A DNA stretch of 64,000 nucleotides, taken from contig NZ_JAHYSG010000021.1 in the NCBI RefSeq assembly GCF_022095675.1, forward strand, positions 1-64,000. The letters are read 5' to 3'. Shown here in pieces: positions 1 to 64,000 of the stretch. This stretch comes from Dactylosporangium sp. AC04546. GTDB lineage: Bacteria > Actinomycetota > Actinomycetes > Mycobacteriales > Micromonosporaceae. Both the position numbers and the translations under genes were made by a program. Each line of letters starts with the position of its first letter. Positions within the stretch are counted from its first letter, which is position 1. Under the pieces are notes generated by a model. The model was not told the origin of the DNA and searched no databases. It was given only the letters and a program-made list of their open reading frames with translations.

Positions 1-2
1 GG

Positions 3-830
3 CCGGGCGGGCACCGGGATCGCGACGCGCGCGACGGCGACCGCCGGCCAGGCTTCCGTGAGCGTGGCGACGGTGACTTCCGGCCGCGCGGGTTCCGCGA
101 CGGTGAGCGCTCCGGCGGCTTCCGCGATGGCGGACCCCGCGGCGACCGGGGTGACCGTGGTGACCGGCCGGGTGGGTTCCGGGGTGACCGTGACGGCGGG
201 CCTCGCGGGGATCGGCCGTCCGGGTTCCGTGGCGATCGCGACGGGGCGCCGCGGGGTGACCGTCCTTCCGGGTTCCGTGATGGCGGGCCTCGTGGGGATC
301 GGCCGTCCGGGTTCCGCGGCGACCGCGACGGCGGGCCGCGGGGTGACCGCGGCGACCGGCCGGGTGGGTTCCGGGGTGACCGTGACGGCGGGCCTCGTGG
401 GGATCGGCCGTCCGGGTTCCGCGGCGACCGTGACGGGGCGCCGCGGGGTGACCGACCGTCCGGGTTCCGCGGTGACCGCGAAGGTGGCTTCCGGGGTGAC
501 CGGACCGGTGGGCACCGGGACCGTGACGGCGGGCCGCGGGGCGAGCGCTCCGGGGGCTTCCGCGACGGCGAGCGCACCGGCGGGTACCGGGACCGTGACG
601 GCGGTAGCCGTGGGGACCGTCCGGGTGGCTTCCGCGACCGAGACGGCGGCCGCTCCGGCGGGGCCGGCGGGTTCCGTGGGGAGCGTACCGGCGGGTATCG
701 GGGCGGGGACCGGCAGGACCGGTTCCGCGACCGGCAGCCGCGGGACGGGCAGTCCGACCGGTTCCGTGACCGCGACTCCGCCGAGCCGCGGGGCGAGGGG
801 CTGCGGCGGACCGACGCCGGTGGGTACCGG
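3..830 (+). repeat. In-frame degenerate repeats coding Gly-Asp-Arg / Gly-Phe-Arg units
   Basis: The DNA repeats units built on ggtgaccg, gacggcggg and ccgtccgggttccg, with units of about 24 to 48 bases that vary in order. In the frame starting at base 3 they read [12 protein letters not shown] and SGFRGDR. Phe and Arg are kept while Pro/Ala/Gly vary, so the repeat appears to be selected as protein. The other plus frame (58-840) reads as Val/Thr/Gly-rich sequence and is a by-product. Confidence 0.75.
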
Positions 831-2150
831 CCGCGACTGAGCGACCCCGGGTTCACCGGAACCGAGGACGCCGAAGCTGCCGTGAGCCGGGTGTCCGACC
901 CGGTGCTGGACGAGGACATCTCGCCGTCGGAGCTGGACCGGGAGGTGCGGGCGGAGCTGAGCTCGCTCGCGCGGCCCGTCGCCGAGGAGGTGGCGCGGCG
1001 GCTCGTGGCCGCCGGGCAGCTCATCGACTCCGACCCGGAGCTGGCGCTCGCGCACGCCCTTGTGGCGCGGCGGAAGGCCTCGCGCGTGGCGGTGGTGCGG
1101 GAGGCGGCCGGGCTGGCCGCGTACCACGCCGGGGAGTGGCAGACGGCGCTCGGGGAGCTGCGGACGTACCGGCGGATGACCGGGCACGAGACGCACATCG
1201 CGATCATCGCCGACTGTGAGCGGGCGCTCGGGCGGCCGGAGAAGGCGATCGACATGTTCCGGGAGGCGGACCGCGAGAAGCTGTCCGCCGAGGAGATCGT
1301 CGAGCTGCTCATCGTGGCGGCCGGCGCGCGTGGGGACCTCGGGCAGAACGACGCCGCCGTGGCGATGCTGCAGGTGCGGGAGCTGACGTCGGCGCCGGAG
1401 GCGCCGTGGGCGGCGCGGCTGCGGTACGCGTACGCCGACGCGCTGCTGCGGGCCGGGCGGCGCGACGAGGCGCGCGAGTGGTTCGCGCGGGCTGCCGACC
1501 TCGACGAGGACCTGCGCACCGACGCCGCCGAGCGGCTGCTGGAGCTCGACGGGATCGTGCTCGACGGAGACGCCGACGCCGACGACGAGGCCGGTGAGGA
1601 CGCCGGGGACGAGTTCCGGGGCCGCGCCGCCGACGACGAAGGCGACGACGAGGACGACGACGAGGACGACGACCGCGACGAGGACGACTACGACGACGAG
1701 GACGACCTCGACGACGAAGACGATGACCTCGACGACGACGACGACGACGACCTCGACGACGAAGACGACGAGGACGATTACGACGACGAGGACGACGACT
1801 ACGACGACGAGGACGACGACGACCTCGACGACGAAGACGACGACCTCGACGACGAGGATGAGGACGACGACCTCGACGACGACGAGGACGACTACGACGA
1901 CGAGCGTGACGGCGACGGCGCCGACGAGGACGAGGACGAGGACGACGAGCAGGACGGCGGCGACCGTGCCGCCGAGCCGGACGACGAACTCGACAGTGAC
2001 CACGGCGACGTCGGCGACGCGGACCCCGCCAAGGACTCCGCCAAGGACCGCGACGGGGACGACGGCAAGGGTGAGGGCAAGGACGGCGGCAAGGACGCCG
2101 GGCCGGTGAGCGGGGACGACGAGCGGGAGGAGCGCGGGCCCCGTGGCTGA
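3..2150 (+). CDS. TPR-like protein with N-terminal RGD/GGFR repeats and C-terminal poly-acidic tail (5' partial)
   Basis: The frame is open from the left edge (first codon at base 3) to a TGA at 2148-2150, so the start lies upstream; I read 715 residues. Three parts are visible. Roughly residues 1-275 are a low-complexity repeat of units such as [16 protein letters not shown]. Roughly 300-520 are helical with TPR-like Ala/Leu/Arg spacing (for example [20 protein letters not shown]). Roughly 520-670 are almost only Asp/Glu, followed by a Lys/Gly/Asp tail. By position it matches the TPR protein Rv1691 of M. tuberculosis (from memory), but the repeats and acidic tail make it much longer. The charge split (basic RGG-like, helical, acidic) suggests a scaffold or RNA-associated protein; that is inference. 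Function unknown. A GTG at 882 is in frame but is an internal Val. Confidence 0.8.
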
Positions 2151-3144
2151 CGGGCAGGCGGGCGACGGGGACCTCGTCGGGCACTACGACCTGGTCATCT
2201 TCGACCTCGACGGCGTGCTGTACCTGGTCGACCAGGTCATCCCTGGCGCGGCCGAGGCGTGCGCGCGGCTGCGCGAGCGGGGGATCCCCAGCTCGTACGC
2301 GACGAACAATGCCTCGCGGCTGCCGCGGGACGTCGCCGAGCTGCTGACCCGGATCGGGATCCCGGCCGAGACCCGCGAGGTCGTCACGTCGGCGCACGCG
2401 ACGGCGCTGCTGCTCGCCGAGCGGTACCCGGTCGGCACGCCGGTGCTCATCCTCGGCGCGCCGGCGCTGCGTGACGAGGTGACCGCCGTCGGGCTCACGC
2501 CCGTCACCGAGGCCGCGGAGGCGCGGGTCGTCGTGCAGGGGTACGGGCCGGACGTGCGGATGCGTGACCTCGGTGACGCCTCCGTGGCGATCCGGGGCGG
2601 CGCCGACTGGATCGCCACCAACGCCGACAAGACGCTGCCGTCGCCGCGGGGGCCGCTGCCCGGCAACGGGTCGCTGGTCGTCGCGCTGGCGACGGCGCTG
2701 GGGCGGCAGCCGGACATGATCGTCGGCAAGCCCGACCCGGGGCTCTTCCTGGAGGCCGCCCGGGAGCGCGGCGCCAGCCGGCCGATCGTCGTCGGCGACC
2801 GGCTGGACACCGACATCGAGGGCGCCTACCGGGCCGGGATGGACAGCCTGCTCGTGCTGACCGGGGTGTCCGACGCCGCCGAGCTGCTCGCTGCCCCGGT
2901 CGAGCGGCGGCCGACGTTCGTCGCCGAGGACCTCGGTGGGCTCTTCGAGCGGACCCAGCCGGTACAAGAGCAGCGATGGCAGGTCAAGGAGCTCGACGGG
3001 TCCTGGGAGCTGTCCGGCGACGGGCGGGCCGTGGACGCGCTCACGGCGCTCTGCTCGGTTGCCTGGGCGGCCGGTGAGGTGCGGCCGATCGTCGCGTCCG
3101 GAGAGCCCGCGGAGGCCGCCCTGCGCCGGCTCAAGCTCGCGTAG
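2143..3144 (+). CDS. HAD-IIA family phosphatase (glycerol-3-phosphate phosphatase-like)
   Basis: This 333-residue protein is a NagD-type HAD hydrolase. It has motif I FDLDGV (catalytic Asp21 and Asp23), motif II in YATNNAS, motif III Lys in VGKPDPGLF, and motif IV in [13 protein letters not shown]. After the HAD fold (to about residue 265) a short C-terminal domain contains [13 protein letters not shown]. By synteny it matches Rv1692, which is described as a D-glycerol-3-phosphate phosphatase acting in glycerophospholipid recycling; the substrate here is inferred. The GTG start overlaps the upstream gene by 8 bases, suggesting translational coupling. Confidence 0.88.
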
Positions 3145-3182
3145 CGAAAGCGGCCGCGAAAGCCGGCCGCGGCGGATGCCGC

Positions 3183-3521
3183 CTAGAGGAGCTTGCGGAG
3201 CTTCAGCAGGTCGAAGACGCCCGCGTCGATCTTGATGCGGCCGCTGGTCCAGGCGGACATGACGTTGAGCTCGCCGTTGACGAGGGCGACCAGGTCGTCG
3301 CTCGACGAGGTGAGCTTGATCTTCGCGCGGGGGTCGTCGCCGTCGGTGAGGCCGGCGATCTGCCCGTTCTGGAGCTGGCCGTGGAACGCGATGTCGAGGT
3401 CGGTGACCCGGCAGGCCAGCGACCGGTCGAAGTCGAGCTTCTCGCGCGCCTCGGCGCCGTTGGCGGCAAGCTTCGCCGCAAGTTTCTGCAGCGCCGCTCG
3501 GCACTCGTCGACCGTGGCCAT
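3183..3521 (-). CDS. SCP2 sterol-binding domain protein, 112 aa
   Basis: A small cytoplasmic protein that is a single SCP2-like lipid-binding domain: a helical N-terminus (ECRAALQKLAAKLAA), then beta segments DLDIAFHGQLQNG, ARIKIDA-like strands and the amphipathic end GVFDLLKLRKLL. The start is the ATG at 3519-3521, preceded by a GGGGGA ribosome-binding site; the frame stays open upstream but has no second good start. It runs opposite to its neighbours and is divergent from the phasin-like gene across 119 bases. Stand-alone SCP2 proteins in actinomycetes bind hydrophobic ligands; the ligand here is unknown. Confidence 0.85.
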   Translation of the reverse strand: MATVDECRAALQKLAAKLAANGAEAREKLDFDRSLACRVTDLDIAFHGQLQNGQIAGLTDGDDPRAKIKLTSSSDDLVALVNGELNVMSAWTSGRIKIDAGVFDLLKLRKLL

Positions 3522-3640
3522 CCGATCCCCCGTTCCGTCCACTGCGGACGCTGTGACACGTGGAAACCGACGGTACCGTACGCCGCCCCGAACCGCCCGG
3601 TAGCGTGAAGGCCGTACACCACTTGGAGGAGAGACGCAAT

Positions 3641-4264
3641 ATGGCGCAGGAAGCATGGCGGGCGTACCTGGAACTCGCCTACGGCATGACCGAGGCGACG
3701 ACGAAGAAGGCCACCAAGACGGTGCGGCGCCTCGTCGGCAAGAGCGGCGCGACGGCGGAGCAGCTCCAGACGATGGCCGAGGACCTGCTGAAGGCCGGCT
3801 CGTCGAACCGTGAGGCGGTGACGAAGCTGGTGCGGTACGAGCTGGACCGGGCGCTCGGCGCGGTCGGCCTGGCCACCGCCGACGAGGTGTCGGCCCTCAC
3901 GGCCCGGGTCCACGAGCTGGAGGCGCAGCTCAAGGCGGCGACGACGGCGGCCCCCGCGATCGAGGAGCCGGTGGCCGCGGCGCCGGCAGTGGCACCGGCA
4001 CCGGCGAAGCGCACGGTGGCGAAGAAGACTGCGGCGCCGGTCGGGGCCGAGGCCGTCGCGAAGCGGACCGTGGCGAAGAAGGCTGTGGCGCCCGTCACGC
4101 CGCCGCCGGCGAAGCGGGTGCCGGTGAAGAAGAGCGCACCCGCGAAGAAGGCCGCCACGAAGGCCGCCGTCGACCAGATCGCCGCGGCGTCCGAGGTCGG
4201 GCCCGCGTCTGACAAGCTCCCGGCCAAGAAGACCACGCGCACCCCGCGGAAGACGGCGTCGTGA
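3641..4264 (+). CDS. Phasin-like protein with Lys/Ala-rich tail
   Basis: A 207-residue protein. Residues 1-110 form a helical domain resembling polyhydroxyalkanoate granule-associated proteins (AWRAYLELAYGMTEA, then a heptad-like EVSALTARVHELEAQLKAA). The rest is a histone H1-like tail with repeats such as AKRTVAKK, VKKSAPAKKAATKA and PAKKTTRTP. The ATG at 3641 follows a strong GGAGGAGAG site, and a possible -10 TAGCGT lies at 3601. The stop overlaps the next GTG by 4 bases. The basic tail could bind DNA as in PhaF; granule or nucleoid association is inference. Confidence 0.72.
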   Translation: MAQEAWRAYLELAYGMTEATTKKATKTVRRLVGKSGATAEQLQTMAEDLLKAGSSNREAVTKLVRYELDRALGAVGLATADEVSALTARVHELEAQLKAATTAAPAIEEPVAAAPAVAPAPAKRTVAKKTAAPVGAEAVAKRTVAKKAVAPVTPPPAKRVPVKKSAPAKKAATKAAVDQIAAASEVGPASDKLPAKKTTRTPRKTAS

Positions 4265-4470
4265 CCGCGCCGGTTCCCGGGCCTGCGGTGCCGGGTGCGG
4301 TGCCGGGTCCGATGCCGGGTCCGCCCGGCGCGGCGAGCCTCGGGCGGGTCGAGGCGGCGGTCGAGTCGTTGCGCGAGGTAGCGTCGCTTCCGCTGAAGCA
4401 ACAGGTGTCCGTCTACGCCGACGTCCACCGGACGCTCCAGGAGACGCTGGGCACGATCGAGGAACGCTGA
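4261..4470 (+). CDS. Small conserved protein between phasin-like gene and tlyA
   Basis: A 69-residue protein with a Pro/Gly/Val-rich N-terminus (residues 1-25) and a conserved-looking helical C-terminus (ESLREVASLPLKQQVSVYAD, then HRTLQETLGTIEE). It starts with GTG in a GTGA overlap with the upstream stop and ends 16 bases before tlyA. M. tuberculosis has a similarly small gene (Rv1693) just before tlyA, which supports a real gene. No function can be assigned. Confidence 0.75.
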   Translation: MTAPVPGPAVPGAVPGPMPGPPGAASLGRVEAAVESLREVASLPLKQQVSVYADVHRTLQETLGTIEER

Positions 4471-4486
4471 GGGAGCTGCAGGCAGG

Positions 4487-5278
4487 ATGGCGCGCCGGAC
4501 CCGACTCGACGCGGAGCTGGTGCGCCGCGGGCTGGCCCGCTCCCGGGAGCAGGCGGCCGCGCTGATCGCCGAGGGGCGGGTCGAGGTGCGCGGCAACGTG
4601 GCGGCCAAGGCCGCCGCGCAGATCGACCCGGCCGACCCGGTGCGGGTGGTGGAGGCCGCCGGCGACGAGTACGTGTCGCGGGGCGGCCACAAGCTCGCCG
4701 GGGCCCTCGACGCGTTCGACAAGCTGCCGGTCCAGGGGCGCCGCTGCCTCGACGCGGGCGCCTCGACCGGCGGGTTCACCGACGTGCTGCTGCGCCGGGG
4801 CGCGGGCTCCGTCGTCGCGGTGGACGTCGGCTACGGCCAGATCGCGTGGTCCCTGCGCACCGACCCGCGCGTGACGAACATCGAGCGCACCAACGTGCGG
4901 ACGCTGACCCCGGACGCGATCGGCGGCCCGTGCGAGCTGACCGTCGCCGACCTGTCGTTCATCTCGCTGCGGCTGGTGCTGCCGGCGCTCGCCGCGTGCA
5001 CCGCCCCGGACGGCGACCTGCTGCCGATGGTGAAGCCACAGTTCGAGGTCGGCAAGGAGCGGGTCGGCGACGGCGGCGTGGTCCGCTCGCCCGAGCTGCG
5101 CACCGAGGCCGTGCTGGACGTGGCCGCGGCCGCCGCCGAGCTGGGGCTCGGCGTGGCCGGGGTGACGGTGAGCCCGCTGCCCGGGCCGTCGGGCAACGTC
5201 GAGTTCTTCCTGTGGCTGCGCAGGGACGCGCCGCCCGTGGACCCGGCGGCGGTGGCTTCCTGTGTGGAGGGTGCATGA
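4487..5278 (+). CDS. tlyA: TlyA-type rRNA 2'-O-methyltransferase
   Basis: The 263-residue protein carries an N-terminal S4 RNA-binding domain (about 5-60) and an FtsJ-like methyltransferase domain. The SAM-binding motif is GASTGGFTD (91-99), and the K-D-K-E tetrad can be placed at Lys69, Asp155, Lys183 and a Glu in the final NVEFF segment. In mycobacteria TlyA 2'-O-methylates 16S and 23S rRNA cytidines and its loss gives capreomycin/viomycin resistance. It sits in the canonical tlyA-nadK-recN order and overlaps nadK in an ATGA. Confidence 0.95.
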   Translation: MARRTRLDAELVRRGLARSREQAAALIAEGRVEVRGNVAAKAAAQIDPADPVRVVEAAGDEYVSRGGHKLAGALDAFDKLPVQGRRCLDAGASTGGFTDVLLRRGAGSVVAVDVGYGQIAWSLRTDPRVTNIERTNVRTLTPDAIGGPCELTVADLSFISLRLVLPALAACTAPDGDLLPMVKPQFEVGKERVGDGGVVRSPELRTEAVLDVAAAAAELGLGVAGVTVSPLPGPSGNVEFFLWLRRDAPPVDPAAVASCVEGA

Positions 5279-6168
5279 CATCGCGTGAGGCCCTGCTCGT
5301 CGCGCACACGGGCAAGGCGAGCAACAACGAGCATGCCCGGGTCGTCGCCGCCGACCTGGTCGACAACGGCTTCACCGTGCGGGTCCTCGCCGACGAGGCG
5401 GCGGAGCTCGACATCCCGCGCGCGGTGCCGGTGACCGGCGAGGCCGCCGCGCAGGGCGTCGAGATCGTGTTCGCGCTCGGCGGCGACGGCACCCTGCTGC
5501 GCGCCGCGGAGCTGGCCCGGCCGGCCAAGGCGCCGCTGCTCGGGATCAACCTCGGCAAGGTCGGGTTCCTCGCCGAGGCCGAGATCGGCGACGTGGACAA
5601 GGCGGTGCGGGAGGTCGTCGAGGGCACCTACACCGTCGACGAGCGGCTGACGATCGACGTCACCGCCGAGCACGACGGGCGGCTCATCGGCAGCTCGTGG
5701 GCGCTCAACGAGGTCACCGTCGAGAAGGGCGCCCGCGAGAAGATGCTGGAGCTGCTCGTCGAGGTCGACGGGCGGCCGTTGTCGCGGTACGGGTGCGACG
5801 GCGTGGTGTGCGCCACGCCGACCGGCTCGACCGCGTACGCGTTCTCGGCCGGCGGGCCCGTCGTGTGGCCGGAGCTGGAGGCCCTGCTGCTCGTGCCGAT
5901 CAGCGCGCACGCCCTGTTCAGCCGGCCCCTGGTGATCGCGCCGTCGGTGACGATCACGGTCAACGTCGAGCCGTTCACGAGCTTCGCCCTGCTGTCGTGC
6001 GACGGGCGGCGGGTCATGGACCTTGCTCCGGGATCGATGGTGACGGTACGGCGGGGAGCGTTGCCGGTCCGCGTGGTTCGTCTGCGTGAGCGGCCGTTCA
6101 CCGACCGGCTCGTGGCGAAGTTCGGTCTCCCGGTCGAGGGTTGGCGGCACAACAAACGGCACGGCTGA
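5275..6168 (+). CDS. nadK: NAD kinase
   Basis: This 297-residue protein phosphorylates NAD to NADP. The family motifs are present: ALGGDGTLLRAA (GGDGT at 69-73), LGINLGKVGFLAE, NEVTVEKG and the glycine-rich PTGSTAYAFSAGGP. The ATG at 5275 lies in an ATGA overlap with tlyA behind a GGAGG, so the two are translationally coupled. The frame also runs upstream through tlyA, but that part is not real protein. Confidence 0.95.
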   Translation: MTSREALLVAHTGKASNNEHARVVAADLVDNGFTVRVLADEAAELDIPRAVPVTGEAAAQGVEIVFALGGDGTLLRAAELARPAKAPLLGINLGKVGFLAEAEIGDVDKAVREVVEGTYTVDERLTIDVTAEHDGRLIGSSWALNEVTVEKGAREKMLELLVEVDGRPLSRYGCDGVVCATPTGSTAYAFSAGGPVVWPELEALLLVPISAHALFSRPLVIAPSVTITVNVEPFTSFALLSCDGRRVMDLAPGSMVTVRRGALPVRVVRLRERPFTDRLVAKFGLPVEGWRHNKRHG

Positions 6169-6193
6169 GTGGAGAACTGTCGTACCTCGCAGC

Positions 6194-6199
6194 TAGTGT
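6194..6199 (+). promoter_or_regulatory. Predicted -10 box of a leaderless recN promoter
   Basis: TAGTGT fits TANNNT and ends 7 bases before the GTG at 6207. No Shine-Dalgarno sequence precedes that GTG, so transcription probably starts at or next to the start codon. No clear -35 was seen. Confidence 0.5.
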
Positions 6200-6206
6200 C
6201 TCTGAC

Positions 6207-7967
6207 GTGCTGGAGGAACTCCGCATTACCGGACTGGGCGTGATCGAAGACGCCACGTTGCCCCTCGGGCCGGGCCTGACCGTGATCACGGGTGAGACCG
6301 GCGCGGGCAAGACCATGGTCGTGACCAGCCTCAACCTGCTCTTCGGCGGCCGCGCCGACGCGGGGCGGGTGCGCGCCGAGCCGGGCCGGGCCACGGTCGA
6401 CGGCCGGCTGACCCTGCCCGCGCACGTGCGCGCCGCCGTGCAGAGCCGGGTGTCCGAGGCGGGCGGCGAGGTCGAGGACGACGGCACCCTGCTGATGAGC
6501 CGCACGCTGACGGTCGAGGGCCGCTCCCGCGCCCACGTCGGCGGGCGCACGGTGCCCGTGGCGGTCCTGGCCGAGGTCGGCGAGCGGGTGTTCGCCCTGC
6601 ACGGCCAGTCCGACCAGCTGCGCCTGCTGCGCCCGGCCGAGCAGCGGGGCGCGCTCGACCGCTATGCGGGGCCGGAGCACGAGAAGCTGCTCGGCCGCTT
6701 CGCCGAGCTCTATCAGCGGTGGCGCGCCGTCGAGGACGATCTCGCCGACCGCCGCGCCAACGCCCGGCAGCGCTCGCAGGAGGCCGACCTGCTGCGGCTC
6801 GGCCTCGACGAGATCAGCCGCGTCGACCCGCAGCCCGGCGAGGACGAGCTGCTCCGTGAGGAGGCCCAGCGCCTCGAGCACGTCGAGGGGCTGCGCAGCG
6901 CGGCCCAGCTGGCGCACGTGGCCCTGGCCGGCACCGGCGAGGGCGACGACGTCACCGACGTGCTGAGCCTCATCTCGACGGCCCGCCGCACCCTGGAGGC
7001 CCAGTCGAGCGTCGACCGGGTGCTCGGCGAGCTCGCGGCGCGCCTCGACGAGGTGGCGACCCTCGCGGGTGACGTGTCGACCGAGCTGGGCACCTATCTG
7101 GCCTCGCTCGACGCCGACCCGGGGCGCCTCCAGGAGGTGTACGAGCGGCGGGCGGCCCTGCGGGCGCTCACCCGGAAGTATGCCGAGGACGTCGACGGGG
7201 TCGTCGCCTGGGCCGACAACGCCCGCACCAAGCTCGCCGAGCTCGACACCTCCGACGAGCTGCTCGAGGAGCTCGACCGGGAGCGGCAGCGGCTGCACGG
7301 CGAGGTCGCCGAGCTGGCGACGGTGCTCTCGGCCGCCCGCCGCGAGGCCGCCGGCCGGTTCGCCGCCGACGTGACGGTCGAGCTGGCCGGGCTGGCGATG
7401 CCGCACGCCCGCATCGAGGTCGTCGTCGTGCCCAAGCCCGCCGGCAGCAACGGCCCGACCGTGCCGACGCCGACCGGCGCCGACTGCGGGGTCGGGCCCG
7501 ACGGCGCCGACGACATCGAGCTGCGGCTCCTGCCGCACCCGGGGGCGCCCGCCCAGCCGCTGCAGAAGGGTGCCTCGGGCGGTGAGCTGTCGCGGGTGAT
7601 GCTCGCGATCGAGGTCGTGTTCGCCGGGGTCGGTGGGCCGCCCACGCTGGTCTTCGACGAGGTCGACGCCGGTGTCGGCGGGACGGCGGCCGTGGAGATC
7701 GGCAAGCGGCTGGCCCGGCTGGCCCGGGATCATCAGGTGCTGGTCGTGACGCACCTGCCGCAGGTGGCCGCGTTCGCCGATCGGCACCTGGTGGTGGCGA
7801 AGGACACCGGGGGTGCGGTCACCACCAGCGGGGTGACCGTGGTGGAGCACACGGACCGGGCTCGGGAGCTGGCTCGGATGCTGGCCGGGCTGCCGGATTC
7901 GGATCTTGGGATTGCGCACGCGGAGGAGCTGCTGTCGGTCGCGGACCGGGAGAAGGCGGCGCACTAG
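6207..7967 (+). CDS. recN: DNA repair protein RecN
   Basis: An SMC-like ATPase of double-strand break repair, 586 residues from the GTG at 6207 (MLEELRITGLGVIED), which matches the usual RecN N-terminus. Walker A is GETGAGKT (29-36), the long middle is coiled coil with many Glu/Arg/Leu heptads, the ABC signature lies in KGASGGELSRVML, and Walker B is TLVFDEVDAGVGG. The open frame extends to 6141, but those residues do not resemble RecN and there is no ribosome-binding site; the leaderless GTG is preferred. Confidence 0.94.
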   Translation: MLEELRITGLGVIEDATLPLGPGLTVITGETGAGKTMVVTSLNLLFGGRADAGRVRAEPGRATVDGRLTLPAHVRAAVQSRVSEAGGEVEDDGTLLMSRTLTVEGRSRAHVGGRTVPVAVLAEVGERVFALHGQSDQLRLLRPAEQRGALDRYAGPEHEKLLGRFAELYQRWRAVEDDLADRRANARQRSQEADLLRLGLDEISRVDPQPGEDELLREEAQRLEHVEGLRSAAQLAHVALAGTGEGDDVTDVLSLISTARRTLEAQSSVDRVLGELAARLDEVATLAGDVSTELGTYLASLDADPGRLQEVYERRAALRALTRKYAEDVDGVVAWADNARTKLAELDTSDELLEELDRERQRLHGEVAELATVLSAARREAAGRFAADVTVELAGLAMPHARIEVVVVPKPAGSNGPTVPTPTGADCGVGPDGADDIELRLLPHPGAPAQPLQKGASGGELSRVMLAIEVVFAGVGGPPTLVFDEVDAGVGGTAAVEIGKRLARLARDHQVLVVTHLPQVAAFADRHLVVAKDTGGAVTTSGVTVVEHTDRARELARMLAGLPDSDLGIAHAEELLSVADREKAAH

Positions 7968-8023
7968 AGCTAGCCCTCGGGGGAGTGCGGCCCGACCCGT
8001 TGTTCTTCCTTGCCGGCGGGTGA

Positions 8024-8043
8024 GTTGACCTCGTGCGGTCAAC
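8024..8043. promoter_or_regulatory. Inverted repeat upstream of the DedA gene
   Basis: GTTGACC and GGTCAAC form perfect 7-base arms around 6 bases, in the recN-dedA intergenic region. It lies about 32 bases upstream of the predicted dedA -10 box. It could be an operator, or a weak recN terminator since no T run follows. I favour an operator. Confidence 0.4.
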
Positions 8044-8074
8044 ATCGCGCCGCTTGGTGTTCGTCTCGTCGCCG

Positions 8075-8080
8075 TAGGTT
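8075..8080 (+). promoter_or_regulatory. Predicted -10 box of a leaderless DedA-gene promoter
   Basis: TAGGTT (TANNNT) ends 7 bases before the GTG at 8088, the same spacing as at recN. A TTGGTG at 8054-8059 could be a -35 with a short 15-base spacer. Confidence 0.5.
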
Positions 8081-8087
8081 GCGCGCT

Positions 8088-8789
8088 GTGGTGGACACCG
8101 TCGCGGCCTCGCCCTGGATCATCGTGATCGTGTTCGTGGTGGCCGGGCTCGACGCCATCGTGCCGCTGTCGCCCAGCGAGTCCACCCTGATCGCCGTGTC
8201 CGTCGCCTCCGCGGAGACCGGGCACCCCGCCATCGCGCTGGTGATCGCGGCGGCCGCCAGCGGGGCGTTTGTCGGCGACGTCGTGTCGTACCGGATCGGG
8301 GTGCGGGCCGGGGCCGGGGTGCTGCGGCGGCTGCAAGGCAAGACGCGGGGGATGGCCGCCTACTCCTGGGCCAGCCGCACCCTCGCGAGCCGGGGCGGGC
8401 AGGTGCTCGTGTTCGCGCGCTATCTGCCCGGTGGCCGGTCGGCCTCGGCGCTGGCCGCCGGGGTGGTCGGCTACCCGGCGCTGCGCTTCCAGGCCTGGAC
8501 GGCCGTCGGTGTGAGTGTGTGGGCGACGATGGCGGGGCTCATCGGGTACGCCTGCGGGATCTTCTTCCAGGGGCGGCCGTGGAAGGCGCTGCTGCTCGCG
8601 TACGCGGGTGCCGCCCTCCTCCTCGGGTTCGCCGAGCTCGTCCGGCGGTGGTCGCCGCCGCCACCGGTCGAAGCCGAGGTCGCCGCCGAGCCCGAGCCGG
8701 AGTCCGAGCCCAAGGCCGAGCCCAAGGCCGAGCCCAAGGCCGAGCCCAAGGCCGAGGTTGCCGGCGAGGCTGAGGCCGAGCGGTCCTAG
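8088..8789 (+). CDS. DedA-family membrane protein with EPKA-repeat tail
   Basis: A 233-residue SNARE-associated/VTT-type membrane protein. Hydrophobic segments include WIIVIVFVVAGLDAIVPLSP and the later ALLLAYAGAALLLGF; the family core shows as GDVVSYRIG and FARYLPGGRSASALAAG. DedA proteins act in membrane homeostasis and flipping of polyprenyl or phospholipid carriers; the substrate is unknown here. The C-terminus is an acidic/Lys tail with four exact 12-base repeats (cccaaggccgag, 8709-8756) coding PKAE. The start is GTG 8088 (or 8091), read from a leaderless promoter. Confidence 0.85.
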   Translation: MVDTVAASPWIIVIVFVVAGLDAIVPLSPSESTLIAVSVASAETGHPAIALVIAAAASGAFVGDVVSYRIGVRAGAGVLRRLQGKTRGMAAYSWASRTLASRGGQVLVFARYLPGGRSASALAAGVVGYPALRFQAWTAVGVSVWATMAGLIGYACGIFFQGRPWKALLLAYAGAALLLGFAELVRRWSPPPPVEAEVAAEPEPESEPKAEPKAEPKAEPKAEVAGEAEAERS

Positions 8790-8998
8790 CCGACCAGCAG
8801 GTTCACCCTCGTGCCCACCGGGGCCACCGTCAGGGCCAGCGTCGACTGCTCGCGGACCGTGGGCCTCGTGGAGGCGCCGATCTCGCGGATCACGCCCAGC
8901 TCCAGGCCCGCGGCGCGCAGGGCCGCGGCGGCCTCGGTCGGGGTTTTACCGGCCAGGTTGGGCACGCGGGTCAAGCGGATCGACGACAATGTTTCCAT
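8786..8998 (-). CDS. Single PASTA-domain protein, 70 aa
   Basis: The protein is essentially one PASTA domain: VPNLAGKTPTEAAAALRAAG, then a beta strand, and the end LTVAPVGTRVNLLVG. It has no signal peptide or membrane segment, which is odd because PASTA domains usually sit outside the cell and bind muropeptides as part of PknB kinases or PBPs. The ATG at 8998 has a GAGGAG ribosome-binding site. It converges on the DedA gene with a 4-base overlap. Confidence 0.78.
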   Translation of the reverse strand: METLSSIRLTRVPNLAGKTPTEAAAALRAAGLELGVIREIGASTRPTVREQSTLALTVAPVGTRVNLLVG

Positions 8999-9091
8999 CT
9001 GGCGCTCCTCACGATGGTCCCTCTACAGACTTGAGGGGCCGGGGAGCGTCGCGAATACGCGGGCCGACTGTCGGCTGGTTGACACTACCGG

Positions 9092-9111
9092 GACGTGACG
9101 GGCGTCACGTC
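9092..9111. promoter_or_regulatory. Perfect 20-base palindrome upstream of steA
   Basis: GACGTGACG and CGTCACGTC are exact 9-base arms around GG, about 80 bases before the steA start and 94 bases before the divergent PASTA gene. A TTGACA (9079-9084) lies just upstream. Its shape suggests a dimeric regulator site, possibly serving both genes. Confidence 0.5.
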
Positions 9112-9192
9112 GAGCGCCGAACAGGGCGTTCTACCTGGTCGTGGACATGTCGCACGCGGCTTTCCCGAACGGTCCATGCCAGGATGGATGCG

Positions 9193-10365
9193 ATGCGACT
9201 ACCAACTCTACGCCGCACCCGGCCCGCCGAGCCGGGTGTCATCGGTGGCGTCGTGCGGCTGGATCGGCGGACGAAACGCCTGGTGGGTCGCCTGCGCCCG
9301 GGGGACATCGCGGTCATCGACCATGTCGACCTGGACCGGGTCGCGGCCGACTCGCTCGTGGCGGCCGGGGTGGCGGCGGTGCTCAACGCGAAGCCGTCGG
9401 TCTCCGGCCGCTATCCCAACCTGGGGCCCGAAGGGCTGATCAAGGCCGGCATCCCGCTCGTCGACGACCTGGGCGAGGAGCTGTTCGACCGCCTGCGCGA
9501 GGGCGACGTGGTCCGCATCGAGGGTGACACCGTCTACGCCGGCGAGGAGGCCGTCGCCAAGGGCGTGCGGCAGGACGCCGACACCGTCGCCGAGGCGATG
9601 GCCGACGCCCGCGAGGGGCTGTCGGTGCAGCTCGAGGCGTTCGCCGCGAACACCATGGAGTACCTCAAGCAGGAGCGCGCCCTGCTGCTCGACGGCGTCG
9701 GCGTGCCCGAGGTGCAGACCGAGATCGCCGGGCGGCACTGCCTCATCGTCGTGCGCGGCTACGACTACAAGGCCGACATCGACGTGCTGCGCCCCTACAT
9801 CCGGGAGTACAAGCCGGTCCTCATCGGCGTCGACGGCGGCGCCGACGCGCTGGTCGAGGCCGGGTACACGCCCGACATGATCATCGGCGACATGGACTCG
9901 GTGAGCGACGACGTGTTGCGCTGCGGCGCGGAGATCGTCGTGCACGCGTACCCCGACGGGCGGGCGCCCGGCCTGGCCCGCGTGCAGCGGCTCGGCGTCG
10001 AGGCGATCACCTTCCCGGCCGCCGCGACCAGCGAGGACATCGCGATGCTGCTGGCCGACGAGAAGGGGGCGTCGCTCCTGGTGGCGGTCGGCACCCACAA
10101 CACCCTCATCGAGTTCCTCGACAAGGGCCGGGGTGGCATGGCCTCGACCTTCCTGACGCGGTTGAAGCTCGGTGGCAAACTGGTCGACGCCAAGGGTGTA
10201 TCCCGGCTGTACCGGCAGAGTCTCTCCGGCTCGTCGCTGGTCCTGCTGCTCGCGTCCGCGATCGCCGCGATGGCCGCCGCCCTGGCCGTCACCACGATCG
10301 GGCGGGCGTACCTCAGCGTCATCGCCGAGTGGTGGGACAACCTGATCTTCACGCTGTTCTCGTAG
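9193..10365 (+). CDS. steA: SteA-like cell-envelope protein (thiamine pyrophosphokinase-like fold)
   Basis: A 390-residue protein matching Rv1697/SteA by position and features. A TPPK-like core shows in PVLIGVDGGADALVEAG, then MIIGDMDSVSDD; the C-terminus has one membrane segment (LVLLLASAIAAMAAALAV). In Corynebacterium SteA and SteB form a complex needed for normal cell-wall assembly and division, and the TPPK fold is thought to have lost the vitamin function. I chose ATG 9193; an in-frame ATG at 9184 is only 9 bases upstream and sits too close to AGGA. steB follows 17 bases later. Confidence 0.85.
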   Translation: MRLPTLRRTRPAEPGVIGGVVRLDRRTKRLVGRLRPGDIAVIDHVDLDRVAADSLVAAGVAAVLNAKPSVSGRYPNLGPEGLIKAGIPLVDDLGEELFDRLREGDVVRIEGDTVYAGEEAVAKGVRQDADTVAEAMADAREGLSVQLEAFAANTMEYLKQERALLLDGVGVPEVQTEIAGRHCLIVVRGYDYKADIDVLRPYIREYKPVLIGVDGGADALVEAGYTPDMIIGDMDSVSDDVLRCGAEIVVHAYPDGRAPGLARVQRLGVEAITFPAAATSEDIAMLLADEKGASLLVAVGTHNTLIEFLDKGRGGMASTFLTRLKLGGKLVDAKGVSRLYRQSLSGSSLVLLLASAIAAMAAALAVTTIGRAYLSVIAEWWDNLIFTLFS

Positions 10366-10382
10366 TAGACGGGCGATTTGTT

Positions 10383-11327
10383 GTGATCAACTTCCGGTAC
10401 CACGTGGTGTCGCTGGCCGCCGTCTTCCTGGCGCTCGCCATTGGCCTCGTCGTGGGGACCGCGGCGGCCAACGGGCCGCTCGCCGAGAACCTCAACGACC
10501 AGGTCAACAAGATCACGGACGAGAAGCAGCAGCTCCGCGACGACCTGGAGCAGTCGCGGGCCGAGCTGAAGAAGAACGCCGACTTCGCGAACGAGGTCGC
10601 CCCGATGCTGCTCAACGGCAAGCTGACCAACCGCAACGTGCTCCTGGTCAAGTTCGAGGGCAGCGACGACGACGTCGACGCGGCGACCGAGGGCATCGCC
10701 GACACGCTCGACACGGCCGGCGCCAAGCTCACCGGCACGGTCACGATCAAGGAGAAGTTCACCGCCGCCACCAGCAGCGAGCTGCTGCTCGACCTGGCCG
10801 ACTCGTCGGCGCCGCCGGCCGTGAGCGGGGCCCTGCCCGCCGAGTCCAACGGGGTCGACACCTCGGCCGCGCTGCTCGCCGCGGTGCTCGTCGGCAAGTC
10901 CGGCGCGGCGCAGGTCGAGGGCACGCGCACGGTGCTCAGCAGCTACGAGAAGAGCGGCGTGATCGGCCTCGAGGGCGACTTCAAGGTCCCCGCCGAGGCG
11001 GTGATCGTGGTCGCCGGGGCGCCCGCCACCGGCAAGGACGCCAAGGAGCGCAACGCCGCCGCGCTGACCATCGCCAGCCGCTTCGACCTGGCCGGGAAGG
11101 TCGTGGTCGCCGGGCTCTCGGCCAACGGCCTGGTGTCGGCGGTCCGCGGTGACGCCTCGATCGCCAAGTCGGTGTCCACGGTCGACAACGCGGTGACGGC
11201 GTACGGGCAGGTCGCCGCGGTCATGGCCCTGGTCGAACGGCTGGGCGGCAAGACCGGCCACTACGGCATCGGCGACGGTGCGACCAGCCTCCTGCCGAAG
11301 ACGGTGAGCGCGGCCAATGGTTCGTAA
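10383..11327 (+). CDS. steB: SteB/MctB-like membrane protein
   Basis: This 314-residue protein has one N-terminal membrane segment (VVSLAAVFLALAIGLVVG), a coiled coil (residues about 38-75: VNKITDEKQQLRDDLEQSR), then an extracellular domain. It matches Rv1698 (MctB, first described as a copper transport protein) and corynebacterial SteB. The GTG at 10383 gives the conserved VINFRYHVVSLAAVF start. It lies 17 bases after steA and overlaps the next gene by 11 bases. Confidence 0.87.
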   Translation: MINFRYHVVSLAAVFLALAIGLVVGTAAANGPLAENLNDQVNKITDEKQQLRDDLEQSRAELKKNADFANEVAPMLLNGKLTNRNVLLVKFEGSDDDVDAATEGIADTLDTAGAKLTGTVTIKEKFTAATSSELLLDLADSSAPPAVSGALPAESNGVDTSAALLAAVLVGKSGAAQVEGTRTVLSSYEKSGVIGLEGDFKVPAEAVIVVAGAPATGKDAKERNAAALTIASRFDLAGKVVVAGLSANGLVSAVRGDASIAKSVSTVDNAVTAYGQVAAVMALVERLGGKTGHYGIGDGATSLLPKTVSAANGS

Positions 11328-12387
11328 GCTGCTTCGCCTGCTGGCCGGACCGGTCGGCGGCACCGTCGCCCGCGCCTCCGTGCGCGCCCTGGCCGGCAAC
11401 CCGGCGCTCGATCGCACCAACTTCCGCGGCCGCACGGTCTCCCTGGCCGGCGGCCCGGCCCTGGCGCTCGGCGCCACCGCGGGCGCCGTCGTGGGGGCCG
11501 CGACGAGCAAGACCCCGATGGGACGGGTGGGGGCCGCGACGAGCAGGACCTCGACGGGACGGGTGGTGGCCGCGACCGCGGTGGCGGGCCTCGGGTCCGG
11601 CGCCGTCGGGCTCTACGACGACCTCGTCGGCGGGCGGCCCGAACACGCCGCCAAGGGCTTCCGCGGCCACGTCGGCGCGCTGCGCGAGGGCCGGGTCACC
11701 AGCGGCCTGGTCAAGATCGCCGGGGTCGGCGCGGCCGGCCTGGTGGCGGCCGCGCTGCTGCCCCGCAAGCGGGCCGTCGACGTGCTGCTCGGCGCCGGGG
11801 TCATCGCCGGCGCCGCGAACCTGTTCAACCTGCTCGACCTGCGCCCGGGCCGGGCCATCAAGGCCGGGTTCCTCGCTGGCGCGCCCCTCGCGGGCAGCGG
11901 CATCGCGGCCGGGACGCTCGGCGCGGCCGGCGCGCTGCTGCCGGCCGACCTCGACGAGGAGATCATGCTCGGCGACGCCGGAGCCAACGCGCTCGGCGCG
12001 CTGCTCGGCACCGCGTACACCGCCCGCACCGGCACCCTCGGCCGCGCCGCCGCCCTCGCCGGGATCGTCGCGCTGACCGCGGCGAGCGAGAAGGTCAGCT
12101 TCACCAAGGTCATCGAGCGCAACGCCCTGCTGCACCGCATCGACCAGTGGGGCCGCCGCCCGGCCGGCAACCCGCGGGCAGCCGGTGAGGAGCGCGCCGA
12201 GGAGGCCCTCTGGGAGGTGGCGGCCGACCGCGAGGCCCGGGAGGCGCTGGCGGGCATGGACGACCGCGAGGCGCGGGAAGCCCTGTGGGGCGACCCGGCG
12301 CAGCAGGCCCTGTGGGAGATCGAGACAGACCCGGATGACGAAGACCGGGACGGGCGGCGCAGGCCGCGGCCGTATCCGCGCAGGTGA
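11317..12387 (+). CDS. Degenerate MraY/WecA-like (GT4 phosphosugar transferase) membrane protein
   Basis: A 356-residue polytopic protein related to polyprenyl-phosphate GlcNAc/MurNAc-pentapeptide phosphotransferases. Recognisable motifs are GLYDDLVG (DD at 101-102), ANLFNLLD (168-174) and MLGDAGANALGALLG (GD at 219-220). The usual NxxNxxDGxDGL motif reads DLRPGRAIK, so the second catalytic Asp pair is missing and the enzyme may be altered or inactive. Residues 59-70 and 71-82 are a tandem 12-residue duplication (36-base DNA repeat at 11491-11562). The C-terminal 70 residues are charged with repeated REAREAL and EALWE units. It overlaps steB by 11 and the flippase gene by 4 bases. Confidence 0.75.
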   Translation: MVRKLLRLLAGPVGGTVARASVRALAGNPALDRTNFRGRTVSLAGGPALALGATAGAVVGAATSKTPMGRVGAATSRTSTGRVVAATAVAGLGSGAVGLYDDLVGGRPEHAAKGFRGHVGALREGRVTSGLVKIAGVGAAGLVAAALLPRKRAVDVLLGAGVIAGAANLFNLLDLRPGRAIKAGFLAGAPLAGSGIAAGTLGAAGALLPADLDEEIMLGDAGANALGALLGTAYTARTGTLGRAAALAGIVALTAASEKVSFTKVIERNALLHRIDQWGRRPAGNPRAAGEERAEEALWEVAADREAREALAGMDDREAREALWGDPAQQALWEIETDPDDEDRDGRRRPRPYPRR

Positions 12388-13955
12388 CCGCAAAACGGCT
12401 GTTCGGCGCGGCGGTCCTCGTCGCGAGTCTCACCGTTCTGAGCCGAATTGCCGGATTTGCCCGCATTCTTGTCTTCAACTGGTCCGTCGGCCCCACCTAC
12501 CTCGGCAACGCCTACCAGGCCGCCAACACGATCCCCAACATCATCTTCGAGCTCGTGGCCGGCGGCGCCCTCGCCAGCCTCGTCGTGCCCCTGCTCGCCG
12601 GCCCGGCGGCGCGGGAGGACCGCGCGACCGTCGGGCGCACGGTGTCGGCCCTGCTCACCTGGGTCGTCCTGCTGCTCACCCCGATCGCCCTGGTCACCGC
12701 CCTCGCCGCCCGGCCGCTCGTCGGCCTGCTCACCGACGGCCAGCCGCCGGAGGTCGTCGACGCCGGCACGGACATGCTGCGGGTCTTCGCGCCCCAGCTG
12801 CCGCTGTACGGGGTGGGCATCGTCCTGACGGGGGCGCTCCAGACGTACCGCCGCTTCGCCTGGCCCGTCATCGCCCCCCTGCTGTCGAGCCTGACGGTGA
12901 TGGCCGTGTACGTCGCCTTCGGCCTGCTCGCCGGGCGCGGCGCGGACCTCGGGCAGGTCAGCGGCGGGCACCTGCTGCTGCTGTCGGGCGGCACCACGCT
13001 CGCCGTCGCGGTGCTCTCGCTCTGCCTGGTGTTCCCGATGAGGCGCCTCGGGCTGCGGGTCCGGCCGTCCACCCGGCTGCCCGTCGAAACGGTGCGCACC
13101 CTGCGCCCGCTCGCCGTCGCCGGGATCGTCACCGTCGGCACCCAGCAGCTCGTCCTGGGCCTGGCCATCCGCCTGGCCAGCTACGCGGGGGAGGGGGCGA
13201 TCGTCGTCTACAGCCTGGCCCAGACGATGTTCCTGCTGCCCTGGGCGGTGTTCGCCGTGCCGGTGGCGACCACGACCTACCCGGCGCTCGCCGAGCACGG
13301 CGCGCACGGCGACCGGGAGGGGTTCGCGCGGGTCCTCGCACCGGCCGTGCGCAGCGTCGTGCTGCTCACCACCCTCGGCGCCGCCGGGCTCATCGTGCTG
13401 GCGCGGCCGATCGCGGTACTGCTGGCGGCCGCGTCCTCCCAGCCGCCCGCCATCGGGCCGCTCGCCGGGGCGATCGCCTGGTTCGCGCCCGGCCTGCTCG
13501 GCTACGGGCTGTTCGCCCTGCTGTCCCGGGCCCTGTACGCCGGGGCCAACGCCTACCCGGCCGCGGTCGCGACCGCGCTCGGCTGGGCCGCGGTGGCCGG
13601 CGTCGCGCTGCTGCTCGCGGTCACCCTGCCGGTCGCCGACCGGGTGCCGGCGCTCGCCGCGGCGAACTCGGCCGGCATGGTCGTGCTCGGCGCGGCACTG
13701 CTGTTCGCCATCCTCCGGAAGGCGGGTGCGCCGGCACTCGCCGGCGTCGCCCGCACCACCGCCGCAGCCGTCGCGTCGGGAGCCGTCGCGGTCGCCGCCG
13801 GGCTCACCATCCGCGGCGCGATCAGCACCCCCGGTGCGGGCGGGGCCGTTGCGCAGGGCATGCTGTGCGGAGTCGTGGTGGCGGTGGTCTTCCTCGCCGG
13901 GGTGGCGGTCACCGACCGCCGGGCCCTGCAGCGACTCGTCAAGAGAAAGGGCTGA
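12384..13955 (+). CDS. MurJ/MviN-type lipid-linked oligosaccharide flippase
   Basis: A 523-residue MOP-superfamily protein with about 14 membrane segments. Typical features are SRIAGFARILVFNWSVGPT and NAYQAANTIPNIIFELVAGGAL near the N-terminus, a MurJ signature. It should flip lipid II or a related undecaprenyl-linked glycan outward. Its position between an MraY-like gene and a glycosyltransferase, in a GTGA overlap with the former, argues for a role tied to that cluster. Actinomycetes often have several MurJ paralogues, so I do not claim it is the essential lipid II flippase. Confidence 0.85.
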   Translation: MTAKRLFGAAVLVASLTVLSRIAGFARILVFNWSVGPTYLGNAYQAANTIPNIIFELVAGGALASLVVPLLAGPAAREDRATVGRTVSALLTWVVLLLTPIALVTALAARPLVGLLTDGQPPEVVDAGTDMLRVFAPQLPLYGVGIVLTGALQTYRRFAWPVIAPLLSSLTVMAVYVAFGLLAGRGADLGQVSGGHLLLLSGGTTLAVAVLSLCLVFPMRRLGLRVRPSTRLPVETVRTLRPLAVAGIVTVGTQQLVLGLAIRLASYAGEGAIVVYSLAQTMFLLPWAVFAVPVATTTYPALAEHGAHGDREGFARVLAPAVRSVVLLTTLGAAGLIVLARPIAVLLAAASSQPPAIGPLAGAIAWFAPGLLGYGLFALLSRALYAGANAYPAAVATALGWAAVAGVALLLAVTLPVADRVPALAAANSAGMVVLGAALLFAILRKAGAPALAGVARTTAAAVASGAVAVAAGLTIRGAISTPGAGGAVAQGMLCGVVVAVVFLAGVAVTDRRALQRLVKRKG

Positions 13956-13957
13956 TC

Positions 13958-15046
13958 GTGCGCATCGCGTTGGTGCTGGCCACGAGCACGGGCGGCACCG
14001 GGCGGCACGTCGGCATGCTGGTCGACGGCCTGGTGGCGCACGGCGCGGAGGTCAGCGTCCACGGGCCGGCGGCGACCGGCGCGCAGTTCCGCTTCGCCCA
14101 GCGTGGCGCCAGGTTCGTGCCGGTCGAGATCCCGGCCAGCCCCCAGCCGGGTGACGTCCTGGCCGTGCGGGCGCTGCGCCGCGAGCTCAGGGGCGTCGAC
14201 GTCATCCACGCGCACAGCCTGCGGGCCGGCCTGGTCGCCGCGCTCGCCCGCCCGGCCGGCGTCCCGCTGGTGGTCACCTGGCACAACCTCGTGCTGGCCA
14301 AGGGCCTGCGGGCCCGGCTGTACCACCCGCTGGAGCGCCGGGTCGCCCGCGCCGCCGACGTGACGCTCGGCGTCTCCACCGACCTCGTCGAGCGGGCCCG
14401 CGAGCTCGGCGGCAAGGACGTCCGCCTGGCCAGGGTGCCCGCGTCGGTGCTGCCGCCGCCCGCCCGCGGCCGGGAGGCCGTCCGCGAGGAGCTGGGCGTC
14501 GAGCCCGGCCAGCCGCTCGTGTTCGCCGCCGGCCGGCTGCACCCGCAGAAGGGCTTCGAGACGCTCGTCGCCGCGGCCGCCCGCTGGCGCCACCGCGACC
14601 CGCCGCCCTACGTGGCGATCGCCGGCAGCGGCCCGTCGTACATGCCGCTCGCCCAGCGCATCTCCGTCGAGCGCGCGCCGGTCCACCTCCTCGGCCACCG
14701 CGACGACGTGCCCGACTTGCTGGCCGCGGCCGACCTGGTCGTGGCGACCAGCGTGTGGGAGGGCCAGCCCCTGTTCGTCCAGGAGACGATGGCGGCAGGT
14801 GTACCGCTGGTGTCGACCGCCGTCGGCGGCGTCCCCGAGCTGGTCGGCTCCGCCGCCCGCCTGGTGGCGGCGCACGACGTCGACGGGATCGCGGACGCGG
14901 TCGAGGAGCTGCTCGACGACCCGGGCGCCCGCGAGGAGCTGGGCCGCAAGGGCCTCGCCCAGGCCGCCACCTGGCCGACCGCCGAGGACGCCGTGGAGCA
15001 GGTCGAGGCGGTGTACGCGCAGCTGCGCGCCCGCGGGGAGGGCTGA
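13958..15046 (+). CDS. GT4-family glycosyltransferase
   Basis: A 362-residue GT-B enzyme. The N-terminal domain has TGGTGRHVGMLVDGL (acceptor side) and VIHAHSLRAGLVAALA; the C-terminal domain has the GT4 donor-binding run VFAAGRLHPQKGFETLV, PDLLAAADLVVATSVWEGQP and the E-x7-E type motif FVQETMAAGVPLVSTAVGG. It probably adds sugars on the cytoplasmic side to a lipid-linked acceptor; donor and acceptor are unknown. The GTG start is 2 bases after the flippase stop, with GAAAGG upstream. Confidence 0.9.
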   Translation: MRIALVLATSTGGTGRHVGMLVDGLVAHGAEVSVHGPAATGAQFRFAQRGARFVPVEIPASPQPGDVLAVRALRRELRGVDVIHAHSLRAGLVAALARPAGVPLVVTWHNLVLAKGLRARLYHPLERRVARAADVTLGVSTDLVERARELGGKDVRLARVPASVLPPPARGREAVREELGVEPGQPLVFAAGRLHPQKGFETLVAAAARWRHRDPPPYVAIAGSGPSYMPLAQRISVERAPVHLLGHRDDVPDLLAAADLVVATSVWEGQPLFVQETMAAGVPLVSTAVGGVPELVGSAARLVAAHDVDGIADAVEELLDDPGAREELGRKGLAQAATWPTAEDAVEQVEAVYAQLRARGEG

Positions 15047-17160
15047 TGCGGCACCGGCTGCATCGCTTCACCCCGGCCCTGCTCGCGCTCCTCGTCGGAC
15101 TGCTCGGCATCGTCGCCCTCATCCCGCGCCCGGCCGCCGAGCCGGTCGCCCCGGCCGCCGACTACGTGATCGTCGTCGGGGTCGCCGGGCTGCGCTGGGA
15201 CGACGTGAACCCCGACGACACCCCGACCATGTGGCAGCTCGCCCAGGCCGGCTCGATCGGCGCGCTGTCGGTGCGCTCGGCCCGGCGGGTCACCTGCGCC
15301 GGCGACGGCTGGCTGACTCTCGGCGCCGGCAACTTCGCGATCTACACGCCCGGCGCGGTGACCCCGGTCTGCCCGCCGCTGAGCGCCGTCATCGAGCCCG
15401 ACGCGCAGGGCAAGCCCGGCGCGTCGCTGCCCGACCAGGCCGACGTCGTCGCGCGCAACCGCAACCTGCACTGGGGCGCCCGGCCGGGTGCGCTGGCCGA
15501 GGGCGTGCGCTGCACCACCGCGATCGGCCCCGGCGCCGCGATCGCCGCCGCCCGGCCCTACGGGCGGGTCGACCGCTACTCGGAGAGCGTCGAGGAGAGC
15601 CTGCTGTCCGCCTGCGCGCTCACCCTGGTCGACGCCGGGCAGATCGAGGGCGCCGACGCCGCGGCCCGGGCCGGCGACGCCCGGCGGGCCGACGCGGTGC
15701 TGGCGAGCGTCATGGCCGGCCGGCCGGAGCGGGCCCTCGTCGTCCTGGCCGGCCTGTCCGACCTCGACGCCACCGGCCGGCTCCATGTGGCGATCGCCCA
15801 GGGGCCCGGCTACACCGGCGGCTGGCTCACCTCGCCGTCGACGTCCCGCCCCGGCTACGTGCAGGTCGTCGACCTGGCCCCGAGCGCCCTCGCGGCGCTG
15901 GACCGGCCGATCCCCGGCAAGCTGTTCGCCGGTGGGGCCGCGTCGATGACCGGCGGGCGGCCGGCCGACCTGGCCGCGGCCGTCGACGATCTCGCCGACG
16001 CCGACCGGGAGGCGAGCATCCAGCGGCGGGTCGGCTCGAACTTCTTCACCGGCCTCGTGGTCGCCGAGCTGCTGATCTTCCTGGCCGCGGTACCGCTGCT
16101 GCACCGGGCGAGAAGGCCCGGCGGCCCGCAGTCGTACACCCCGACGCCGGCGTGGCTGCGGCGGGCCGCCGAGGTGCTGCTGCTCGCCGCCTCCCTGGCC
16201 GTCCCGGCCGCGCTCGTCGCCGACCTGCTGCCCTGGTGGCGGTGGTCGTCGCCGGGGCTCATGTTCGGCGGCGTGACGCTCGGGGTGCTCGCCGTGGCCA
16301 CCTTCGTCCTCGCGTACATCACCGCCCGCAGCCGGGCCATCGCGCCGCTCGGCGGGGTGGCCACGCTCGCCGCCCTGGCCGTCGCGTTCGACGTGCTCAC
16401 CGGCTCCCGGCTGCAGCTCAACGGGGTGGCCGGCTACTCGGCACTGGTCGGCGGGCGGTACGCGGGCGTCGGCGTCATCGGCCTCGGCCTGCTCGTCACC
16501 GGCGTGCTGCTCGGCGGAGCGGCCCTCGCCCAGCGCTTCGAGCGGCGCTGGCGGCCGTTCGTGATCGCCGTCGTCGGCGCGGTCGGCATGGTCGTCATCG
16601 GCAGCCCGTACCTCGGCGCCGACGCGTCCGGCGCGGTCGCCCTCACCGCCGGGGTCTGCATCGCCGCCGCGATGGCGGTCGGTGGCTGGCTGACCATCAC
16701 CCGGCTGCTCTGGGCGTTCGGCGCGGCGCTCGTCGTCACCGCCGGGTTCGCGGTGCTCGACCTGTTCCGCCCGGAGGAGCAGCGCAGCAGCGTCGGCCGG
16801 CTGCTCGTGCGGACGCTGGACGGCACGGCCGGGTTCATCGCCCGGCGCATCGGCGAGGCGAACGTCGTCACCACGGTCACCAGCCCGCTGACCGTGCTGG
16901 TGCTCGGCTCCCTGCTGTACGCCACCTTCGTCCTCCTGCGCGACTGGGGCGGGCTGCGGCGGCTGCTGGGCGTCTTCCCGCCCGTCCGGGGGGCGCTGGC
17001 GGGGCTCGTCGTGGCGTCGCTGCTCGCCGGTCTGGTCGAGGGCGTCTCGCTCAACGTCCTCGGCGCGGCCCTCGCCACAGCGCTACCGCTGGTCGTGCTC
17101 GCGTGCCTGCGCGTGTTGGACCACGCCGACGACAAGTCCAGTGAGTGGTCCGAAGCGTAG
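15046..17160 (+). CDS. Polytopic membrane protein with extracytoplasmic alkaline-phosphatase-like domain
   Basis: A 704-residue protein. A signal-anchor (ALLALLVGLLGIVALI) is followed by an extracytoplasmic region (about 35-325) that begins VIVVGVAGLRWDDV and contains TCAGDGWLTLGAGN, resembling alkaline phosphatase/sulfatase-fold proteins. From about residue 330 there are roughly ten membrane segments. The ATG overlaps the glycosyltransferase stop by one base. The context suggests transfer or trimming of a phosphorylated sugar polymer at the outer membrane face; that is inference. I do not know a characterised member. Confidence 0.7.
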   Translation: MRHRLHRFTPALLALLVGLLGIVALIPRPAAEPVAPAADYVIVVGVAGLRWDDVNPDDTPTMWQLAQAGSIGALSVRSARRVTCAGDGWLTLGAGNFAIYTPGAVTPVCPPLSAVIEPDAQGKPGASLPDQADVVARNRNLHWGARPGALAEGVRCTTAIGPGAAIAAARPYGRVDRYSESVEESLLSACALTLVDAGQIEGADAAARAGDARRADAVLASVMAGRPERALVVLAGLSDLDATGRLHVAIAQGPGYTGGWLTSPSTSRPGYVQVVDLAPSALAALDRPIPGKLFAGGAASMTGGRPADLAAAVDDLADADREASIQRRVGSNFFTGLVVAELLIFLAAVPLLHRARRPGGPQSYTPTPAWLRRAAEVLLLAASLAVPAALVADLLPWWRWSSPGLMFGGVTLGVLAVATFVLAYITARSRAIAPLGGVATLAALAVAFDVLTGSRLQLNGVAGYSALVGGRYAGVGVIGLGLLVTGVLLGGAALAQRFERRWRPFVIAVVGAVGMVVIGSPYLGADASGAVALTAGVCIAAAMAVGGWLTITRLLWAFGAALVVTAGFAVLDLFRPEEQRSSVGRLLVRTLDGTAGFIARRIGEANVVTTVTSPLTVLVLGSLLYATFVLLRDWGGLRRLLGVFPPVRGALAGLVVASLLAGLVEGVSLNVLGAALATALPLVVLACLRVLDHADDKSSEWSEA

Positions 17161-19585
<2,425 letters not shown>

Positions 19586-19586
<1 letters not shown>

Positions 19587-19999
19587 TGGACCCTGAGGCC
19601 GTGGCGAAGGCCAGCGCGGAGGCGATGTACGCCGCCGACGTCGCCTCGCGCTCCCTCGGCATCACCATCGACGCGGTCGCCCCCGGACGGGCGACCGCGA
19701 CGATGATGGTCCGCGCCGACATGCTCAACGGCCACGCCATCGGCCACGGCGGCTTCGTGTTCCTCCTCGCGGACACGGCGTTCGCGTTCGCCTGCAACTC
19801 CTACGGCACGCCGACCGTGGCGGCCGGGGCCGACGTCGAGTTCCTGGAGCCGGTCCGCGAGGGGGACGTGCTGACGGCGGTGGCCGTGGAGCGCGTCCGC
19901 CGCGGCCGGGCCGGCGTCTACGACGTGACGGTGACCCGGCCGGACGGCACGGTGGTCGCCGAGTTCCGTGGCCGGTCCCGCGCTATCCCGCCGCGTTGA
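19586..19999 (+). CDS. PaaI-like hotdog-fold thioesterase
   Basis: A 137-residue hotdog protein whose core GHGGFVFLLADTAFAFACNS is close to phenylacetate-pathway PaaI. Catalytic-site elements (Asn/Gly/His near LNGHAIGHGG and the Asp in LADTAFAF) are intact, so it should hydrolyse hydroxyphenylacetyl-CoA or similar acyl-CoAs. No other paa genes are nearby; it follows the Nudix gene with a 1-base overlap, so a general CoA salvage role is possible. Its 3' end overlaps the converging SDR gene by 17 bases. Confidence 0.85.
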
Positions 20000-20621
20000 T
20001 CGCCTTGGAGTCCCAGACGCGCTGGTCCGGGCGGTCGCGGGCGACCCGCAGCATGGCCCGGCCCAGCCGCTCGGTCGTCGTCGCGATGCCCGGGAACCCC
20101 CGCACCAGCAGCGCCGACAGCGGGGTCAGGGCGACGTACAGCGCGTGGAAGTACCACACCTTCGACCGCGCGCCGTGCATCGGGCGGATGAAGCCGGGCC
20201 GGAACGCGTAGCCGCGTACCTGCGACGCGATCACGTCGTCCTCGGTGCGGCCCTTGACCCGCTGCCACATCTGCCGGCCGTTCGTGTCGGTGCCGGCGCC
20301 CGACACGTAGACGAAGACCTGGTCCGCCGGCATCGCGCGGACCGCGGCGAGGGCGTAGTCGTAGGTGACGCGGCGGTAGTCGGCCTCGGACATGCCGACG
20401 GAGGAGACGCCGAGGCAGAAGAAGCAGGCGTCGTACCCGGCGAAGTCCACGCCGGTGAAGTCCGCGAAATTGTCGTGCACCCGTGAGCGCAGTTTGGCGT
20501 GCTCGACGGCGAGCGGGCTGCGGGTCACGGCGAGGACCTCTTCCACGTCGTCCGCGAGCAGGCACTCGCGGAGCACACCGTGGCCGACCATGCCCGTCGC
20601 GCCGAAGACGATGACCTTCAT
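19983..20621 (-). CDS. Atypical short-chain dehydrogenase/NAD(P)-binding protein
   Basis: A 212-residue Rossmann protein starting MKVIVFGATGMVGHGVLREC, with the GxTGxxG-type dinucleotide motif. There is no classic YxxxK motif in the usual place (YRRVTYDYA and VYVSGAG are present), as in many NmrA-like or HTATIP2-like atypical SDRs. The ATG has GAAGG upstream and overlaps the stop of the lipoprotein gene in an ATGA, so the two form an operon. Substrate unknown. Confidence 0.82.
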   Translation of the reverse strand: MKVIVFGATGMVGHGVLRECLLADDVEEVLAVTRSPLAVEHAKLRSRVHDNFADFTGVDFAGYDACFFCLGVSSVGMSEADYRRVTYDYALAAVRAMPADQVFVYVSGAGTDTNGRQMWQRVKGRTEDDVIASQVRGYAFRPGFIRPMHGARSKVWYFHALYVALTPLSALLVRGFPGIATTTERLGRAMLRVARDRPDQRVWDSKAINAAG

Positions 20622-21298
20622 GCCTTCACTATGGCCAACGTCGCCCCGTTGAGCGTCGTGTAGAGGTCGGAGTCGGTGAAGTTCTTCGTCGTCTCCTCGC
20701 CGATGTAGACGTCGACGTGCTTGCCGCCGCCCAGGCCGGGGGTGAACTCGTCGACGATCGTCCAGGTCGGCGCCTTGAGCGTGGCGCACACCTCGGCGGT
20801 CACCCCGGCGGTGCCGCAGCGCAGGATCGTGAAGCGGCTGCCCTGCCCGAGGACGTCGCCGTCGGCGGCGGCGGAGACCCAGGGGACGAGCGGGCGGCCG
20901 GCGGTGTCGCGCGGTGCGGTGTCCATCCAGTAGCCGGTGTCGTAGGACCAGTTGAGGTACCGCCCGTCGGCGACCTTGCCGGTGCTCTCGTCCTTGACCG
21001 CCTCGACGAACGACTCCGGGAAGCGGCCGAGGTCCCGCTGGTCGCGGCCTTTCGTGCAGTCGATGGTCGGGCAGCCGGTCACGGCGGCGGCGCGGCCGGT
21101 GTGCAGGCTCGCGACGGCCGTGTAGTAGACGGTGACCTCCCAGCCGCTGAGCTCGACCGGGCTGCCGGTGGGGGAGGGCAGGCCGGGCAGGACGGCGGTC
21201 TGCGGCGGGTGCCCGGGCGCCTCTTCCTCATCGCCCGTAGCGCATGCGGCCAGCGCGAGCGCGGCACTGAGGGTGATCAGTCTTGCACGGTGTGTCAC
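20618..21298 (-). CDS. Putative secreted lipoprotein with 3D-like domain
   Basis: A 226-residue protein with signal sequence and lipobox LAAC (Cys at about 19), a Pro/Gly linker, then a globular domain containing TVYYTAVASLHTG, WSYDTGYWMDTAPRD and VSAAADGDVLGQGSRF. The last part resembles 3D/double-psi beta-barrel domains of cell-wall proteins, though the catalytic Asp triad cannot be confirmed by eye. The GTG start at 21298 follows a leaderless -10 box. It is cotranscribed with the SDR gene. Confidence 0.7.
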   Translation of the reverse strand: MTHRARLITLSAALALAACATGDEEEAPGHPPQTAVLPGLPSPTGSPVELSGWEVTVYYTAVASLHTGRAAAVTGCPTIDCTKGRDQRDLGRFPESFVEAVKDESTGKVADGRYLNWSYDTGYWMDTAPRDTAGRPLVPWVSAAADGDVLGQGSRFTILRCGTAGVTAEVCATLKAPTWTIVDEFTPGLGGGKHVDVYIGEETTKNFTDSDLYTTLNGATLAIVKA

Positions 21299-21304
21299 TC
21301 GATG

Positions 21305-21310
21305 ATCGTA
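21305..21310 (-). promoter_or_regulatory. Predicted -10 box of a leaderless promoter for the lipoprotein gene
   Basis: On the minus strand TACGAT ends 6 bases before the GTG at 21298, with no ribosome-binding site. It sits immediately beyond the 3' end of the upstream arfB gene. Confidence 0.45.
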
Positions 21311-21314
21311 GACG

Positions 21315-21770
21315 TCAGTCCTCGGGGCGGCGGCGCTGTTGCTTGCGCAGCGATGTGTGGCGCTTGTCGGAGAGGCGCCGCTCGATCACGCCACGTGATG
21401 GCTTGGTCCGCTTCCGTGGCCTGGGTGGCGGGGCGACCGCCGCCGCGAGGATCGCCACCAGGCGCTCCTCGGCCGCGCGGCGGTTCTGCAGCTGGGAGCG
21501 GTGCTCCGAGGCCACCACTGACAGCACCCCGTCGACGAGCCGGGCGGCCAGGCGGTGCAGCGCCCGCGCCTTCAGCGCCTCGGGCACCGCGCCGGTCGTG
21601 GCCAGGTCGAAGCGCAGCTCGACCCGCGAGTCGGTGGTGTTCACCGACTGCCCGCCCGGGCCGCCGGACCGGCTGAACCGCCAGGTGAGCTCGGCGCGCG
21701 GCAGGGCGATGTCCGGGGTGACCCGCAAGTCGTCGTCCACGCCGTCAAGCATGCGGTGCCCGTATTGCAT
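21315..21770 (-). CDS. arfB: Alternative ribosome-rescue peptidyl-tRNA hydrolase ArfB
   Basis: A 151-residue release-factor-like protein with the catalytic GGQ in FSRSGGPGGQSVNTTDSRVE and a Lys/Arg-rich C-terminal tail (PRKRTKPSRGVIERRLSDKR) that in ArfB (YaeJ) inserts in the empty mRNA channel of stalled ribosomes. It lacks the codon-reading domains of RF1/RF2. I chose the ATG at 21770 because GGAG lies 6 bases upstream; an ATG at 21752 is the alternative. It diverges from the anti-sigma kinase gene across 82 bases. Confidence 0.9.
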   Translation of the reverse strand: MQYGHRMLDGVDDDLRVTPDIALPRAELTWRFSRSGGPGGQSVNTTDSRVELRFDLATTGAVPEALKARALHRLAARLVDGVLSVVASEHRSQLQNRRAAEERLVAILAAAVAPPPRPRKRTKPSRGVIERRLSDKRHTSLRKQQRRRPED

Positions 21771-21852
21771 GTTGCACTCCAGGGTGACTTCGTCATCGTG
21801 CCCCCGGGAGCGGGAGGTAGTCTCGGCGGGACGCAGCGGGAAAGGTGACGCC

Positions 21853-22263
21853 GTGGCCGATGCCGTGCAGACGACGGCGTTGCTGGTCGAGGACTTCGAC
21901 GCTGAGCAGATCACCGCGGTGCGGCACGCCGTCGGCCGTGGCGCCGCGGCGGTCGGGCTGCGCGAGCAGCGGCTCGAGGACTTCGTGCTGGCCGTCAACG
22001 AGATCGTCACCAACGCCGTGCGTCACGCCGGCGGCCGCGGCTCGCTGCGCATGTGGGTGATCGACGGCGAACTGGTCTGTGAGGTCACCGACAAGGGCGG
22101 CGGCATTCCCGCCGAGCGGCTCAACGGCCAGACCCTCCCGCCCAGCTACGCGACCAGCGGCCGCGGCCTGTGGCTGGCCCGCCACCTCGTCGACGGGGTC
22201 GAGGTGCGCACCGGAGCCGGCGGCACCATCGTGGTCCTGCGGATTCAGACCTCGTCGACGTAG
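21853..22263 (+). CDS. RsbW-like anti-sigma factor kinase (HATPase_c)
   Basis: A 136-residue GHKL ATPase domain: N box in VNEIVTNAVRHAGG, G1 box CEVTDKGGGIP and G2 box SGRGLWLARHLVDGVEV. Such single-domain proteins bind sigma factors or anti-anti-sigma factors and control stress regulons; no STAS partner or sigma factor is adjacent. The GTG at 21853 follows AAAGGTG. The 3' end overlaps the converging YchJ-like gene by 19 bases. Confidence 0.85.
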   Translation: MADAVQTTALLVEDFDAEQITAVRHAVGRGAAAVGLREQRLEDFVLAVNEIVTNAVRHAGGRGSLRMWVIDGELVCEVTDKGGGIPAERLNGQTLPPSYATSGRGLWLARHLVDGVEVRTGAGGTIVVLRIQTSST

Positions 22264-22619
22264 CGCCAGGCCCCGCCCACCTTCACGAACCGGCTGCGGT
22301 CGTGCATCGTGCCCGGGCGGCCCTCGGCGGTGTAGCGGGCGCGGAACTCGACGACGCCCTCGGTGTCGAAGATGCCGCCGCCCTGCCGGTCGAGGATCGC
22401 CAGCCCCTGCCAGGTCTGCTTCGGCTCCAGGGTGAGGGCCCGCGGCCGGGTCTTCTCGTGCCAGGTGCGCAGCAGGAACGCACGGTCGCCGACGACGTAC
22501 GCCGCGTAGCGGGCGCGCATGAGCAGCTCGGCGCTCGGCGGCTCGGCGCCGCGGTGGTACTGCCCGCAGCAGTCGTCGTAGGACTCGCCGAGGCCGCAGG
22601 GGCACTTCTCCGGGATCAC
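22245..22619 (-). CDS. YchJ/UPF0225-family protein with SEC-C zinc motif
   Basis: A 124-residue protein with an N-terminal zinc-binding CPCGLGESYDDCCGQYH motif like the SecA C-terminus, then an NTF2-like domain (LLMRARYAAYVVGDRAFLL, FRARYTAEG). The biochemical role of the family is unknown. It starts with GTG in a GTGA overlap with the upstream AraC-type regulator gene, so the two are cotranscribed. Confidence 0.88.
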   Translation of the reverse strand: MIPEKCPCGLGESYDDCCGQYHRGAEPPSAELLMRARYAAYVVGDRAFLLRTWHEKTRPRALTLEPKQTWQGLAILDRQGGGIFDTEGVVEFRARYTAEGRPGTMHDRSRFVKVGGAWRYVDEV

Positions 22620-23551
22620 GCCTCGGATTCTCCCCGATGCTCGCGCGGTGACACACCGCGCACCCGCTTGAACGCCGCGCTCAGCGCGAACGCGCTGCCG
22701 TAGCCCACCTGCCGGGCCACCGCGCCGAGCGTCGCGCCCGGCTCCAGCAGCAGGTCGGCGGCGAGTGCGAGGCGCCAGCCGGCGAGGTACGCCATCGGCG
22801 GCTCCCCGACGAGCTCGGCGAAGCGGCGGGCCAGCAGCGCCCGCGACACCCCGACCCGCGCGGCCAGCGTCGCCACCGTCCAGGGCGCGGCCGGCTCGTG
22901 GTGCAGCAGGAGCAGGGCCGGGCCGATGACCGGGTCGGACTGGGCCCGGTACCAGCCGGGCGCGGTGCCCGGTCGGGCCAGCCAGGTGCGCAGCGCCGTG
23001 ATGAGCATGAGGTCGAGCAGCCGGTCGAGGACCGCTTCCTGGCCTGGCCGGTCCTTGGCGATCTCGTCGGCCAGGAGCGTGACGAGCGGCGTGTCCCAGT
23101 CCTCCCGCGGCACCACCAGGGCCTGTGGCAGTGTGCCGAGCAGCCGTCGGCTCACCTCGCCGGCCAGCTGGTAGGCGCCGGTGAGGATCAGCGTCGGGCC
23201 GTCCGGGTCGTCGCCCCAGGTACGTATCCCGAGGTGCATGAGCTCGGCGAGGTCGCGCCCGTCGGGCGTGGTGCAGCGCTGGCCCGGGTGGATGACGATC
23301 TGCGGCGGGCAGTCCGGCGGGTCGGCCACCGTGTAGTGGCCGGGGCCGCGGACCACCAGGACGTCGCCGGGGCGCAGCTCGGCGGACTTGCCGTCGTCGG
23401 GCACGTACCAGGCGGCGCCGCGCACGACCGCCGCGACCGCGAGGGCGGCCTCGTCGCGGATGCGCAGCGACCACGGCGGGGTGAGCACCGAGCGCAGCAG
23501 GAACGCGCCCCGGGCCCGCGGCCCGTCGAGGAGGGCGGTCAGCGCGTCCAC
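22616..23551 (-). CDS. AraC-family transcriptional regulator with cupin sensor
   Basis: A 311-residue regulator. The N-terminal half is a cupin_6-type sensor (LRPGDVLVVRGPGHYTV). The C-terminal AraC domain has two HTH motifs: VATLAARVGVSRALLARRF and LGAVARQVGYGSAFALSAAF, followed by KRVRGVSPREHR. Regulators of this type often control nearby oxidoreductases; the DUF1772 gene is divergent across 81 bases and is a candidate target. It begins with GTG from a leaderless promoter. Confidence 0.9.
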   Translation of the reverse strand: MDALTALLDGPRARGAFLLRSVLTPPWSLRIRDEAALAVAAVVRGAAWYVPDDGKSAELRPGDVLVVRGPGHYTVADPPDCPPQIVIHPGQRCTTPDGRDLAELMHLGIRTWGDDPDGPTLILTGAYQLAGEVSRRLLGTLPQALVVPREDWDTPLVTLLADEIAKDRPGQEAVLDRLLDLMLITALRTWLARPGTAPGWYRAQSDPVIGPALLLLHHEPAAPWTVATLAARVGVSRALLARRFAELVGEPPMAYLAGWRLALAADLLLEPGATLGAVARQVGYGSAFALSAAFKRVRGVSPREHRGESEA

Positions 23552-23557
23552 GCCCCC

Positions 23558-23563
23558 ACCGTA
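23558..23563 (-). promoter_or_regulatory. Predicted -10 box of a leaderless promoter for the AraC-type gene
   Basis: On the minus strand TACGGT ends 6 bases before the GTG at 23551; no ribosome-binding site is seen. Confidence 0.5.
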
Positions 23564-23632
23564 GACGCCCGCGCATGGATCCGCGCGCCTCGGCCATGGC
23601 GCGTCTTTGCCCGAGCCGATTCACTGAGATAC

Positions 23633-24118
23633 ATGGAACAGCTCCGGACGACCGTCCTCGCCGCCGCCACCCTCCTGGTCGGCCTCTCCGCCGGCGTCTT
23701 CTTCGCCTACTCGACCTCGGTCATGCTCGCGCTGAAGCGGGTCGACGACCGCACGTTCGTCGACGTCATGCAGAAGATCAACGTGGCCATCCTGAACGGC
23801 TGGTTCCTGACGGTGTACGTCGGCGCGCTGTTCGCCGCCATCGTCGCGGCCCTGCTGCACCTGGGCGGCGGGCACCGCCAGCCGCTGCCGTGGCTGATCG
23901 CCGCCGTGGTGCTCTACGGGGTGGCCTTCGTCGTGACCGCGGCGATCAACGTGCCGCTGAACAACCAGCTGGACGCCGCCGGTCCGGTGGCCGGGATCGC
24001 GGACCCGGCCGCGGTACGGGCGAGCTTCGAGGCGGACTGGGTGCGGTGGAACCTCGTGCGGACCGTCGCCTCGGCGGGTGCCCTGCTCACCCTGGCGATC
24101 GCCCTGCTGCGCCGGTGA
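23633..24118 (+). CDS. DUF1772 (anthrone oxygenase-like) membrane protein
   Basis: A 161-residue protein with four membrane segments (LAAATLLVGLSAGVFFAYS, then three more ending ASAGALLTLAIALL). The family signature is visible in FVDVMQKINVAILNGWF and NVPLNNQLD. Some members act as cofactor-free anthrone oxygenases, most are uncharacterised. ATG 23633 has no strong ribosome-binding site. It diverges from the AraC-type regulator. Confidence 0.85.
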   Translation: MEQLRTTVLAAATLLVGLSAGVFFAYSTSVMLALKRVDDRTFVDVMQKINVAILNGWFLTVYVGALFAAIVAALLHLGGGHRQPLPWLIAAVVLYGVAFVVTAAINVPLNNQLDAAGPVAGIADPAAVRASFEADWVRWNLVRTVASAGALLTLAIALLRR

Positions 24119-24134
24119 GGTCCACTGCCGTCGG

Positions 24135-24830
24135 TTACTGCTGGATCACCCAGCGCTGGTTGGGGGAGCCGTCGCAGTCCCACTGGCGGGCCTCGGCCCC
24201 CGGGTCGGTGCGCCCGCCGTCGACGCCGATGCACTTGCCGCTGTTGACGCTGACCACCCGGTAGCCGTCACCGTCGCGCTGCAGCCGCCATTGCTGGTTG
24301 GGCGCGCCGTGGCAGTCCCACTGCACGATCTGCGCGCCGTTGTCCTTGGACCCGCCGTTGACGTCGAGGCAGCGGTTGTCCTGCGCGTTCACCCAGCGGA
24401 ACGTGTCCTGGCTGCCGTCGAGGGCCTGCGGCACCCACAGCTCGGTGCGGTTGTTGCCGTCACAGGGCTGCTGCACCCCGATGCCGCCGTTGCCGTCGTT
24501 GGCCTGCAGGCACAGCTGGGAGTGCGACGCCCGCAGCAGGCTCGGCTTGGCGTCGACCAGGGCCTTCGGCTTGGTCGGTGACGGGGTGGGGGAGGCGCTC
24601 GGCGACGGCGGCGCGCTCGACGGCGCCGCCGCCGAGGACGAGGGCGCCGCCGGCAGGCCGGTCGAGCCGCCGGCGTTGACCGGGCCGGACGGCCCGTCGT
24701 CGGTGAACGCCTGGGCGGCGAGCACCACCCCGACGATGATCGCCACGACGAGGAACGCGAACGCGCCGATGAGCACCGGATCGGGCTTCGGGGCTGGCGG
24801 CGTCGGGCGTGGCCCGCCGTACACGGTCAT
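24135..24830 (-). CDS. Membrane-anchored ricin-type beta-trefoil lectin
   Basis: A 231-residue protein: Pro-rich cytoplasmic start, one membrane segment (VLIGAFAFLVVAIIVGVVLA), a Ser/Pro/Ala linker (about 55-90) and a CBM13/ricin-B domain with three repeats. The QxW-type marks include APNQQWRLQ and SPNQRWVIQ, with CLDVNGG and CIGVDGG sugar-binding loops. It probably binds glycans at the cell surface. No catalytic domain is attached. Confidence 0.88.
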   Translation of the reverse strand: MTVYGGPRPTPPAPKPDPVLIGAFAFLVVAIIVGVVLAAQAFTDDGPSGPVNAGGSTGLPAAPSSSAAAPSSAPPSPSASPTPSPTKPKALVDAKPSLLRASHSQLCLQANDGNGGIGVQQPCDGNNRTELWVPQALDGSQDTFRWVNAQDNRCLDVNGGSKDNGAQIVQWDCHGAPNQQWRLQRDGDGYRVVSVNSGKCIGVDGGRTDPGAEARQWDCDGSPNQRWVIQQ

Positions 24831-24838
24831 GGCCGCAC

Positions 24839-24844
24839 AGCATA
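24839..24844 (-). promoter_or_regulatory. Predicted -10 box of the lectin-gene promoter
   Basis: TATGCT on the minus strand ends 8 bases before the ATG. A perfect TTGACA on the same strand (24868-24873) is 23 bases upstream, longer than a normal spacer, so its use as the -35 is doubtful. Confidence 0.4.
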
Positions 24845-24983
24845 GATCAGGCTCGCGTCGGACAGTCTGTCAATCCAGCCCGGGAGGAGTTCACACTGTG
24901 CTGCCCGCAATCGCCCCCCGTGGGTCATAAACTCCCGCTTGTACACGCAGCGTGACGGACGCTGGTGGAGAGGGGTCGCAACA

Positions 24984-26099
24984 GTGAAGGTCGCAATTCC
25001 GCGCGAGGTCAAGAACCACGAGTACCGGGTGGCGATCACACCGGCCGGCGTCCACGAGTTCGCCGCCAGCGGTCACGAAGTCTACGTCCAGGCCGGAGCC
25101 GGTGAGGGCTCCTCGATCACCGACCAGGAGTACCGCGAGGCGGGCGCCACCATCCTGCCCACCGCCGAGGACACCTGGGCCGCCGGCGACCTGGTGCTCA
25201 AGGTGAAGGAGCCGATCGCCGAGGAGTACGACCGCATGCGCGAGGGGCAGGTGCTGTTCACCTACCTGCACCTGGCCGCCTCCAGGGAGTGCACCCAGGC
25301 GCTCGTCGACCGCAAGGTCACCGGCATCGCCTACGAGACCGTCGAGCTGCCCGACCGGTCGCTGCCGCTGCTCGCCCCGATGTCGGAGGTCGCGGGCCGG
25401 CTCGCCCCGCAGGTCGGCGCGTACCACCTGATGCGCGCGGGCGGCGGGCGCGGCGTGCTGCTCGGCGGCGTGTCCGGGGTCTACGCGGCCAAGGTCGTCG
25501 TCATCGGCGCCGGCGTCTCCGGGCTCAACGCGGCCGCGATCGCGCTGGGCATGCAGGCCGAGGTGCTGATCCTGGACAAGAACATCTCCCGGCTGCGCGG
25601 CGCCGACGCGATCTACCAGGGGCACCTGCAGACCGTCGCCTCCAACAGCTACGAGATCGAGCGGGCCGTCCTCGACGCCGACCTGGTCATCGGCGCGGTG
25701 CTCGTGCCCGGCACCAAGGCGCCCAAGCTCATCACCAACGACCTGGTCAAGCGGATGAAGCCGGGCAGCGTGCTGGTCGACATCTCGATCGACCAGGGCG
25801 GCTGCTTCGAGGACTCCCGGCCGACCACGCACGCCGAGCCGACCTACCGGGTCCACGACTCGATCTTCTACTGCGTCGCGAACATGCCCGGCGCGGTGCC
25901 CCACACCAGCACGTACGCGCTGACCAACGTCACCCTGCCGTACGCGCTGGAGCTGGCCAACCGCGGCTGGCGGGACGCCCTGCGCCGCGACCCGGCGCTC
26001 GCCCTGGGCCTGAACACCCACGACGGCCACGTCACCTACGGCCCGGTCGCCGACGCCCACGGCATGGGCCACCTCGCACTGGCGAACGTGCTGGCCTAG
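24984..26099 (+). CDS. ald: Alanine dehydrogenase
   Basis: A 371-residue NAD-dependent enzyme interconverting L-alanine and pyruvate plus ammonia. Conserved residues are Arg15, Lys75 (VLKVKEP) and His96 (YLHLAA); the NAD site is [18 protein letters not shown]. The C-terminal [18 protein letters not shown] is typical of Ald. The GTG at 24984 follows GGAGAGGGG. A TAAACT at 24928-24933 may be the -10. Streptomyces also carries ald between pyrG and parA-like genes (from memory). Confidence 0.95.
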
Positions 26100-26110
26100 A
26101 TACTGGACAG

Positions 26111-27067
26111 GTGGTCGGGAGCCCGGTCGAGGTGGGCGCGGCAGTGCGCCGCGCCGTCGACACGTACCTCGACCACCTCACCGTCGAGCGCGCGCTGGCG
26201 TCGAACACGCTCGCGTCGTACCGGCGCGACCTCGACCGCTACGTCGAGTGGCTGGCGTCGGCCGGGATCAGGGACCTGGCCGACGTCACCGCCCGTGACA
26301 TCGCCGGCCACGTCGCCGCGCTGCGCTCGGGCGAGCCGGCGCTGTCCGCCTCCTCGGCTGCCCGGGCCGCCTCCGCGGTCCGTGGCCTGCACCGCTTCCT
26401 GCTGCTCGAAGGGCTGGCCCCGGCCGACCCGTCCCGCGAGGTGAAGCCGCCGTCGCTGCCGAAGCGGCTGCCGAAGGCCCTCGACGTGGACCAGGTCGCC
26501 CGGCTGCTCGCCGTCCCCGACGACAGCGGGCCGCTCGGCCTGCGCGACCGGGCGCTGCTGGAGTTCCTGTACGGCACGGGCGCGCGCATCTCCGAGGCGG
26601 TCGGGATGGCGGTCGACGACCTGGACCTGACCGGCCGGCACGGGATGGTGCTGCTGCGCGGCAAGGGCGGCAAGACCCGCCTGGTCCCGATGGGCTCCTA
26701 CGCCCACTCGGCCCTCGACGCGTACCTCGTCCGCAGCCGCCCGTCCCTGGTCGCCAACGGCCGCGGCGTGCCCACCGTGTTCCTCAACGCCCGCGGCGGC
26801 GCGCTGTCGCGGCAGAGCGCGTGGACGATCCTGCGCAAGTCGGCGGCCCAGGCCGGGCTGCCGGTCGACGGGCCGTCCGGCGTCTCGCCGCACACGCTGC
26901 GTCACTCCTTCGCCACCCACCTGCTCGACGGCGGCGCCGACATCCGCGTGGTGCAGGAGCTGCTCGGGCACGCGTCGGTGACCACGACGCAGGTGTACAC
27001 CCTGGTCACCGTGGACAAGCTGCGCGAGGTGTACGCGACCGCCCACCCCAGGGCAACGCTGTCGTGA
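26111..27067 (+). CDS. xerD: Tyrosine recombinase XerD
   Basis: A 318-residue integrase-family protein with the SAM-like N-terminal domain and catalytic residues Arg159 (TGARISE), Lys at 185/188 (RGKGGKTR), His261 and Arg264 ([10 protein letters not shown]), His287 (LLGHASV) and Tyr296 (TTQVYTLV). Its place between ald and parA/scpAB matches chromosomal XerD, which resolves chromosome dimers. The GTG at 26111 is 11 bases after ald with no ribosome-binding site; GATACT 6 bases upstream may be a -10 box. Confidence 0.93.
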
Positions 27068-28103
27068 CGGTGCCCGCGAAGACCCCCAGGAACCGCGTCG
27101 TGGCCGCGTCGCTCCGCGCGACGGCGCTCAGCACCGGGCGGAGGATCCCGCCGGGCGGGGTCAGCCGGGCGATCCGCTGGGTGATCCGGAACATCGTCGT
27201 GCGGTCGGCGACCTGCTCGGCGTCGCGCAGCGCGTTGCTGATGCCCTGAGCGGTCACCGGGTCCATGACCATCCGGGCGTCCCCGACGAGGGCCCAGCCC
27301 GGCCCGGCCGCCTGCCGGATGCGGTTGGGCAGGTCGTTGGTGGTCCGCACCCGCTCGACCCGTCTCCCCGCGCGCACCCGGTTGCCGAGGTCACCGCACC
27401 GGTCGACGGTGTCGAGCAGGCTGGCCTCGGGGTCGCGCCGCCACTCGTCGAACTCGTCGAGCGGCGCGCACGCGTACACCATGGTGAGCCCGTCGTTGGT
27501 GGGGAACGCGGCGACCGCCCGGCCGCGGCGGTGGTACAGCTCGCCGTGCCCGAGCTCGACGCCCTCCCAGTAGCTGTAGCTGGCGACGGTCCGGACCGGC
27601 GCCTCCCGGAGCGTGCGCGCCCCCGCCTCGCGGGCGACGAGGCTGTGCTTGCCGTCCGCCCCGACGACCAGCCCGGCGCGGTGCTCGCTGCCGTCGCGCC
27701 CGCGGATGCCGGTGACCCGGCCGTCGTCGCCGCGGAGGAGCCCGGCGACGTGGTACCCCTGGACGACCTCGGCGCCGGCGTCCGCGGCGGCACCGGCGAG
27801 CGCGGCGTCGAGCACGGTCCGGCGCGGGCTGTGCAGCCGACCGCCGTCCGGGAACGCGCCCTCGATGAGGGTCCCGTCGATGTCGAACCGCACCCGCGCG
27901 TGTCCGGGTGCGTTGCCGAGGGCCCCGAGCAGGCCCCAACGCTCAAGGAGATCGATGCCGGCCGGCTGGACCTGGTGCGTGCTGAGCGTGTCGCTCGGGA
28001 ACCTGACCCGGTCCACGAGCAGCACGCGGGCCCCCTGGCGGGCCTGGAGCAGGGCGGTGGCCGCTCCGGCGACCCTGGCCCCCACGACGACGACATCCCA
28101 CAC
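27006..28103 (-). CDS. FAD-dependent monooxygenase (PHBH-like)
   Basis: A 365-residue group A flavoprotein. The FAD motif is [20 protein letters not shown], the second motif is [16 protein letters not shown] and the GD motif is [19 protein letters not shown]. It should hydroxylate an aromatic or drug-like substrate with NAD(P)H and O2. The GTG at 28103 has a strong GGGGAG site. Its last 20 codons overlap the converging xerD gene by 62 bases. A consensus promoter overlapped by an operator, and a divergent TetR gene, suggest inducible expression. Confidence 0.88.
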
Positions 28104-28144
28104 GGCAACTCCCCGTCCGCTGCTCGCTGGATCGACTGCCGTCG

Positions 28145-28174
28145 ACTGTAGGAGCGACGCGGCTGGCATGTCAA
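28145..28174 (-). promoter_or_regulatory. Consensus promoter of the FAD monooxygenase gene
   Basis: On the minus strand TTGACA (28169-28174), an 18-base spacer and TACAGT (28145-28150) form a near-consensus vegetative promoter. The start codon is about 35 bases beyond the predicted transcription start. Confidence 0.75.
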
Positions 28175-28185
28175 CAAGTGTTGGC
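28170..28185. promoter_or_regulatory. Probable TetR operator between the divergent TetR and monooxygenase genes
   Basis: GTCAACAAGTGTTGGC is an inverted repeat (CAACA / TGTTG arms around AG, one outer mismatch). It overlaps the -35 of the monooxygenase promoter and lies just upstream of the -10 of the regulator, so one dimer could repress both. Confidence 0.65.
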
Positions 28186-28186
28186 C

Positions 28187-28192
28187 TACAGT
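28187..28192 (+). promoter_or_regulatory. Predicted -10 box of a leaderless TetR-gene promoter
   Basis: TACAGT ends 7 bases before the ATG at 28200. It is identical to the -10 of the divergent monooxygenase promoter. Confidence 0.55.
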
Positions 28193-28199
28193 TGTGGGC

Positions 28200-28769
28200 A
28201 TGAACGACGCACAGCCGCCACGGCGCTCGGACGGGACCCGGGCAGCCATCCTGCGGGCCGCCCGGGCGCGGTTCGCCGCCGACGGCTACCAGAAGGCGAC
28301 CATCCGGGCGATCGCCGCCGACGCCGACATCGACCCGTCGATGGTCATGCGGTACTACGGCAACAAGGAGCGGCTCTTCGCGGCGGCCGTCGACGTCGAC
28401 CTGCGGCTGCCGGACATCGGCGCCGTGCCGAAGGAGCGGCTCGGCGCGGCGCTCGTGACGCACTTCCTGCACCGCTGGGAGGACGACCCCACCGACGACG
28501 CGCTGCTCACGCTGCTGCGCTCGGCGGCGACCGACGAGGCGGCCGCGGAGCGGCTGCGCGGCATCTTCGCGGCCCAGATCGTGCCGCTGGCGCAGGCCGT
28601 CAGCCCGGATCCGTCCGTGGCGGCCGAGCGGGCGGCCCTGGTGGCGGCGCAGATGCTCGGGCTGGCCTTCACTCGGCACATCCTGCGGCTGCCGCCCGTG
28701 GTGGCGCTGTCGCCGGAGGCGGTGGTGGCCCGGATCGGGCCGACGATCCAGCGCTACCTCACCGAGTGA
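28200..28769 (+). CDS. TetR-family transcriptional repressor
   Basis: A 189-residue regulator. The HTH is in FAADGYQKATIRAIAADADIDPSMVMRYYGNKERLF, read in two parts: ATIRAIAADADIDPSM and MRYYGNKERLF. The C-terminal ligand domain is all helical. Divergent from the FAD monooxygenase with a shared operator, so it likely represses that gene until a substrate binds. I chose ATG 28200 (leaderless); GTG 28194 is an alternative. Confidence 0.9.
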   Translation: MNDAQPPRRSDGTRAAILRAARARFAADGYQKATIRAIAADADIDPSMVMRYYGNKERLFAAAVDVDLRLPDIGAVPKERLGAALVTHFLHRWEDDPTDDALLTLLRSAATDEAAAERLRGIFAAQIVPLAQAVSPDPSVAAERAALVAAQMLGLAFTRHILRLPPVVALSPEAVVARIGPTIQRYLTE

Positions 28770-28774
28770 ACGCG

Positions 28775-28798
28775 AAGGGCCCCGTCGCCGGGGCCCTT
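28775..28798. terminator. Hairpin terminator between convergent TetR and small protein genes
   Basis: AAGGGCCCC and GGGGCCCTT pair perfectly (9 bases) around a 6-base loop, directly after the TetR stop and before the end of the minus-strand small gene. It can serve both directions. Confidence 0.8.
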
Positions 28799-28810
28799 CT
28801 CATCCGTGGC

Positions 28811-29023
28811 TCACTTGCCCCGGTTGTACATCCGTGGGGCCTTCGGGTTGCCGCCCTTGCCGCCGGCCTTGCCGCCCTTGCCGCCGTGGCCGCCCGAGCC
28901 GGGCGGGAGCGAGCGGGCGGCCTGGGCCCGCCGGAGGGCCTCCAGCGGGTTGGCCGGCGGCGGGAGCGTCTCCTCGGAGGTCTCCTCGGCCGCGGCACCG
29001 GATGAGTCGGAATTGGCAGGCAT
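28811..29023 (-). CDS. Small Gly/Lys-tailed protein, 70 aa
   Basis: The protein has an acidic Ser/Glu start, a short helix (PLEALRRAQAARSLPPG) and a tail GGHGGKGGKAGGKGG ending PKAPRMYNRGK. The ATG at 29023 has AAGGAG 9 bases upstream. It is flanked by terminators on both sides, so it is a monocistronic gene. The composition resembles small nucleic-acid-binding or stress proteins, but I do not recognise a family. Confidence 0.65.
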   Translation of the reverse strand: MPANSDSSGAAAEETSEETLPPPANPLEALRRAQAARSLPPGSGGHGGKGGKAGGKGGNPKAPRMYNRGK

Positions 29024-29211
29024 ATGCGTGTCTCCTTCGCGGGAAGCTGGTGTGCTGGACAGCGAACGGACAGGCGTGGCCGCGCTGGACGCGAAGCGGG
29101 GATTGTCCGAAACCCACAACGGGGGCCGGCCTCCTGCTCATGGTGGGCAGTCGGCGGCACGCGCGGCGTCAATGGGCTCAGAAACGCATATGGGTACGGT
29201 ACCAGCCCCGG

Positions 29212-29252
29212 CCCGCGCTCCGCACACCCGATTCGCGGGTGCGGAGCGCGGG
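29212..29252 (-). terminator. Strong hairpin downstream of the sigma-partner gene
   Basis: CCCGCGCTCCGCAC (29212-29225) pairs with GTGCGGAGCGCGGG (29239-29252), 14 bases without mismatch and a further inner ACCCG/CGGGT pairing. It begins 8 bases after the minus-strand gene that ends at 29261. The rest of 29024-29211 holds nothing I can identify. Confidence 0.8.
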
Positions 29253-29260
29253 AACGGCGC

Positions 29261-30454
29261 TCAGGTGCCGAACACCTCGGTCACCGGCGGCCACGAGCCC
29301 GGGTCGGTCGGGTCGGCCGGGTTCATGCGCTGGGCGACGAGCGCCGGAGGCGTGCCCACCGCCTCCTTGGGCGAGGAGTAGTCCACCAGCACCAGCGTGC
29401 CCGCCTCGGTCAGGTACATGCAGGTGGCCAGGGCGTCGGACGGGCAGCTCGAGCGGCCCTTGGTGATCTTGCCGTCCGGCGACGGCAGCCCGATGGCGAG
29501 GGTCGCCGTCAGGTAGTCGTCGAAGTTGATCGGGCGGGTCAGCGGGACCGCGATGGGCTTCGGCGTCAGGCGCACCGCCGAGACCAGCCGCTCGCCGCTG
29601 GCGATGTCCTGGCCGTAGCTCGCGGCGGCCAGCGAGTAGTTCTTCGGTATCAGCTGGGCCTGGAAACCGATCGGGAACGGCTTCGGTGTCGCGGGGGAGA
29701 GGCCGTCGGCGATCGCGACCAGCTCGTCGCGTGTCGGCGTCTGCTCCCACGAGGTCCAGTAGACGGCGGCCCACGCATCGGCGGCGTACCGCCAGGCGAA
29801 GGCCGGGATCGGGGCGCCCATCATGGCGTACTTCTCGGCGAGGGCCTTGTCGGCCTGCGGCGCCGACAGCTGGCCGGCGTAGTGCAGCAGGCCGGGGCCG
29901 GAGCGCAGCTGGATCTTCTCGGCCGGGTCGAACTCGCTCGGCTCGAAGGCTCCGGGGCGGTACACGACGAGCGTCCCGCCCGGCTGCGAGATCCCCCTGG
30001 GATTCGTGTTCGGCGCGGTCGCCGAGGCGCTCGGCGCGATGGGTGTGGCGGGCGTGCCGGGCGGGCCGGTCGTTTCGTCGATGCTCGACTGCTGGTACGC
30101 GGTCGTGACGAGGTTCGGGTCGCTCACCGAGTAGCGGCCGGCCTTGTAGCCGGCGTACGTCGTGACGAACGGCGCCGCCGCGGCGAACTGCGCCGGTGTC
30201 GGCGACGGCTTCGCCGGCAGGCCGCTCGGATCGAGCGCGGGCGTGATCGGCTGGGGCGTGTTGAGCATCACCGCCACGGCGACAGCCGTGATCGCGGCGA
30301 CCGCGCTCCCGGCGACCGAGGAGAGCAGGGCGATCCGGCGGCGCCGGCGCACGAGCTGACGGCCGGCGGTGGTGATGTCGTCAACGCTGAGCCGCGGTGG
30401 CGGCGCGTCGTCCCTGGCCGTAGTCAACAGACTGCGCAGATCCTGTGGTGCCAT
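29261..30454 (-). CDS. Membrane-anchored protein encoded downstream of a SigE-family sigma factor
   Basis: A 397-residue protein with a cytoplasmic start (MAPQDLRSLLTTARDDAPPP), one membrane segment near residues 45-65 (SSVAGSAVAAITAVAVAVML), a Pro/Ala linker and a large extracytoplasmic domain rich in Trp/Tyr/Pro. It overlaps the sigma gene by 74 bases and has its own GGAGGGAAGG site. Position and topology suggest a sensor or anti-sigma partner, although no HXXXCXXC zinc anti-sigma motif is visible. Confidence 0.72.
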   Translation of the reverse strand: MAPQDLRSLLTTARDDAPPPRLSVDDITTAGRQLVRRRRRIALLSSVAGSAVAAITAVAVAVMLNTPQPITPALDPSGLPAKPSPTPAQFAAAAPFVTTYAGYKAGRYSVSDPNLVTTAYQQSSIDETTGPPGTPATPIAPSASATAPNTNPRGISQPGGTLVVYRPGAFEPSEFDPAEKIQLRSGPGLLHYAGQLSAPQADKALAEKYAMMGAPIPAFAWRYAADAWAAVYWTSWEQTPTRDELVAIADGLSPATPKPFPIGFQAQLIPKNYSLAAASYGQDIASGERLVSAVRLTPKPIAVPLTRPINFDDYLTATLAIGLPSPDGKITKGRSSCPSDALATCMYLTEAGTLVLVDYSSPKEAVGTPPALVAQRMNPADPTDPGSWPPVTEVFGT

Positions 30455-31007
30455 GCCCTTCCCTCCTGTTCTCCTCGATGCCTGCGGGTTGACTGTCAGC
30501 AATGCCGTCCGTGACCCGGAGATCTTCCGTGCCGAGCAGCGCCCGGAGCGCCGTGAGCCCCCGGGCCGTCTGACTCTTGACGGTGCCCGGCTGGCGGCCG
30601 AGCACTTCGGCGGTCTCCTCAACGCTCAGCCCCTCGTAGTACCGCAGCACCAGCACCGCGCGCTGGCCGGGTGCCATGCGGGCGAGTGCGGCGCGGATCC
30701 GGATCCGCTCGTCGACCTGTTCGGCGTGGTCCGGCCCCACCAGCTCGGGCAGGCTGTGCCCGGCCGACCGCTCGCGGCGGCGCCACGGCCGCCGGCTCTC
30801 GTCCACCAGGGCGTGCACGATCGCCCGCCGCACGTACGCCAGCGGGGTGTCGACCTTCTTCCAGCGCACGTACAGCTTGGCCAGGGAGGCGGCCACGGCG
30901 TCCTCGGCCGTGTGCCAGTCCCCGCACGTCAGGTAGGCGAGCGAGCGCAGCCCGTCGAAGCGTGCGGCGACGAACTCCCGGAAGTGCGCCTCGTCGTCTT
31001 CGTTCAC
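30381..31007 (-). CDS. SigE-family ECF RNA polymerase sigma factor
   Basis: A 208-residue ECF sigma factor. Region 2 reads FREFVAARFDGLRSLAYLTC and HTAEDAVAASLAKLYVRW; region 4 reads APGQRAVLVLRYYEGLSVEE and AEVLGRQPGTVKSQTARGL. It belongs to the actinobacterial SigE-like group that is usually followed by a membrane protein gene, as here. The last 25 residues lie in the overlap with that gene. The GTG start has GGGAG about 10 bases upstream. Confidence 0.88.
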   Translation of the reverse strand: MNEDDEAHFREFVAARFDGLRSLAYLTCGDWHTAEDAVAASLAKLYVRWKKVDTPLAYVRRAIVHALVDESRRPWRRRERSAGHSLPELVGPDHAEQVDERIRIRAALARMAPGQRAVLVLRYYEGLSVEETAEVLGRQPGTVKSQTARGLTALRALLGTEDLRVTDGIADSQPAGIEENRREGHGTTGSAQSVDYGQGRRAATAAQR

Positions 31008-31074
31008 CCGTCTGGGCTCCCTTCGTCCGGGGGTAGACGGAATCCGCCCGGGCAGGGTTGCACAAGAACCTGAA

Positions 31075-32328
31075 CTATTGCGTCGGGGTGGCGTCCGGAG
31101 TCGGCGGCGGCTGGGACGACGGTCCGGCCGGCGGCGTGCTCGGCGCCGGCGGCTCCGACGACTTCGGCGGCTCGCTCTGCGGCGCCGGGGAGCTGGGGGC
31201 GAGCGACGACGGCGCGACCGAGGCGGACGCGGAGGCGCTCGGCCCGGTCGACTGGGCGGTCGGCGGGCCGCCCGCTGCCTTCGAGGTGACCGCCAGGCTC
31301 GGTACCGCCGAGGTCGCCGCCGGTGCGCCCGGATCGGCGCCCTGGAGGGCGTCTCGGCTCAGCGCCCAGACGGCGAGCACCACACCGCCGGCGAGCACGG
31401 CCAGGGCCAGGCCGACGGCCACCGGGAACCACGCCGGGCGGCGTCCGGTGTGGTCGTCCACCGCCTCGAACTCGGCGGTGTCGGTGACGGCGGGGCGCAC
31501 CAGGGGTACCGTGCCGTCTTTGGCCTCACGGGCGGCCTGGGCCAGGGCGGCCGCGGTCGGGAAGCGGTCGCCGGGGTCCTTGGCCATCGCCCGCTCGACC
31601 AGGGCGCGGGCGGCGGCCGGCAGCGACTCGGGCAGCGGGGGCGGCTCGTCCTGGAGGTGCTTGATCGCGATCTCGAGCGGCGAGCTGCCGGTGAACGGCG
31701 GGCTGCCGGTCAGGCAGTGGTACGCCACCGCGCCCAGCGCGTAGATGTCGGTCGACGGCGAGACGGGCTTACCCGAGGCCTGCTCCGGCGACATGTAGAG
31801 GGCGGTGCCGATGACGGCGCTGACCTTCGTGACGGACGTCACGGCCTCCGAGCGGGCCACCCCGAAGTCGACGAGCGTCACGCCGCCGTTCTCGTTGACG
31901 AGCAGATTGTTGGGCTTGACGTCGCGGTGGATGATGCCGCGGCTGTGCGCCGCCTGGAGGGCGTCGGCGGCCTGCGCGACGATGTCGAGGGTGTCGTCGA
32001 CCGGCAGGGTGCCGTCGCGGTTGATCCACTCGCCGAGGGGCTTGCCGTCGACGAAAGCCATCACGAGGTACAGCGTCCCCTCGGGGCTCTCGCCGTAGTC
32101 GTACACGCCCACGACGCCCTGGTGGCCGATCGACGCCATGATGCGCGCCTCGGCGCGGAACCGGGCGCCGAACTCGGACTTGCTCGTGTGGCCCGGCAGC
32201 AGGACCTTCACGGCCACGGTGCGGGCGAGTGTCAGGTCGGTCGCGCGGAACACCTGTCCCATGCCGCCGCTGGCGACGAACTCATCGAGGCGGTACCGGT
32301 CGCCGAGCACGTCCCCTGGTCCTAGCAC
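31075..32328 (-). CDS. Transmembrane Ser/Thr protein kinase
   Basis: A 417-residue PknB-type kinase without PASTA repeats. The glycine loop is ASGGMGQVF, the ATP Lys is Lys41, the catalytic loop is HRDVKPNN (Asp136), DFG is at 154-156 and the activation loop ends GTALYMSPEQ. A single membrane segment spans about 301-323, followed by a Ser/Pro-rich extracellular tail of about 90 residues. It is divergent from the parA-scpAB genes. The GTG at 32328 has no ribosome-binding site and a leaderless -10 box. Confidence 0.93.
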   Translation of the reverse strand: MLGPGDVLGDRYRLDEFVASGGMGQVFRATDLTLARTVAVKVLLPGHTSKSEFGARFRAEARIMASIGHQGVVGVYDYGESPEGTLYLVMAFVDGKPLGEWINRDGTLPVDDTLDIVAQAADALQAAHSRGIIHRDVKPNNLLVNENGGVTLVDFGVARSEAVTSVTKVSAVIGTALYMSPEQASGKPVSPSTDIYALGAVAYHCLTGSPPFTGSSPLEIAIKHLQDEPPPLPESLPAAARALVERAMAKDPGDRFPTAAALAQAAREAKDGTVPLVRPAVTDTAEFEAVDDHTGRRPAWFPVAVGLALAVLAGGVVLAVWALSRDALQGADPGAPAATSAVPSLAVTSKAAGGPPTAQSTGPSASASASVAPSSLAPSSPAPQSEPPKSSEPPAPSTPPAGPSSQPPPTPDATPTQ

Positions 32329-32335
32329 GCGATGA

Positions 32336-32341
32336 ACCGTA
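32336..32341 (-). promoter_or_regulatory. Predicted -10 box of a leaderless kinase-gene promoter
   Basis: On the minus strand TACGGT ends 7 bases before the GTG at 32328. Confidence 0.5.
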
Positions 32342-32376
32342 CCCAACGACGAGCTTCGCGACACGCCGGGCGCCCT

Positions 32377-32407
32377 TTGCCATATGTACCCTGCGGTGAC
32401 GTACAGT
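32377..32407 (+). promoter_or_regulatory. Possible promoter of the parA-like gene
   Basis: TTGCCA (32377-32382) and TACAGT (32402-32407) are separated by 19 bases and would give an mRNA leader of about 85 bases before the ATG at 32498. The spacer is slightly long. Confidence 0.45.
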
Positions 32408-32497
32408 CGGGCAACGGCCGACTCGCTTCCCCCAGATCGCCGACGCCGAATCGGTCCCAGGGGTTGAGTTGGCCCGCCGGGAGGGGCGTAGACAGCG

Positions 32498-33433
32498 ATG
32501 ACAGGCATGGGCGACCAGGCGGAGTCCTGGACCACCACGATGCGTGCCGAGCAGGCATCGCTGGACCTCGGCGCCGAGCTGGGCCCGGCGGACCCCACGG
32601 CGTACACGATGCGCAAGCCGATCCCCGAGCCCATGCTGATGGACCGGCACGGCCCGGCGCGGATCATCGCCATGGCCAACCAGAAGGGCGGCGTGGGCAA
32701 GACCACGTCGACCATCAACCTGGGCGCGGCCCTCGCCGAGTACGGGCGGCGGGTGCTGCTCGTCGACTTCGATCCGCAGGGCGCGCTGTCGGTCGGCCTC
32801 GGGGTCAACCCCCACAATCTGGACCTCACGATCTACAACATCCTCATGGACTCGGACGTCACGGTCGAGGACATCCGGATCAAGACGGACATCGCAGGCC
32901 TCCACCTGCTGCCGGCCAACATCGACCTGTCCGCGGCCGAGATCCAGCTGGTGACCGAGGTCGCCCGGGAGATGGCCCTGGCGCGGGTGCTCCGCCCGGT
33001 CCTCAAGGAGTACGACTTCATCCTGATCGACTGCCAGCCCTCGCTGGGTCTGCTGGCGATCAACGCGCTCACCGTGGCGCACGGCGTGATGATCCCGCTG
33101 GAATGTGAGTTTTTCTCACTTCGGGGCGTGGCGCTGCTGCTCGACACGATCGACAAGGTCCGCGAGCGGCTCAACTTCGACCTGGAGCTCGAGGGGATCC
33201 TCGCGACCATGTACGACAGCCGCACCACGCACTGCCGCCAGGTGCTGCAGCGGGTCGTGGAGGCGTTCGGGGACAAGGTGTACCAGACCGTCATCACCAA
33301 GACGGTGAAGTTCCCGGAGTCGACGGTCGCCGGCGCGCCGATCACGGTGCTGGACCCGGCCTCCTCCGGGGCGCGCAACTACCGGCAGCTCGCCCGCGAG
33401 GTGATCGCCCAGCAGGCCGAGCGGCGGTTGTAG
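32498..33433 (+). CDS. ParA/Soj-family ATPase (scpAB-linked)
   Basis: A 311-residue P-loop ATPase with the deviant Walker A KGGVGKTTST preceded by IIAMANQ, Walker A' LLVDFDPQGALS and Walker B FILIDCQPSLG. An N-terminal extension of about 50 residues precedes the core. It corresponds to the ParA-like Rv1708 before scpA-scpB in M. tuberculosis, not to the oriC-linked parA, and has no parB partner. It may help condensin loading or positioning; this is inference. The ATG at 32498 is used; ATG 32507 is possible. Confidence 0.9.
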   Translation: MTGMGDQAESWTTTMRAEQASLDLGAELGPADPTAYTMRKPIPEPMLMDRHGPARIIAMANQKGGVGKTTSTINLGAALAEYGRRVLLVDFDPQGALSVGLGVNPHNLDLTIYNILMDSDVTVEDIRIKTDIAGLHLLPANIDLSAAEIQLVTEVAREMALARVLRPVLKEYDFILIDCQPSLGLLAINALTVAHGVMIPLECEFFSLRGVALLLDTIDKVRERLNFDLELEGILATMYDSRTTHCRQVLQRVVEAFGDKVYQTVITKTVKFPESTVAGAPITVLDPASSGARNYRQLAREVIAQQAERRL

Positions 33434-33455
33434 CGAGTTCACGCAGTTCTTGCGC

Positions 33456-33461
33456 TACGTT
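33456..33461 (+). promoter_or_regulatory. Predicted -10 box of a leaderless scpA promoter
   Basis: TACGTT ends 6 bases before the GTG at 33468, giving scpA an internal start of transcription after the parA-like gene. Confidence 0.5.
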
Positions 33462-33467
33462 CTTCCG

Positions 33468-34661
33468 GTGACCGAACCCGATGCCGCTCCTCCGACGCTG
33501 GTGGAGGCTGCCGCTGCGGCTCCTCCGGCGGTCTCGGCTTCGGCTTCCGTTGCGGCCTCGGCTCCCGAGGCGGCCTCGGCCGGGTTCCAGGTGCGGCTCG
33601 CCAACTTCACCGGGCCGTTCGACCTGCTGCTGCAGTTGATCGGCAAGCACAAGCTGGACGTCACCGAGGTCGCGCTGCACACGGTGACCGACGACTTCAT
33701 CGCCTACATCCGGGCGATGGGCGACGACTGGGACCTGGACGAGGCATCGGAGTTCCTGGTCGTGGCGGCCACGCTGCTGGACCTGAAGGCCGCCCGCCTG
33801 CTGCCGTCGGCGACGGTGGAGAACGAGGAGGACCTGGCGCTGCTGGAGGCGCGGGACCTGCTGTTCGCGCGACTGCTGCAGTACAAGGCGTTCAAGGAGG
33901 CGGCGGCCCACATCGCCGGCCTGGAGGCGGTGGGTTCGCGGCGCTACCCGAGGTCGGTGGCGCTGGAGCCCCGCTACGCCGAGGCGCTGCCCGACCTGGT
34001 GCTGGGCGTGGGCCCGCAGCGGCTGCTGAAATTGGCGCTGAAGGCGTTCACCCCGAAGGCCGCACCGGTGGTCTCGATCGCGCACATCCACATGGTCCGC
34101 GTGAGCGTCCGCGAGCACGCGAACATCGTGAGGGACCGCCTGATCGAACAGCGCGAGGCCACGTTCAGCGCACTGTGCATCGACTGCGAGTCGACGCTGG
34201 AGGTGGTGGCCCGCTTCCTGGCATTGCTGGAGCTCTATCGGGAAGACCTGGTGAGCTTCGAACAGGCCCAGGCGCTGGGCGAGCTGCTGGTCCGCTGGAC
34301 GGGCACGGACGACGCGGACGTGAGCATCGAGGTCGAGGAGTACGAGGGCGCTCCACCCCAACCCGAGGCCGCCACTCCGGAAGGCGGCTCGCCGGACGCC
34401 GGCGCGCCGGATGACGAGCCCTCGGACGACGGCGGTGCTTTGGACGGTGAGGCCTCGGGCGACGGCGCGTTGGTTGGCGCTGCCTCGGACGGTGTGGCTC
34501 CGGACGGTGGCGGGTGGGGGCGTGCAGCCTCGGACGATGAGCCTCCGGGCGGCGCTGCCGCCGATGATGCTTCGCTGCTGACCGAGCCCGAGGACCCCGG
34601 CGAAGCGACGGCGGCGAATGCGGGCGAGGACGACGAAGCGGACAGCGAGGTGGCAAATTGA
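33468..34661 (+). CDS. scpA: Segregation and condensation protein A with acidic C-terminal tail
   Basis: A 397-residue kleisin. The core (about 40-295) opens with FQVRLANFTGPFDLLLQLI and has the typical DEASEFLVVAATLLDLKAARLL; the C-terminal winged helix ends near VSIEVEEYE. ScpA bridges the Smc heads and binds ScpB. Unlike typical ScpA (about 250 residues), a low-complexity Asp/Gly/Ala tail of about 103 residues follows, plus a 39-residue Ala-rich N-terminus. The stop overlaps the scpB TTG start by 4 bases. Confidence 0.93.
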   Translation: MTEPDAAPPTLVEAAAAAPPAVSASASVAASAPEAASAGFQVRLANFTGPFDLLLQLIGKHKLDVTEVALHTVTDDFIAYIRAMGDDWDLDEASEFLVVAATLLDLKAARLLPSATVENEEDLALLEARDLLFARLLQYKAFKEAAAHIAGLEAVGSRRYPRSVALEPRYAEALPDLVLGVGPQRLLKLALKAFTPKAAPVVSIAHIHMVRVSVREHANIVRDRLIEQREATFSALCIDCESTLEVVARFLALLELYREDLVSFEQAQALGELLVRWTGTDDADVSIEVEEYEGAPPQPEAATPEGGSPDAGAPDDEPSDDGGALDGEASGDGALVGAASDGVAPDGGGWGRAASDDEPPGGAAADDASLLTEPEDPGEATAANAGEDDEADSEVAN

Positions 34662-36004
34662 GCGAGGACGACCAGCGCAGCAGGTCGCTAGCCGACCAGG
34701 CGGCGAGCTGGATCCCGCCCTGGGAACGCCCGAAGCCGCCCGCCCAGCCGACCCCGGACGAGGCGCCGGACGACACCTCGAACAAGGCCCTGGACGCGCC
34801 CGAGGACGAGCCCCAGGACGAAACTCGGGACGCGCACCAGGACGAGATCCGCGACGAGGTTCCGGACGGGTCTCCTGACGAGACCCGGGATGAGACTGCG
34901 GACGCGGCCTTGGACGAGGTCTCGGCATCCCTGGACGCCGAGGCTTCACCGGCTCCCGAGGTTGCGATCCCGGCGCCCAGGCGTGCGGAGCCCATAGAGG
35001 CGGAACTGCCGGAGGCCGAGCCGGCGGTCGACGGCCCAGCAGAGGCTTCCGTCGATGTCGCCGATTCGTCGGGGGTCGATGTCTCGGATGCGGACTCCGT
35101 CGATGTGCCGGATGTGGGCCCCGTCGATGTGCCGAGCGTGGATGCGGTCGATGCTGAGGTCGCTGCCCCGGTCGATGTCCCCGAAGAGGGCGCCTTCGAT
35201 GCCGGGCGAGAGGCTGTCGTCGATCTCGCGGGACCGGGTGCTGCCGATGCCCCCACGGTGGACGACGTCGATGTCTCCGGAGTGGACGTCGACGTCGATG
35301 AAGTGGGCGTGCTCGTTGACTCCGAAGAGACCGACATCGGTGCGGTCGACTCCCCTGACGGTGAGGCCGCGCCTGCCGGCGAGCAGCCGGAGAACGACGC
35401 GCTGTTCGCGATCGACGCGCCTGCCGCCGGTGCGGCGCCCGCCGAGCGGGTCGCCATGTCCGATGCCGAGCTGCGGGGGGCCGTCGAGGCCATTCTGCTC
35501 ATCGTCGACGAACCGACCAGCGAGGTCACCCTCGCGCAGGTGCTCGAGCAGCCGGTCGACCGGGTGCGGGTCGTGCTTGAGGACGTCTCGCGGGGGTACA
35601 CCTCGATGGGGCTCGGGTTCGACCTGCGGCGGGTGGCTGGAGGGTGGCGGCTGTACACGCGGCCGGAGTACGCCGCCTATGTCGAGAAGTTCGTCCTCGA
35701 CGGGCAGCAGGTGCGGCTCACGCAGGCCGCACTGGAGACACTGGCCGTGGTCGCGTACAAACAGCCTGTCACGCGGTCGCGGATCTCGGCCATCCGCGGG
35801 GTCAACTGCGACGGCGTGGTCCGTACGCTGGTTACCCGGGGGCTGATCGAGGAAGTGGGTAGTGAGCCGGAGAGCGGCGCGCTGCTGTACCGCACCACCA
35901 CGCTCTTCCTGGAGAAGCTCGGGCTCGACAGCGTCGACCAGCTGCCCCCGCTCGCCCCGTTCCTGCCCGACGACATAGATGAGATCGCCGATGCCCAGCG
36001 CTGA
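34658..36004 (+). CDS. scpB: Segregation and condensation protein B with 266-residue acidic N-terminal extension
   Basis: A 448-residue protein whose conserved ScpB core of two winged helices starts near residue 267 (MSDAELRGAVEAILLIVDEP) and includes LTQAALETLAVVAYKQPVTR and the end LFLEKLGLDSVDQLP. Residues 1-266 are low complexity, first Asp/Glu/Pro-rich, then Val-Asp repeats such as VDVPDVGPVDVPSVDAVD. The start is the rare TTG at 34658 in a TTGA overlap with scpA. The ATG before the core (35457) is in frame and could give a short form, but lacks a good ribosome-binding site. Confidence 0.9.
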   Translation: MSEDDQRSRSLADQAASWIPPWERPKPPAQPTPDEAPDDTSNKALDAPEDEPQDETRDAHQDEIRDEVPDGSPDETRDETADAALDEVSASLDAEASPAPEVAIPAPRRAEPIEAELPEAEPAVDGPAEASVDVADSSGVDVSDADSVDVPDVGPVDVPSVDAVDAEVAAPVDVPEEGAFDAGREAVVDLAGPGAADAPTVDDVDVSGVDVDVDEVGVLVDSEETDIGAVDSPDGEAAPAGEQPENDALFAIDAPAAGAAPAERVAMSDAELRGAVEAILLIVDEPTSEVTLAQVLEQPVDRVRVVLEDVSRGYTSMGLGFDLRRVAGGWRLYTRPEYAAYVEKFVLDGQQVRLTQAALETLAVVAYKQPVTRSRISAIRGVNCDGVVRTLVTRGLIEEVGSEPESGALLYRTTTLFLEKLGLDSVDQLPPLAPFLPDDIDEIADAQR

Positions 36005-36782
36005 TGCCGAACAGTTCACCTCGTCCGCGTTCGACGCGCCGCCCGACGCGCAGCCGCCGCGCAACCCGGAGCGCCTGCAGAAGATCCTCGCCGCCGCCGG
36101 GCTCGGCTCCCGGCGCAACTGCGAGCGCATGATCGACGAAGGGCGCGTCACCGTCAACGGGAAGGAGGCGACGCTCGGCGACAAGGCCGACGCCGTGCGT
36201 GACGCGATCCACGTCGACGGGCAGCGGCTCGTGACCGACACGCGCCTCGTGTACATCGCGTTGAACAAGCCGCGCGGGGTCGTGTCGACGATGGACGACG
36301 AGCGCGGGCGCAACGCGATCGCCGACCTGGTGCCGAACATCGACGCCCGCGTGTTCCACGTCGGGCGGCTCGACGCCGAGAGTGAGGGGCTGATCCTGCT
36401 CACCAACGACGGCGGGCTGGCGCACAAGCTGATGCACCCGTCGTACGAGGTCGCCAAGACGTACCAGGTCGAGATCCCCGGGCCGGTGCCGCGCGCGATG
36501 GGGCGGCAGCTCAAGGCCGGCGTCACGCTTGAGGACGGACCGGTCAAGGTCGACTCGTTCCGGGTCGTGGACGCGTACGGCAAGGTCGCGCTGGTCGAGG
36601 TCGTGCTCCACGAGGGGCGCAACCACATCGTGCGGCGCATGTTCGACGCTGTCGGGTTCCCCGTGCAGCGGCTCATCCGGACGCAGATCGGGCCGATCCG
36701 GCTCGGCGACCTGCGGCCCGGCCGGACCCGCCATCTGTCCCAGGCCGAGATCGGCGCCCTCTTCAAGGCCGTCGGCGAGTAG
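35991..36782 (+). CDS. Pseudouridine synthase, RsuA/RluB family
   Basis: A 263-residue enzyme with an N-terminal S4 domain (ERLQKILAAAGLGSRRNCER) and the RsuA-type catalytic domain: YIALNKPRGVVST, catalytic Asp in HVGRLDAESEGLILLTNDG, and EGRNHIVRRMFDAVGFPV. It modifies a uridine in 23S (or 16S) rRNA. The start could be ATG 35991 or 35979, both overlapping scpB; neither has a strong ribosome-binding site. Confidence 0.92.
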   Translation: MPSADAEQFTSSAFDAPPDAQPPRNPERLQKILAAAGLGSRRNCERMIDEGRVTVNGKEATLGDKADAVRDAIHVDGQRLVTDTRLVYIALNKPRGVVSTMDDERGRNAIADLVPNIDARVFHVGRLDAESEGLILLTNDGGLAHKLMHPSYEVAKTYQVEIPGPVPRAMGRQLKAGVTLEDGPVKVDSFRVVDAYGKVALVEVVLHEGRNHIVRRMFDAVGFPVQRLIRTQIGPIRLGDLRPGRTRHLSQAEIGALFKAVGE

Positions 36783-36801
36783 CCGCCGCGCCGCAAGAAG
36801 T

Positions 36802-36850
36802 CGACGTTGGCCGATCTATCCCCACGTGGAGGGTAGATCGGCCAACGTCG
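36802..36850. repeat. Long palindromic element, copy 1 (also bidirectional terminator)
   Basis: CGACGTTGGCCGATCTA (36802-36818) pairs perfectly with TAGATCGGCCAACGTCG (36834-36850) and the 15-base centre is itself almost palindromic around CACGTG. It sits between the convergent pseudouridine synthase and ABC permease genes. A closely related element lies at 46042-46099, so this is a member of a dispersed family. Confidence 0.85.
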
Positions 36851-36859
36851 TTGTAAGCG

Positions 36860-37660
36860 TCAGGTGGAGCGGTGCATGGCGCGGATGCCGACCCACAGGC
36901 CGACCAGCGCGGTCGCCGCCGCCGCCACGAAGCCCCACGCCACGTCCGGCGAACCGATCCGGCCGGCGAACAGCAGGCGCTCTGCGGTCACCATGTGCGC
37001 GAGCGGGTTGAACTCCGCCGCCGCGCGCATCCAGGCCGGTCCGGTCTCCAGCGGCAGCAGCATCCCCGACAGGATCATCAGCGGGAACAGCAGCGTCTGA
37101 TGTACCACCCAGAACATCCAGTCGGTGCGACGGACCGCGACCGCCAGGGCGTAGCTCAGCGAGCCCAGGCCGATCCCGAACAGCGTGAGCAGGACCAGGC
37201 CGAGCAGCGCGCCGGCGGGGTACAGGTCGAAGCCGAACGGCAGCATGACCAGCACGATGACGACCGCCTGCCCGGCCAGCGGGACCATCTCCTTGAGCGC
37301 CCGCCCGACCAGCAGCGACTGGCGGCTCAGCGGGGTCACCAGCATCCGCTCGTGGGCGCCGGTGAGGAACTCGCCGAGCAGGTTCGCCCCGACCGTCGAC
37401 GTGCCGAACAGGGTGGTCATCACCAGGATCGCCGGGACGAACCACTGCCACACGTCCGCGCCGAGTCCGCCCGTCTGGCCGCGCAGCGACCCGGCCAGCA
37501 GCGGGCCGAACAGCGCCAGGAACACCAGCGGCTGGATCATTCCGAAGATCAGTGAGAACGGCGAGCGGATGAGCGGCCGCAGCTCGCGGCCGGCCACGAT
37601 GCCGGCGTCGCGGACCAGCCCGCGGACGCCGCCGTTCGAAACGACGGACAGGGTGCTCAT
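36860..37660 (-). CDS. ABC-2 type permease (DrrB-like)
   Basis: A 266-residue membrane protein with six hydrophobic segments, including FGMIQPLVFLALFGPLLAGSL and LFPLMILSGMLLPLETGP, the latter marking ABC-2 exporters. The soluble loop AHERMLVTPLSRQSLLVGRA is typical of the DrrB group. It follows the ATPase gene with a 1-base overlap and together they should export a drug, lipid or peptide. Confidence 0.92.
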   Translation of the reverse strand: MSTLSVVSNGGVRGLVRDAGIVAGRELRPLIRSPFSLIFGMIQPLVFLALFGPLLAGSLRGQTGGLGADVWQWFVPAILVMTTLFGTSTVGANLLGEFLTGAHERMLVTPLSRQSLLVGRALKEMVPLAGQAVVIVLVMLPFGFDLYPAGALLGLVLLTLFGIGLGSLSYALAVAVRRTDWMFWVVHQTLLFPLMILSGMLLPLETGPAWMRAAAEFNPLAHMVTAERLLFAGRIGSPDVAWGFVAAAATALVGLWVGIRAMHRST

Positions 37661-38592
37661 CAGTTCTCCCTCAGGTTGCGGCCGGTCAGGGCGAGAAAGA
37701 CGTCGTCGAGAGTGGGCCGGCGGACTTCGGCGGTCCGCAGGTGTACCCCGGCCGCGTGCACCAGCTCCGGCAGCGCGGCGGGCCCGTCATTGACCCGGAC
37801 CTCGATACCGGCATCGGTCACCGTGAGATCCCGCGCGCCCGGCAGCGCCGAGGCCAGCGGGGCCAGGGCCCGCCCGTCGCCGGTCGCGATCAGCAGGTCG
37901 CCGGCCAGTTTCGCCTTCAGCGCGGCGGGTGTGTCGTCGGCGATGACCTCGCCGTGGTCGACGACGACGACCCGCTCGGCCATCGTGTCGGCCTCGTCCA
38001 GGTAGTGCGTCGTCAGCACGATCGTCATCCCGAACTCGGCGCGCATCCGCTGGATGTGCGTCCACAGGTTGGCCCGGTTCTGCGGGTCGAGGCCGGTCGA
38101 CGGCTCGTCGAGGAACAGCAGCGTCGGCGCGTGCACCAGGCCGATCGCCACGTCGAGTCGGCGCCGCTGGCCGCCGGACAGGTCGGTGACCTTGCGCTTG
38201 CCCAGCTCGGCCAGGTCGAGCGCGGCGAGCAGCTCGTCGGCCCGGCGGGCCGCGGTGCGCCGGTCGAGGCCGTAGATGCGGCCCTGCACCCGCAGCTCGT
38301 CGCCGACCAGCTGGGTGTGGGCGGCGCCGTTGCCCTGCCCGACGTACCCGATCCGCCGCCGCACCTCGGCGGCGGCCCGGACGACGTCGTGCCCGGCGAC
38401 CGTCGCGGTGCCGGCGGTGGGCGCGATGAGCGTGGTGAGCATGCGCATGGTGGTGGTCTTGCCCGCGCCGTTGGGGCCGAGGACGGCCACCAGCTCGCCG
38501 GGCCCGATATCGAGGTTGATCCCTCGCACGGCATGGACGGTCGTCTTCTTGTTGACCGCGAAGTCCTTCGTCAGTCCACGGGTGGTGATCAC
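37660..38592 (-). CDS. ABC transporter ATP-binding protein (DrrA-like)
   Basis: A 310-residue ATPase with Walker A GPNGAGKTT (39-47), Q loop YVGQGNG, signature LSGGQRRRL, Walker B LLFLDEPSTGLD and the DrrA C-terminal domain ending RRPTLDDVFLALTGRNL. It partners the permease. The GTG at 38592 has GAAAGGGG 7 bases upstream. A divergent WYL regulator and a palindrome at 38645 suggest local control of this exporter. Confidence 0.93.
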   Translation of the reverse strand: MITTRGLTKDFAVNKKTTVHAVRGINLDIGPGELVAVLGPNGAGKTTTMRMLTTLIAPTAGTATVAGHDVVRAAAEVRRRIGYVGQGNGAAHTQLVGDELRVQGRIYGLDRRTAARRADELLAALDLAELGKRKVTDLSGGQRRRLDVAIGLVHAPTLLFLDEPSTGLDPQNRANLWTHIQRMRAEFGMTIVLTTHYLDEADTMAERVVVVDHGEVIADDTPAALKAKLAGDLLIATGDGRALAPLASALPGARDLTVTDAGIEVRVNDGPAALPELVHAAGVHLRTAEVRRPTLDDVFLALTGRNLREN

Positions 38593-38644
38593 GGAAGCCC
38601 CTTTCAAACAACCGGGTGGCAACCACGACTCTGCCCGGGGTTCA

Positions 38645-38659
38645 GGACAGCTTCTGTCC
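38645..38659. promoter_or_regulatory. Perfect inverted repeat between the ABC exporter and the WYL regulator
   Basis: GGACAG-CTT-CTGTCC has exact 6-base arms. It lies 53 bases from the exporter start and 25 bases before the regulator start, just upstream of its predicted -10 (AATACT, 38671-38676). Probable operator of the WYL regulator. Confidence 0.6.
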
Positions 38660-38683
38660 GCATCACGCGGAATACTGAACCGC

Positions 38684-39658
38684 ATGTTGGAGACCTCGGC
38701 CCGCCTGCTCGCGCTCCTGTCCCTCCTGCAGGCGCGGCGCGACTGGCCCGGGCAGACCCTGGCGGACCGGCTGGAGGTGAGCCCGCGCACGGTACGGCGG
38801 GATGTCGACCGCCTCCGTGAGCTGGGCTATCCCGTGCTGGCCACGCGCGGCCCGGAGGGTGGGTACCGCCTCGACGCCGGCTCCGACCTGCCGCCGCTGC
38901 TCTTCGACGACGACCAGGCCGTCGCGGTGGCGGTCGCGCTGCAGACGGCGACGGTGACCGTGCAGGGCGTCGAGGAGGCGGCACTGCGCGCCCTGGCCAC
39001 CGTCCGGCAGGTGATGCCCGCCCGGCTGCGCCACCGGGTCGACGCGCTGCAGGTGACCCGGGTCGTGAAGGGGCGGCGCTGGGACGTCGACGTCGACGCG
39101 GAGGTGCTGCTGGCCGTCGGCACGGCGGTACGGGCGAGGGAGACGCTGCGATTCGACTACACCGGGCGGCGCGAGTTCCTGGAGGGGGAGCCGGAGCGGC
39201 TGCGCCCGCCGCGGCGGACCGAGCCGCACCACCTGGTGACGTGGGGCGGGCGCTGGTACCTGATCGGGTGGGATCTCGACCGCGGCGACTGGCGTACGTA
39301 CCGCGTCGACCGCATGACGCCGCGCTCGCCGAACGGGCCCCGGTTCACGCCCCGGCCGCTGCCGGCGCCGGACGTGGCGGCGTTCGTGGCCGAGCGGTTC
39401 GAGCGGCAGGACGTGCTGCCGTGCCGCGGCTCGGCGGTCCTGCACGCGCCGGCCGCCGCGGTGAACGACTGGGTGCGCGGCCAGGCGATCGTGGAGGTCG
39501 TCACCGCCGAGACCTGCCGGGTGACGGCGAGCAGCTGGTCGTGGACCGCGCTGGCGGCGTGGCTCGGCCTGTTCGACGTCGACCTCGAGATCGAGGGGCC
39601 GCAGGAGCTCAAGGCGGCCGCGACGGCGCTGGCCGCACGATTTGTCCGGGCCGCCTGA
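38684..39658 (+). CDS. HTH/WYL-domain transcriptional regulator
   Basis: A 324-residue regulator with an N-terminal DeoR/HTH_11 domain (TLADRLEVSPRTVRRDVDRL), then a WYL domain (ARETLRFDYTGRREF, WYLIGWDLDRGDWRTYRVDRM) and a C-terminal extension. WYL proteins sense nucleotides or other ligands. It is divergent from the DrrAB-type exporter and is its likely regulator. ATG 38684 lacks a ribosome-binding site; AATACT ends 7 bases before it. Confidence 0.9.
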   Translation: MLETSARLLALLSLLQARRDWPGQTLADRLEVSPRTVRRDVDRLRELGYPVLATRGPEGGYRLDAGSDLPPLLFDDDQAVAVAVALQTATVTVQGVEEAALRALATVRQVMPARLRHRVDALQVTRVVKGRRWDVDVDAEVLLAVGTAVRARETLRFDYTGRREFLEGEPERLRPPRRTEPHHLVTWGGRWYLIGWDLDRGDWRTYRVDRMTPRSPNGPRFTPRPLPAPDVAAFVAERFERQDVLPCRGSAVLHAPAAAVNDWVRGQAIVEVVTAETCRVTASSWSWTALAAWLGLFDVDLEIEGPQELKAAATALAARFVRAA

Positions 39659-39677
39659 GGCTGGACAGACGCGGTGA

Positions 39678-39716
39678 AGCCGGCCGGTAGACCTCCCTCA
39701 AAGCCACCGGCCGGCT
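39678..39716. terminator. Bidirectional hairpin between convergent genes
   Basis: AGCCGGCCGGT (39678-39688) and ACCGGCCGGCT (39706-39716) pair perfectly over 11 bases with a 17-base loop, between the WYL regulator and the FMN reductase ends. Confidence 0.75.
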
Positions 39717-39733
39717 GGCTACCACCTCGCGCG

Positions 39734-40294
39734 CTACCCCTTGCGCACCGCCTCCAGGGCCTTGCCCCAGGTCACCACCTGGTCCAGGACGGTGTTCAGG
39801 GTGCCTTCGTGCTGCGGGCCCGGCTTGAACACGGTCCAGTTCTCGAAGTCGGTGAACAGCGACAGCGCCACCTGCGCGCGCACGTCGGCGACCTGGAGCT
39901 CACCCATGATCAGGCGCAGGTGCTCGACCGCCCGGGTACCGCCGGCGCTGCCGTAGCTGACGAAGCCGGCCGCCTTGTTGTTCCACTCCCCGTACAGGAA
40001 GTCGATCGCGTTCTTCAGCGCGCCACTCGTCGAGTGGTTGTACTCCGGCGTCACGAACACGAACGCGTCGAACGAGGCGATCTTCGCCGCCCACTGCTTG
40101 GTGTGCTCGTTGGCGTACTGCCCCATGGCCGGCGGCATTGCCTCGTCCAGGTGCGGCAGGTTGTAGTCGAGCAGGTCGACGAGCTCGAACTCGGCATCCG
40201 TGCGCCGCGAGGCGAGGTCGTAGACCCACTTCGCCACCGACTCGCCGGCGCGCCCGGGGCGCGTGCTGCCGAGGATGATTCCGACCTTGGTCAT
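39734..40294 (-). CDS. NADPH-dependent FMN reductase
   Basis: A 186-residue flavodoxin-fold protein. Typical motifs are ILGSTRPGRAGESVAKWV (FMN phosphate loop), FVTPEYNHSTSGALKNAID and FVSYGSAGGTRAVEHLR. Such enzymes reduce FMN, quinones or azo compounds. The ATG at 40294 has GGGAAGG about 10 bases upstream. It is divergent from a MarR gene across a region with two identical palindromes, so it is probably induced by redox or aromatic stress. Confidence 0.92.
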   Translation of the reverse strand: MTKVGIILGSTRPGRAGESVAKWVYDLASRRTDAEFELVDLLDYNLPHLDEAMPPAMGQYANEHTKQWAAKIASFDAFVFVTPEYNHSTSGALKNAIDFLYGEWNNKAAGFVSYGSAGGTRAVEHLRLIMGELQVADVRAQVALSLFTDFENWTVFKPGPQHEGTLNTVLDQVVTWGKALEAVRKG

Positions 40295-40336
40295 GTCCGT
40301 CGTGCCTTCCCTGATCAAAACCGCACGTCACCGGTT

Positions 40337-40388
40337 GGGTGATGTGTCACCGACACAGTAGCTCGCAACAAGGGTGATGTGTCACCGA
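40337..40388. promoter_or_regulatory. Twin MarR operators between the FMN reductase and MarR genes
   Basis: The 17-base sequence GGGTGATGTGTCACCGA occurs twice without change (40337-40353 and 40372-40388), 35 bases apart. Each copy holds the palindrome GGTGA-N4-TCACC. A minus-strand TACTGT (40355-40360) lies between them and may be the reductase -10; the second copy ends 6 bases before the MarR -10. Confidence 0.8.
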
Positions 40389-40394
40389 TTCCCG

Positions 40395-40400
40395 TACCCT
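40395..40400 (+). promoter_or_regulatory. Predicted -10 box of a leaderless MarR-gene promoter
   Basis: TACCCT ends 7 bases before the GTG at 40408 and lies next to the second operator copy. Confidence 0.5.
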
Positions 40401-40407
40401 TGATGCT

Positions 40408-40929
40408 GTGACGACCGACCCAACCCCGGAGCCGAACTGGTTGAACGAGCGCGAGCAGCGGGCCTGGCGCGGCTGGATCGCGCTGCAGGCCGAGATCAAC
40501 CGGCGCCTGGCCCGGCAGCTGCAGCGGGAGACCGGGCTCACCGGCGCGGAGTACGCGGTACTGGTGAGCCTCTCGGAGGCGCCCGGCGGGCGGATGCGGG
40601 TCTTCCAGCTGCGTGAGGCGGCCGACTGGGAGAAGACCCGGCTGACCCACCAGATCACCCGGATGGTGCAACGCGGCCTGGTCGCGCGCGAGCCGTGCAC
40701 CGAGGACCCCCGCGGCGCGTTCGTGGTGCTGACCGACGCCGGCTGGGAGGCGATCACCCAGGCGGCTCCGCGGCACGTGGCCCACGTGCGGCACTGGTTC
40801 TACGACGCGCTGAGCGACGAGCAGGTCGACGCCCTGCTCGACCTCTCACGCACGGTGCTGGCCCGGCTGCCGGAGGCCGACCGGACGATGGGTGAGCCCT
40901 GCACGGCGGAGGTCGGCGGCCTCCCGTAG
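40408..40929 (+). CDS. MarR-family transcriptional regulator
   Basis: A 173-residue winged-helix regulator: helices LTGAEYAVLVSLSEAPGG and LREAADWEKTRLTHQITRM, then the wing LVAREPCTEDPRGAFVVLT. It starts with GTG from a leaderless promoter and its start region is covered by the twin operators, so autorepression and control of the divergent FMN reductase are likely. Confidence 0.92.
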   Translation: MTTDPTPEPNWLNEREQRAWRGWIALQAEINRRLARQLQRETGLTGAEYAVLVSLSEAPGGRMRVFQLREAADWEKTRLTHQITRMVQRGLVAREPCTEDPRGAFVVLTDAGWEAITQAAPRHVAHVRHWFYDALSDEQVDALLDLSRTVLARLPEADRTMGEPCTAEVGGLP

Positions 40930-41004
40930 GACGGCGTCACCGGCGGGTCAAGTACTGTCGAACCGGAGTTCCTGCGGTCGTCATTCGGGGTGAGGAGAAC
41001 GGGC

Positions 41005-41676
41005 GTGCGCGACGAGAGCCGGCAACTGGTGGTTGCCGTCGACGGGCCCTCCGGCTCCGGCAAGTCCACGATCTCCCGCCGGGTGGCGCAGGCCCTCGAC
41101 GCCCGGTACCTGGACACGGGCGCGATGTACCGCGCGGTGACCTTCGCGGTGCTGCGCGACAACGTCGACCTGCACGACCCCGACAAGATCACGGCCGTGG
41201 CCGAGACCGTGGTGCTGGAGATCGGCACCGACCCCGCCGACCCCTACATCAAGGTCGACGGCGCCGGGGTCGACCGGGAGATCCGCGGGCCCGAGGTCAC
41301 GCAGGCCGTCTCGGCCGTCTCGGCGGTGCCGGCGGTCCGTTCGCTCCTGGTCGCCCAGCAGCGGGCCATCATCGCGACCGCGCCGCGGATCGTGGTCGAG
41401 GGCCGCGACATCGGCACGGTGGTCGCCCCCGAGGCCGATCTCAAGGTGTACCTCACCGCGTCCGCCGACGAGCGGGCCCGCCGCCGCAGCAGCGAGAACG
41501 CGGCCAGTCAGGCGGCGACTGCGGCCGACCTCGCGCGGCGTGACAAACTGGACTCGACGCGCGCCGCGGACCCCCTCCGCCAGGCCGACGACGCCGTCGT
41601 GCTCGACACCACCGCACTCGGCATCGACGAGGTGGTCGAGCGCCTCCAGCGGATGCTGGAGACGGTGACGGCGTAG
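41005..41676 (+). CDS. cmk: Cytidylate kinase
   Basis: A 223-residue kinase phosphorylating CMP/dCMP. P-loop [10 protein letters not shown] (about 13-22), [14 protein letters not shown], and [20 protein letters not shown] are the family motifs. The GTG at 41005 lies behind GAGGAGA; a GTG at 40990 is upstream of that site and unlikely. It precedes der by 26 bases, the usual actinobacterial order. Confidence 0.96.
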
Positions 41677-41702
41677 AGCCACCTGACGATAGGGACCCCC
41701 GC

Positions 41703-43076
41703 GTGAGCACTGAGGCCGACCTCGACATGACCGAGGATGGCGACATCGAGCTGAGCCTGCCGATCGTCGCCGTCGTCGGCCGGCCCAACGTGGGCAAGTC
41801 GACGCTCGTCAACCGGATCCTGGGCCGTCGGCAGGCGGTCGTCGAGGACGTCGCCGGCGTGACCCGTGACCGGGTCGCCTACGACGCCGAGTGGACCGGC
41901 CGGCACTTCACGGTGGTCGACACCGGCGGCTGGCTGCCCGACGCCAAGGAGCGGGCGAAGGCGATCGCGACCCAGGCCGAGATCGCCGCGCAGACCGCCG
42001 ACGTCGTGCTGTTCGTGGTCGACGCCACCATCCCGCCGACCTCCGACGACGAGGCCGCGGTGCGGATGCTGCGCCGCAGCGGCAGGCCGGTGATCCTGGT
42101 CGCCAACAAGGTCGACAACGCCCGCATCGAGGGTGAGACCGCCAGCCTGTGGGGCCTCGGCCTCGGCGAGCCGTTCCCGGTCTCGGCCCTGCACGGCCGG
42201 GGCGCCGGTGACCTGCTCGACAAGATCCTGGAGGCGCTGCCCGAGGCCCGGCCGGTCGATCCGCCCGAGGACGGGCCGCGCCGCATCGCGCTCGTCGGCC
42301 GCCCCAACGTCGGCAAGTCCAGCCTGCTGAACAAGCTGGCCAAGGAGGAGCGGGCGGTCGTCGACTCGGTGGCCGGCACCACCGTCGACCCGGTGGACAG
42401 CCTCGTCGACTTCGGCGGCGAGACCTGGCACCTCGTGGACACCGCCGGCCTGCGCAAGCGGGTGTCACACGCGAGCGGTACGGAGTACTACGCCTCCCTG
42501 CGGACCAACGCCGCGATCGAGGCCGCCGAGGTGGCCATCGTCCTGCTCGACGCGAGCGAGCCCATCTCGGAGCAGGACCAGCGCATCCTCACGATGGTGA
42601 TCGAGTCCGGGCGGGCACTGGTCATCGCGTTCAACAAGTGGGACCTCGTCGACGACGACCGGCGGTACCAACTGGGGAAAGAGATCGAACGGGAACTCCG
42701 CCGCGTGCCGTGGGCCGTGCGGGTGAACGTGTCGGCGCTCACCGGCCGGGCCGTCGACAAGCTCGCCCCGGCGCTGCGCACCGCCCTGGCCAACTGGGAG
42801 CGGCGGGTGCCCACCGGCCAGCTCAACCAGTGGCTCACCGCGCTCGTCCAGGCGACGCCGCACCCGGTCCGCGGGGGCCGTGCCCCACGGGTGCTCTTCG
42901 CCACCCAGGCCGGCGTCTCGCCGCCCAAGTTCGTGCTGTTCACCACCGGGGCGCTCGACCCGGGCTATGTCCGGTTCGTCGAGCGCAAGCTCCGTGAGGA
43001 GTTCGAGTTCACCGGCACGCCGATCCACATCACGGTCAAGCCGCGGAAGAAGAACGGCGTGCGGGGCCGGAAGTAG
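41703..43076 (+). CDS. der: Ribosome-assembly GTPase Der (EngA)
   Basis: A 457-residue protein with two GTPase domains in tandem, each with GRPNVGKS (starting near residues 26 and 199), a DTGG/DTAG switch and NKVD/NKWD specificity motif, then a KH-like domain ending [13 protein letters not shown]. It matures the 50S subunit. The GTG start gives a short acidic N-terminus. Its 3' end overlaps a possible small minus-strand gene by 41 bases. Confidence 0.96.
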
Positions 43077-43179
43077 CCTCGTCCTGCTCGTCCGCCGGCC
43101 GCTCCCGCCGCGGCCTGGGCAGGAGCGACTCGGCGGCCGTCGCCAGCACCACCAGCACCACGAACACCGTGAGCCCCAC
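43036..43179 (-). CDS. Possible small membrane protein, 47 aa
   Basis: A GTG at 43179 follows GGAGGGAG closely and opens a 47-codon frame: a hydrophobic segment [19 protein letters not shown], then a basic/acidic tail ([15 protein letters not shown]). It begins 14 bases after the stop of the larger membrane protein gene upstream, so it could be a small operon partner. It overlaps der by 41 bases. No homology is known to me; the strong ribosome-binding site and topology are the only support. Confidence 0.4.
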
Positions 43180-43193
43180 GCGGTCTCCCTCCG

Positions 43194-43910
43194 TCAGGGC
43201 TGACTTCGGCCCGCCACCGCCATTGCTGAGCGCTTCGGCGCCAGCAGTACCCGCAGCTCGAGGCCCTTCATCAGCCAGGAGGCGCCGAAGCTCAGCACGG
43301 CGAGGGTCTCGCCGACGATGAGCGAGTACGCCACGAGCCAGCCGGTCACCTGGGACAGCGCGATGAACGCGATCGCGGCGGCGATGCCGGCCGTGCACGT
43401 CCAGTGGAACCGGCGCCAGAACCGCGGCGGCAGCGCGTCCGGCCGGTCGTCCTTGCGGCCCTCGCGGATCCCGAAGTACAGGCTCATCACCCCGAGCGCC
43501 ACGATGAACACGGCCGCCGACGTGTAGTGGACCGTGGCGACGGTCCGCTCGCCGAGTTCGCGCTGCAATGGGGTGAGCTCGACCGTGCCGCCGCCGGGGC
43601 GGTTCGTCGGGAACAGCGCCACGCCGAGCGCCGCGACGCCGGCCACGCCGCTGAGCACGTTGTCGAGGTTGTGCTCGAAGACCTTGTACGTGACCAGGAA
43701 CAGGCCCGTCACGCACAGGCTGCCGACGAAGACGTCGTGCATGCCGGAGTAGTAGTACGCGCTGAGGCTCCCCTTCGCCAGCAGGGTGCCGTGCTCGAGC
43801 GCCCAGTCGCCGAGCACCAGCCCGAACGGCAGGGCCACGCCGACGAGGCCGATGACGGCCCGCATCAGCAGGTACGAACGCAGGTACAGCAGGTTGTCGT
43901 CCATGCTCAT
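43194..43910 (-). CDS. Polytopic membrane protein, function unknown
   Basis: A 238-residue protein with about seven membrane segments (ALPFGLVLGDWAL, VFVGSLCVTGLFLVTYKVFE, VLSGVAGVAALGVALFPTN, AVFIVALGVMSLYFGI and others). The spacing resembles DUF998-like proteins, but I cannot name the family. ATG 43910 (an ATG at 43904 is also possible). It may be cotranscribed with the small downstream frame. Confidence 0.75.
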   Translation of the reverse strand: MSMDDNLLYLRSYLLMRAVIGLVGVALPFGLVLGDWALEHGTLLAKGSLSAYYYSGMHDVFVGSLCVTGLFLVTYKVFEHNLDNVLSGVAGVAALGVALFPTNRPGGGTVELTPLQRELGERTVATVHYTSAAVFIVALGVMSLYFGIREGRKDDRPDALPPRFWRRFHWTCTAGIAAAIAFIALSQVTGWLVAYSLIVGETLAVLSFGASWLMKGLELRVLLAPKRSAMAVAGRSQP

Positions 43911-44046
43911 AGGAACGCTCTGTGACCGGGCTGATACGGGTCGCCTTCCCGACGGTTTCGCCGTCGGAGCGTGCCTCGTGAGTTGTCAGACCCGTCGGGT
44001 AGGTTCGACGCGGAACAGGAAGTCCCTCCAGCAAAGGGGAGTAGCG

Positions 44047-45624
44047 GTGCTGCGCATCACCGGGACCGGCCACGCGAGCATGCGGATCGACACCGCCGCC
44101 GGCAGCATCCTGTGCGATCCGTGGGTCAACCCGGCCTATTTCGCGTCGTGGTTCCCGTTCCCGGACAACTCGCTGCTCGACTGGGAGACGCTCGGCGACG
44201 TCGACTACCTCTACGTCTCACACCTGCACCGCGACCACTTCGACGCCGCGCACCTCAAGCGGTTCGTGTCGAAGAAGGCGACCGTGCTCCTGCCGGAGTA
44301 CCCGACGTCGGAACTGCGCGACGAGCTGGAGGAGCTCGGCTTCAAGCACTTCCTGGAGACCAAGACCAACGAGGTCCACGAGCTCGACGGCGGGCTCAAG
44401 ATCCTCGTGCAGGCGCTGACGTCCCCGACCGACGGCCCGATCGGCGACTCGTCGCTCTGGGTCGAGTATGACGGGGTCCGCCTGCTCAACCAGAACGACG
44501 CCCGCCCCACCGACCTCGGCTTCTTCACCGAGCTCGGCCACGTGCACGCGCACATGCTGCAGTTCTCCGGCGCGATCTGGTATCCGATGGTCTACGAGCT
44601 GCCCGAGTCGGCCAAGCGCGCCTTCGGCAAGCAGAAGCGCGACCGGCAGTTCGACCGCACCTGGCGGTACATCGACGACCTCAAGGCCTCGCACGTGTTC
44701 CCGATCGCCGGGCCGCCGTGCTTCCTCGACGACGAGCTGTGGCAGTTCAACGACATCTTCGGCGACGAGGGCAACATCTTCCCCGACCAGTCGGTGTTCC
44801 TGCAGGAGTATGCGAAGGTCGGCGGCACCAACGGCGTCGTGCTGCTGCCCGGGTCGGTCGCCGAGCTGACCGCCGACGACTGCGTCACCACGCACCCGGT
44901 GCCCGTCGACGAGTTCTTCGCCAACAAGGTCGCGCACCTGGAGGACATGCGGGAGCGCAAGAAGGCGATCATCGCGCACGAGAAGACCACCTGGCGCCAC
45001 CCCGAGATCGACGTGCTCAAGGAGCTGCAGCGGCGCGTCGAGCCGCTCCTCGACGAGTCGGTGTATCTCGCGACGGGCGTCGGCGGCCCGGTCCGCTTCG
45101 ACCTGGTCGGCTACGACGGCGAGTCGGTGGAGTCGATCGTCATCGACTTCCCGGGCAAGCAGGTGCGCCACTACGCCGACGAGAAGGTGCGCTACCGGTT
45201 CCGCACCGAGCGGGCTCTCGTCGAGCACCTGCTCTTCACCGGCGAGGTCGACTGGGCCAACTCGCTGTTCCTGTCCTGCCGGTTCTCGGCGGCGCGCATC
45301 GGGCAGTACAACGAGTTCGTCTACGCGTTCTTCAAGTGCCTGTCGGAGGAGCGCCTGCAGTATGCCGAGGGCTGGTACGACGAGCACCAGCGCACCTCGG
45401 ACGCGGAGGACGTCCGCCTCGGCGACTGGAACGTGCAGCGGCGCTGCCCGCACCTGAAGGCCGACCTGACCCGCTTCGGCATCGTGGACAACGACGTGCT
45501 GACCTGCCAGCTGCACGGGTGGCGGTTCGACCTCAACTCGGGCAAGTGCCTGACGAGCGTCGGCCACCAGATCCGCGCGAGCAAGGCCGACCAGCCGGCG
45601 GCCGCCCAGCCGTCCGAGTCCTAG
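44047..45624 (+). CDS. Metallo-beta-lactamase-fold protein fused to a Rieske domain
   Basis: A 525-residue protein. Residues 1-260 are an MBL-fold domain starting LRITGTGHASMRIDT, with the metal motif HLHRDHFD and acidic/His residues after it. The C-terminal 70 residues are a Rieske-type [2Fe-2S] domain: RRCPHLKADL and CQLHGWRFDLNSGKC give the C-x-H and C-x2-H ligands. The layout resembles CMP-N-acetylneuraminate hydroxylase-like proteins; substrate unknown. GTG 44047 follows AAAGGGGAG, and TAGGTT near 43997 is a possible -10. Confidence 0.85.
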   Translation: MLRITGTGHASMRIDTAAGSILCDPWVNPAYFASWFPFPDNSLLDWETLGDVDYLYVSHLHRDHFDAAHLKRFVSKKATVLLPEYPTSELRDELEELGFKHFLETKTNEVHELDGGLKILVQALTSPTDGPIGDSSLWVEYDGVRLLNQNDARPTDLGFFTELGHVHAHMLQFSGAIWYPMVYELPESAKRAFGKQKRDRQFDRTWRYIDDLKASHVFPIAGPPCFLDDELWQFNDIFGDEGNIFPDQSVFLQEYAKVGGTNGVVLLPGSVAELTADDCVTTHPVPVDEFFANKVAHLEDMRERKKAIIAHEKTTWRHPEIDVLKELQRRVEPLLDESVYLATGVGGPVRFDLVGYDGESVESIVIDFPGKQVRHYADEKVRYRFRTERALVEHLLFTGEVDWANSLFLSCRFSAARIGQYNEFVYAFFKCLSEERLQYAEGWYDEHQRTSDAEDVRLGDWNVQRRCPHLKADLTRFGIVDNDVLTCQLHGWRFDLNSGKCLTSVGHQIRASKADQPAAAQPSES

Positions 45625-45666
45625 GACGTTTTCCAGGACGGGCCGAGGACTGGCCGAGGACGGGGT

Positions 45667-46017
45667 CTAGCGCGGGTTGCGGGCCAGGAACTCGGTCCAG
45701 ACCTTCTTCGGCACGCACATCATCCAGGCGTCCTCGACCAGCTCCCGCATGCGATCGCCGTCGAGCGCCTCCATGCGGGCGCAGATCCAGTTGAACCGCA
45801 GGTCGCTGTCGTCGGGCATGAGGAACACGTCGGGCTCGGCGGCTACGCGGGCGGCGCGCTCCTCCTTCGGGTAGCCGAACCCGATGACGGTCTCGTCGCG
45901 TGACATCGCGGCGAAGACGATCTGCCCGACGCGCCACTTCACGCGGTCGCGGACGAGCACCTCGTACGCCCGCGGCAGTCGCCGCGCGACCGCCCGCACC
46001 TCGTCGACGCTCACCAT
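45667..46017 (-). CDS. YjbR/MmcQ-family protein
   Basis: A 116-residue protein with the double-wing CyaY-like YjbR fold: VDEVRAVARRLPRAYEVLV, then MSRDETVIGFGYPKEER, FNWICARMEAL and the end WMMCVPKKVWTEFL. The molecular function of the family is unknown, with DNA binding proposed. ATG 46017 has GGGGAGG upstream. Confidence 0.88.
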   Translation of the reverse strand: MVSVDEVRAVARRLPRAYEVLVRDRVKWRVGQIVFAAMSRDETVIGFGYPKEERAARVAAEPDVFLMPDDSDLRFNWICARMEALDGDRMRELVEDAWMMCVPKKVWTEFLARNPR

Positions 46018-46041
46018 TCCGGCCTCCCCGCTTCTGCACTG

Positions 46042-46099
46042 ACGTTGGTCGATCTACCCTCGGGTTTCGCTGTCACCTTGAGGGTAGATCGACCAATGT
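46042..46099. repeat. Long palindromic element, copy 2
   Basis: ACGTTGGTCGATCTACCCTC (46042-46061) pairs with the sequence at 46080-46099 (GAGGGTAGATCGACCAATGT) over 20 bases with one G-T mismatch; the loop is 18 bases. The outer 15 bases match copy 1 at 36802 except for a paired T-to-C/A-to-G change, i.e. the stem is conserved by compensation. It lies 25 bases upstream of the YjbR gene. Confidence 0.85.
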
Positions 46100-46243
46100 T
46101 GCCGCGCGGGCCGTCGCCGTCGGCTTCTGCGGCGTGCGGTGAGCGGCGGCAGTTCAGGAGGCCGTCGAGGTGTGTTGTCCAGGAGGTGTCTGCGCGCGTG
46201 GGGCCGGCGGCCCGGGGCCGTGCTGTGGTGTCCGTGAATGCCG

Positions 46244-46275
46244 GAACGCGGGTTGCGTCGAGGCAACCCGCGTTC
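46244..46275 (-). terminator. Hairpin terminator of the Hsp20 gene
   Basis: GAACGCGGGTTGC and GCAACCCGCGTTC form a perfect 13-base stem with a 6-base loop, 15 bases beyond the Hsp20 stop. The remaining 46100-46243 shows no gene. Confidence 0.85.
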
Positions 46276-46289
46276 TCCGGGGTGACGTG

Positions 46290-46718
46290 CTACTTCGGCT
46301 GGGTGGTGACCTCGATGCGGCGGGCCGCGCGGCCCGCGTACGCGCCCGCGACGCGGACGGTCAGGACGCCCGCGTCGTACTCCGCGGTGACGGCCTCGTC
46401 GGTGACGTGGTCGGGCAGGGCGAACGTGCGGTGGAACGAACCGTAGCGGACCTCGCGCAGCGTGCGGCCGGCGCGCTCCTCGGCGCGTTCGTCGCGGCGC
46501 TCGCCGCGGATGACCAGGTGGCCGCGGTCGAGCTCGACGGTGACGTCCTGCTCGACGTCGACGCCGGGCAGCTCCAGGCGCACGACCGCGTCGTCGCCGT
46601 CGCGGCTGACCTCGGCGGCCGGGTTGAAGCCGGTGGCCCGCTGCTCGAACGTGCGGCGGACCAGCGCGTCGAACTCGGCGAAGGGATCGCGGCGGCGACG
46701 CAGGGCGAGCGTGTTCAT
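46290..46718 (-). CDS. Hsp20/alpha-crystallin-family small heat shock protein
   Basis: A 142-residue ATP-independent chaperone. The alpha-crystallin domain runs from about 35 to 130: VVRLELPGVDVEQDVTVEL, HLVIRGERR, YGSFHRTFALPDHV and AEYDAGVLTVRV. The ATG has GAGGAGG upstream. A HAIR element overlaps its promoter, so it should be repressed by HspR (not encoded in this window) and induced by heat. Confidence 0.95.
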   Translation of the reverse strand: MNTLALRRRRDPFAEFDALVRRTFEQRATGFNPAAEVSRDGDDAVVRLELPGVDVEQDVTVELDRGHLVIRGERRDERAEERAGRTLREVRYGSFHRTFALPDHVTDEAVTAEYDAGVLTVRVAGAYAGRAARRIEVTTQPK

Positions 46719-46758
46719 GGCTGGTGACCTCCTCGGGAAACCGTGTCACCCAGTAGAA

Positions 46759-46779
46759 CTTGAGTCAGGTCGACTCAAT
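46759..46779 (-). promoter_or_regulatory. HAIR operator (HspR site) in the Hsp20 promoter
   Basis: CTTGAGT-N7-ACTCAAT matches the HspR-associated inverted repeat CTTGAGT-N7-ACTCAAG with one change. On the minus strand TTGAGT, 17 bases and TACTGG form a likely -35/-10 pair that the element overlaps. Confidence 0.85.
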
Positions 46780-46810
46780 TCCCGGCGGCGCCAAGATTTT
46801 CCGAGAAGGT

Positions 46811-48274
46811 TCAGCCGCGTCGCCGGTCGTCGGGCTCGTCGGCCGGCAGGACGCCGAGGTCGATCTCCAGCGGCGGGGGAGCGTCAGCGCGTCGCGCGGT
46901 CGTGATGGTCGGCACCGTGTACCGCGGCCCCGGCGGCCCGGCATCCCGCGCCCGGCCGAGCCCGGTCCCGGGAGACGAACGACCCGAAGACGAAGCACCC
47001 GAGGACGAAGCACCCGAGGACGAAGCACCCGAGGACGAAGGACCCGAGGACGAAGCACCCGAGCCGGTCGACCCGAAGCCAGGCCGGGACGAGCCGGTCG
47101 AGGCCGCAGAGCGAGAGGGCGAGCGGGACGGGGACGAGCCGGGTGAGGGCGAGCCGGGCGCAGGCGCCCGCGGGAGTGCGCCCGCACGGGACGCAGCCAA
47201 CGCAGCCGCGCCCGGGAGACGCGAGCGGTTCCACCACTGCGAGAGCGCCACCGCGGCCGTGATCAGCAGCGCGCCGACCAGCACGAACCACGACGTGATC
47301 TCGGTGTTCTTCCGCTGCAGCGTCACCTGGCTGGGCAGGTCCTGCAGGACCTCCGTGAGGGCCTCGGCGTTCTCGGCCTTGAAGTACTTGCCGCCGGTCA
47401 TGTCGGCGACCCTCGTCAGCGTCGCCTCGTCCATCTCCTGGAAGCGCCCACGGCCGCCGAACCCGCCGAAGCCGCCGCCCGGGCCGCCCGGCCCGCGGAA
47501 GGTGTCGCCGCTGATCTGGTCGCTGGTGCAGACCATGGGGGAGGGCACCTCGGTGCCGAAGCCGATCGTGTAGACCCGCAGCCGGCGGGCCGCGGCGGCC
47601 TCGGCTGCGGTGATCGGGCTGACGCCGTCGGTGTTGCGGCCGTCGGTGAGCACGACGATCGTGTCGGGCTCGTAGTCGCCGGAGGGGCCGCCGGCCGTGT
47701 TCGGCACCTCGACCCCCGTCGGGGGCACGTCCGGGTTGATCTCGGCGATCGCGTCGATGGAGGCCAGGATGGCCAGGCCGATCGCGGTACCCCGGGAGGT
47801 CCGGAACCCGTCGATGGCCTTGAGCAGCTGGTCCTCGTCCCGGGTGGGCGGCACGAGGAGCCCGGCGATGCCGGAGAAGGTGACCAGGCCGATCTTCGCG
47901 CCGCCGTCGTGGTCGCGGATGAATTTGCGGGCCGCGTCCTGGGCCGCGGACAGGCGGTTCGGGTCGACGTCGGTCGAGCACATCGAGCCGGACACGTCGA
48001 CGGCGAGCAGGATGGTCGCGGCGTCGTCGGGGACGATCACGGAGGCCTGCGGGCGGGCCGCGGCGGTACCGACGACGACCAGGCCGGCGGCGAACAGGGC
48101 GAGCGGGATGCGCCGCTTCCAGGAGGTGCGCCCGGGCAGGGCCGCGGCGACGAGCGCGACGCTGGAGAGCCGGACCGTCTCGCGGCGCCGCCGCCGGCGC
48201 GTCCACCAGCGGAAGGCGAGCAGCAGCGGGAAGGCCAGCAGCGCGGTGAGGGCCCACGGCCAGTGCAGCGACAT
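46811..48274 (-). CDS. VWA-domain membrane protein (BatA/BatB-like) with Ser-rich tail repeats
   Basis: A 487-residue protein. Two N-terminal membrane segments flank the start of a von Willebrand A domain with an intact MIDAS (LAVDVSGSMCS, later TFSG and VVLTDGRN). A third membrane segment (WFVLVGALLITAAVALS) precedes a Ser/Pro/Gly cytoplasmic tail. Five 15-base repeats (46989-47063) encode SSSGA-type units there. It overlaps the other VWA gene by one base and is last in the protease-MoxR-DUF58-VWA operon. Confidence 0.88.
   Translation of the reverse strand: MSLHWPWALTALLAFPLLLAFRWWTRRRRRRETVRLSSVALVAAALPGRTSWKRRIPLALFAAGLVVVGTAAARPQASVIVPDDAATILLAVDVSGSMCSTDVDPNRLSAAQDAARKFIRDHDGGAKIGLVTFSGIAGLLVPPTRDEDQLLKAIDGFRTSRGTAIGLAILASIDAIAEINPDVPPTGVEVPNTAGGPSGDYEPDTIVVLTDGRNTDGVSPITAAEAAAARRLRVYTIGFGTEVPSPMVCTSDQISGDTFRGPGGPGGGFGGFGGRGRFQEMDEATLTRVADMTGGKYFKAENAEALTEVLQDLPSQVTLQRKNTEITSWFVLVGALLITAAVALSQWWNRSRLPGAAALAASRAGALPRAPAPGSPSPGSSPSRSPSRSAASTGSSRPGFGSTGSGASSSGPSSSGASSSGASSSGASSSGRSSPGTGLGRARDAGPPGPRYTVPTITTARRADAPPPLEIDLGVLPADEPDDRRRG
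46989..47063 (-). repeat. Five tandem 15-base repeats in the VWA tail
   Basis: The plus-strand unit gacgaagcacccgag occurs five times in a row, one copy with a single change, and a more diverged copy precedes them. Read on the minus strand it codes Ser-Ser/Gly-Ala units. Copy number is likely variable between strains. Confidence 0.8.
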
Positions 48275-49236
48275 CAGAGGATCCGTCCGAACCAGGTGGT
48301 CATCAGCAGCCCCCCGATGGTGAGCAGCAGCAGCGCGATCGCCGCCGCGGCGCCGGTCAGCTCGACCGGCTTGCGTTCGGTGGTCAGCCGCAGGTCCAGC
48401 GAGTCGTACACGTCCCGCAGGCTCTCGGCGGTCTCGGCCCGGTGGTACGAGCCGGTGGTCGTCTGCGCGACGGTGGTGAGCAGCTCCTCGTTGAGCGCCG
48501 TCGCCACCCGGTAGCCGTCGACCTCGACGGTCGTGCCCTCGACGGTGCCGACGCCGACCGTCTCGATGTGCACGCCCGCGGTGGCCGCGAGCTGCGCGGC
48601 GGCGAGCGCGTCGGGGCCGCCGGTGTCCTCGCCGTCGGAGAGCAGCACGATCGTGGCGTTGCCGTAGTACCCGAGCTCGGCCGGCGGCTCGGTGGAGTCC
48701 GGGTCGGGCAGGCCGACCGGCTTGCCGACGATGACCGTGAGCGAGGCGAGGATCGCCTGGCCCAGCGACGTGCCGCCGTTGACCTGGAGCCGCTTGATCG
48801 CGGCCGTGGTCGCGGCCCGGTCGCTGGTGGGCTGCTGGGTGGTGAGCGCGCCCTGGTCGAAGGCGACGATGCCGATGTTCACGCTGTCGGGCTGGGCCTC
48901 GACGAACGAGACGGCGGCGGTCTGGGCGGCGGCGATGCGGGTCGGGGCGACGTCGTCGGCGGCCATGCTGTTCGACACGTCGAAGGCGAGCACGACGGTG
49001 CCGGCGGCGCGGGCGACCGGCAGGGTGGCCTCGGGCCGGGCGACCGACAGGAGCAGCAGGGCGAGCGCGACCAGGAACATGACCGGCGGGATGTGCCGGC
49101 GGATCGCCCGGCCGGTGGTCAGGCCGGCCGCCGCGAGGGTGCGGGCCCGCTGCCGCTGCAGCGACCAGTACCCGACGCCGAGGCCCCCGGCGACGAGCAC
49201 GGCGACGACGATGAACCACGGGTTGCCGAAGGTCAT
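48274..49236 (-). CDS. VWA-domain membrane protein (BatA-like)
   Basis: A 320-residue protein with a membrane segment near each end (WFIVVAVLVAGGLGVGYW and AAAIALLLLTIGGLLMTTW), another before the VWA domain, and MIDAS motif LAFDVSNSM with VLLSDGEDTGG. MoxR-linked VWA proteins assemble or activate metalloenzymes or envelope complexes. The ATG at 49236 has GGAGG upstream; the frame extends 9 codons further but without that site. Confidence 0.88.
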   Translation of the reverse strand: MTFGNPWFIVVAVLVAGGLGVGYWSLQRQRARTLAAAGLTTGRAIRRHIPPVMFLVALALLLLSVARPEATLPVARAAGTVVLAFDVSNSMAADDVAPTRIAAAQTAAVSFVEAQPDSVNIGIVAFDQGALTTQQPTSDRAATTAAIKRLQVNGGTSLGQAILASLTVIVGKPVGLPDPDSTEPPAELGYYGNATIVLLSDGEDTGGPDALAAAQLAATAGVHIETVGVGTVEGTTVEVDGYRVATALNEELLTTVAQTTTGSYHRAETAESLRDVYDSLDLRLTTERKPVELTGAAAAIALLLLTIGGLLMTTWFGRIL

Positions 49237-49318
49237 GCTGCCTCCGTTCCGCTCCGGCCGCATGACGCTGACGCTGGGCCCATGATGAGCGGCCTCCTCC
49301 GCTTCGCTCCGGAACCGC

Positions 49319-50236
49319 TCATGCGCGCCTCGCCTTCGTCCGGCGGACCATCGCGACGAGGGCCTGCAGCGGGTCCTGGTCGGTGCCGACCAGGTGGGCG
49401 GTCACGCCGGCCCGCTGCATCGCGGCGGCGACGGCGGCCTCGCGCTCGTCGACCCCGGCCCGCAGGCGCTGCTGGAACAGCGGGTCGCTGGTGTCGACGA
49501 GCACCTGCTCACCGGTCTCGGCGTCCTCGACCACGACCAGCCCGAGGTCGGGCAGGTCGAGCTCCATCGGGTCGACGACCCGGATCGCGACCACCTCGTG
49601 GCGCATGGTGAGCCGCCCGAGGGAGCCCTCCCAGGAGGCGTCGCCGAGGAAGTCGGACACCACGAACACCACGCCACGGCGGCGGGCGGTCGCGGCGGCC
49701 AGCCGCAGCATCGCGTCGAGGTCGGTGGTGTCGGTGCCCTGCTTCCCGCGCCGGGCCTGTGCCCGTTCGGCGGCGAGGGCGGCCGTGCGGGTGATCTCGC
49801 CGGCCAGGTGCAGCACGTGGTTGCGGCCGGTGCGCGGCGGCACCACCCGCTGGACCCGGTTGTCGTAGAGGATCGCGCCGACCCGGTTGCCGCCGAGGGT
49901 GAACAGCCGGGCCAGGGTCACGGCCAGCTCGGTGAGCACCGAGTCCTTGCCCCGCTCGGCCCCGCCGAAGCGCATCGACGCCGAGAGGTCGAGCACCAGC
50001 CAGGCGGTGACCTCACGGTCCTCGGTGTACTGGCGCACGTACGGCTCGTCCAGCCGGGCCGTCACGTTCCAGTCGATGTGCCGGACGTCGTCCTCCGGCG
50101 TGTACTCCCGCAGGTCGGCGAAGTCGATCCCGCTGCCCCGGAAGACCGTGCGGTACGAACCCTGGAGGCGTCCGTCGAGGCGGCGGATCACCTGCCACTC
50201 CAGGCGTCGCAGCAGGCGGTCGGGTGCGGTGGCCAC
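49319..50236 (-). CDS. DUF58 domain protein (VWA-like) of a MoxR operon
   Basis: A 305-residue cytoplasmic protein with the DUF58 signature FADLREYTPEDDVRHIDWN followed by a VWA-like segment (LVLDLSASMRFG). DUF58 proteins are regularly paired with MoxR ATPases. The GTG start is 3 bases after the MoxR stop. Confidence 0.92.
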   Translation of the reverse strand: MATAPDRLLRRLEWQVIRRLDGRLQGSYRTVFRGSGIDFADLREYTPEDDVRHIDWNVTARLDEPYVRQYTEDREVTAWLVLDLSASMRFGGAERGKDSVLTELAVTLARLFTLGGNRVGAILYDNRVQRVVPPRTGRNHVLHLAGEITRTAALAAERAQARRGKQGTDTTDLDAMLRLAAATARRRGVVFVVSDFLGDASWEGSLGRLTMRHEVVAIRVVDPMELDLPDLGLVVVEDAETGEQVLVDTSDPLFQQRLRAGVDEREAAVAAAMQRAGVTAHLVGTDQDPLQALVAMVRRTKARRA

Positions 50237-50239
50237 GGC

Positions 50240-51235
50240 TCAGCGGTTTCCGGCCGCGACGGGGGTGGGCACCGGCAGCGCGTGCAGGACCCGGGTGAGG
50301 ATCTGGTCGGCGGTGACGTCGTCGGAGAGGGCCTCGTAGGACAGCACCAGCCGGTGCCGGAACACGTCGAGCGCGAGCTCGGCCAGGTCACTCACCAGCA
50401 CGTAGTCGCGGCCCCGGATGTAGGCCATCGCCCGGGCGGCCAGCACGAGGTTGATGGAGGCGCGGGGGCTCGCGCCGAAGCTGACGTACCGCTGAAGCTC
50501 CCCGAGACCGACCTCGGCCGGGTTGCGGGTGGCGTTGGCCAGGCGGACCGAGTACTCGATCAGCGCGGGGTCGACGTAGACCTGCTCGACCTGCGACTGC
50601 ATCTCGATGAGCCGGCGTGGGTCGACGATGGCCTGGGTGATCGGCGACGGCGCGATGGCCCGCTCGACGATCACGAACTCCTCGGTGGGGCTCGGGTAGC
50701 CGACCAGGACCTTCATCATGAACCGGTCGACCTGCGCCTCGGGCAGCGGATAGGTGCCCTCGGACTCGATCGGGTTCTGGGTGGCCATCACCAGGAACGG
50801 GCGCGGGATGTGGTGGGTCTCCCGGCCGATCGTCACCTGCTGCTCCTGCATGACCTCCAGCAGCGCGCTCTGCACCTTGGCCGGCGCCCGGTTGATCTCG
50901 TCGGCGAGCAGCAGGTTGGTGAACACCGGCCCGAGCGAGACCTGGAACTCGCCGCTGGCCTGGTGGTACACCCGGGTGCCCACGATGTCGGCGGGGACGA
51001 GGTCGGGGGTGAACTGCACACGGTGGAAGTCCCCGCCGATGGCGTGCGCGAGCGCCTTCACGGCGAGCGTCTTGGCCAGGCCGGGCACGCCCTCGACGAG
51101 GATGTGCCCCCGCGAGAGCAGGGCCACCATGAGCCGCTCCAGCAGGGCGTCCTGCCCGACGATGGTCTTCTTGACCTCGTACAGCACCTGCTCGACGGCG
51201 CCCGTGGGCCGGTGGCCGTTGTCTGTTACGTCCAT
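50240..51235 (-). CDS. MoxR-family AAA+ ATPase
   Basis: A 331-residue AAA+ protein: Walker A GVPGLAKT (49-56), Walker B LLADEINRAPAKVQSALLEV, sensor region LVMATQNPIESEGTYPLPEAQ and DRFMMKV. MoxR ATPases act as chaperones with VWA partners, which lie downstream. ATG 51235 follows AAGGA. The start is 24 bases after the protease gene stop. Confidence 0.95.
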   Translation of the reverse strand: MDVTDNGHRPTGAVEQVLYEVKKTIVGQDALLERLMVALLSRGHILVEGVPGLAKTLAVKALAHAIGGDFHRVQFTPDLVPADIVGTRVYHQASGEFQVSLGPVFTNLLLADEINRAPAKVQSALLEVMQEQQVTIGRETHHIPRPFLVMATQNPIESEGTYPLPEAQVDRFMMKVLVGYPSPTEEFVIVERAIAPSPITQAIVDPRRLIEMQSQVEQVYVDPALIEYSVRLANATRNPAEVGLGELQRYVSFGASPRASINLVLAARAMAYIRGRDYVLVSDLAELALDVFRHRLVLSYEALSDDVTADQILTRVLHALPVPTPVAAGNR

Positions 51236-51258
51236 GCGTGCGTCCTTCACGGGTCTCG

Positions 51259-52074
51259 TCACTGCTGAGGTGCGTCCTCGCCGGGGCCGGTGCCGCCGGC
51301 GAGGGCCGCGCCGATCGGCACGGCGAAACCGACGCCGACGAACGTGCCGGCCTCGGTGGGGTTGGCGAGGGCGACGACGATGCCGATCGTCTCGCCCTTG
51401 GCGTTGACGAGCGGCCCGCCGGAGCTGCCGGGGTTGACCGCGGCGTCGAACTGGATGAGCCCCTTGAGCTCGCTGCCGTCCTGGCTGCGGGCCGTACGGT
51501 CGAGCCCGGAGATGACCCCGGCGGTCGCGCTGCTGGTGAGCCCGAGCTGGTTGCCGACGGCGAGCACGGTGTTGCCGACGGCGATCCGGCCGGAGTTGCC
51601 GATCACCGCCGGCACGAGGACCTCGGGCAGCCCGGCCGGGGCCAGCACGGCGATGTCCATCTCCGGGTTGGCCTGCACGACCTGGGCCGCGACCTTGGTG
51701 CCGTCGACGAACGTGACCTGGACGGCGCCGGCGCCGGCCACCACGTGGTTGGCGGTGAGGATCGCGCCGGTCTCGCTGGCGATCACGCCGGTGCCGCTCG
51801 CGACGGCCGTGGTGCCCTCGACGGCGGTGATCGTCACGACCGACGGCGCGACCGCCGCGTAGATCTGGGCGATCGTCGGGGGCGTGGTCGCGCTCGGCGA
51901 GGCCTTCGCCGAGGGCCGCGCGGCCGGCTCGTCGTCGCTCGATCCGAGCCGGAACGCGATGGTCGCGGTGACCACGAGTGCCACCGCGACGCCCAGGATC
52001 GGCAGCCATCGCCGGAGTTGCGCCGATTTGGGGCCCTGCTGGTCCGGTGCGGCCGGCCCGTCGAGGGTTGCCAT
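51259..52074 (-). CDS. Membrane-anchored trypsin-like serine protease (HtrA-like, no PDZ)
   Basis: A 271-residue protein with one membrane segment (WLPILGVAVALVVTATIAF), a linker, and a protease domain. The triad is visible: His in LTANHVVAG, Asp in PEMDIAVL and Ser in NPGSSGGPLVN. The usual PDZ domain is absent. It leads the MoxR operon and may process envelope proteins handled by the MoxR/VWA system. ATG 52074 is read from a leaderless promoter. Confidence 0.9.
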   Translation of the reverse strand: MATLDGPAAPDQQGPKSAQLRRWLPILGVAVALVVTATIAFRLGSSDDEPAARPSAKASPSATTPPTIAQIYAAVAPSVVTITAVEGTTAVASGTGVIASETGAILTANHVVAGAGAVQVTFVDGTKVAAQVVQANPEMDIAVLAPAGLPEVLVPAVIGNSGRIAVGNTVLAVGNQLGLTSSATAGVISGLDRTARSQDGSELKGLIQFDAAVNPGSSGGPLVNAKGETIGIVVALANPTEAGTFVGVGFAVPIGAALAGGTGPGEDAPQQ

Positions 52075-52080
52075 GCGCTC

Positions 52081-52086
52081 AACATA
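52081..52086 (-). promoter_or_regulatory. Predicted -10 box of a leaderless promoter for the protease-MoxR operon
   Basis: On the minus strand TATGTT ends 6 bases before the ATG at 52074. Confidence 0.5.
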
Positions 52087-52132
52087 ACCGCGATTCCTGG
52101 GATTTCGGTGAACTCGAATCTGGGAGTATGCT

Positions 52133-52151
52133 TCTGAAAGATACTTTCAGA
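52133..52151. promoter_or_regulatory. Palindromic operator of the ArsR-type regulator
   Basis: TCTGAAAG-ATA-CTTTCAGA has perfect 8-base arms. A TATGCT (52127-52132) just upstream is the probable -10, so the palindrome covers the transcription start and the regulator should repress itself and the downstream MFS gene. Confidence 0.75.
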
Positions 52152-52173
52152 GTTTCGGTACCGAGGAGGCTGG

Positions 52174-52722
52174 ATGGGTCGCGAGGCGCGCCGCACGATC
52201 ACCGAACCGGGCGCCATGCGGGTGCTGGCGCATCCGGTGCGGTACGAGGTGCTCACCCATCTCATGTCGAACGGCCCGGCGACGGCCTCCCAGTGCGCCC
52301 GGGCGGTCGGCGACACCCCGTCCAACTGCAGCTATCACCTGCGGGCCCTCGCCAAGGCCGGCCTCGTCGCGCCGGTCGAGTCCGATGACGGGCGAGAGCG
52401 GCCGTGGCGGGCCCTCATCACCGGTTTCGCGCTGCCGCCGGACGACGAGCAGGCGATGGTCGTGTCGGCCGTGGCGATCCAGCGCGACCAGCGGCTGCTC
52501 GCCGAGTACATGGCCCGCCGCGACCAGGTGCCGGCCCGCTGGCGCGACGCGGGCCAGCACGGGACGTACACCCTCCGGCTCACCCCGGAAGAGCTCACCG
52601 AGCTGGGCGAGCGGATCGACGCGCTGATCCGCCCGTACATCGCGGCCACCCGCGACGACGCGCCGGACGACGCCGCCCAGGTCCACCTCTACTTCCACGG
52701 ATTCCCCGGGAGTCCCGCATGA
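52174..52722 (+). CDS. ArsR-type (HTH_20) transcriptional regulator
   Basis: A 182-residue winged-helix protein: HPVRYEVLTHLMSNGPATAS and TPSNCSYHLRALAKAGLVAP form the HTH. There are no ArsR metal-binding Cys pairs, so the ligand is unknown. ATG 52174 follows GAGGAGG. It overlaps the MFS gene in an ATGA and carries an operator at its own start, so it likely controls the efflux pump. Confidence 0.9.
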   Translation: MGREARRTITEPGAMRVLAHPVRYEVLTHLMSNGPATASQCARAVGDTPSNCSYHLRALAKAGLVAPVESDDGRERPWRALITGFALPPDDEQAMVVSAVAIQRDQRLLAEYMARRDQVPARWRDAGQHGTYTLRLTPEELTELGERIDALIRPYIAATRDDAPDDAAQVHLYFHGFPGSPA

Positions 52723-53936
52723 CCGCGCTACGGCACCGAGACTTCCGCCGGCTGTGGCTGGCCGGCCTGATCTCCGACACCGGCGACTGGCTGCTCCTCG
52801 TCGCCCTGCCGATCCTGGTGTACCAGCGGACGCAGTCGACCCTGCAGACCGCGTTCGCGTTCCTGGTCGAGCTCGGCCCCGCGGTCCTGCTGGGCCCGTT
52901 CGCGGGCCGCCTCGCCGACCGGGTCGACCGCCGCCGGCTGCTCGCCACCGTCGTCCTCGCCCAGGCCGCCGTGCTCCTGCCGCTGCTCGTGAGTACGCAG
53001 CTGCCGGTCCTCTACGCGGTCATCGCCGTCGAGGCCGCGCTGGTCACGCTGTTCGGCCCGGCCAAGAACGCGCTCCTGCCGGCGCTGGTCCCGGACGGCG
53101 AGCTGGTCTCGGCCAACGCGCTCGTCGGGCTCAACCAGAACCTGGGCCGGCTCGCCGGCGGACCGCTCGGCGGGCTGCTGCTCGCGGTCGGCGACCTGCA
53201 CGTGATCGTGCTCGCCGACCTGGTCACGTTCCTCACCGCGGCCGCCCTCATCGCCGGCATCGCAGCCCGGCCCGCCCCCGCGCGGACCGCGGCCGGCGGG
53301 AGCGGTCCACTGGGCCGGGTCAGGCTCGCGCTCGTGGTCGCCGCCCTGGCCGGGATCGCCCAGGGCATCTTCGTCGTGCTGTTCGTCGTCTGGGTCGCCC
53401 GCGAGCTGAGCGGCGGCGCGACCGAGACCGGCCTACTGCGCGGGGTCCAGGCGGGCGGCGCCATCGCCGCCGGGGTCCTGCTCGCGGCCCTGCGCCGCAC
53501 CCCAGGCCCGACCGTGCTGGTCGCGGCCGGGGCCGGCGTGTTCGGCCTGTTGTCCTTCGCGGTCTGGAACGGCCCAGCCGTCACGACCGCGCTGCCGGTC
53601 TACGTCGCGCTGTTCGTGCTGGTCGGCGCGCCCGGGCTGGTGATGGTGACCGGCCTGGTGAGCTTCCTGCAGCGGGAGGCCGGCGAGCAGGCCCGGGGCC
53701 GGGTCTTCGGCGTCTTCGGCGCGGTCTTCGACGGCGCCAGCGGCGTGGGCATGCTCGCCGCCGGCCTGCTCGGCGACCGCCTCGGCATCATGGCGCTGCT
53801 GAACGTGCAGGCCGCGCTCTATCTCATCGCGGGCCTGCTCTTCCTCCTGCGCCGTCAGTCGTCGTCATCGTCGGTCGAGAACGCCTTGGCGAGCAGTGCC
53901 GCCACGGCCACCCCGACCACCGCGATGCCGACCTGA
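52719..53936 (+). CDS. MFS transporter (efflux)
   Basis: A 405-residue transporter with about twelve membrane segments and the MFS loop motif GRLADRVDRRRLL between segments 2 and 3. It starts FRRLWLAGLISDTGDWLLLV, typical of the enterobactin/macrolide exporter-like group. Its C-terminal 27 residues (SSSSVENALAS and onwards) lie in an 82-base overlap with a converging gene and may not be functional. Confidence 0.93.
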   Translation: MTALRHRDFRRLWLAGLISDTGDWLLLVALPILVYQRTQSTLQTAFAFLVELGPAVLLGPFAGRLADRVDRRRLLATVVLAQAAVLLPLLVSTQLPVLYAVIAVEAALVTLFGPAKNALLPALVPDGELVSANALVGLNQNLGRLAGGPLGGLLLAVGDLHVIVLADLVTFLTAAALIAGIAARPAPARTAAGGSGPLGRVRLALVVAALAGIAQGIFVVLFVVWVARELSGGATETGLLRGVQAGGAIAAGVLLAALRRTPGPTVLVAAGAGVFGLLSFAVWNGPAVTTALPVYVALFVLVGAPGLVMVTGLVSFLQREAGEQARGRVFGVFGAVFDGASGVGMLAAGLLGDRLGIMALLNVQAALYLIAGLLFLLRRQSSSSSVENALASSAATATPTTAMPT

Positions 53937-54160
53937 ACCCCGATCACGAGCCAGTCGTAGCTGTGCCCGCGCACCACGAGGAACTTGTCGCTGTGGATGT
54001 CCCAGCGGTCCGCGGCCCAGGTGCCGGCCACCGCCGCGCCCATGCCGATGAGGACGGTCAGGATGATCCCGATGTTCTGCCGGCCGGGCAGCACGATCCG
54101 TGCCACGATGCCGATCACCGCGCCGAAGATGACGGCGGCCAAATAGTCCTGGAGGTCCAC
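53855..54160 (-). CDS. GlsB/YeaQ/YmgE-family small membrane protein
   Basis: A 101-residue protein with three membrane segments: VIFGAVIGIVARIVLPG with the family glycine pattern, GIILTVLIGMGAAVAGTW and VGIAVVGVAVAALLA, ending in an acidic STDDDDD. The family is linked to stress response. GTG 54160 has no ribosome-binding site; CACAAT 6 bases upstream may be a weak -10. Confidence 0.85.
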   Translation of the reverse strand: MDLQDYLAAVIFGAVIGIVARIVLPGRQNIGIILTVLIGMGAAVAGTWAADRWDIHSDKFLVVRGHSYDWLVIGVQVGIAVVGVAVAALLAKAFSTDDDDD

Positions 54161-54195
54161 AGCCGCATTGTGCGACGGCGGCGCAAGATGGTCGG

Positions 54196-54801
54196 GTGCG
54201 GGACGTGTACTGGATCGGCGGCGGCAGCGGCGGCGGGAAGTCGACGGTCGCCCGCGCGCTCGCCCCCCGGTCCGGGCTGCGCGTGTACGCCACCGACGAC
54301 GTGATGCCCGACCACGCCCGGCGCTGCCCGCCGGCCGACTGCCCGTGTCTGGCCAGGTTCGCGGCCATGAGCATGGACGAGCGCTGGCTCCTGCGCACGC
54401 CCCGGACGATGTTCGAGACCTTTCACTGGTACCGGGGCGAGGGCTTCCACCTGGTCGAGGCCGACCTGCGCGGGGTGGGACAACCGGTGGTCGCGGAGGG
54501 TTTCCGGCTGCTGCCGTCGCTCGTCCGCCCGCTGCTCACCGAGCCGCATCGGGCCGTGTGGCTCCTGCCGACCCCCGAGTTCCGCCGGGCCGCGTTCGAG
54601 CACCGCGGCTCGCTGTGGCAGATCGCCGGTCGCACCAGCGACCCTGAGCGCGCGCTCGCCAACCTGCTGGAGCGCGACCGGATGTTCACCGACCGCCTGC
54701 GGGCCGAGACCGCCGAGCTGGGCCTGCGCGTGATCGAGGTCGACGGCTCGCTGACACCGGACGAGCTGACGGACGCGGTCGCCGGGGCGTTGCGCCTCTG
54801 A
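54196..54801 (+). CDS. P-loop kinase-like NTPase
   Basis: A 201-residue protein with Walker A GGGSGGGKST at the N-terminus and the nucleotide-kinase-like order YATDDVMPDHARR, then a VVAEGFRLLPSLV segment. A CPPADCPC cluster follows the P-loop region. Substrate unknown; it resembles small-molecule kinases. The GTG start has no ribosome-binding site, and CAAGAT ends 6 bases before it. Confidence 0.78.
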   Translation: MRDVYWIGGGSGGGKSTVARALAPRSGLRVYATDDVMPDHARRCPPADCPCLARFAAMSMDERWLLRTPRTMFETFHWYRGEGFHLVEADLRGVGQPVVAEGFRLLPSLVRPLLTEPHRAVWLLPTPEFRRAAFEHRGSLWQIAGRTSDPERALANLLERDRMFTDRLRAETAELGLRVIEVDGSLTPDELTDAVAGALRL

Positions 54802-54884
54802 CGCGGGTCTGGGCTAGGGTCGCTCGCCTCCACCAGCCGATAGTGTCATCGACACAGCGGAATTGATCGATGTGGAGGCAGTAC

Positions 54885-56285
54885 ATGCTGCGCATGAGAC
54901 ACGCGCTGTTGTCGATCGCCGTCGGGCTGGCCGGAGCGGTCGCCGGGGTCACGAGCCCCGCCGCGGCGGCCGAGCCCGACATCCTCGAGCAGTTGCGGGC
55001 CGTGCCCGGCCTGACGGTGCTGGAGGAGCAGCCGGTGGTCGCGCCCTACCGGTTCTTCGTCCTCAGCCTCACCCAGCCGAACGACCACCGCCACCCGCGG
55101 GCCGGCACCTTCCAGCAGCGCTTCACGCTGCTGCACCGAGGCACCGACCGGCCGACCGTGCTGCACACCACGGGCTACAACGTGCCGGAGTTCGCGTTCC
55201 GCTCCGAGCCGACCCGGCTGGTCGACGGCAACCAGATCTCGGTCGAGCAGCGCTTCTTCACCCCGTCGCGGCCGGCGCCGCCGGACTGGGACGACGAGCT
55301 CACGATCTGGCAGGCCGCGACCGACCACCACCGGATCGTCGCGGCGCTGAAGCCGATCTACTCGCAGCGGTGGCTCTCGACCGGCGCGTCGAAGGGCGGC
55401 ATGACGTCGGTGTACCACCGGCGGTTCTACCCCGGCGACGTGGACGGCACGGTCGCCTACGTGGCGCCGCAGGACGTCGTCAACAGCGAGGATTCGGCCT
55501 ACGACCGGTTCTTCACCCGGGTCGGCACCGCCGAGTGCCGGGCCGCGCTCGACGCGGTGCAGGTCGAGGCGCTGCGCCGGCGTTCCGAGCTCGTCGCCCG
55601 CTACCAGGCGTGGGCAGCCTTTTTGGGGCGCACGTTCACGATCACGGGCAGCGCCGACCGGGCCTTCGAGTTCATGGTCAACGGGACGACGTGGGCGTTC
55701 TGGCAGTACAGCCTGGTGAGCGACTGCGTCGACGTGCCGCCCGCGACCGCGTCCAGCGACGCCATCTGGGAGTGGCTGGACCTGATCTACGGGCTCGACT
55801 CGAACACCGACCAGGGCATCGAGCCGTTCATCCCGTACTACTTCCAGGCGTCCTACCAGCTGGGCTACCCGGAGATCAGCCTGCCGCACCTGGCGCGGCT
55901 GCAGCGCTACCGGGGCCAGGACCGCGCCCAGTCCTACATCCCGCGCTCGATCGTGCCGCGCTTCCAGCCGTTCGCGATGGACGACGTCGACTGGTGGGTC
56001 CGCCTGTCCGGCCGGCAGCTGCTGTTCGTGTACGGCCAGAACGACCCGTGGGGCGCGGAGCCGTTCCGCCTGGGCCCCGGCACCCGCGACTCGCTGTCGT
56101 ACGTCGCCGCGGGCGCCAACCACGGCGCCAACATCGCCCTGCTGAGCCCGGCGGAGTCGGCGACGGCCACGGCCGCCGTGCGCCGCTGGGCGGGCGTCCC
56201 GGCGGTGAGCTCGTTCGCCGGCCCGTCGTACGTCCCGTCCCTCGACGACCACGACCTCGCCCTGGACCGCCGCTTCACCCGGTAG
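54885..56285 (+). CDS. Secreted S37-family prolyl tri/tetrapeptidyl aminopeptidase
   Basis: A 466-residue protein with a Sec signal peptide (HALLSIAVGLAGAVAGV, cleavage near SPAAAAEP). The S37 nucleophile is the Ser in STGASKGGMTSVYHRRF; the acid and His are probably in FVYGQNDPWG and AAGANHGANI. It matches the Streptomyces tripeptidyl aminopeptidase group that removes peptides from secreted proteins. ATG 54885 has GGAGG 6 bases upstream; an ATG at 54870 lies before that site. Confidence 0.92.
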   Translation: MLRMRHALLSIAVGLAGAVAGVTSPAAAAEPDILEQLRAVPGLTVLEEQPVVAPYRFFVLSLTQPNDHRHPRAGTFQQRFTLLHRGTDRPTVLHTTGYNVPEFAFRSEPTRLVDGNQISVEQRFFTPSRPAPPDWDDELTIWQAATDHHRIVAALKPIYSQRWLSTGASKGGMTSVYHRRFYPGDVDGTVAYVAPQDVVNSEDSAYDRFFTRVGTAECRAALDAVQVEALRRRSELVARYQAWAAFLGRTFTITGSADRAFEFMVNGTTWAFWQYSLVSDCVDVPPATASSDAIWEWLDLIYGLDSNTDQGIEPFIPYYFQASYQLGYPEISLPHLARLQRYRGQDRAQSYIPRSIVPRFQPFAMDDVDWWVRLSGRQLLFVYGQNDPWGAEPFRLGPGTRDSLSYVAAGANHGANIALLSPAESATATAAVRRWAGVPAVSSFAGPSYVPSLDDHDLALDRRFTR

Positions 56286-56290
56286 CCGGT

Positions 56291-56318
56291 AGGGGTTCCC
56301 GGCGCGCCGGGAACCCCT
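56291..56318. terminator. Perfect palindrome terminator after the S37 peptidase gene
   Basis: AGGGGTTCCCGGCG followed directly by CGCCGGGAACCCCT is a perfect 28-base palindrome, 5 bases after the stop and 20 bases from the converging gene end. Confidence 0.85.
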
Positions 56319-56337
56319 GCACCGGGCTGGGGAGTCC

Positions 56338-56574
56338 TCAGGCGGCCAGGGCGTAGACGCCCTCAACTGTGGCCAGGGCCCAGCGCATCCGGGAGACCGC
56401 CGCCTCCGGGTGGTCGCCGAACTCACCAGCGACGTTCACCGCGCAGCCGGCCGTGCCCAGCAGGGCCAGGGTTTCGGCGACCGCGCGCCGGATCATGTCG
56501 TCGGCCGGGCGGGCCGAGTGTTGCAGGCTCGAAGCGAAGAGCGCCTCGGCCCGGATCACCATCGTGTCGGACAT
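56338..56574 (-). CDS. Hypothetical protein, 78 aa
   Basis: A small helical protein (RPADDMIRRAVAETLALLG, then AAVSRMRWALATVEGVYAL). The ATG at 56574 has GGAGG 6 bases upstream, which supports expression; the longer frame to 56637 does not. No family recognised. It lies between a terminator and the LAL regulator gene that runs in the same direction 84 bases upstream, so it may be the last gene of that transcript. Confidence 0.6.
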   Translation of the reverse strand: MSDTMVIRAEALFASSLQHSARPADDMIRRAVAETLALLGTAGCAVNVAGEFGDHPEAAVSRMRWALATVEGVYALAA

Positions 56575-56658
56575 CTCGCACCTCCCCGGGATTGCTGCAC
56601 CCTGCACCCACCGTACGAAGCGGCGACCCCGGCGCACATCCGGGCCGTGACCCCGGCG

Positions 56659-59355
56659 CTACCCTGACAGCGCGGCCCGCAGCTCCTTGCGGGATCCGAC
56701 CCCCAGCTTCGTGAACACCTTGCGCAGGTGCCACTCGACCGTGCGGGCGCTCAGGAACAGCTCGGCGCCGATCTCCGGGTTGGTGTGGCCGTCGGCGGCG
56801 AGCCGGGCGATCTGTGTCTCCTGCGGTGTCAGCACCGGCTGGCCCGGTTCGGCCGGGCGCACGACCTTCTCGCCGGTCGCGGCCAGCTCGCGGCGGGCGC
56901 GCTCGGCGAAGCCCAGGGCGCCGGCCGCCGCGAACACCGTGTGGGCGGCGCGGAGCTGGTCCCGGGCGTCGGTCCGGCGGAGGTCGCGGCGCAGCCACTC
57001 GCCGTACACCAGCCGCGCCCGCGCCGCCGTCAGGCTCCCGCTGGTGGCGTCCAGCCGCTCGATCGCCTCGCGATAGTCGGTCTCGGCGTCGGTGGTGAGG
57101 GCGCGGGCCAGCGCGGCGGCGCCGAATGCCCAGTCGGTGCCGGCCGCCCGGGCGCGTTCGCCGATGCGCGCGGCCGCCTCCTTCGCCGATCGGGTCTCGC
57201 CGCTACGGCAGGCCGCCTCCGCCAGTTCCCCCAGCGCACCGGCGGCCAGGCCGAGGTCGTCGCCCGCGGCGGCGCGGCGCGCGGCGTCGAGGGCCGCCGG
57301 GTAACGGCCGAGGCCGTTGTGCAGCAGCGCGGTCGCCTGGTCGGCGTGGCCGGTGAGGCGGCCCTCGGCGCGGGCGTGGCCCTCCTTGGCGACGCGTTCG
57401 GCCAGGTCCAGCGCGGGCAGGTCCTGGCCGCGCCAGGCGGCCAGCCACAGCGCCGTCACCGGGACCGGCCGCGCGCCGAGCGCGTCGTTGAACCCGTCGG
57501 CCTCGTCGAGCAGGGCCGCGGCGGCGGTGAGGTCGCCGGTGTGGAGCAGGGCGGCGGCGTGCCCGGCGAGGGCGCCGGGGAGGGCGGCGAGGTTGCCCGC
57601 CGCGCGGGCGGCGGCCACGGCCCGCGCGGTGAGGCGCAGCCAGGCCGCGTCGTCCCACAGCTCGACGGCGACCGGGGCGGTGAGCCACAGCCACCGGGCG
57701 TCGGCGTCGGTCAGGGCCGCGGTGAGGGGCGCGACGGCGGCGGCGTACCCGTCGAGGCACCACGCCGCGAGACCGTCCGCGAGGGGTCCGTCGCCCCGGA
57801 CCGCCTCGGCGGCTTGCACGGCCTCCGCGGCGGGTGCGAGCAGAACGCGCCCCTCACCGCTGGCGGTCGCCGCCTCGGTGGCCTCCGACCGGCCCGCGAA
57901 GATCACCGCGCCCAGGGCCTGCAGGCGGGTCTCGCGGCTCGCCGGCGGGTCGGACGGCGCGAGGCGGCGGGCGGCGGCCAGCAGCAGGGAAGCGGACTCG
58001 CGGTTGCGGCCCCGGGCGAATGCCAGCTGCGCCCGCAGGTGGTCGACCGCGGCCCGCTGCGGCTCGTCGAGCGGGCCCAGCTCGGCCGCGGCGAGCAGGT
58101 CGGGGACCTGGGTGTGCCGGCCGGCCGCGAACCGGGCCCGGGCCGCGCCCAGCGTGCGGGCGGCCCGGCGGGCCGGGTCGGCGGTGAGCTCGGCCGCCCG
58201 TTCCAGGAAGGCCGCGGCGGCGACCCGGCCACCCCGGTCGAGGGCCCGGCCGGCGGAGTGCTCCAGCTCGGCGGCGACCTCCTCGTCGGGGCCGGTGGCG
58301 GCGTGCGCGCGATGCCACGCCCGGCGGTCCGGGTCGGACGGGGAGGTCGCGGCGGCGAGGGCCGCGTGGACGGCGCGCAGCTCGGCCGGGTCGGCGCCGC
58401 GCCAGGCGGCGGAGCGCGCGAGCGGGTGGCGGAACCGCACCCGCGGGCCGAACTCGACCAGCCCGGCCGCCTCGGCGGGGGCCTGCGCGCCGGGCGGCAC
58501 CCCGAGCCGGTCCAGGGCCCGCCAGAGCAGGGTCACGTCGCCGACCGGCTCGACGGCCGCGGCGAGCAGCAGCCGCCGGGTGTCGGCCGGCAGCGGCTCG
58601 ATCCGGCGCTGGAACCCCTGCTCGATCCGCCCGGCGAGCGGCGCCGCGGCGGCCGCGCCGAAGCCGAACGCGAGCTCGGCCGGGCCGAGGCCGCGCGGGA
58701 GCTCCAGCAGGGCCAGGGGGTTGCCGCGGGTCTCGGCGACGATCCGGTCGCGGACGTGCGGGTCGAGCGGCGCGGTGAGCGCGGTGTCGAGCAGGGCCCG
58801 CGCGTCGGCGTCGGCGAGCCCCTCGACCGGCAGCGAGGGCAGGTCGCGCAGGGTGGCGGCGGGGCGCGCGGCGAACACGAGCGCGACGGACTCGGCCCCG
58901 AGGCGGCGCGCGACGAACGTCAGGATGAGCTCCGACATGGGGTCGAGCCACTGTGCGTCGTCGACGGCGCAGACGAGCGGGCGCTCGGCGGCCGCCTCGG
59001 CGAGCAGCCCGAGGACGGCGAGCCCGATGCGGAAGCCGTCGGGCGCGTCGCCGGCGCGCAGGCCGAACGCCTGCTCGAGCGCGTCGCGCTGCGGCTCGGG
59101 CAGCCGCGAGCGATGCTCCAGCAGGGGCGCGCAGAGCTGGTGCAGACCGGAGTAGGCGAGCTCGGTCTCCGGCTCGACCCCGGTCGTGCGCACGACGGTG
59201 CATCCGGTGGCCAGCTCGACGAGCCGGCCGAGGAGGGCCGACTTGCCGATCCCGGCCTCGCCGCGCAGGACCAGGACGCGGCTCTGCCCGGCCCGCACGT
59301 CCTTGAGCAGCCGTTCGAGCTGGTCACACTCGGCCTGCCGCCCGCGTAGCGTCAC
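56659..59355 (-). CDS. LuxR-family regulator of the large ATP-binding (LAL) type
   Basis: An 898-residue MalT-like regulator. Walker A is GEAGIGKS (32-39), Walker B region is VCAVDDAQWLDP, the middle is a TPR-like helical array, and the C-terminus is a LuxR HTH (LTPQETQIARLAADGHTNPE, then LFLSARTVEWHLRKVFTKLG). LAL regulators often activate secondary-metabolite or sugar-use genes; none is directly adjacent. The GTG at 59355 is read from a leaderless promoter. Confidence 0.93.
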   Translation of the reverse strand: MTLRGRQAECDQLERLLKDVRAGQSRVLVLRGEAGIGKSALLGRLVELATGCTVVRTTGVEPETELAYSGLHQLCAPLLEHRSRLPEPQRDALEQAFGLRAGDAPDGFRIGLAVLGLLAEAAAERPLVCAVDDAQWLDPMSELILTFVARRLGAESVALVFAARPAATLRDLPSLPVEGLADADARALLDTALTAPLDPHVRDRIVAETRGNPLALLELPRGLGPAELAFGFGAAAAAPLAGRIEQGFQRRIEPLPADTRRLLLAAAVEPVGDVTLLWRALDRLGVPPGAQAPAEAAGLVEFGPRVRFRHPLARSAAWRGADPAELRAVHAALAAATSPSDPDRRAWHRAHAATGPDEEVAAELEHSAGRALDRGGRVAAAAFLERAAELTADPARRAARTLGAARARFAAGRHTQVPDLLAAAELGPLDEPQRAAVDHLRAQLAFARGRNRESASLLLAAARRLAPSDPPASRETRLQALGAVIFAGRSEATEAATASGEGRVLLAPAAEAVQAAEAVRGDGPLADGLAAWCLDGYAAAVAPLTAALTDADARWLWLTAPVAVELWDDAAWLRLTARAVAAARAAGNLAALPGALAGHAAALLHTGDLTAAAALLDEADGFNDALGARPVPVTALWLAAWRGQDLPALDLAERVAKEGHARAEGRLTGHADQATALLHNGLGRYPAALDAARRAAAGDDLGLAAGALGELAEAACRSGETRSAKEAAARIGERARAAGTDWAFGAAALARALTTDAETDYREAIERLDATSGSLTAARARLVYGEWLRRDLRRTDARDQLRAAHTVFAAAGALGFAERARRELAATGEKVVRPAEPGQPVLTPQETQIARLAADGHTNPEIGAELFLSARTVEWHLRKVFTKLGVGSRKELRAALSG

Positions 59356-59362
59356 GCCGCCG

Positions 59363-59368
59363 AACGTA
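59363..59368 (-). promoter_or_regulatory. Predicted -10 box of a leaderless LAL-regulator promoter
   Basis: On the minus strand TACGTT ends 7 bases before the GTG at 59355. Confidence 0.5.
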
Positions 59369-59386
59369 CACCCTGTGATCAGCTCC

Positions 59387-59434
59387 GGCCGACGGGCCGG
59401 GTCAGACGACGGCCGACGGGCCGGGTCAGACGAC
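59387..59434. repeat. Tandem 24-base duplication at the end of the DUF1861 gene
   Basis: Two identical 24-base units lie side by side (59387-59410 and 59411-59434). The unit contains the stop codon of the minus-strand DUF1861 gene, so the gene end was duplicated; the outer copy is now non-coding. Confidence 0.85.
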
Positions 59435-60382
59435 GGCGAGGGGCGGGCGGATCGCCGACGGCTCCAGCGTCGCCTCGGCCACCACGGCGTCGCCGAGGCC
59501 GCACACGACGTGGAGGCGGCCGTCGGGCAGCCGGGTCAGCGAGCCGGGGAACACGACGTCCTCCAGCCAGTCGAACTTGGCCGGCGCCGGCGGGAAGCTG
59601 GACCGGGTGGCCACGACCACCGGGTCGGTCGCGGTCAGCCGCTGCGGGTCGATCGTCCACCAGGCCGCGCAGTACCGCTGCGTCGACCCCTCCTGCCCGA
59701 TCGCGACGTGCCCGAGCGCGCCGACCGTGCCGTCGCCGAGGTCGTGCAGCTCGTTGATGCCGAGCTTGGTCTCCGGGTGGACCTGGTCGGCGAAGATGTG
59801 CGCGGCGGCGATGAGCTCGGGCGTGACGCTCTCGTACGAGTCGGTGACGGCGACGCTGATCCGGCCGATGCCGGCCCGGCCACCCTGCGGCCGCCCGCAC
59901 ACGACGACGTCGGCGTCGCGCTGCAGCAGCCGGATGTCCTTCATCCCGGCCACCTCCAGCAACGGCGCGGCCGGGTCGAGCGAGGCGACGCCGTCCGCGG
60001 CGTAGAAGCGGGTGACCGCCTGCGGCGGCTGCGCCCCGAAGTCGAGGGTGACCACGCCGAAGACCAGCCGGCGGCGGCCGGCCCGGTCGCGCATCCAGGC
60101 CGCGAAGGGGTCCTCGGACGCGGCGAAGACCGGGGTGTCCGGGGCGGGCCGCCAGCCGTCGCCGGTCTGCTCGAAGAACCGGACCTCCGGGTCCCACGAC
60201 GCGGCGTCGCGCCAGTAGCTGCCGGGGGACTCGACGCGCACCGCGAGGAGGGTCCGGTCCTCTTCGGCGATGCGGCAGGGGTTGTACTGCAGCTTCCCGT
60301 CGAGGCCGGGCAGCCGCACGAGCCGGGTCTCGGGCCGGTCGGGCCGCCGCTCGAAGGCGGCGACCAGCTCGTCGTAACGCAT
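59426..60382 (-). CDS. DUF1861 (MTP-1-like beta-propeller) protein
   Basis: A 318-residue protein resembling DUF1861: YNPCRIAEEDRTLLAVRVES, EVRFFEQTGDGWRPA, FGVVTLDFGAQ, then LGINELHDLGDGTVGALGH and AAWWTIDPQRLT. The blade-like repeats suggest a five-bladed beta-propeller as in glycoside-phosphorylase-like folds; in other bacteria DUF1861 genes lie near mannoside-use genes. Here it follows a ThDP enzyme gene by 59 bases. The ATG at 60382 has a weak ribosome-binding site. Confidence 0.72.
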   Translation of the reverse strand: MRYDELVAAFERRPDRPETRLVRLPGLDGKLQYNPCRIAEEDRTLLAVRVESPGSYWRDAASWDPEVRFFEQTGDGWRPAPDTPVFAASEDPFAAWMRDRAGRRRLVFGVVTLDFGAQPPQAVTRFYAADGVASLDPAAPLLEVAGMKDIRLLQRDADVVVCGRPQGGRAGIGRISVAVTDSYESVTPELIAAAHIFADQVHPETKLGINELHDLGDGTVGALGHVAIGQEGSTQRYCAAWWTIDPQRLTATDPVVVATRSSFPPAPAKFDWLEDVVFPGSLTRLPDGRLHVVCGLGDAVVAEATLEPSAIRPPLAVV

Positions 60383-60441
60383 GCTCCCAGCGTGCCGGAC
60401 GCGACGGGTCCGGCGGGCGGCTATCGCCCGGCAGGTCACCC

Positions 60442-62043
60442 TCAGTGCCCGCGGAACGCCTCCTCTAGCCACCACGCGCCGCGCTCCGAGGTGACCTTGG
60501 CGTCGACCACGAGCGGGCGGTCGCGGTCGCCGGCCAGCCACTCGGCGACCGGGGCGAGGTCGTCGCCGGTCCGCACGGTCACGCCGGCGCAGCCGTAGCC
60601 GCGGCCGATCGCGGCCAGGTCGCGCTCGGGCAGCCGCACCAGGTCGAGCGGGTGGCCGTCGGGGCCGAAGTGGTGCACCTCGGCGCCGTACGCGGCGTCG
60701 TCGTAGACCACGACCAGCAGCGGCGCGCCCAGGGTCGCGGCGGTGGCCAGCTCGGCGGCCGACATGAGGAAGCCGCCGTCGCCCAGGGCGGCCACGGTGA
60801 GCCGGTCGGGCCGGGCCACGGCGGCGCCGAGCGCGCCGGCCAGCCCGAGGCCGACCGACTGGAACGCCTGGGTGAACAGGAACCCGGCCCGGTCCGGCAC
60901 GGACAGGAACATCGACGGGTAGCCCATGAAGTTGCCGGAGTCGACGACCACGGTGCGCTGCGCGGGCAGCAGGTCGTCGAGCGCGATGCTGAGCGTGCGC
61001 GGGTCGATCCGGCCGGCGCCGCTCTCGTCGGTGTAGGCCACCGACCGCCAGGCGCCCTCGGCGGCGATCCGCTCCAGCAGCGCGGGGCTGCGCCAGCCCG
61101 GTGCCTCGTCGACGAGCTCCAGGCAGGAGCGGGCCACGGTCGCGACGTCGCCGGCGACGCCCACGTCGACCGGGCGGTTCACGCCGAGCGCGGCCGGGTC
61201 GGTGTCGACCTGGGCGACGACCGCGGCGGGGTCGATGAGGCGGCCGTGCCGGGTCGTCCACATGTTCAGCGTGCTGCCGAACGCGACCACCAGGTCGGAG
61301 CCGCCGATGAGCTCGGCGGCGAGCGGGGTGGCGAACCCGCCGGAGACGTCGAGGCTCCACGGCTCCCCGGCGAACAGGCCCTTCGCCGCGGCCGAGGTCG
61401 CGAGCAGTGCGCCGGACCGGTCGGCGAGGGCGACGAGCGCCTCCCGGGCGCCGTGGCTGCGGGTAGCGCCGCGGCCGGCGATGAACACCGGCCGCCGGGC
61501 CGCCCGCAGCGCCTTGGCCAGCGGCGCCGCGTCGACCGCGGGCGCCGGTTTCGGGGGCGCGGGCGGTATCGAGGCCCCGCCGGGCGCCTCCGCGGCCTGG
61601 ACGTCGAGCGGCAGCCCGAGCACGACCGTGCGCTCCTCGCGCAGGGCGGCGACGACGTCCGCGGCCGACCCGACCCGGAGGAAACCGGCGCCGACCGCGG
61701 CTGCCAGCCCCGGCAGGTCGAGGTGGAAGTTCGAGCGCGGGTTGGTCGCCTCGGGCGCGAGCACGACCAGCGGCGTGCGGCTCTTGGCAGCCTCGGCGAT
61801 GCCGGTGAACGCGTTGGTGACGCCCGGGCCCTGGTGCACGGTGAGCACCGCGGGCCGGCCGGTGGTGCGGGCCCAGCCGTCGGCCATGCTGGCGGCGCCG
61901 CCCTCGTGCACGGCCGGCGTGAAGCGCCCGCCGGCCGCGACGAACGCGTTGGTGAAGTGGAAGTTGCCGGAGCCGATCAGCCCGAAGGCGTGGTCGGCCC
62001 CGCAGGCCACCAGGACGCGGGCGACCGCCTCGGCGACGTTCAC
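60442..62043 (-). CDS. Thiamine-diphosphate-dependent enzyme (acetolactate synthase-like)
   Basis: A 533-residue three-domain ThDP enzyme. The activating Glu47 is in VHEGGAASMADG, the central domain has RPVFIAGRGATRSHGA, and the ThDP/Mg site has ALGDGGFLMSAAELATAA with YDDAAYG in place of the usual NN motif. It could be a decarboxylase or carboligase such as sulfopyruvate or benzoylformate decarboxylase-like enzymes; substrate unknown. The GTG start is 7 bases after the cyclase stop. Confidence 0.85.
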   Translation of the reverse strand: MNVAEAVARVLVACGADHAFGLIGSGNFHFTNAFVAAGGRFTPAVHEGGAASMADGWARTTGRPAVLTVHQGPGVTNAFTGIAEAAKSRTPLVVLAPEATNPRSNFHLDLPGLAAAVGAGFLRVGSAADVVAALREERTVVLGLPLDVQAAEAPGGASIPPAPPKPAPAVDAAPLAKALRAARRPVFIAGRGATRSHGAREALVALADRSGALLATSAAAKGLFAGEPWSLDVSGGFATPLAAELIGGSDLVVAFGSTLNMWTTRHGRLIDPAAVVAQVDTDPAALGVNRPVDVGVAGDVATVARSCLELVDEAPGWRSPALLERIAAEGAWRSVAYTDESGAGRIDPRTLSIALDDLLPAQRTVVVDSGNFMGYPSMFLSVPDRAGFLFTQAFQSVGLGLAGALGAAVARPDRLTVAALGDGGFLMSAAELATAATLGAPLLVVVYDDAAYGAEVHHFGPDGHPLDLVRLPERDLAAIGRGYGCAGVTVRTGDDLAPVAEWLAGDRDRPLVVDAKVTSERGAWWLEEAFRGH

Positions 62044-62050
62044 CGCCCGG

Positions 62051-62812
62051 TCACTTCTCGATGAGGGCCAGCACCCGGCAGGGGCTGCCGGAGCCGCTGA
62101 CGATCGGCAGCGGGCCGGCGATGATGACGGCGCCGGTCGCCGGCAGCTGCGCCACGTTCTGCAGCTGCGTCAGGCCGTACTTGTCGTTGCCGAGCAGGTG
62201 CGCGTGGCACGGGAACGGCGGGTCGAACGAGTGCGCCGCACCGGCGTCGGTGCCGACCGTCTCGACGCCGACGCCCTGCACCGGCGCCTCCTCGGCGATC
62301 CACTTCGCGCACTCGATCGAGATGCCGGGGGTGCGCCCGCCGTTGGCGAACGCGGCCTCGTCGGCGCTGCGGGCGTCCCAGCCGGTGCGGTACAGCAGCC
62401 AGCCGCCCGCGGGGAGCGGGCCGTTCGCCGCCTCCCAGGCCTTGATGTGGTCGACCTCGAGCAGGAAGTCGGGGTCGGCGGCCGCCTCGGCCGTGCAGTC
62501 GATGACCGCGGCCGGCGCGATGAGCCGCTTGACCGGCACCTGCGAGACGTCGGCGCCGTCCTTGCCGGTGGCCCAGTGGATCGGGGCGTCGAAGTGGGTG
62601 CCGGTGTGCTCGCCGGTGGTGATGTTGTTCCAGTACCAGGCGGGGCCGCGGTCGTCGTAGCGGCTGATCTCGTCGAGCGAGAAGCGCCAGGTCTGCCCGA
62701 ACTGCTCCGGCAGGGTGAGGATCGGCGTGGACGGCGACAGGGGCGCGGTGAGGTCCACGACCTCGACCGCCCCGGAGGACAGCGCCTTCACGAGGTCGGA
62801 CAGCACAGTCAT
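62051..62812 (-). CDS. Cyclase-family metal hydrolase (KynB-like)
   Basis: A 253-residue protein with the cyclase/kynurenine formamidase metal motif HTGTHFDAPIHW and the start VEVVDLTAPLSPSTPILTLP. Relatives include arylformamidase and isatin hydrolase, which open amide or lactam bonds. The ATG overlaps the TetR stop in an ATGA; a TACGGT 6 bases upstream of the ATG could also give a leaderless transcript. It leads into the ThDP enzyme gene, so the two probably act in one pathway. Confidence 0.88.
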   Translation of the reverse strand: MTVLSDLVKALSSGAVEVVDLTAPLSPSTPILTLPEQFGQTWRFSLDEISRYDDRGPAWYWNNITTGEHTGTHFDAPIHWATGKDGADVSQVPVKRLIAPAAVIDCTAEAAADPDFLLEVDHIKAWEAANGPLPAGGWLLYRTGWDARSADEAAFANGGRTPGISIECAKWIAEEAPVQGVGVETVGTDAGAAHSFDPPFPCHAHLLGNDKYGLTQLQNVAQLPATGAVIIAGPLPIVSGSGSPCRVLALIEK

Positions 62813-63372
62813 GCGGCGACCGTAGATCCACCGCCATCCGGGGTCAATGCACCGTCCGGGGTGAAAACGCCATCGAGGAGCAGCGCGATCGAGCGCTCGG
62901 CGTGCTGCTCGGTGACGTCGGCCAGCATGGTGAACAGCAGCATCAGGTCGCCCGGGACGAGGTCGGCGCGGACCCGGCCGCCGGCCTGGGCGCGGCGCAG
63001 CGGGCCGGCCAGCGCCGCGACCACCCGCCGCAGGTACCGCTCCCGCGTCGCCTGGTCGAACCGGCGCACCAGCGCGACCAGCGGCCGCATCGCGACCTGC
63101 GTGCGCAGCACCTCGCCCAGCAGGTGCCGGAAGTCGTCGGTGACCGCCTGCTCCAGCCGGTCGAGCTGGTGGTCGACGACGGCGTCGGCGAGCGCCGAGC
63201 GGTCCGGGAAGTGCCGGTAGAGGGTGGCCTGGCCGACGCCGGCGCGCCGGGCGATCGCCGGCATGGGAATGGCGTCCGGCCGGGTCATCATCAGCTCGCT
63301 CGCGGCCTCGACGATGGCCGCGCGGTTGCGCTGCGCGTCGCGACGCTGCGGCGTCCGGGCTCCGTACAGCAC
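62809..63372 (-). CDS. TetR-family regulator of the cyclase-ThDP operon
   Basis: A 187-residue repressor: RNRAAIVEAASELMM, then the HTH PAIARRAGVGQATLYRHFPDRSALAD. The C-terminal domain is helical with the TetR_C AcrR-like pattern. First gene of an apparent operon with the cyclase, ThDP enzyme and DUF1861 genes, so it probably regulates them. GTG start from a leaderless promoter. Confidence 0.92.
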   Translation of the reverse strand: MLYGARTPQRRDAQRNRAAIVEAASELMMTRPDAIPMPAIARRAGVGQATLYRHFPDRSALADAVVDHQLDRLEQAVTDDFRHLLGEVLRTQVAMRPLVALVRRFDQATRERYLRRVVAALAGPLRRAQAGGRVRADLVPGDLMLLFTMLADVTEQHAERSIALLLDGVFTPDGALTPDGGGSTVAA

Positions 63373-63380
63373 GACCCAGC

Positions 63381-63386
63381 ATGTTA
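63381..63386 (-). promoter_or_regulatory. Predicted -10 box of a leaderless TetR-gene promoter
   Basis: On the minus strand TAACAT ends 8 bases before the GTG at 63372. Confidence 0.45.
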
Positions 63387-63471
63387 CCCGCCGGTAATGA
63401 GAATGTCACGAACTTCAAATTCTCGGTACCCGCTCCTACGCTGCCGCCACCCCGCCACGAGGAGGTACCGC

Positions 63472-64000
63472 ATGCGTCTCCGCCTGCTCGCCGTGCTCGT
63501 CGTCGCAGTGCTGGCCGGCCTCACCGGACCCGCGCTGCCGGCGAGCGCGGCGGCCACCACCCCCGTCCGGTTCGTCGACATCCAGGGCGACGGCGTCACG
63601 CTCAAGGCCAACGTCGTCGCGCCGGCCGCCGCCGGCCGCTACCCCGCGATCGTGTTCCCGTCCAGCTGGGGGCTCAACGACCTGGAGTACCTCGCCCAGG
63701 CCACCGCGTTCGCCCAGCGCGGCTACGTCGTCGTCTCCTACACGCCGCGCGGCTGGTGGTCGTCCGGCGGCGAGATCGACACCGCCGGGCCGCGCGACCT
63801 CGCCGACCTGTCCCGGGTCATCGACTGGACGATCGCGAACACCGCCACCGACCCGGCCCGCATCGGGGCGGCCGGCGTCTCGTACGGCGCCGGGATCAGC
63901 CTGCTCGGCGCGGCCGCCGACCGCCGGATCCGCGCCGTCGCCATGATGAGCGGCTGGACCGACCTGGTCTACTCGCTCTACGGCGACAACACCCGCCACC
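63472..64000 (+). CDS. Secreted alpha/beta hydrolase, CocE/S15-like (3' partial)
   Basis: The frame starts at ATG 63472 behind GAGGAGG and runs off the right edge after 176 codons. A signal peptide (LLAVLVVAVLAGLTGPALPA, cleavage near SAAA) is followed by an alpha/beta hydrolase domain: PAIVFPSSWGLNDLEYLAQA, RGYVVVSYTPRGWWSSGG and the nucleophile elbow GVSYGAGIS. It resembles X-Pro dipeptidyl-peptidase/CocE-type acyl hydrolases. A TACGCT at 63437 may be its -10 box. Confidence 0.88.
   Translation, partial: MRLRLLAVLVVAVLAGLTGPALPASAAATTPVRFVDIQGDGVTLKANVVAPAAAGRYPAIVFPSSWGLNDLEYLAQATAFAQRGYVVVSYTPRGWWSSGGEIDTAGPRDLADLSRVIDWTIANTATDPARIGAAGVSYGAGISLLGAAADRRIRAVAMMSGWTDLVYSLYGDNTRH

Follow-up and report, generated by a model that had tools for sequence, protein, structure and literature searches.

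What a set of genes with the appearance of a glycan assembly pathway does directly downstream of steA and steB is the question raised by a locus of Dactylosporangium sp. AC04546, studied here in a window of 64,000 nucleotides (the whole stretch of DNA analysed, positions 1 to 64,000 of contig NZ_JAHYSG010000021.1). In Corynebacterium glutamicum SteA is a transmembrane (TM)-anchored dimer that forms a complex with SteB and is stabilised by UDP and GDP, and SteB binds and activates RipA; the same study, in the passages drawn on here, calls for further work on the identity of the SteA ligand and places SteAB next to spo0A in Clostridia (PMC12977500). Passages of other papers report the SteA-SteB complex and septal localisation in C. 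glutamicum (PMC6705760) and an action of SteA (TapA) without SteB in M. tuberculosis and M. smegmatis (PMC12338722). The four genes that the first-pass annotation had placed after steB hold together with their coordinates (11317 to 17160, all on the + strand), and the order on this strand is SteA, SteB, MraYL, MurJ2, GT4 and APL, followed by pyrG (Table 1). With moderate confidence it is proposed that the locus is a lipid-linked glycan assembly operon in which SteA would act as a nucleotide-using partner, coupling it via SteB to septal wall hydrolysis.

Table 1. Features of the locus in the window (the start codons of SteA, 9184, and SteB, 10383, are by-eye choices)
Feature	Coordinates	Strand	Domain evidence
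SteA	9184..10365	+	NF040608 510.9 bits; PF04263 TPK_catalytic 35.7 bits (cut-off 30.7); PF12555
SteB (MctB family)	10383..11327	+	PF11382 273.4 bits
MraYL, predicted MraY-like polyprenyl-phosphate sugar-1-phosphate transferase, own subfamily	11317..12387	+	
MurJ2, MOP/MurJ-family flippase	12384..13955	+	PF03023 184.1 bits; TIGR01695 184.3 bits (below cut-off 235.55)
GT4-family glycosyltransferase	13958..15046	+	PF13579, PF13692 and PF00534 above cut-off
APL, polytopic with outer alkaline-phosphatase-fold domain	15046..17160	+	alkaline-phosphatase domain about aa 37-304; C-terminal TM domain about aa 309-697

MraYL models as an MraY-like polyprenyl-phosphate sugar-1-phosphate transferase that forms its own subfamily. 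Its predicted structure has the MraY/DPAGT1 fold, and in an alignment to the MraY of the same genome the DD, NxxD and GD aspartate motifs are present, with D101, D102, D174 and D220 kept in 85 of 85 sequences. It differs from the MraY/WecA/TagO/DPAGT1 family (PF00953) in grouping separately from MraY and TagO (clade support 100/100), in carrying NLLDLRPGRxxK in place of the MraY motif NLTDGLDG, and in having no conserved counterpart of the MraY HHH motif, in a part where the alignment is weak. Neither MraYL nor APL of the window matched a Pfam or NCBIfam model on its own, and at the PF00953 gathering score the window MraYL gives no match. At the MraYL place in ten genomes PF00953 passes in five (Geosporobacter, Thermoanaerobacterium, Mahella and two Armatimonadota), falls below the cut-off in three and is absent in two; on single proteins a fusion protein (L030) passes with 28.3 bits and another relative (L142) fails with 24.1 bits, and the Thermoanaerobacterium protein (L039) matches in the ten-genome run and not as a single protein, so that the runs disagree. 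Searched against PDB sequences, the MraYL profile found unrelated chains only. In the window protein an additional charged tail at about aa 281-356 contains repeats of the EALWE/REAREAL type, and a short segment around aa 62-83 is nearly duplicated internally; both features are mostly missing in aligned relatives.

MurJ2 passes the PF03023 superfamily model and stays below the cut-off of the TIGR01695 lipid II flippase equivalog. The assembly of the window holds four near-full-length MurJ-family genes scoring 292, 291, 265 and 185 bits, of which MurJ2 is the lowest, as well as one short match of 40 bits; because three copies score higher, MurJ2 was rejected as the main lipid II flippase of the genome. 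The last gene, APL, was expected to encode an outer-face phospho-enzyme, an expectation that stands as to the fold, since the outer domain is predicted to adopt that of alkaline phosphatase, and fails as to the active site. No histidine is conserved in as many as 60% of 43 homologues, and the metal-ligand columns, placed against the DHG motif of iPGM and the IDG motif by sequence alignment rather than superposition, vary among the same 43 proteins. APL was therefore rejected as an ordinary metallophosphatase, and metal-dependent phosphatase or phosphotransferase chemistry in this domain is unlikely; a residual site may exist, because T/S91, D53, D216 and D276 are kept in 37-42 of the 43 homologues. 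The model of APL further predicts about twelve TM helices, and the conserved residues of the TM domain (D449, R471, D526, D572, R575, R585, R601 and N606) fall in loops predicted to face outside. YejM/PbgA and LtaS, both listed by Foldseek, likewise carry an alkaline-phosphatase-fold outer domain on a membrane protein, from which APL differs by its approximately twelve modelled helices and its lack of conserved histidines. Fewer TM helices are known for YejM/PbgA and LtaS. The matches returned by the fold search for APL were taken up by the alkaline-phosphatase domain. The window APL is 94% identical to an APL of D. sucinum, and an NDSG motif near the C-terminus is missing in the window and in one relative (L003) and kept in the other six aligned rows and most homologues.

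Whether these genes belong with steA was addressed by the neighbourhood survey that the first-pass annotation had suggested, and the outcome favours linkage. Among 396 genomes of Actinomycetota (match thresholds E 1e-12 for MraYL and E 1e-30 for SteA) MraYL occurs in 137, SteA in 154 and both in 130. SteA positions were listed for 125 of these 130; in 113 the two genes share a contig and in 12 they lie on different contigs. Where the contig is shared, the two are within 15 kb of each other in 112 cases, and MraYL follows SteA on the same strand in 111. The 24 genomes with SteA alone include every member of family f2 in the draw (14, Mycobacteriaceae by inference), and five of the seven with MraYL alone belong to f4, by inference Streptomycetaceae. 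Of 199 genomes from the phylum that includes Geosporobacter (L038, G396), Bacillota in the broad sense, 131 carry MraYL, 132 SteA and 130 both. Wherever these two genes share a contig (128 of 128 pairs), they are at most 2,356 bases apart and MraYL follows SteA on the same strand; in two genomes the genes are on different contigs. Fisher values for this co-occurrence are merely descriptive, since related genomes are not independent. The block had been regarded as extra here relative to M. tuberculosis, which is not so: all 14 f2 genomes carry SteA, and MraYL was matched in none of them at E 1e-12, and a recent insertion was rejected on locus comparisons and on the co-occurrence in both phyla. 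The block appears to be ancestral and to have been lost from Mycobacteriaceae-like genomes. One genome (G374; L120, L121) has steA-steB 1.8 Mb away from MurJ2-GT2::APL-MraYL, the latter still lying between recN and pyrG.

Most fetched loci sit in a conserved tlyA-nadK-recN-...-xerD region, which would be the expected picture if SteAB and the glycan genes were neighbours through regional synteny only and unrelated in job. This is quite improbable, because the block stays together outside the region: in seven of 42 loci it is together although no tlyA, nadK, recN, pyrG, nudix or xerD gene is in view (the 42 are those with enough flank, duplicates kept; Brevibacillus and Paenibacillus are among the seven, two of which were flagged by a crude motif check as having a Spo0A-like frame). 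Joint loss points the same way, as 66 of the 199 Bacillota genomes miss both MraYL and SteA against three that miss one of the two, and so does the alteration of the SteA site where MraYL is absent, which is described below.

The composition of the fetched loci with MraYL, which were selected rather than drawn at random, shows which genes travel together. Of 48 Bacillota loci 36 have steA-steB-GT2-MraYL, nine steA-GT2-MraYL and two steA-steB-MraYL, so that some lack a detected steB. In 88 Actinomycetota loci MurJ2 occurs in 50, GT4 in 42, APL in 36 and GT2 in 30, and the labelled MurJ-like and AP-like genes come from Actinomycetota loci and from one locus titled Acidobacteria whose MraYL groups among Actinomycetota. 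Five loci titled Armatimonadota comprise one steA-steB-GT2-MraYL (probably L031, which has an MraYL that clusters with those of Bacillota), one with steB-GT2-MraYL and steA close by (L067), two steA-steB-MraYL and one MraYL alone. Pfam models confirm the identity of GT2 and SteB in Geosporobacter, and single open frames join GT2 to MraYL in L030 and GT2 to APL in L020, L096, L100 and L121. On these compositions and fusions the core is SteA, MraYL and a small glycosyltransferase (GT2 or GT4), joined by SteB in the majority of loci, and MurJ2 and APL look like lineage additions. The module composition first proposed is accordingly sound in that the module does contain members of initiator-type enzyme, glycosyltransferase and flippase families, and too wide in that the core is SteA, MraYL and the small glycosyltransferase, the labelled MurJ- and AP-like genes being confined to Actinomycetota-type loci. 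The titles of four metagenome-assembled genomes (L024, L089, L025 and L031, titled Bifidobacterium breve, Acidobacteria or Armatimonadetes) clash with their placement in the MraYL tree, and these are likely mislabelled or mixed bins.

The closest tie between SteA and the module lies in SteA itself. In the window SteA has an intact site like those of thiamin pyrophosphokinase (TPK) and MptE (DGGAD, GDMDS, H254, TSED, H305, K314 and R316). The site aligns with the 6-hydroxymethylpterin pyrophosphokinase MptE (8sd5, E 2e-5), and SteA passes PF04263 but scores 42.2 bits against a cut-off of 76.4 in the thiamin pyrophosphokinase model TIGR01378; it differs from TPK and MptE in its TM anchor and SteA-like C-terminal domain. 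PF04263 (cut-off 30.7) gives 35.7 bits in the window, 32.8 in Geosporobacter, 33.9 in L142 and 13.7 in an f2 SteA (L006), and in the two solved SteA chains, 9hmy and 9hmz, DGG and GDxDS are altered; MptE aligns over this part of SteA. In an alignment of 139 SteA sequences, counted as 134 module-positive and five negative, 61 columns are conserved in at least 93% of the positives, and 29 of the 61 are kept in all five negatives. Twenty of the 61 columns, in or flanking the motifs, were taken as the site, chosen on part of the data that included L004-L007. Among 150 genomes of the order of the window SteA occurs in 141 and MraYL in 61 (both in 60, SteA alone in 81). The first 60 SteA scored divide fully, as 20 of 20 with MraYL match all 20 columns and 40 of 40 without it differ at 1 to 15; overall, each of the 22 further genomes with MraYL that were scored keeps the site unchanged, and 79 of the 81 without an MraYL match show changes in it; four of these 79 (L004-L007) had helped to pick the columns. 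The change is concentrated at the site, with 490 of 800 cells kept in the first 40 negatives against 1406 of 1634 for the remaining 41 conserved columns. The serine of GDxDS, S239, survives in one of these 40, and in six of all 81 with one gap. The 134 older positives show no mismatch in 104 cases, one in 23, two in four, three in two and 17 in one broken frame.

Several observations count against the proposal. Two of the 81 genomes without an MraYL match (G687 and G705, both among the six with S239) have an intact site; these genomes are 82% and 81% complete and their contigs stop less than 1 kb downstream of steA, so that the assembly, rather than the genome, may lack MraYL. The choice of the site columns drew on part of the data, and independent losses are few: families f76, f79 and f83 hold both module states, the module label changes five times on a SteA tree built without the site columns, and the three independent well-supported pairs on that tree, which G687 and G705 lie outside, are all concordant and too few for significance (sign test p 0.25). 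Moreover, five of the 396 Actinomycetota genomes (f4) have an MraYL match and no SteA; in both that were fetched (L112 and L113, Streptomycetaceae-like) MraYL is beside GT4 between recN and pyrG, SteA and SteB are absent, and MraYL is altered at N168, K182 and N224.

One way to account for SteA is as a sensor only, which would read UDP or GDP from the glycan enzymes or from wall synthesis generally and gate SteB and its hydrolase. UDP and GDP, both by-products of glycosyl transfer, stabilise C. glutamicum SteA, and the TM-anchored dimer in complex with SteB, as described in the same passages of PMC12977500, would suit such a role. It is nevertheless rather unlikely that SteA is no enzyme at all, as the conserved set holds the pyrophosphokinase-type GDxDS and further charged residues, and the nucleotides were tried on SteA from lineages without the module. 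The proposed glycan operon leaves room for either activity: SteA would belong first to the glycan pathway, as an enzyme or as a nucleotide sensor, and its division role in Mycobacteriales may be shared or derived. More tentatively, SteA may have been ancestrally an active nucleotide-using enzyme of an undescribed SteA-GT-MraYL pathway of Actinomycetota, Bacillota and probably Armatimonadota, with the mycobacterial SteAB regulator as a remnant after several losses. If this is true, a mycobacterial division regulator would be recast as the relic of a wider envelope-glycan pathway. For the ligand question raised in PMC12977500, in the passages cited, the predicted UDP-sugar-using neighbours give a concrete substrate class to test, and the finding that the SteA site is intact almost only beside the MraYL module points to the right organisms for such tests.

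In the proposed operon MraYL would transfer sugar-1-phosphate from a UDP-sugar to polyprenyl phosphate at the inner face, GT4 (GT2 in Bacillota and many Actinomycetota) would add at least one sugar, and MurJ2 would flip the lipid-linked product. On the outer side APL may then act on or present this product by means of the loops of its TM domain, and the phosphatase-like domain may have a binding or docking role. SteA, membrane-anchored and cytoplasmic with an intact pyrophosphokinase-type site, would be the nucleotide-using part of the same pathway, either catalytic or a sensor of its nucleotide donor or by-product, and, by way of SteB, would link this pathway to septal wall hydrolysis. The footing of this model is gene order, linkage, folds, conserved motifs and the altered SteA site where MraYL is absent, from which we infer each chemical step, the product and the coupling to division in module-bearing bacteria. 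The coupling cannot be obligatory, because lineages without the module use these proteins in cell separation (C. glutamicum both SteA and SteB, mycobacteria SteA).

The product would be a wall or surface polymer. Alternatively, a lipid-linked sugar could be used to glycosylate proteins such as SteB, RipA-like hydrolases or surface proteins. PMT_2-family genes (PF13231), possibly further glycosyltransferases, lie in or beside the cluster at L105:5960-7213 and L035:10783-12306, the two loci in which PMT_2 was examined, and the Bacillota core has one small glycosyltransferase and no polymerase in view. A protein-linked product is unlikely, however, as the MurJ-type flippase and polytopic outer-face protein of many Actinomycetota suit a larger lipid-linked product.

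Wzx/Wzy-type polymer assembly, as in teichuronic acid and ECA, resembles the module in having an initiating transferase, a glycosyltransferase, a MOP-family flippase and a polytopic protein whose conserved residues fall in loops predicted to lie outside. The module differs by the alkaline-phosphatase-fold outer domain of APL and the tie to SteA, and no recognisable Wzy was found in it, the matches to whole APL being filled by the alkaline-phosphatase domain. The SteAB-RipA system of Corynebacterium and Mycobacterium has homologous and likewise adjacent SteA and SteB (NF040608, PF11382), but four Mycobacteriaceae-like loci (L004-L007) have no MraYL, MurJ2, GT4 or APL beside steA, and their SteA site is altered. 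The words 'glycosyltransferase' and 'MurJ' have no uses in the counted text of PMC12977500, the matching passages of PMC8195603 and PMC12419801 hold nothing on SteAB, and no description of the SteAB-MraYL linkage was found among open-licence PMC papers. The parts of the module are of known kinds, and their combination and tie to SteA are, as far as searched, undescribed in that literature.

A second SteB-like gene (PF11382 236.5 bits) lies unlinked on another contig of the assembly of the window (C8, L002:9500-10504), for which a contamination of 11.5% is listed; no SteA was labelled in the stretch around it, and the adjacent gene resembles a secreted glycoside hydrolase. Just upstream of SteA, positions 8010-8789 of the window encode a DedA/VTT-domain protein with a KAEPKAEPKAE-type repeat tail.
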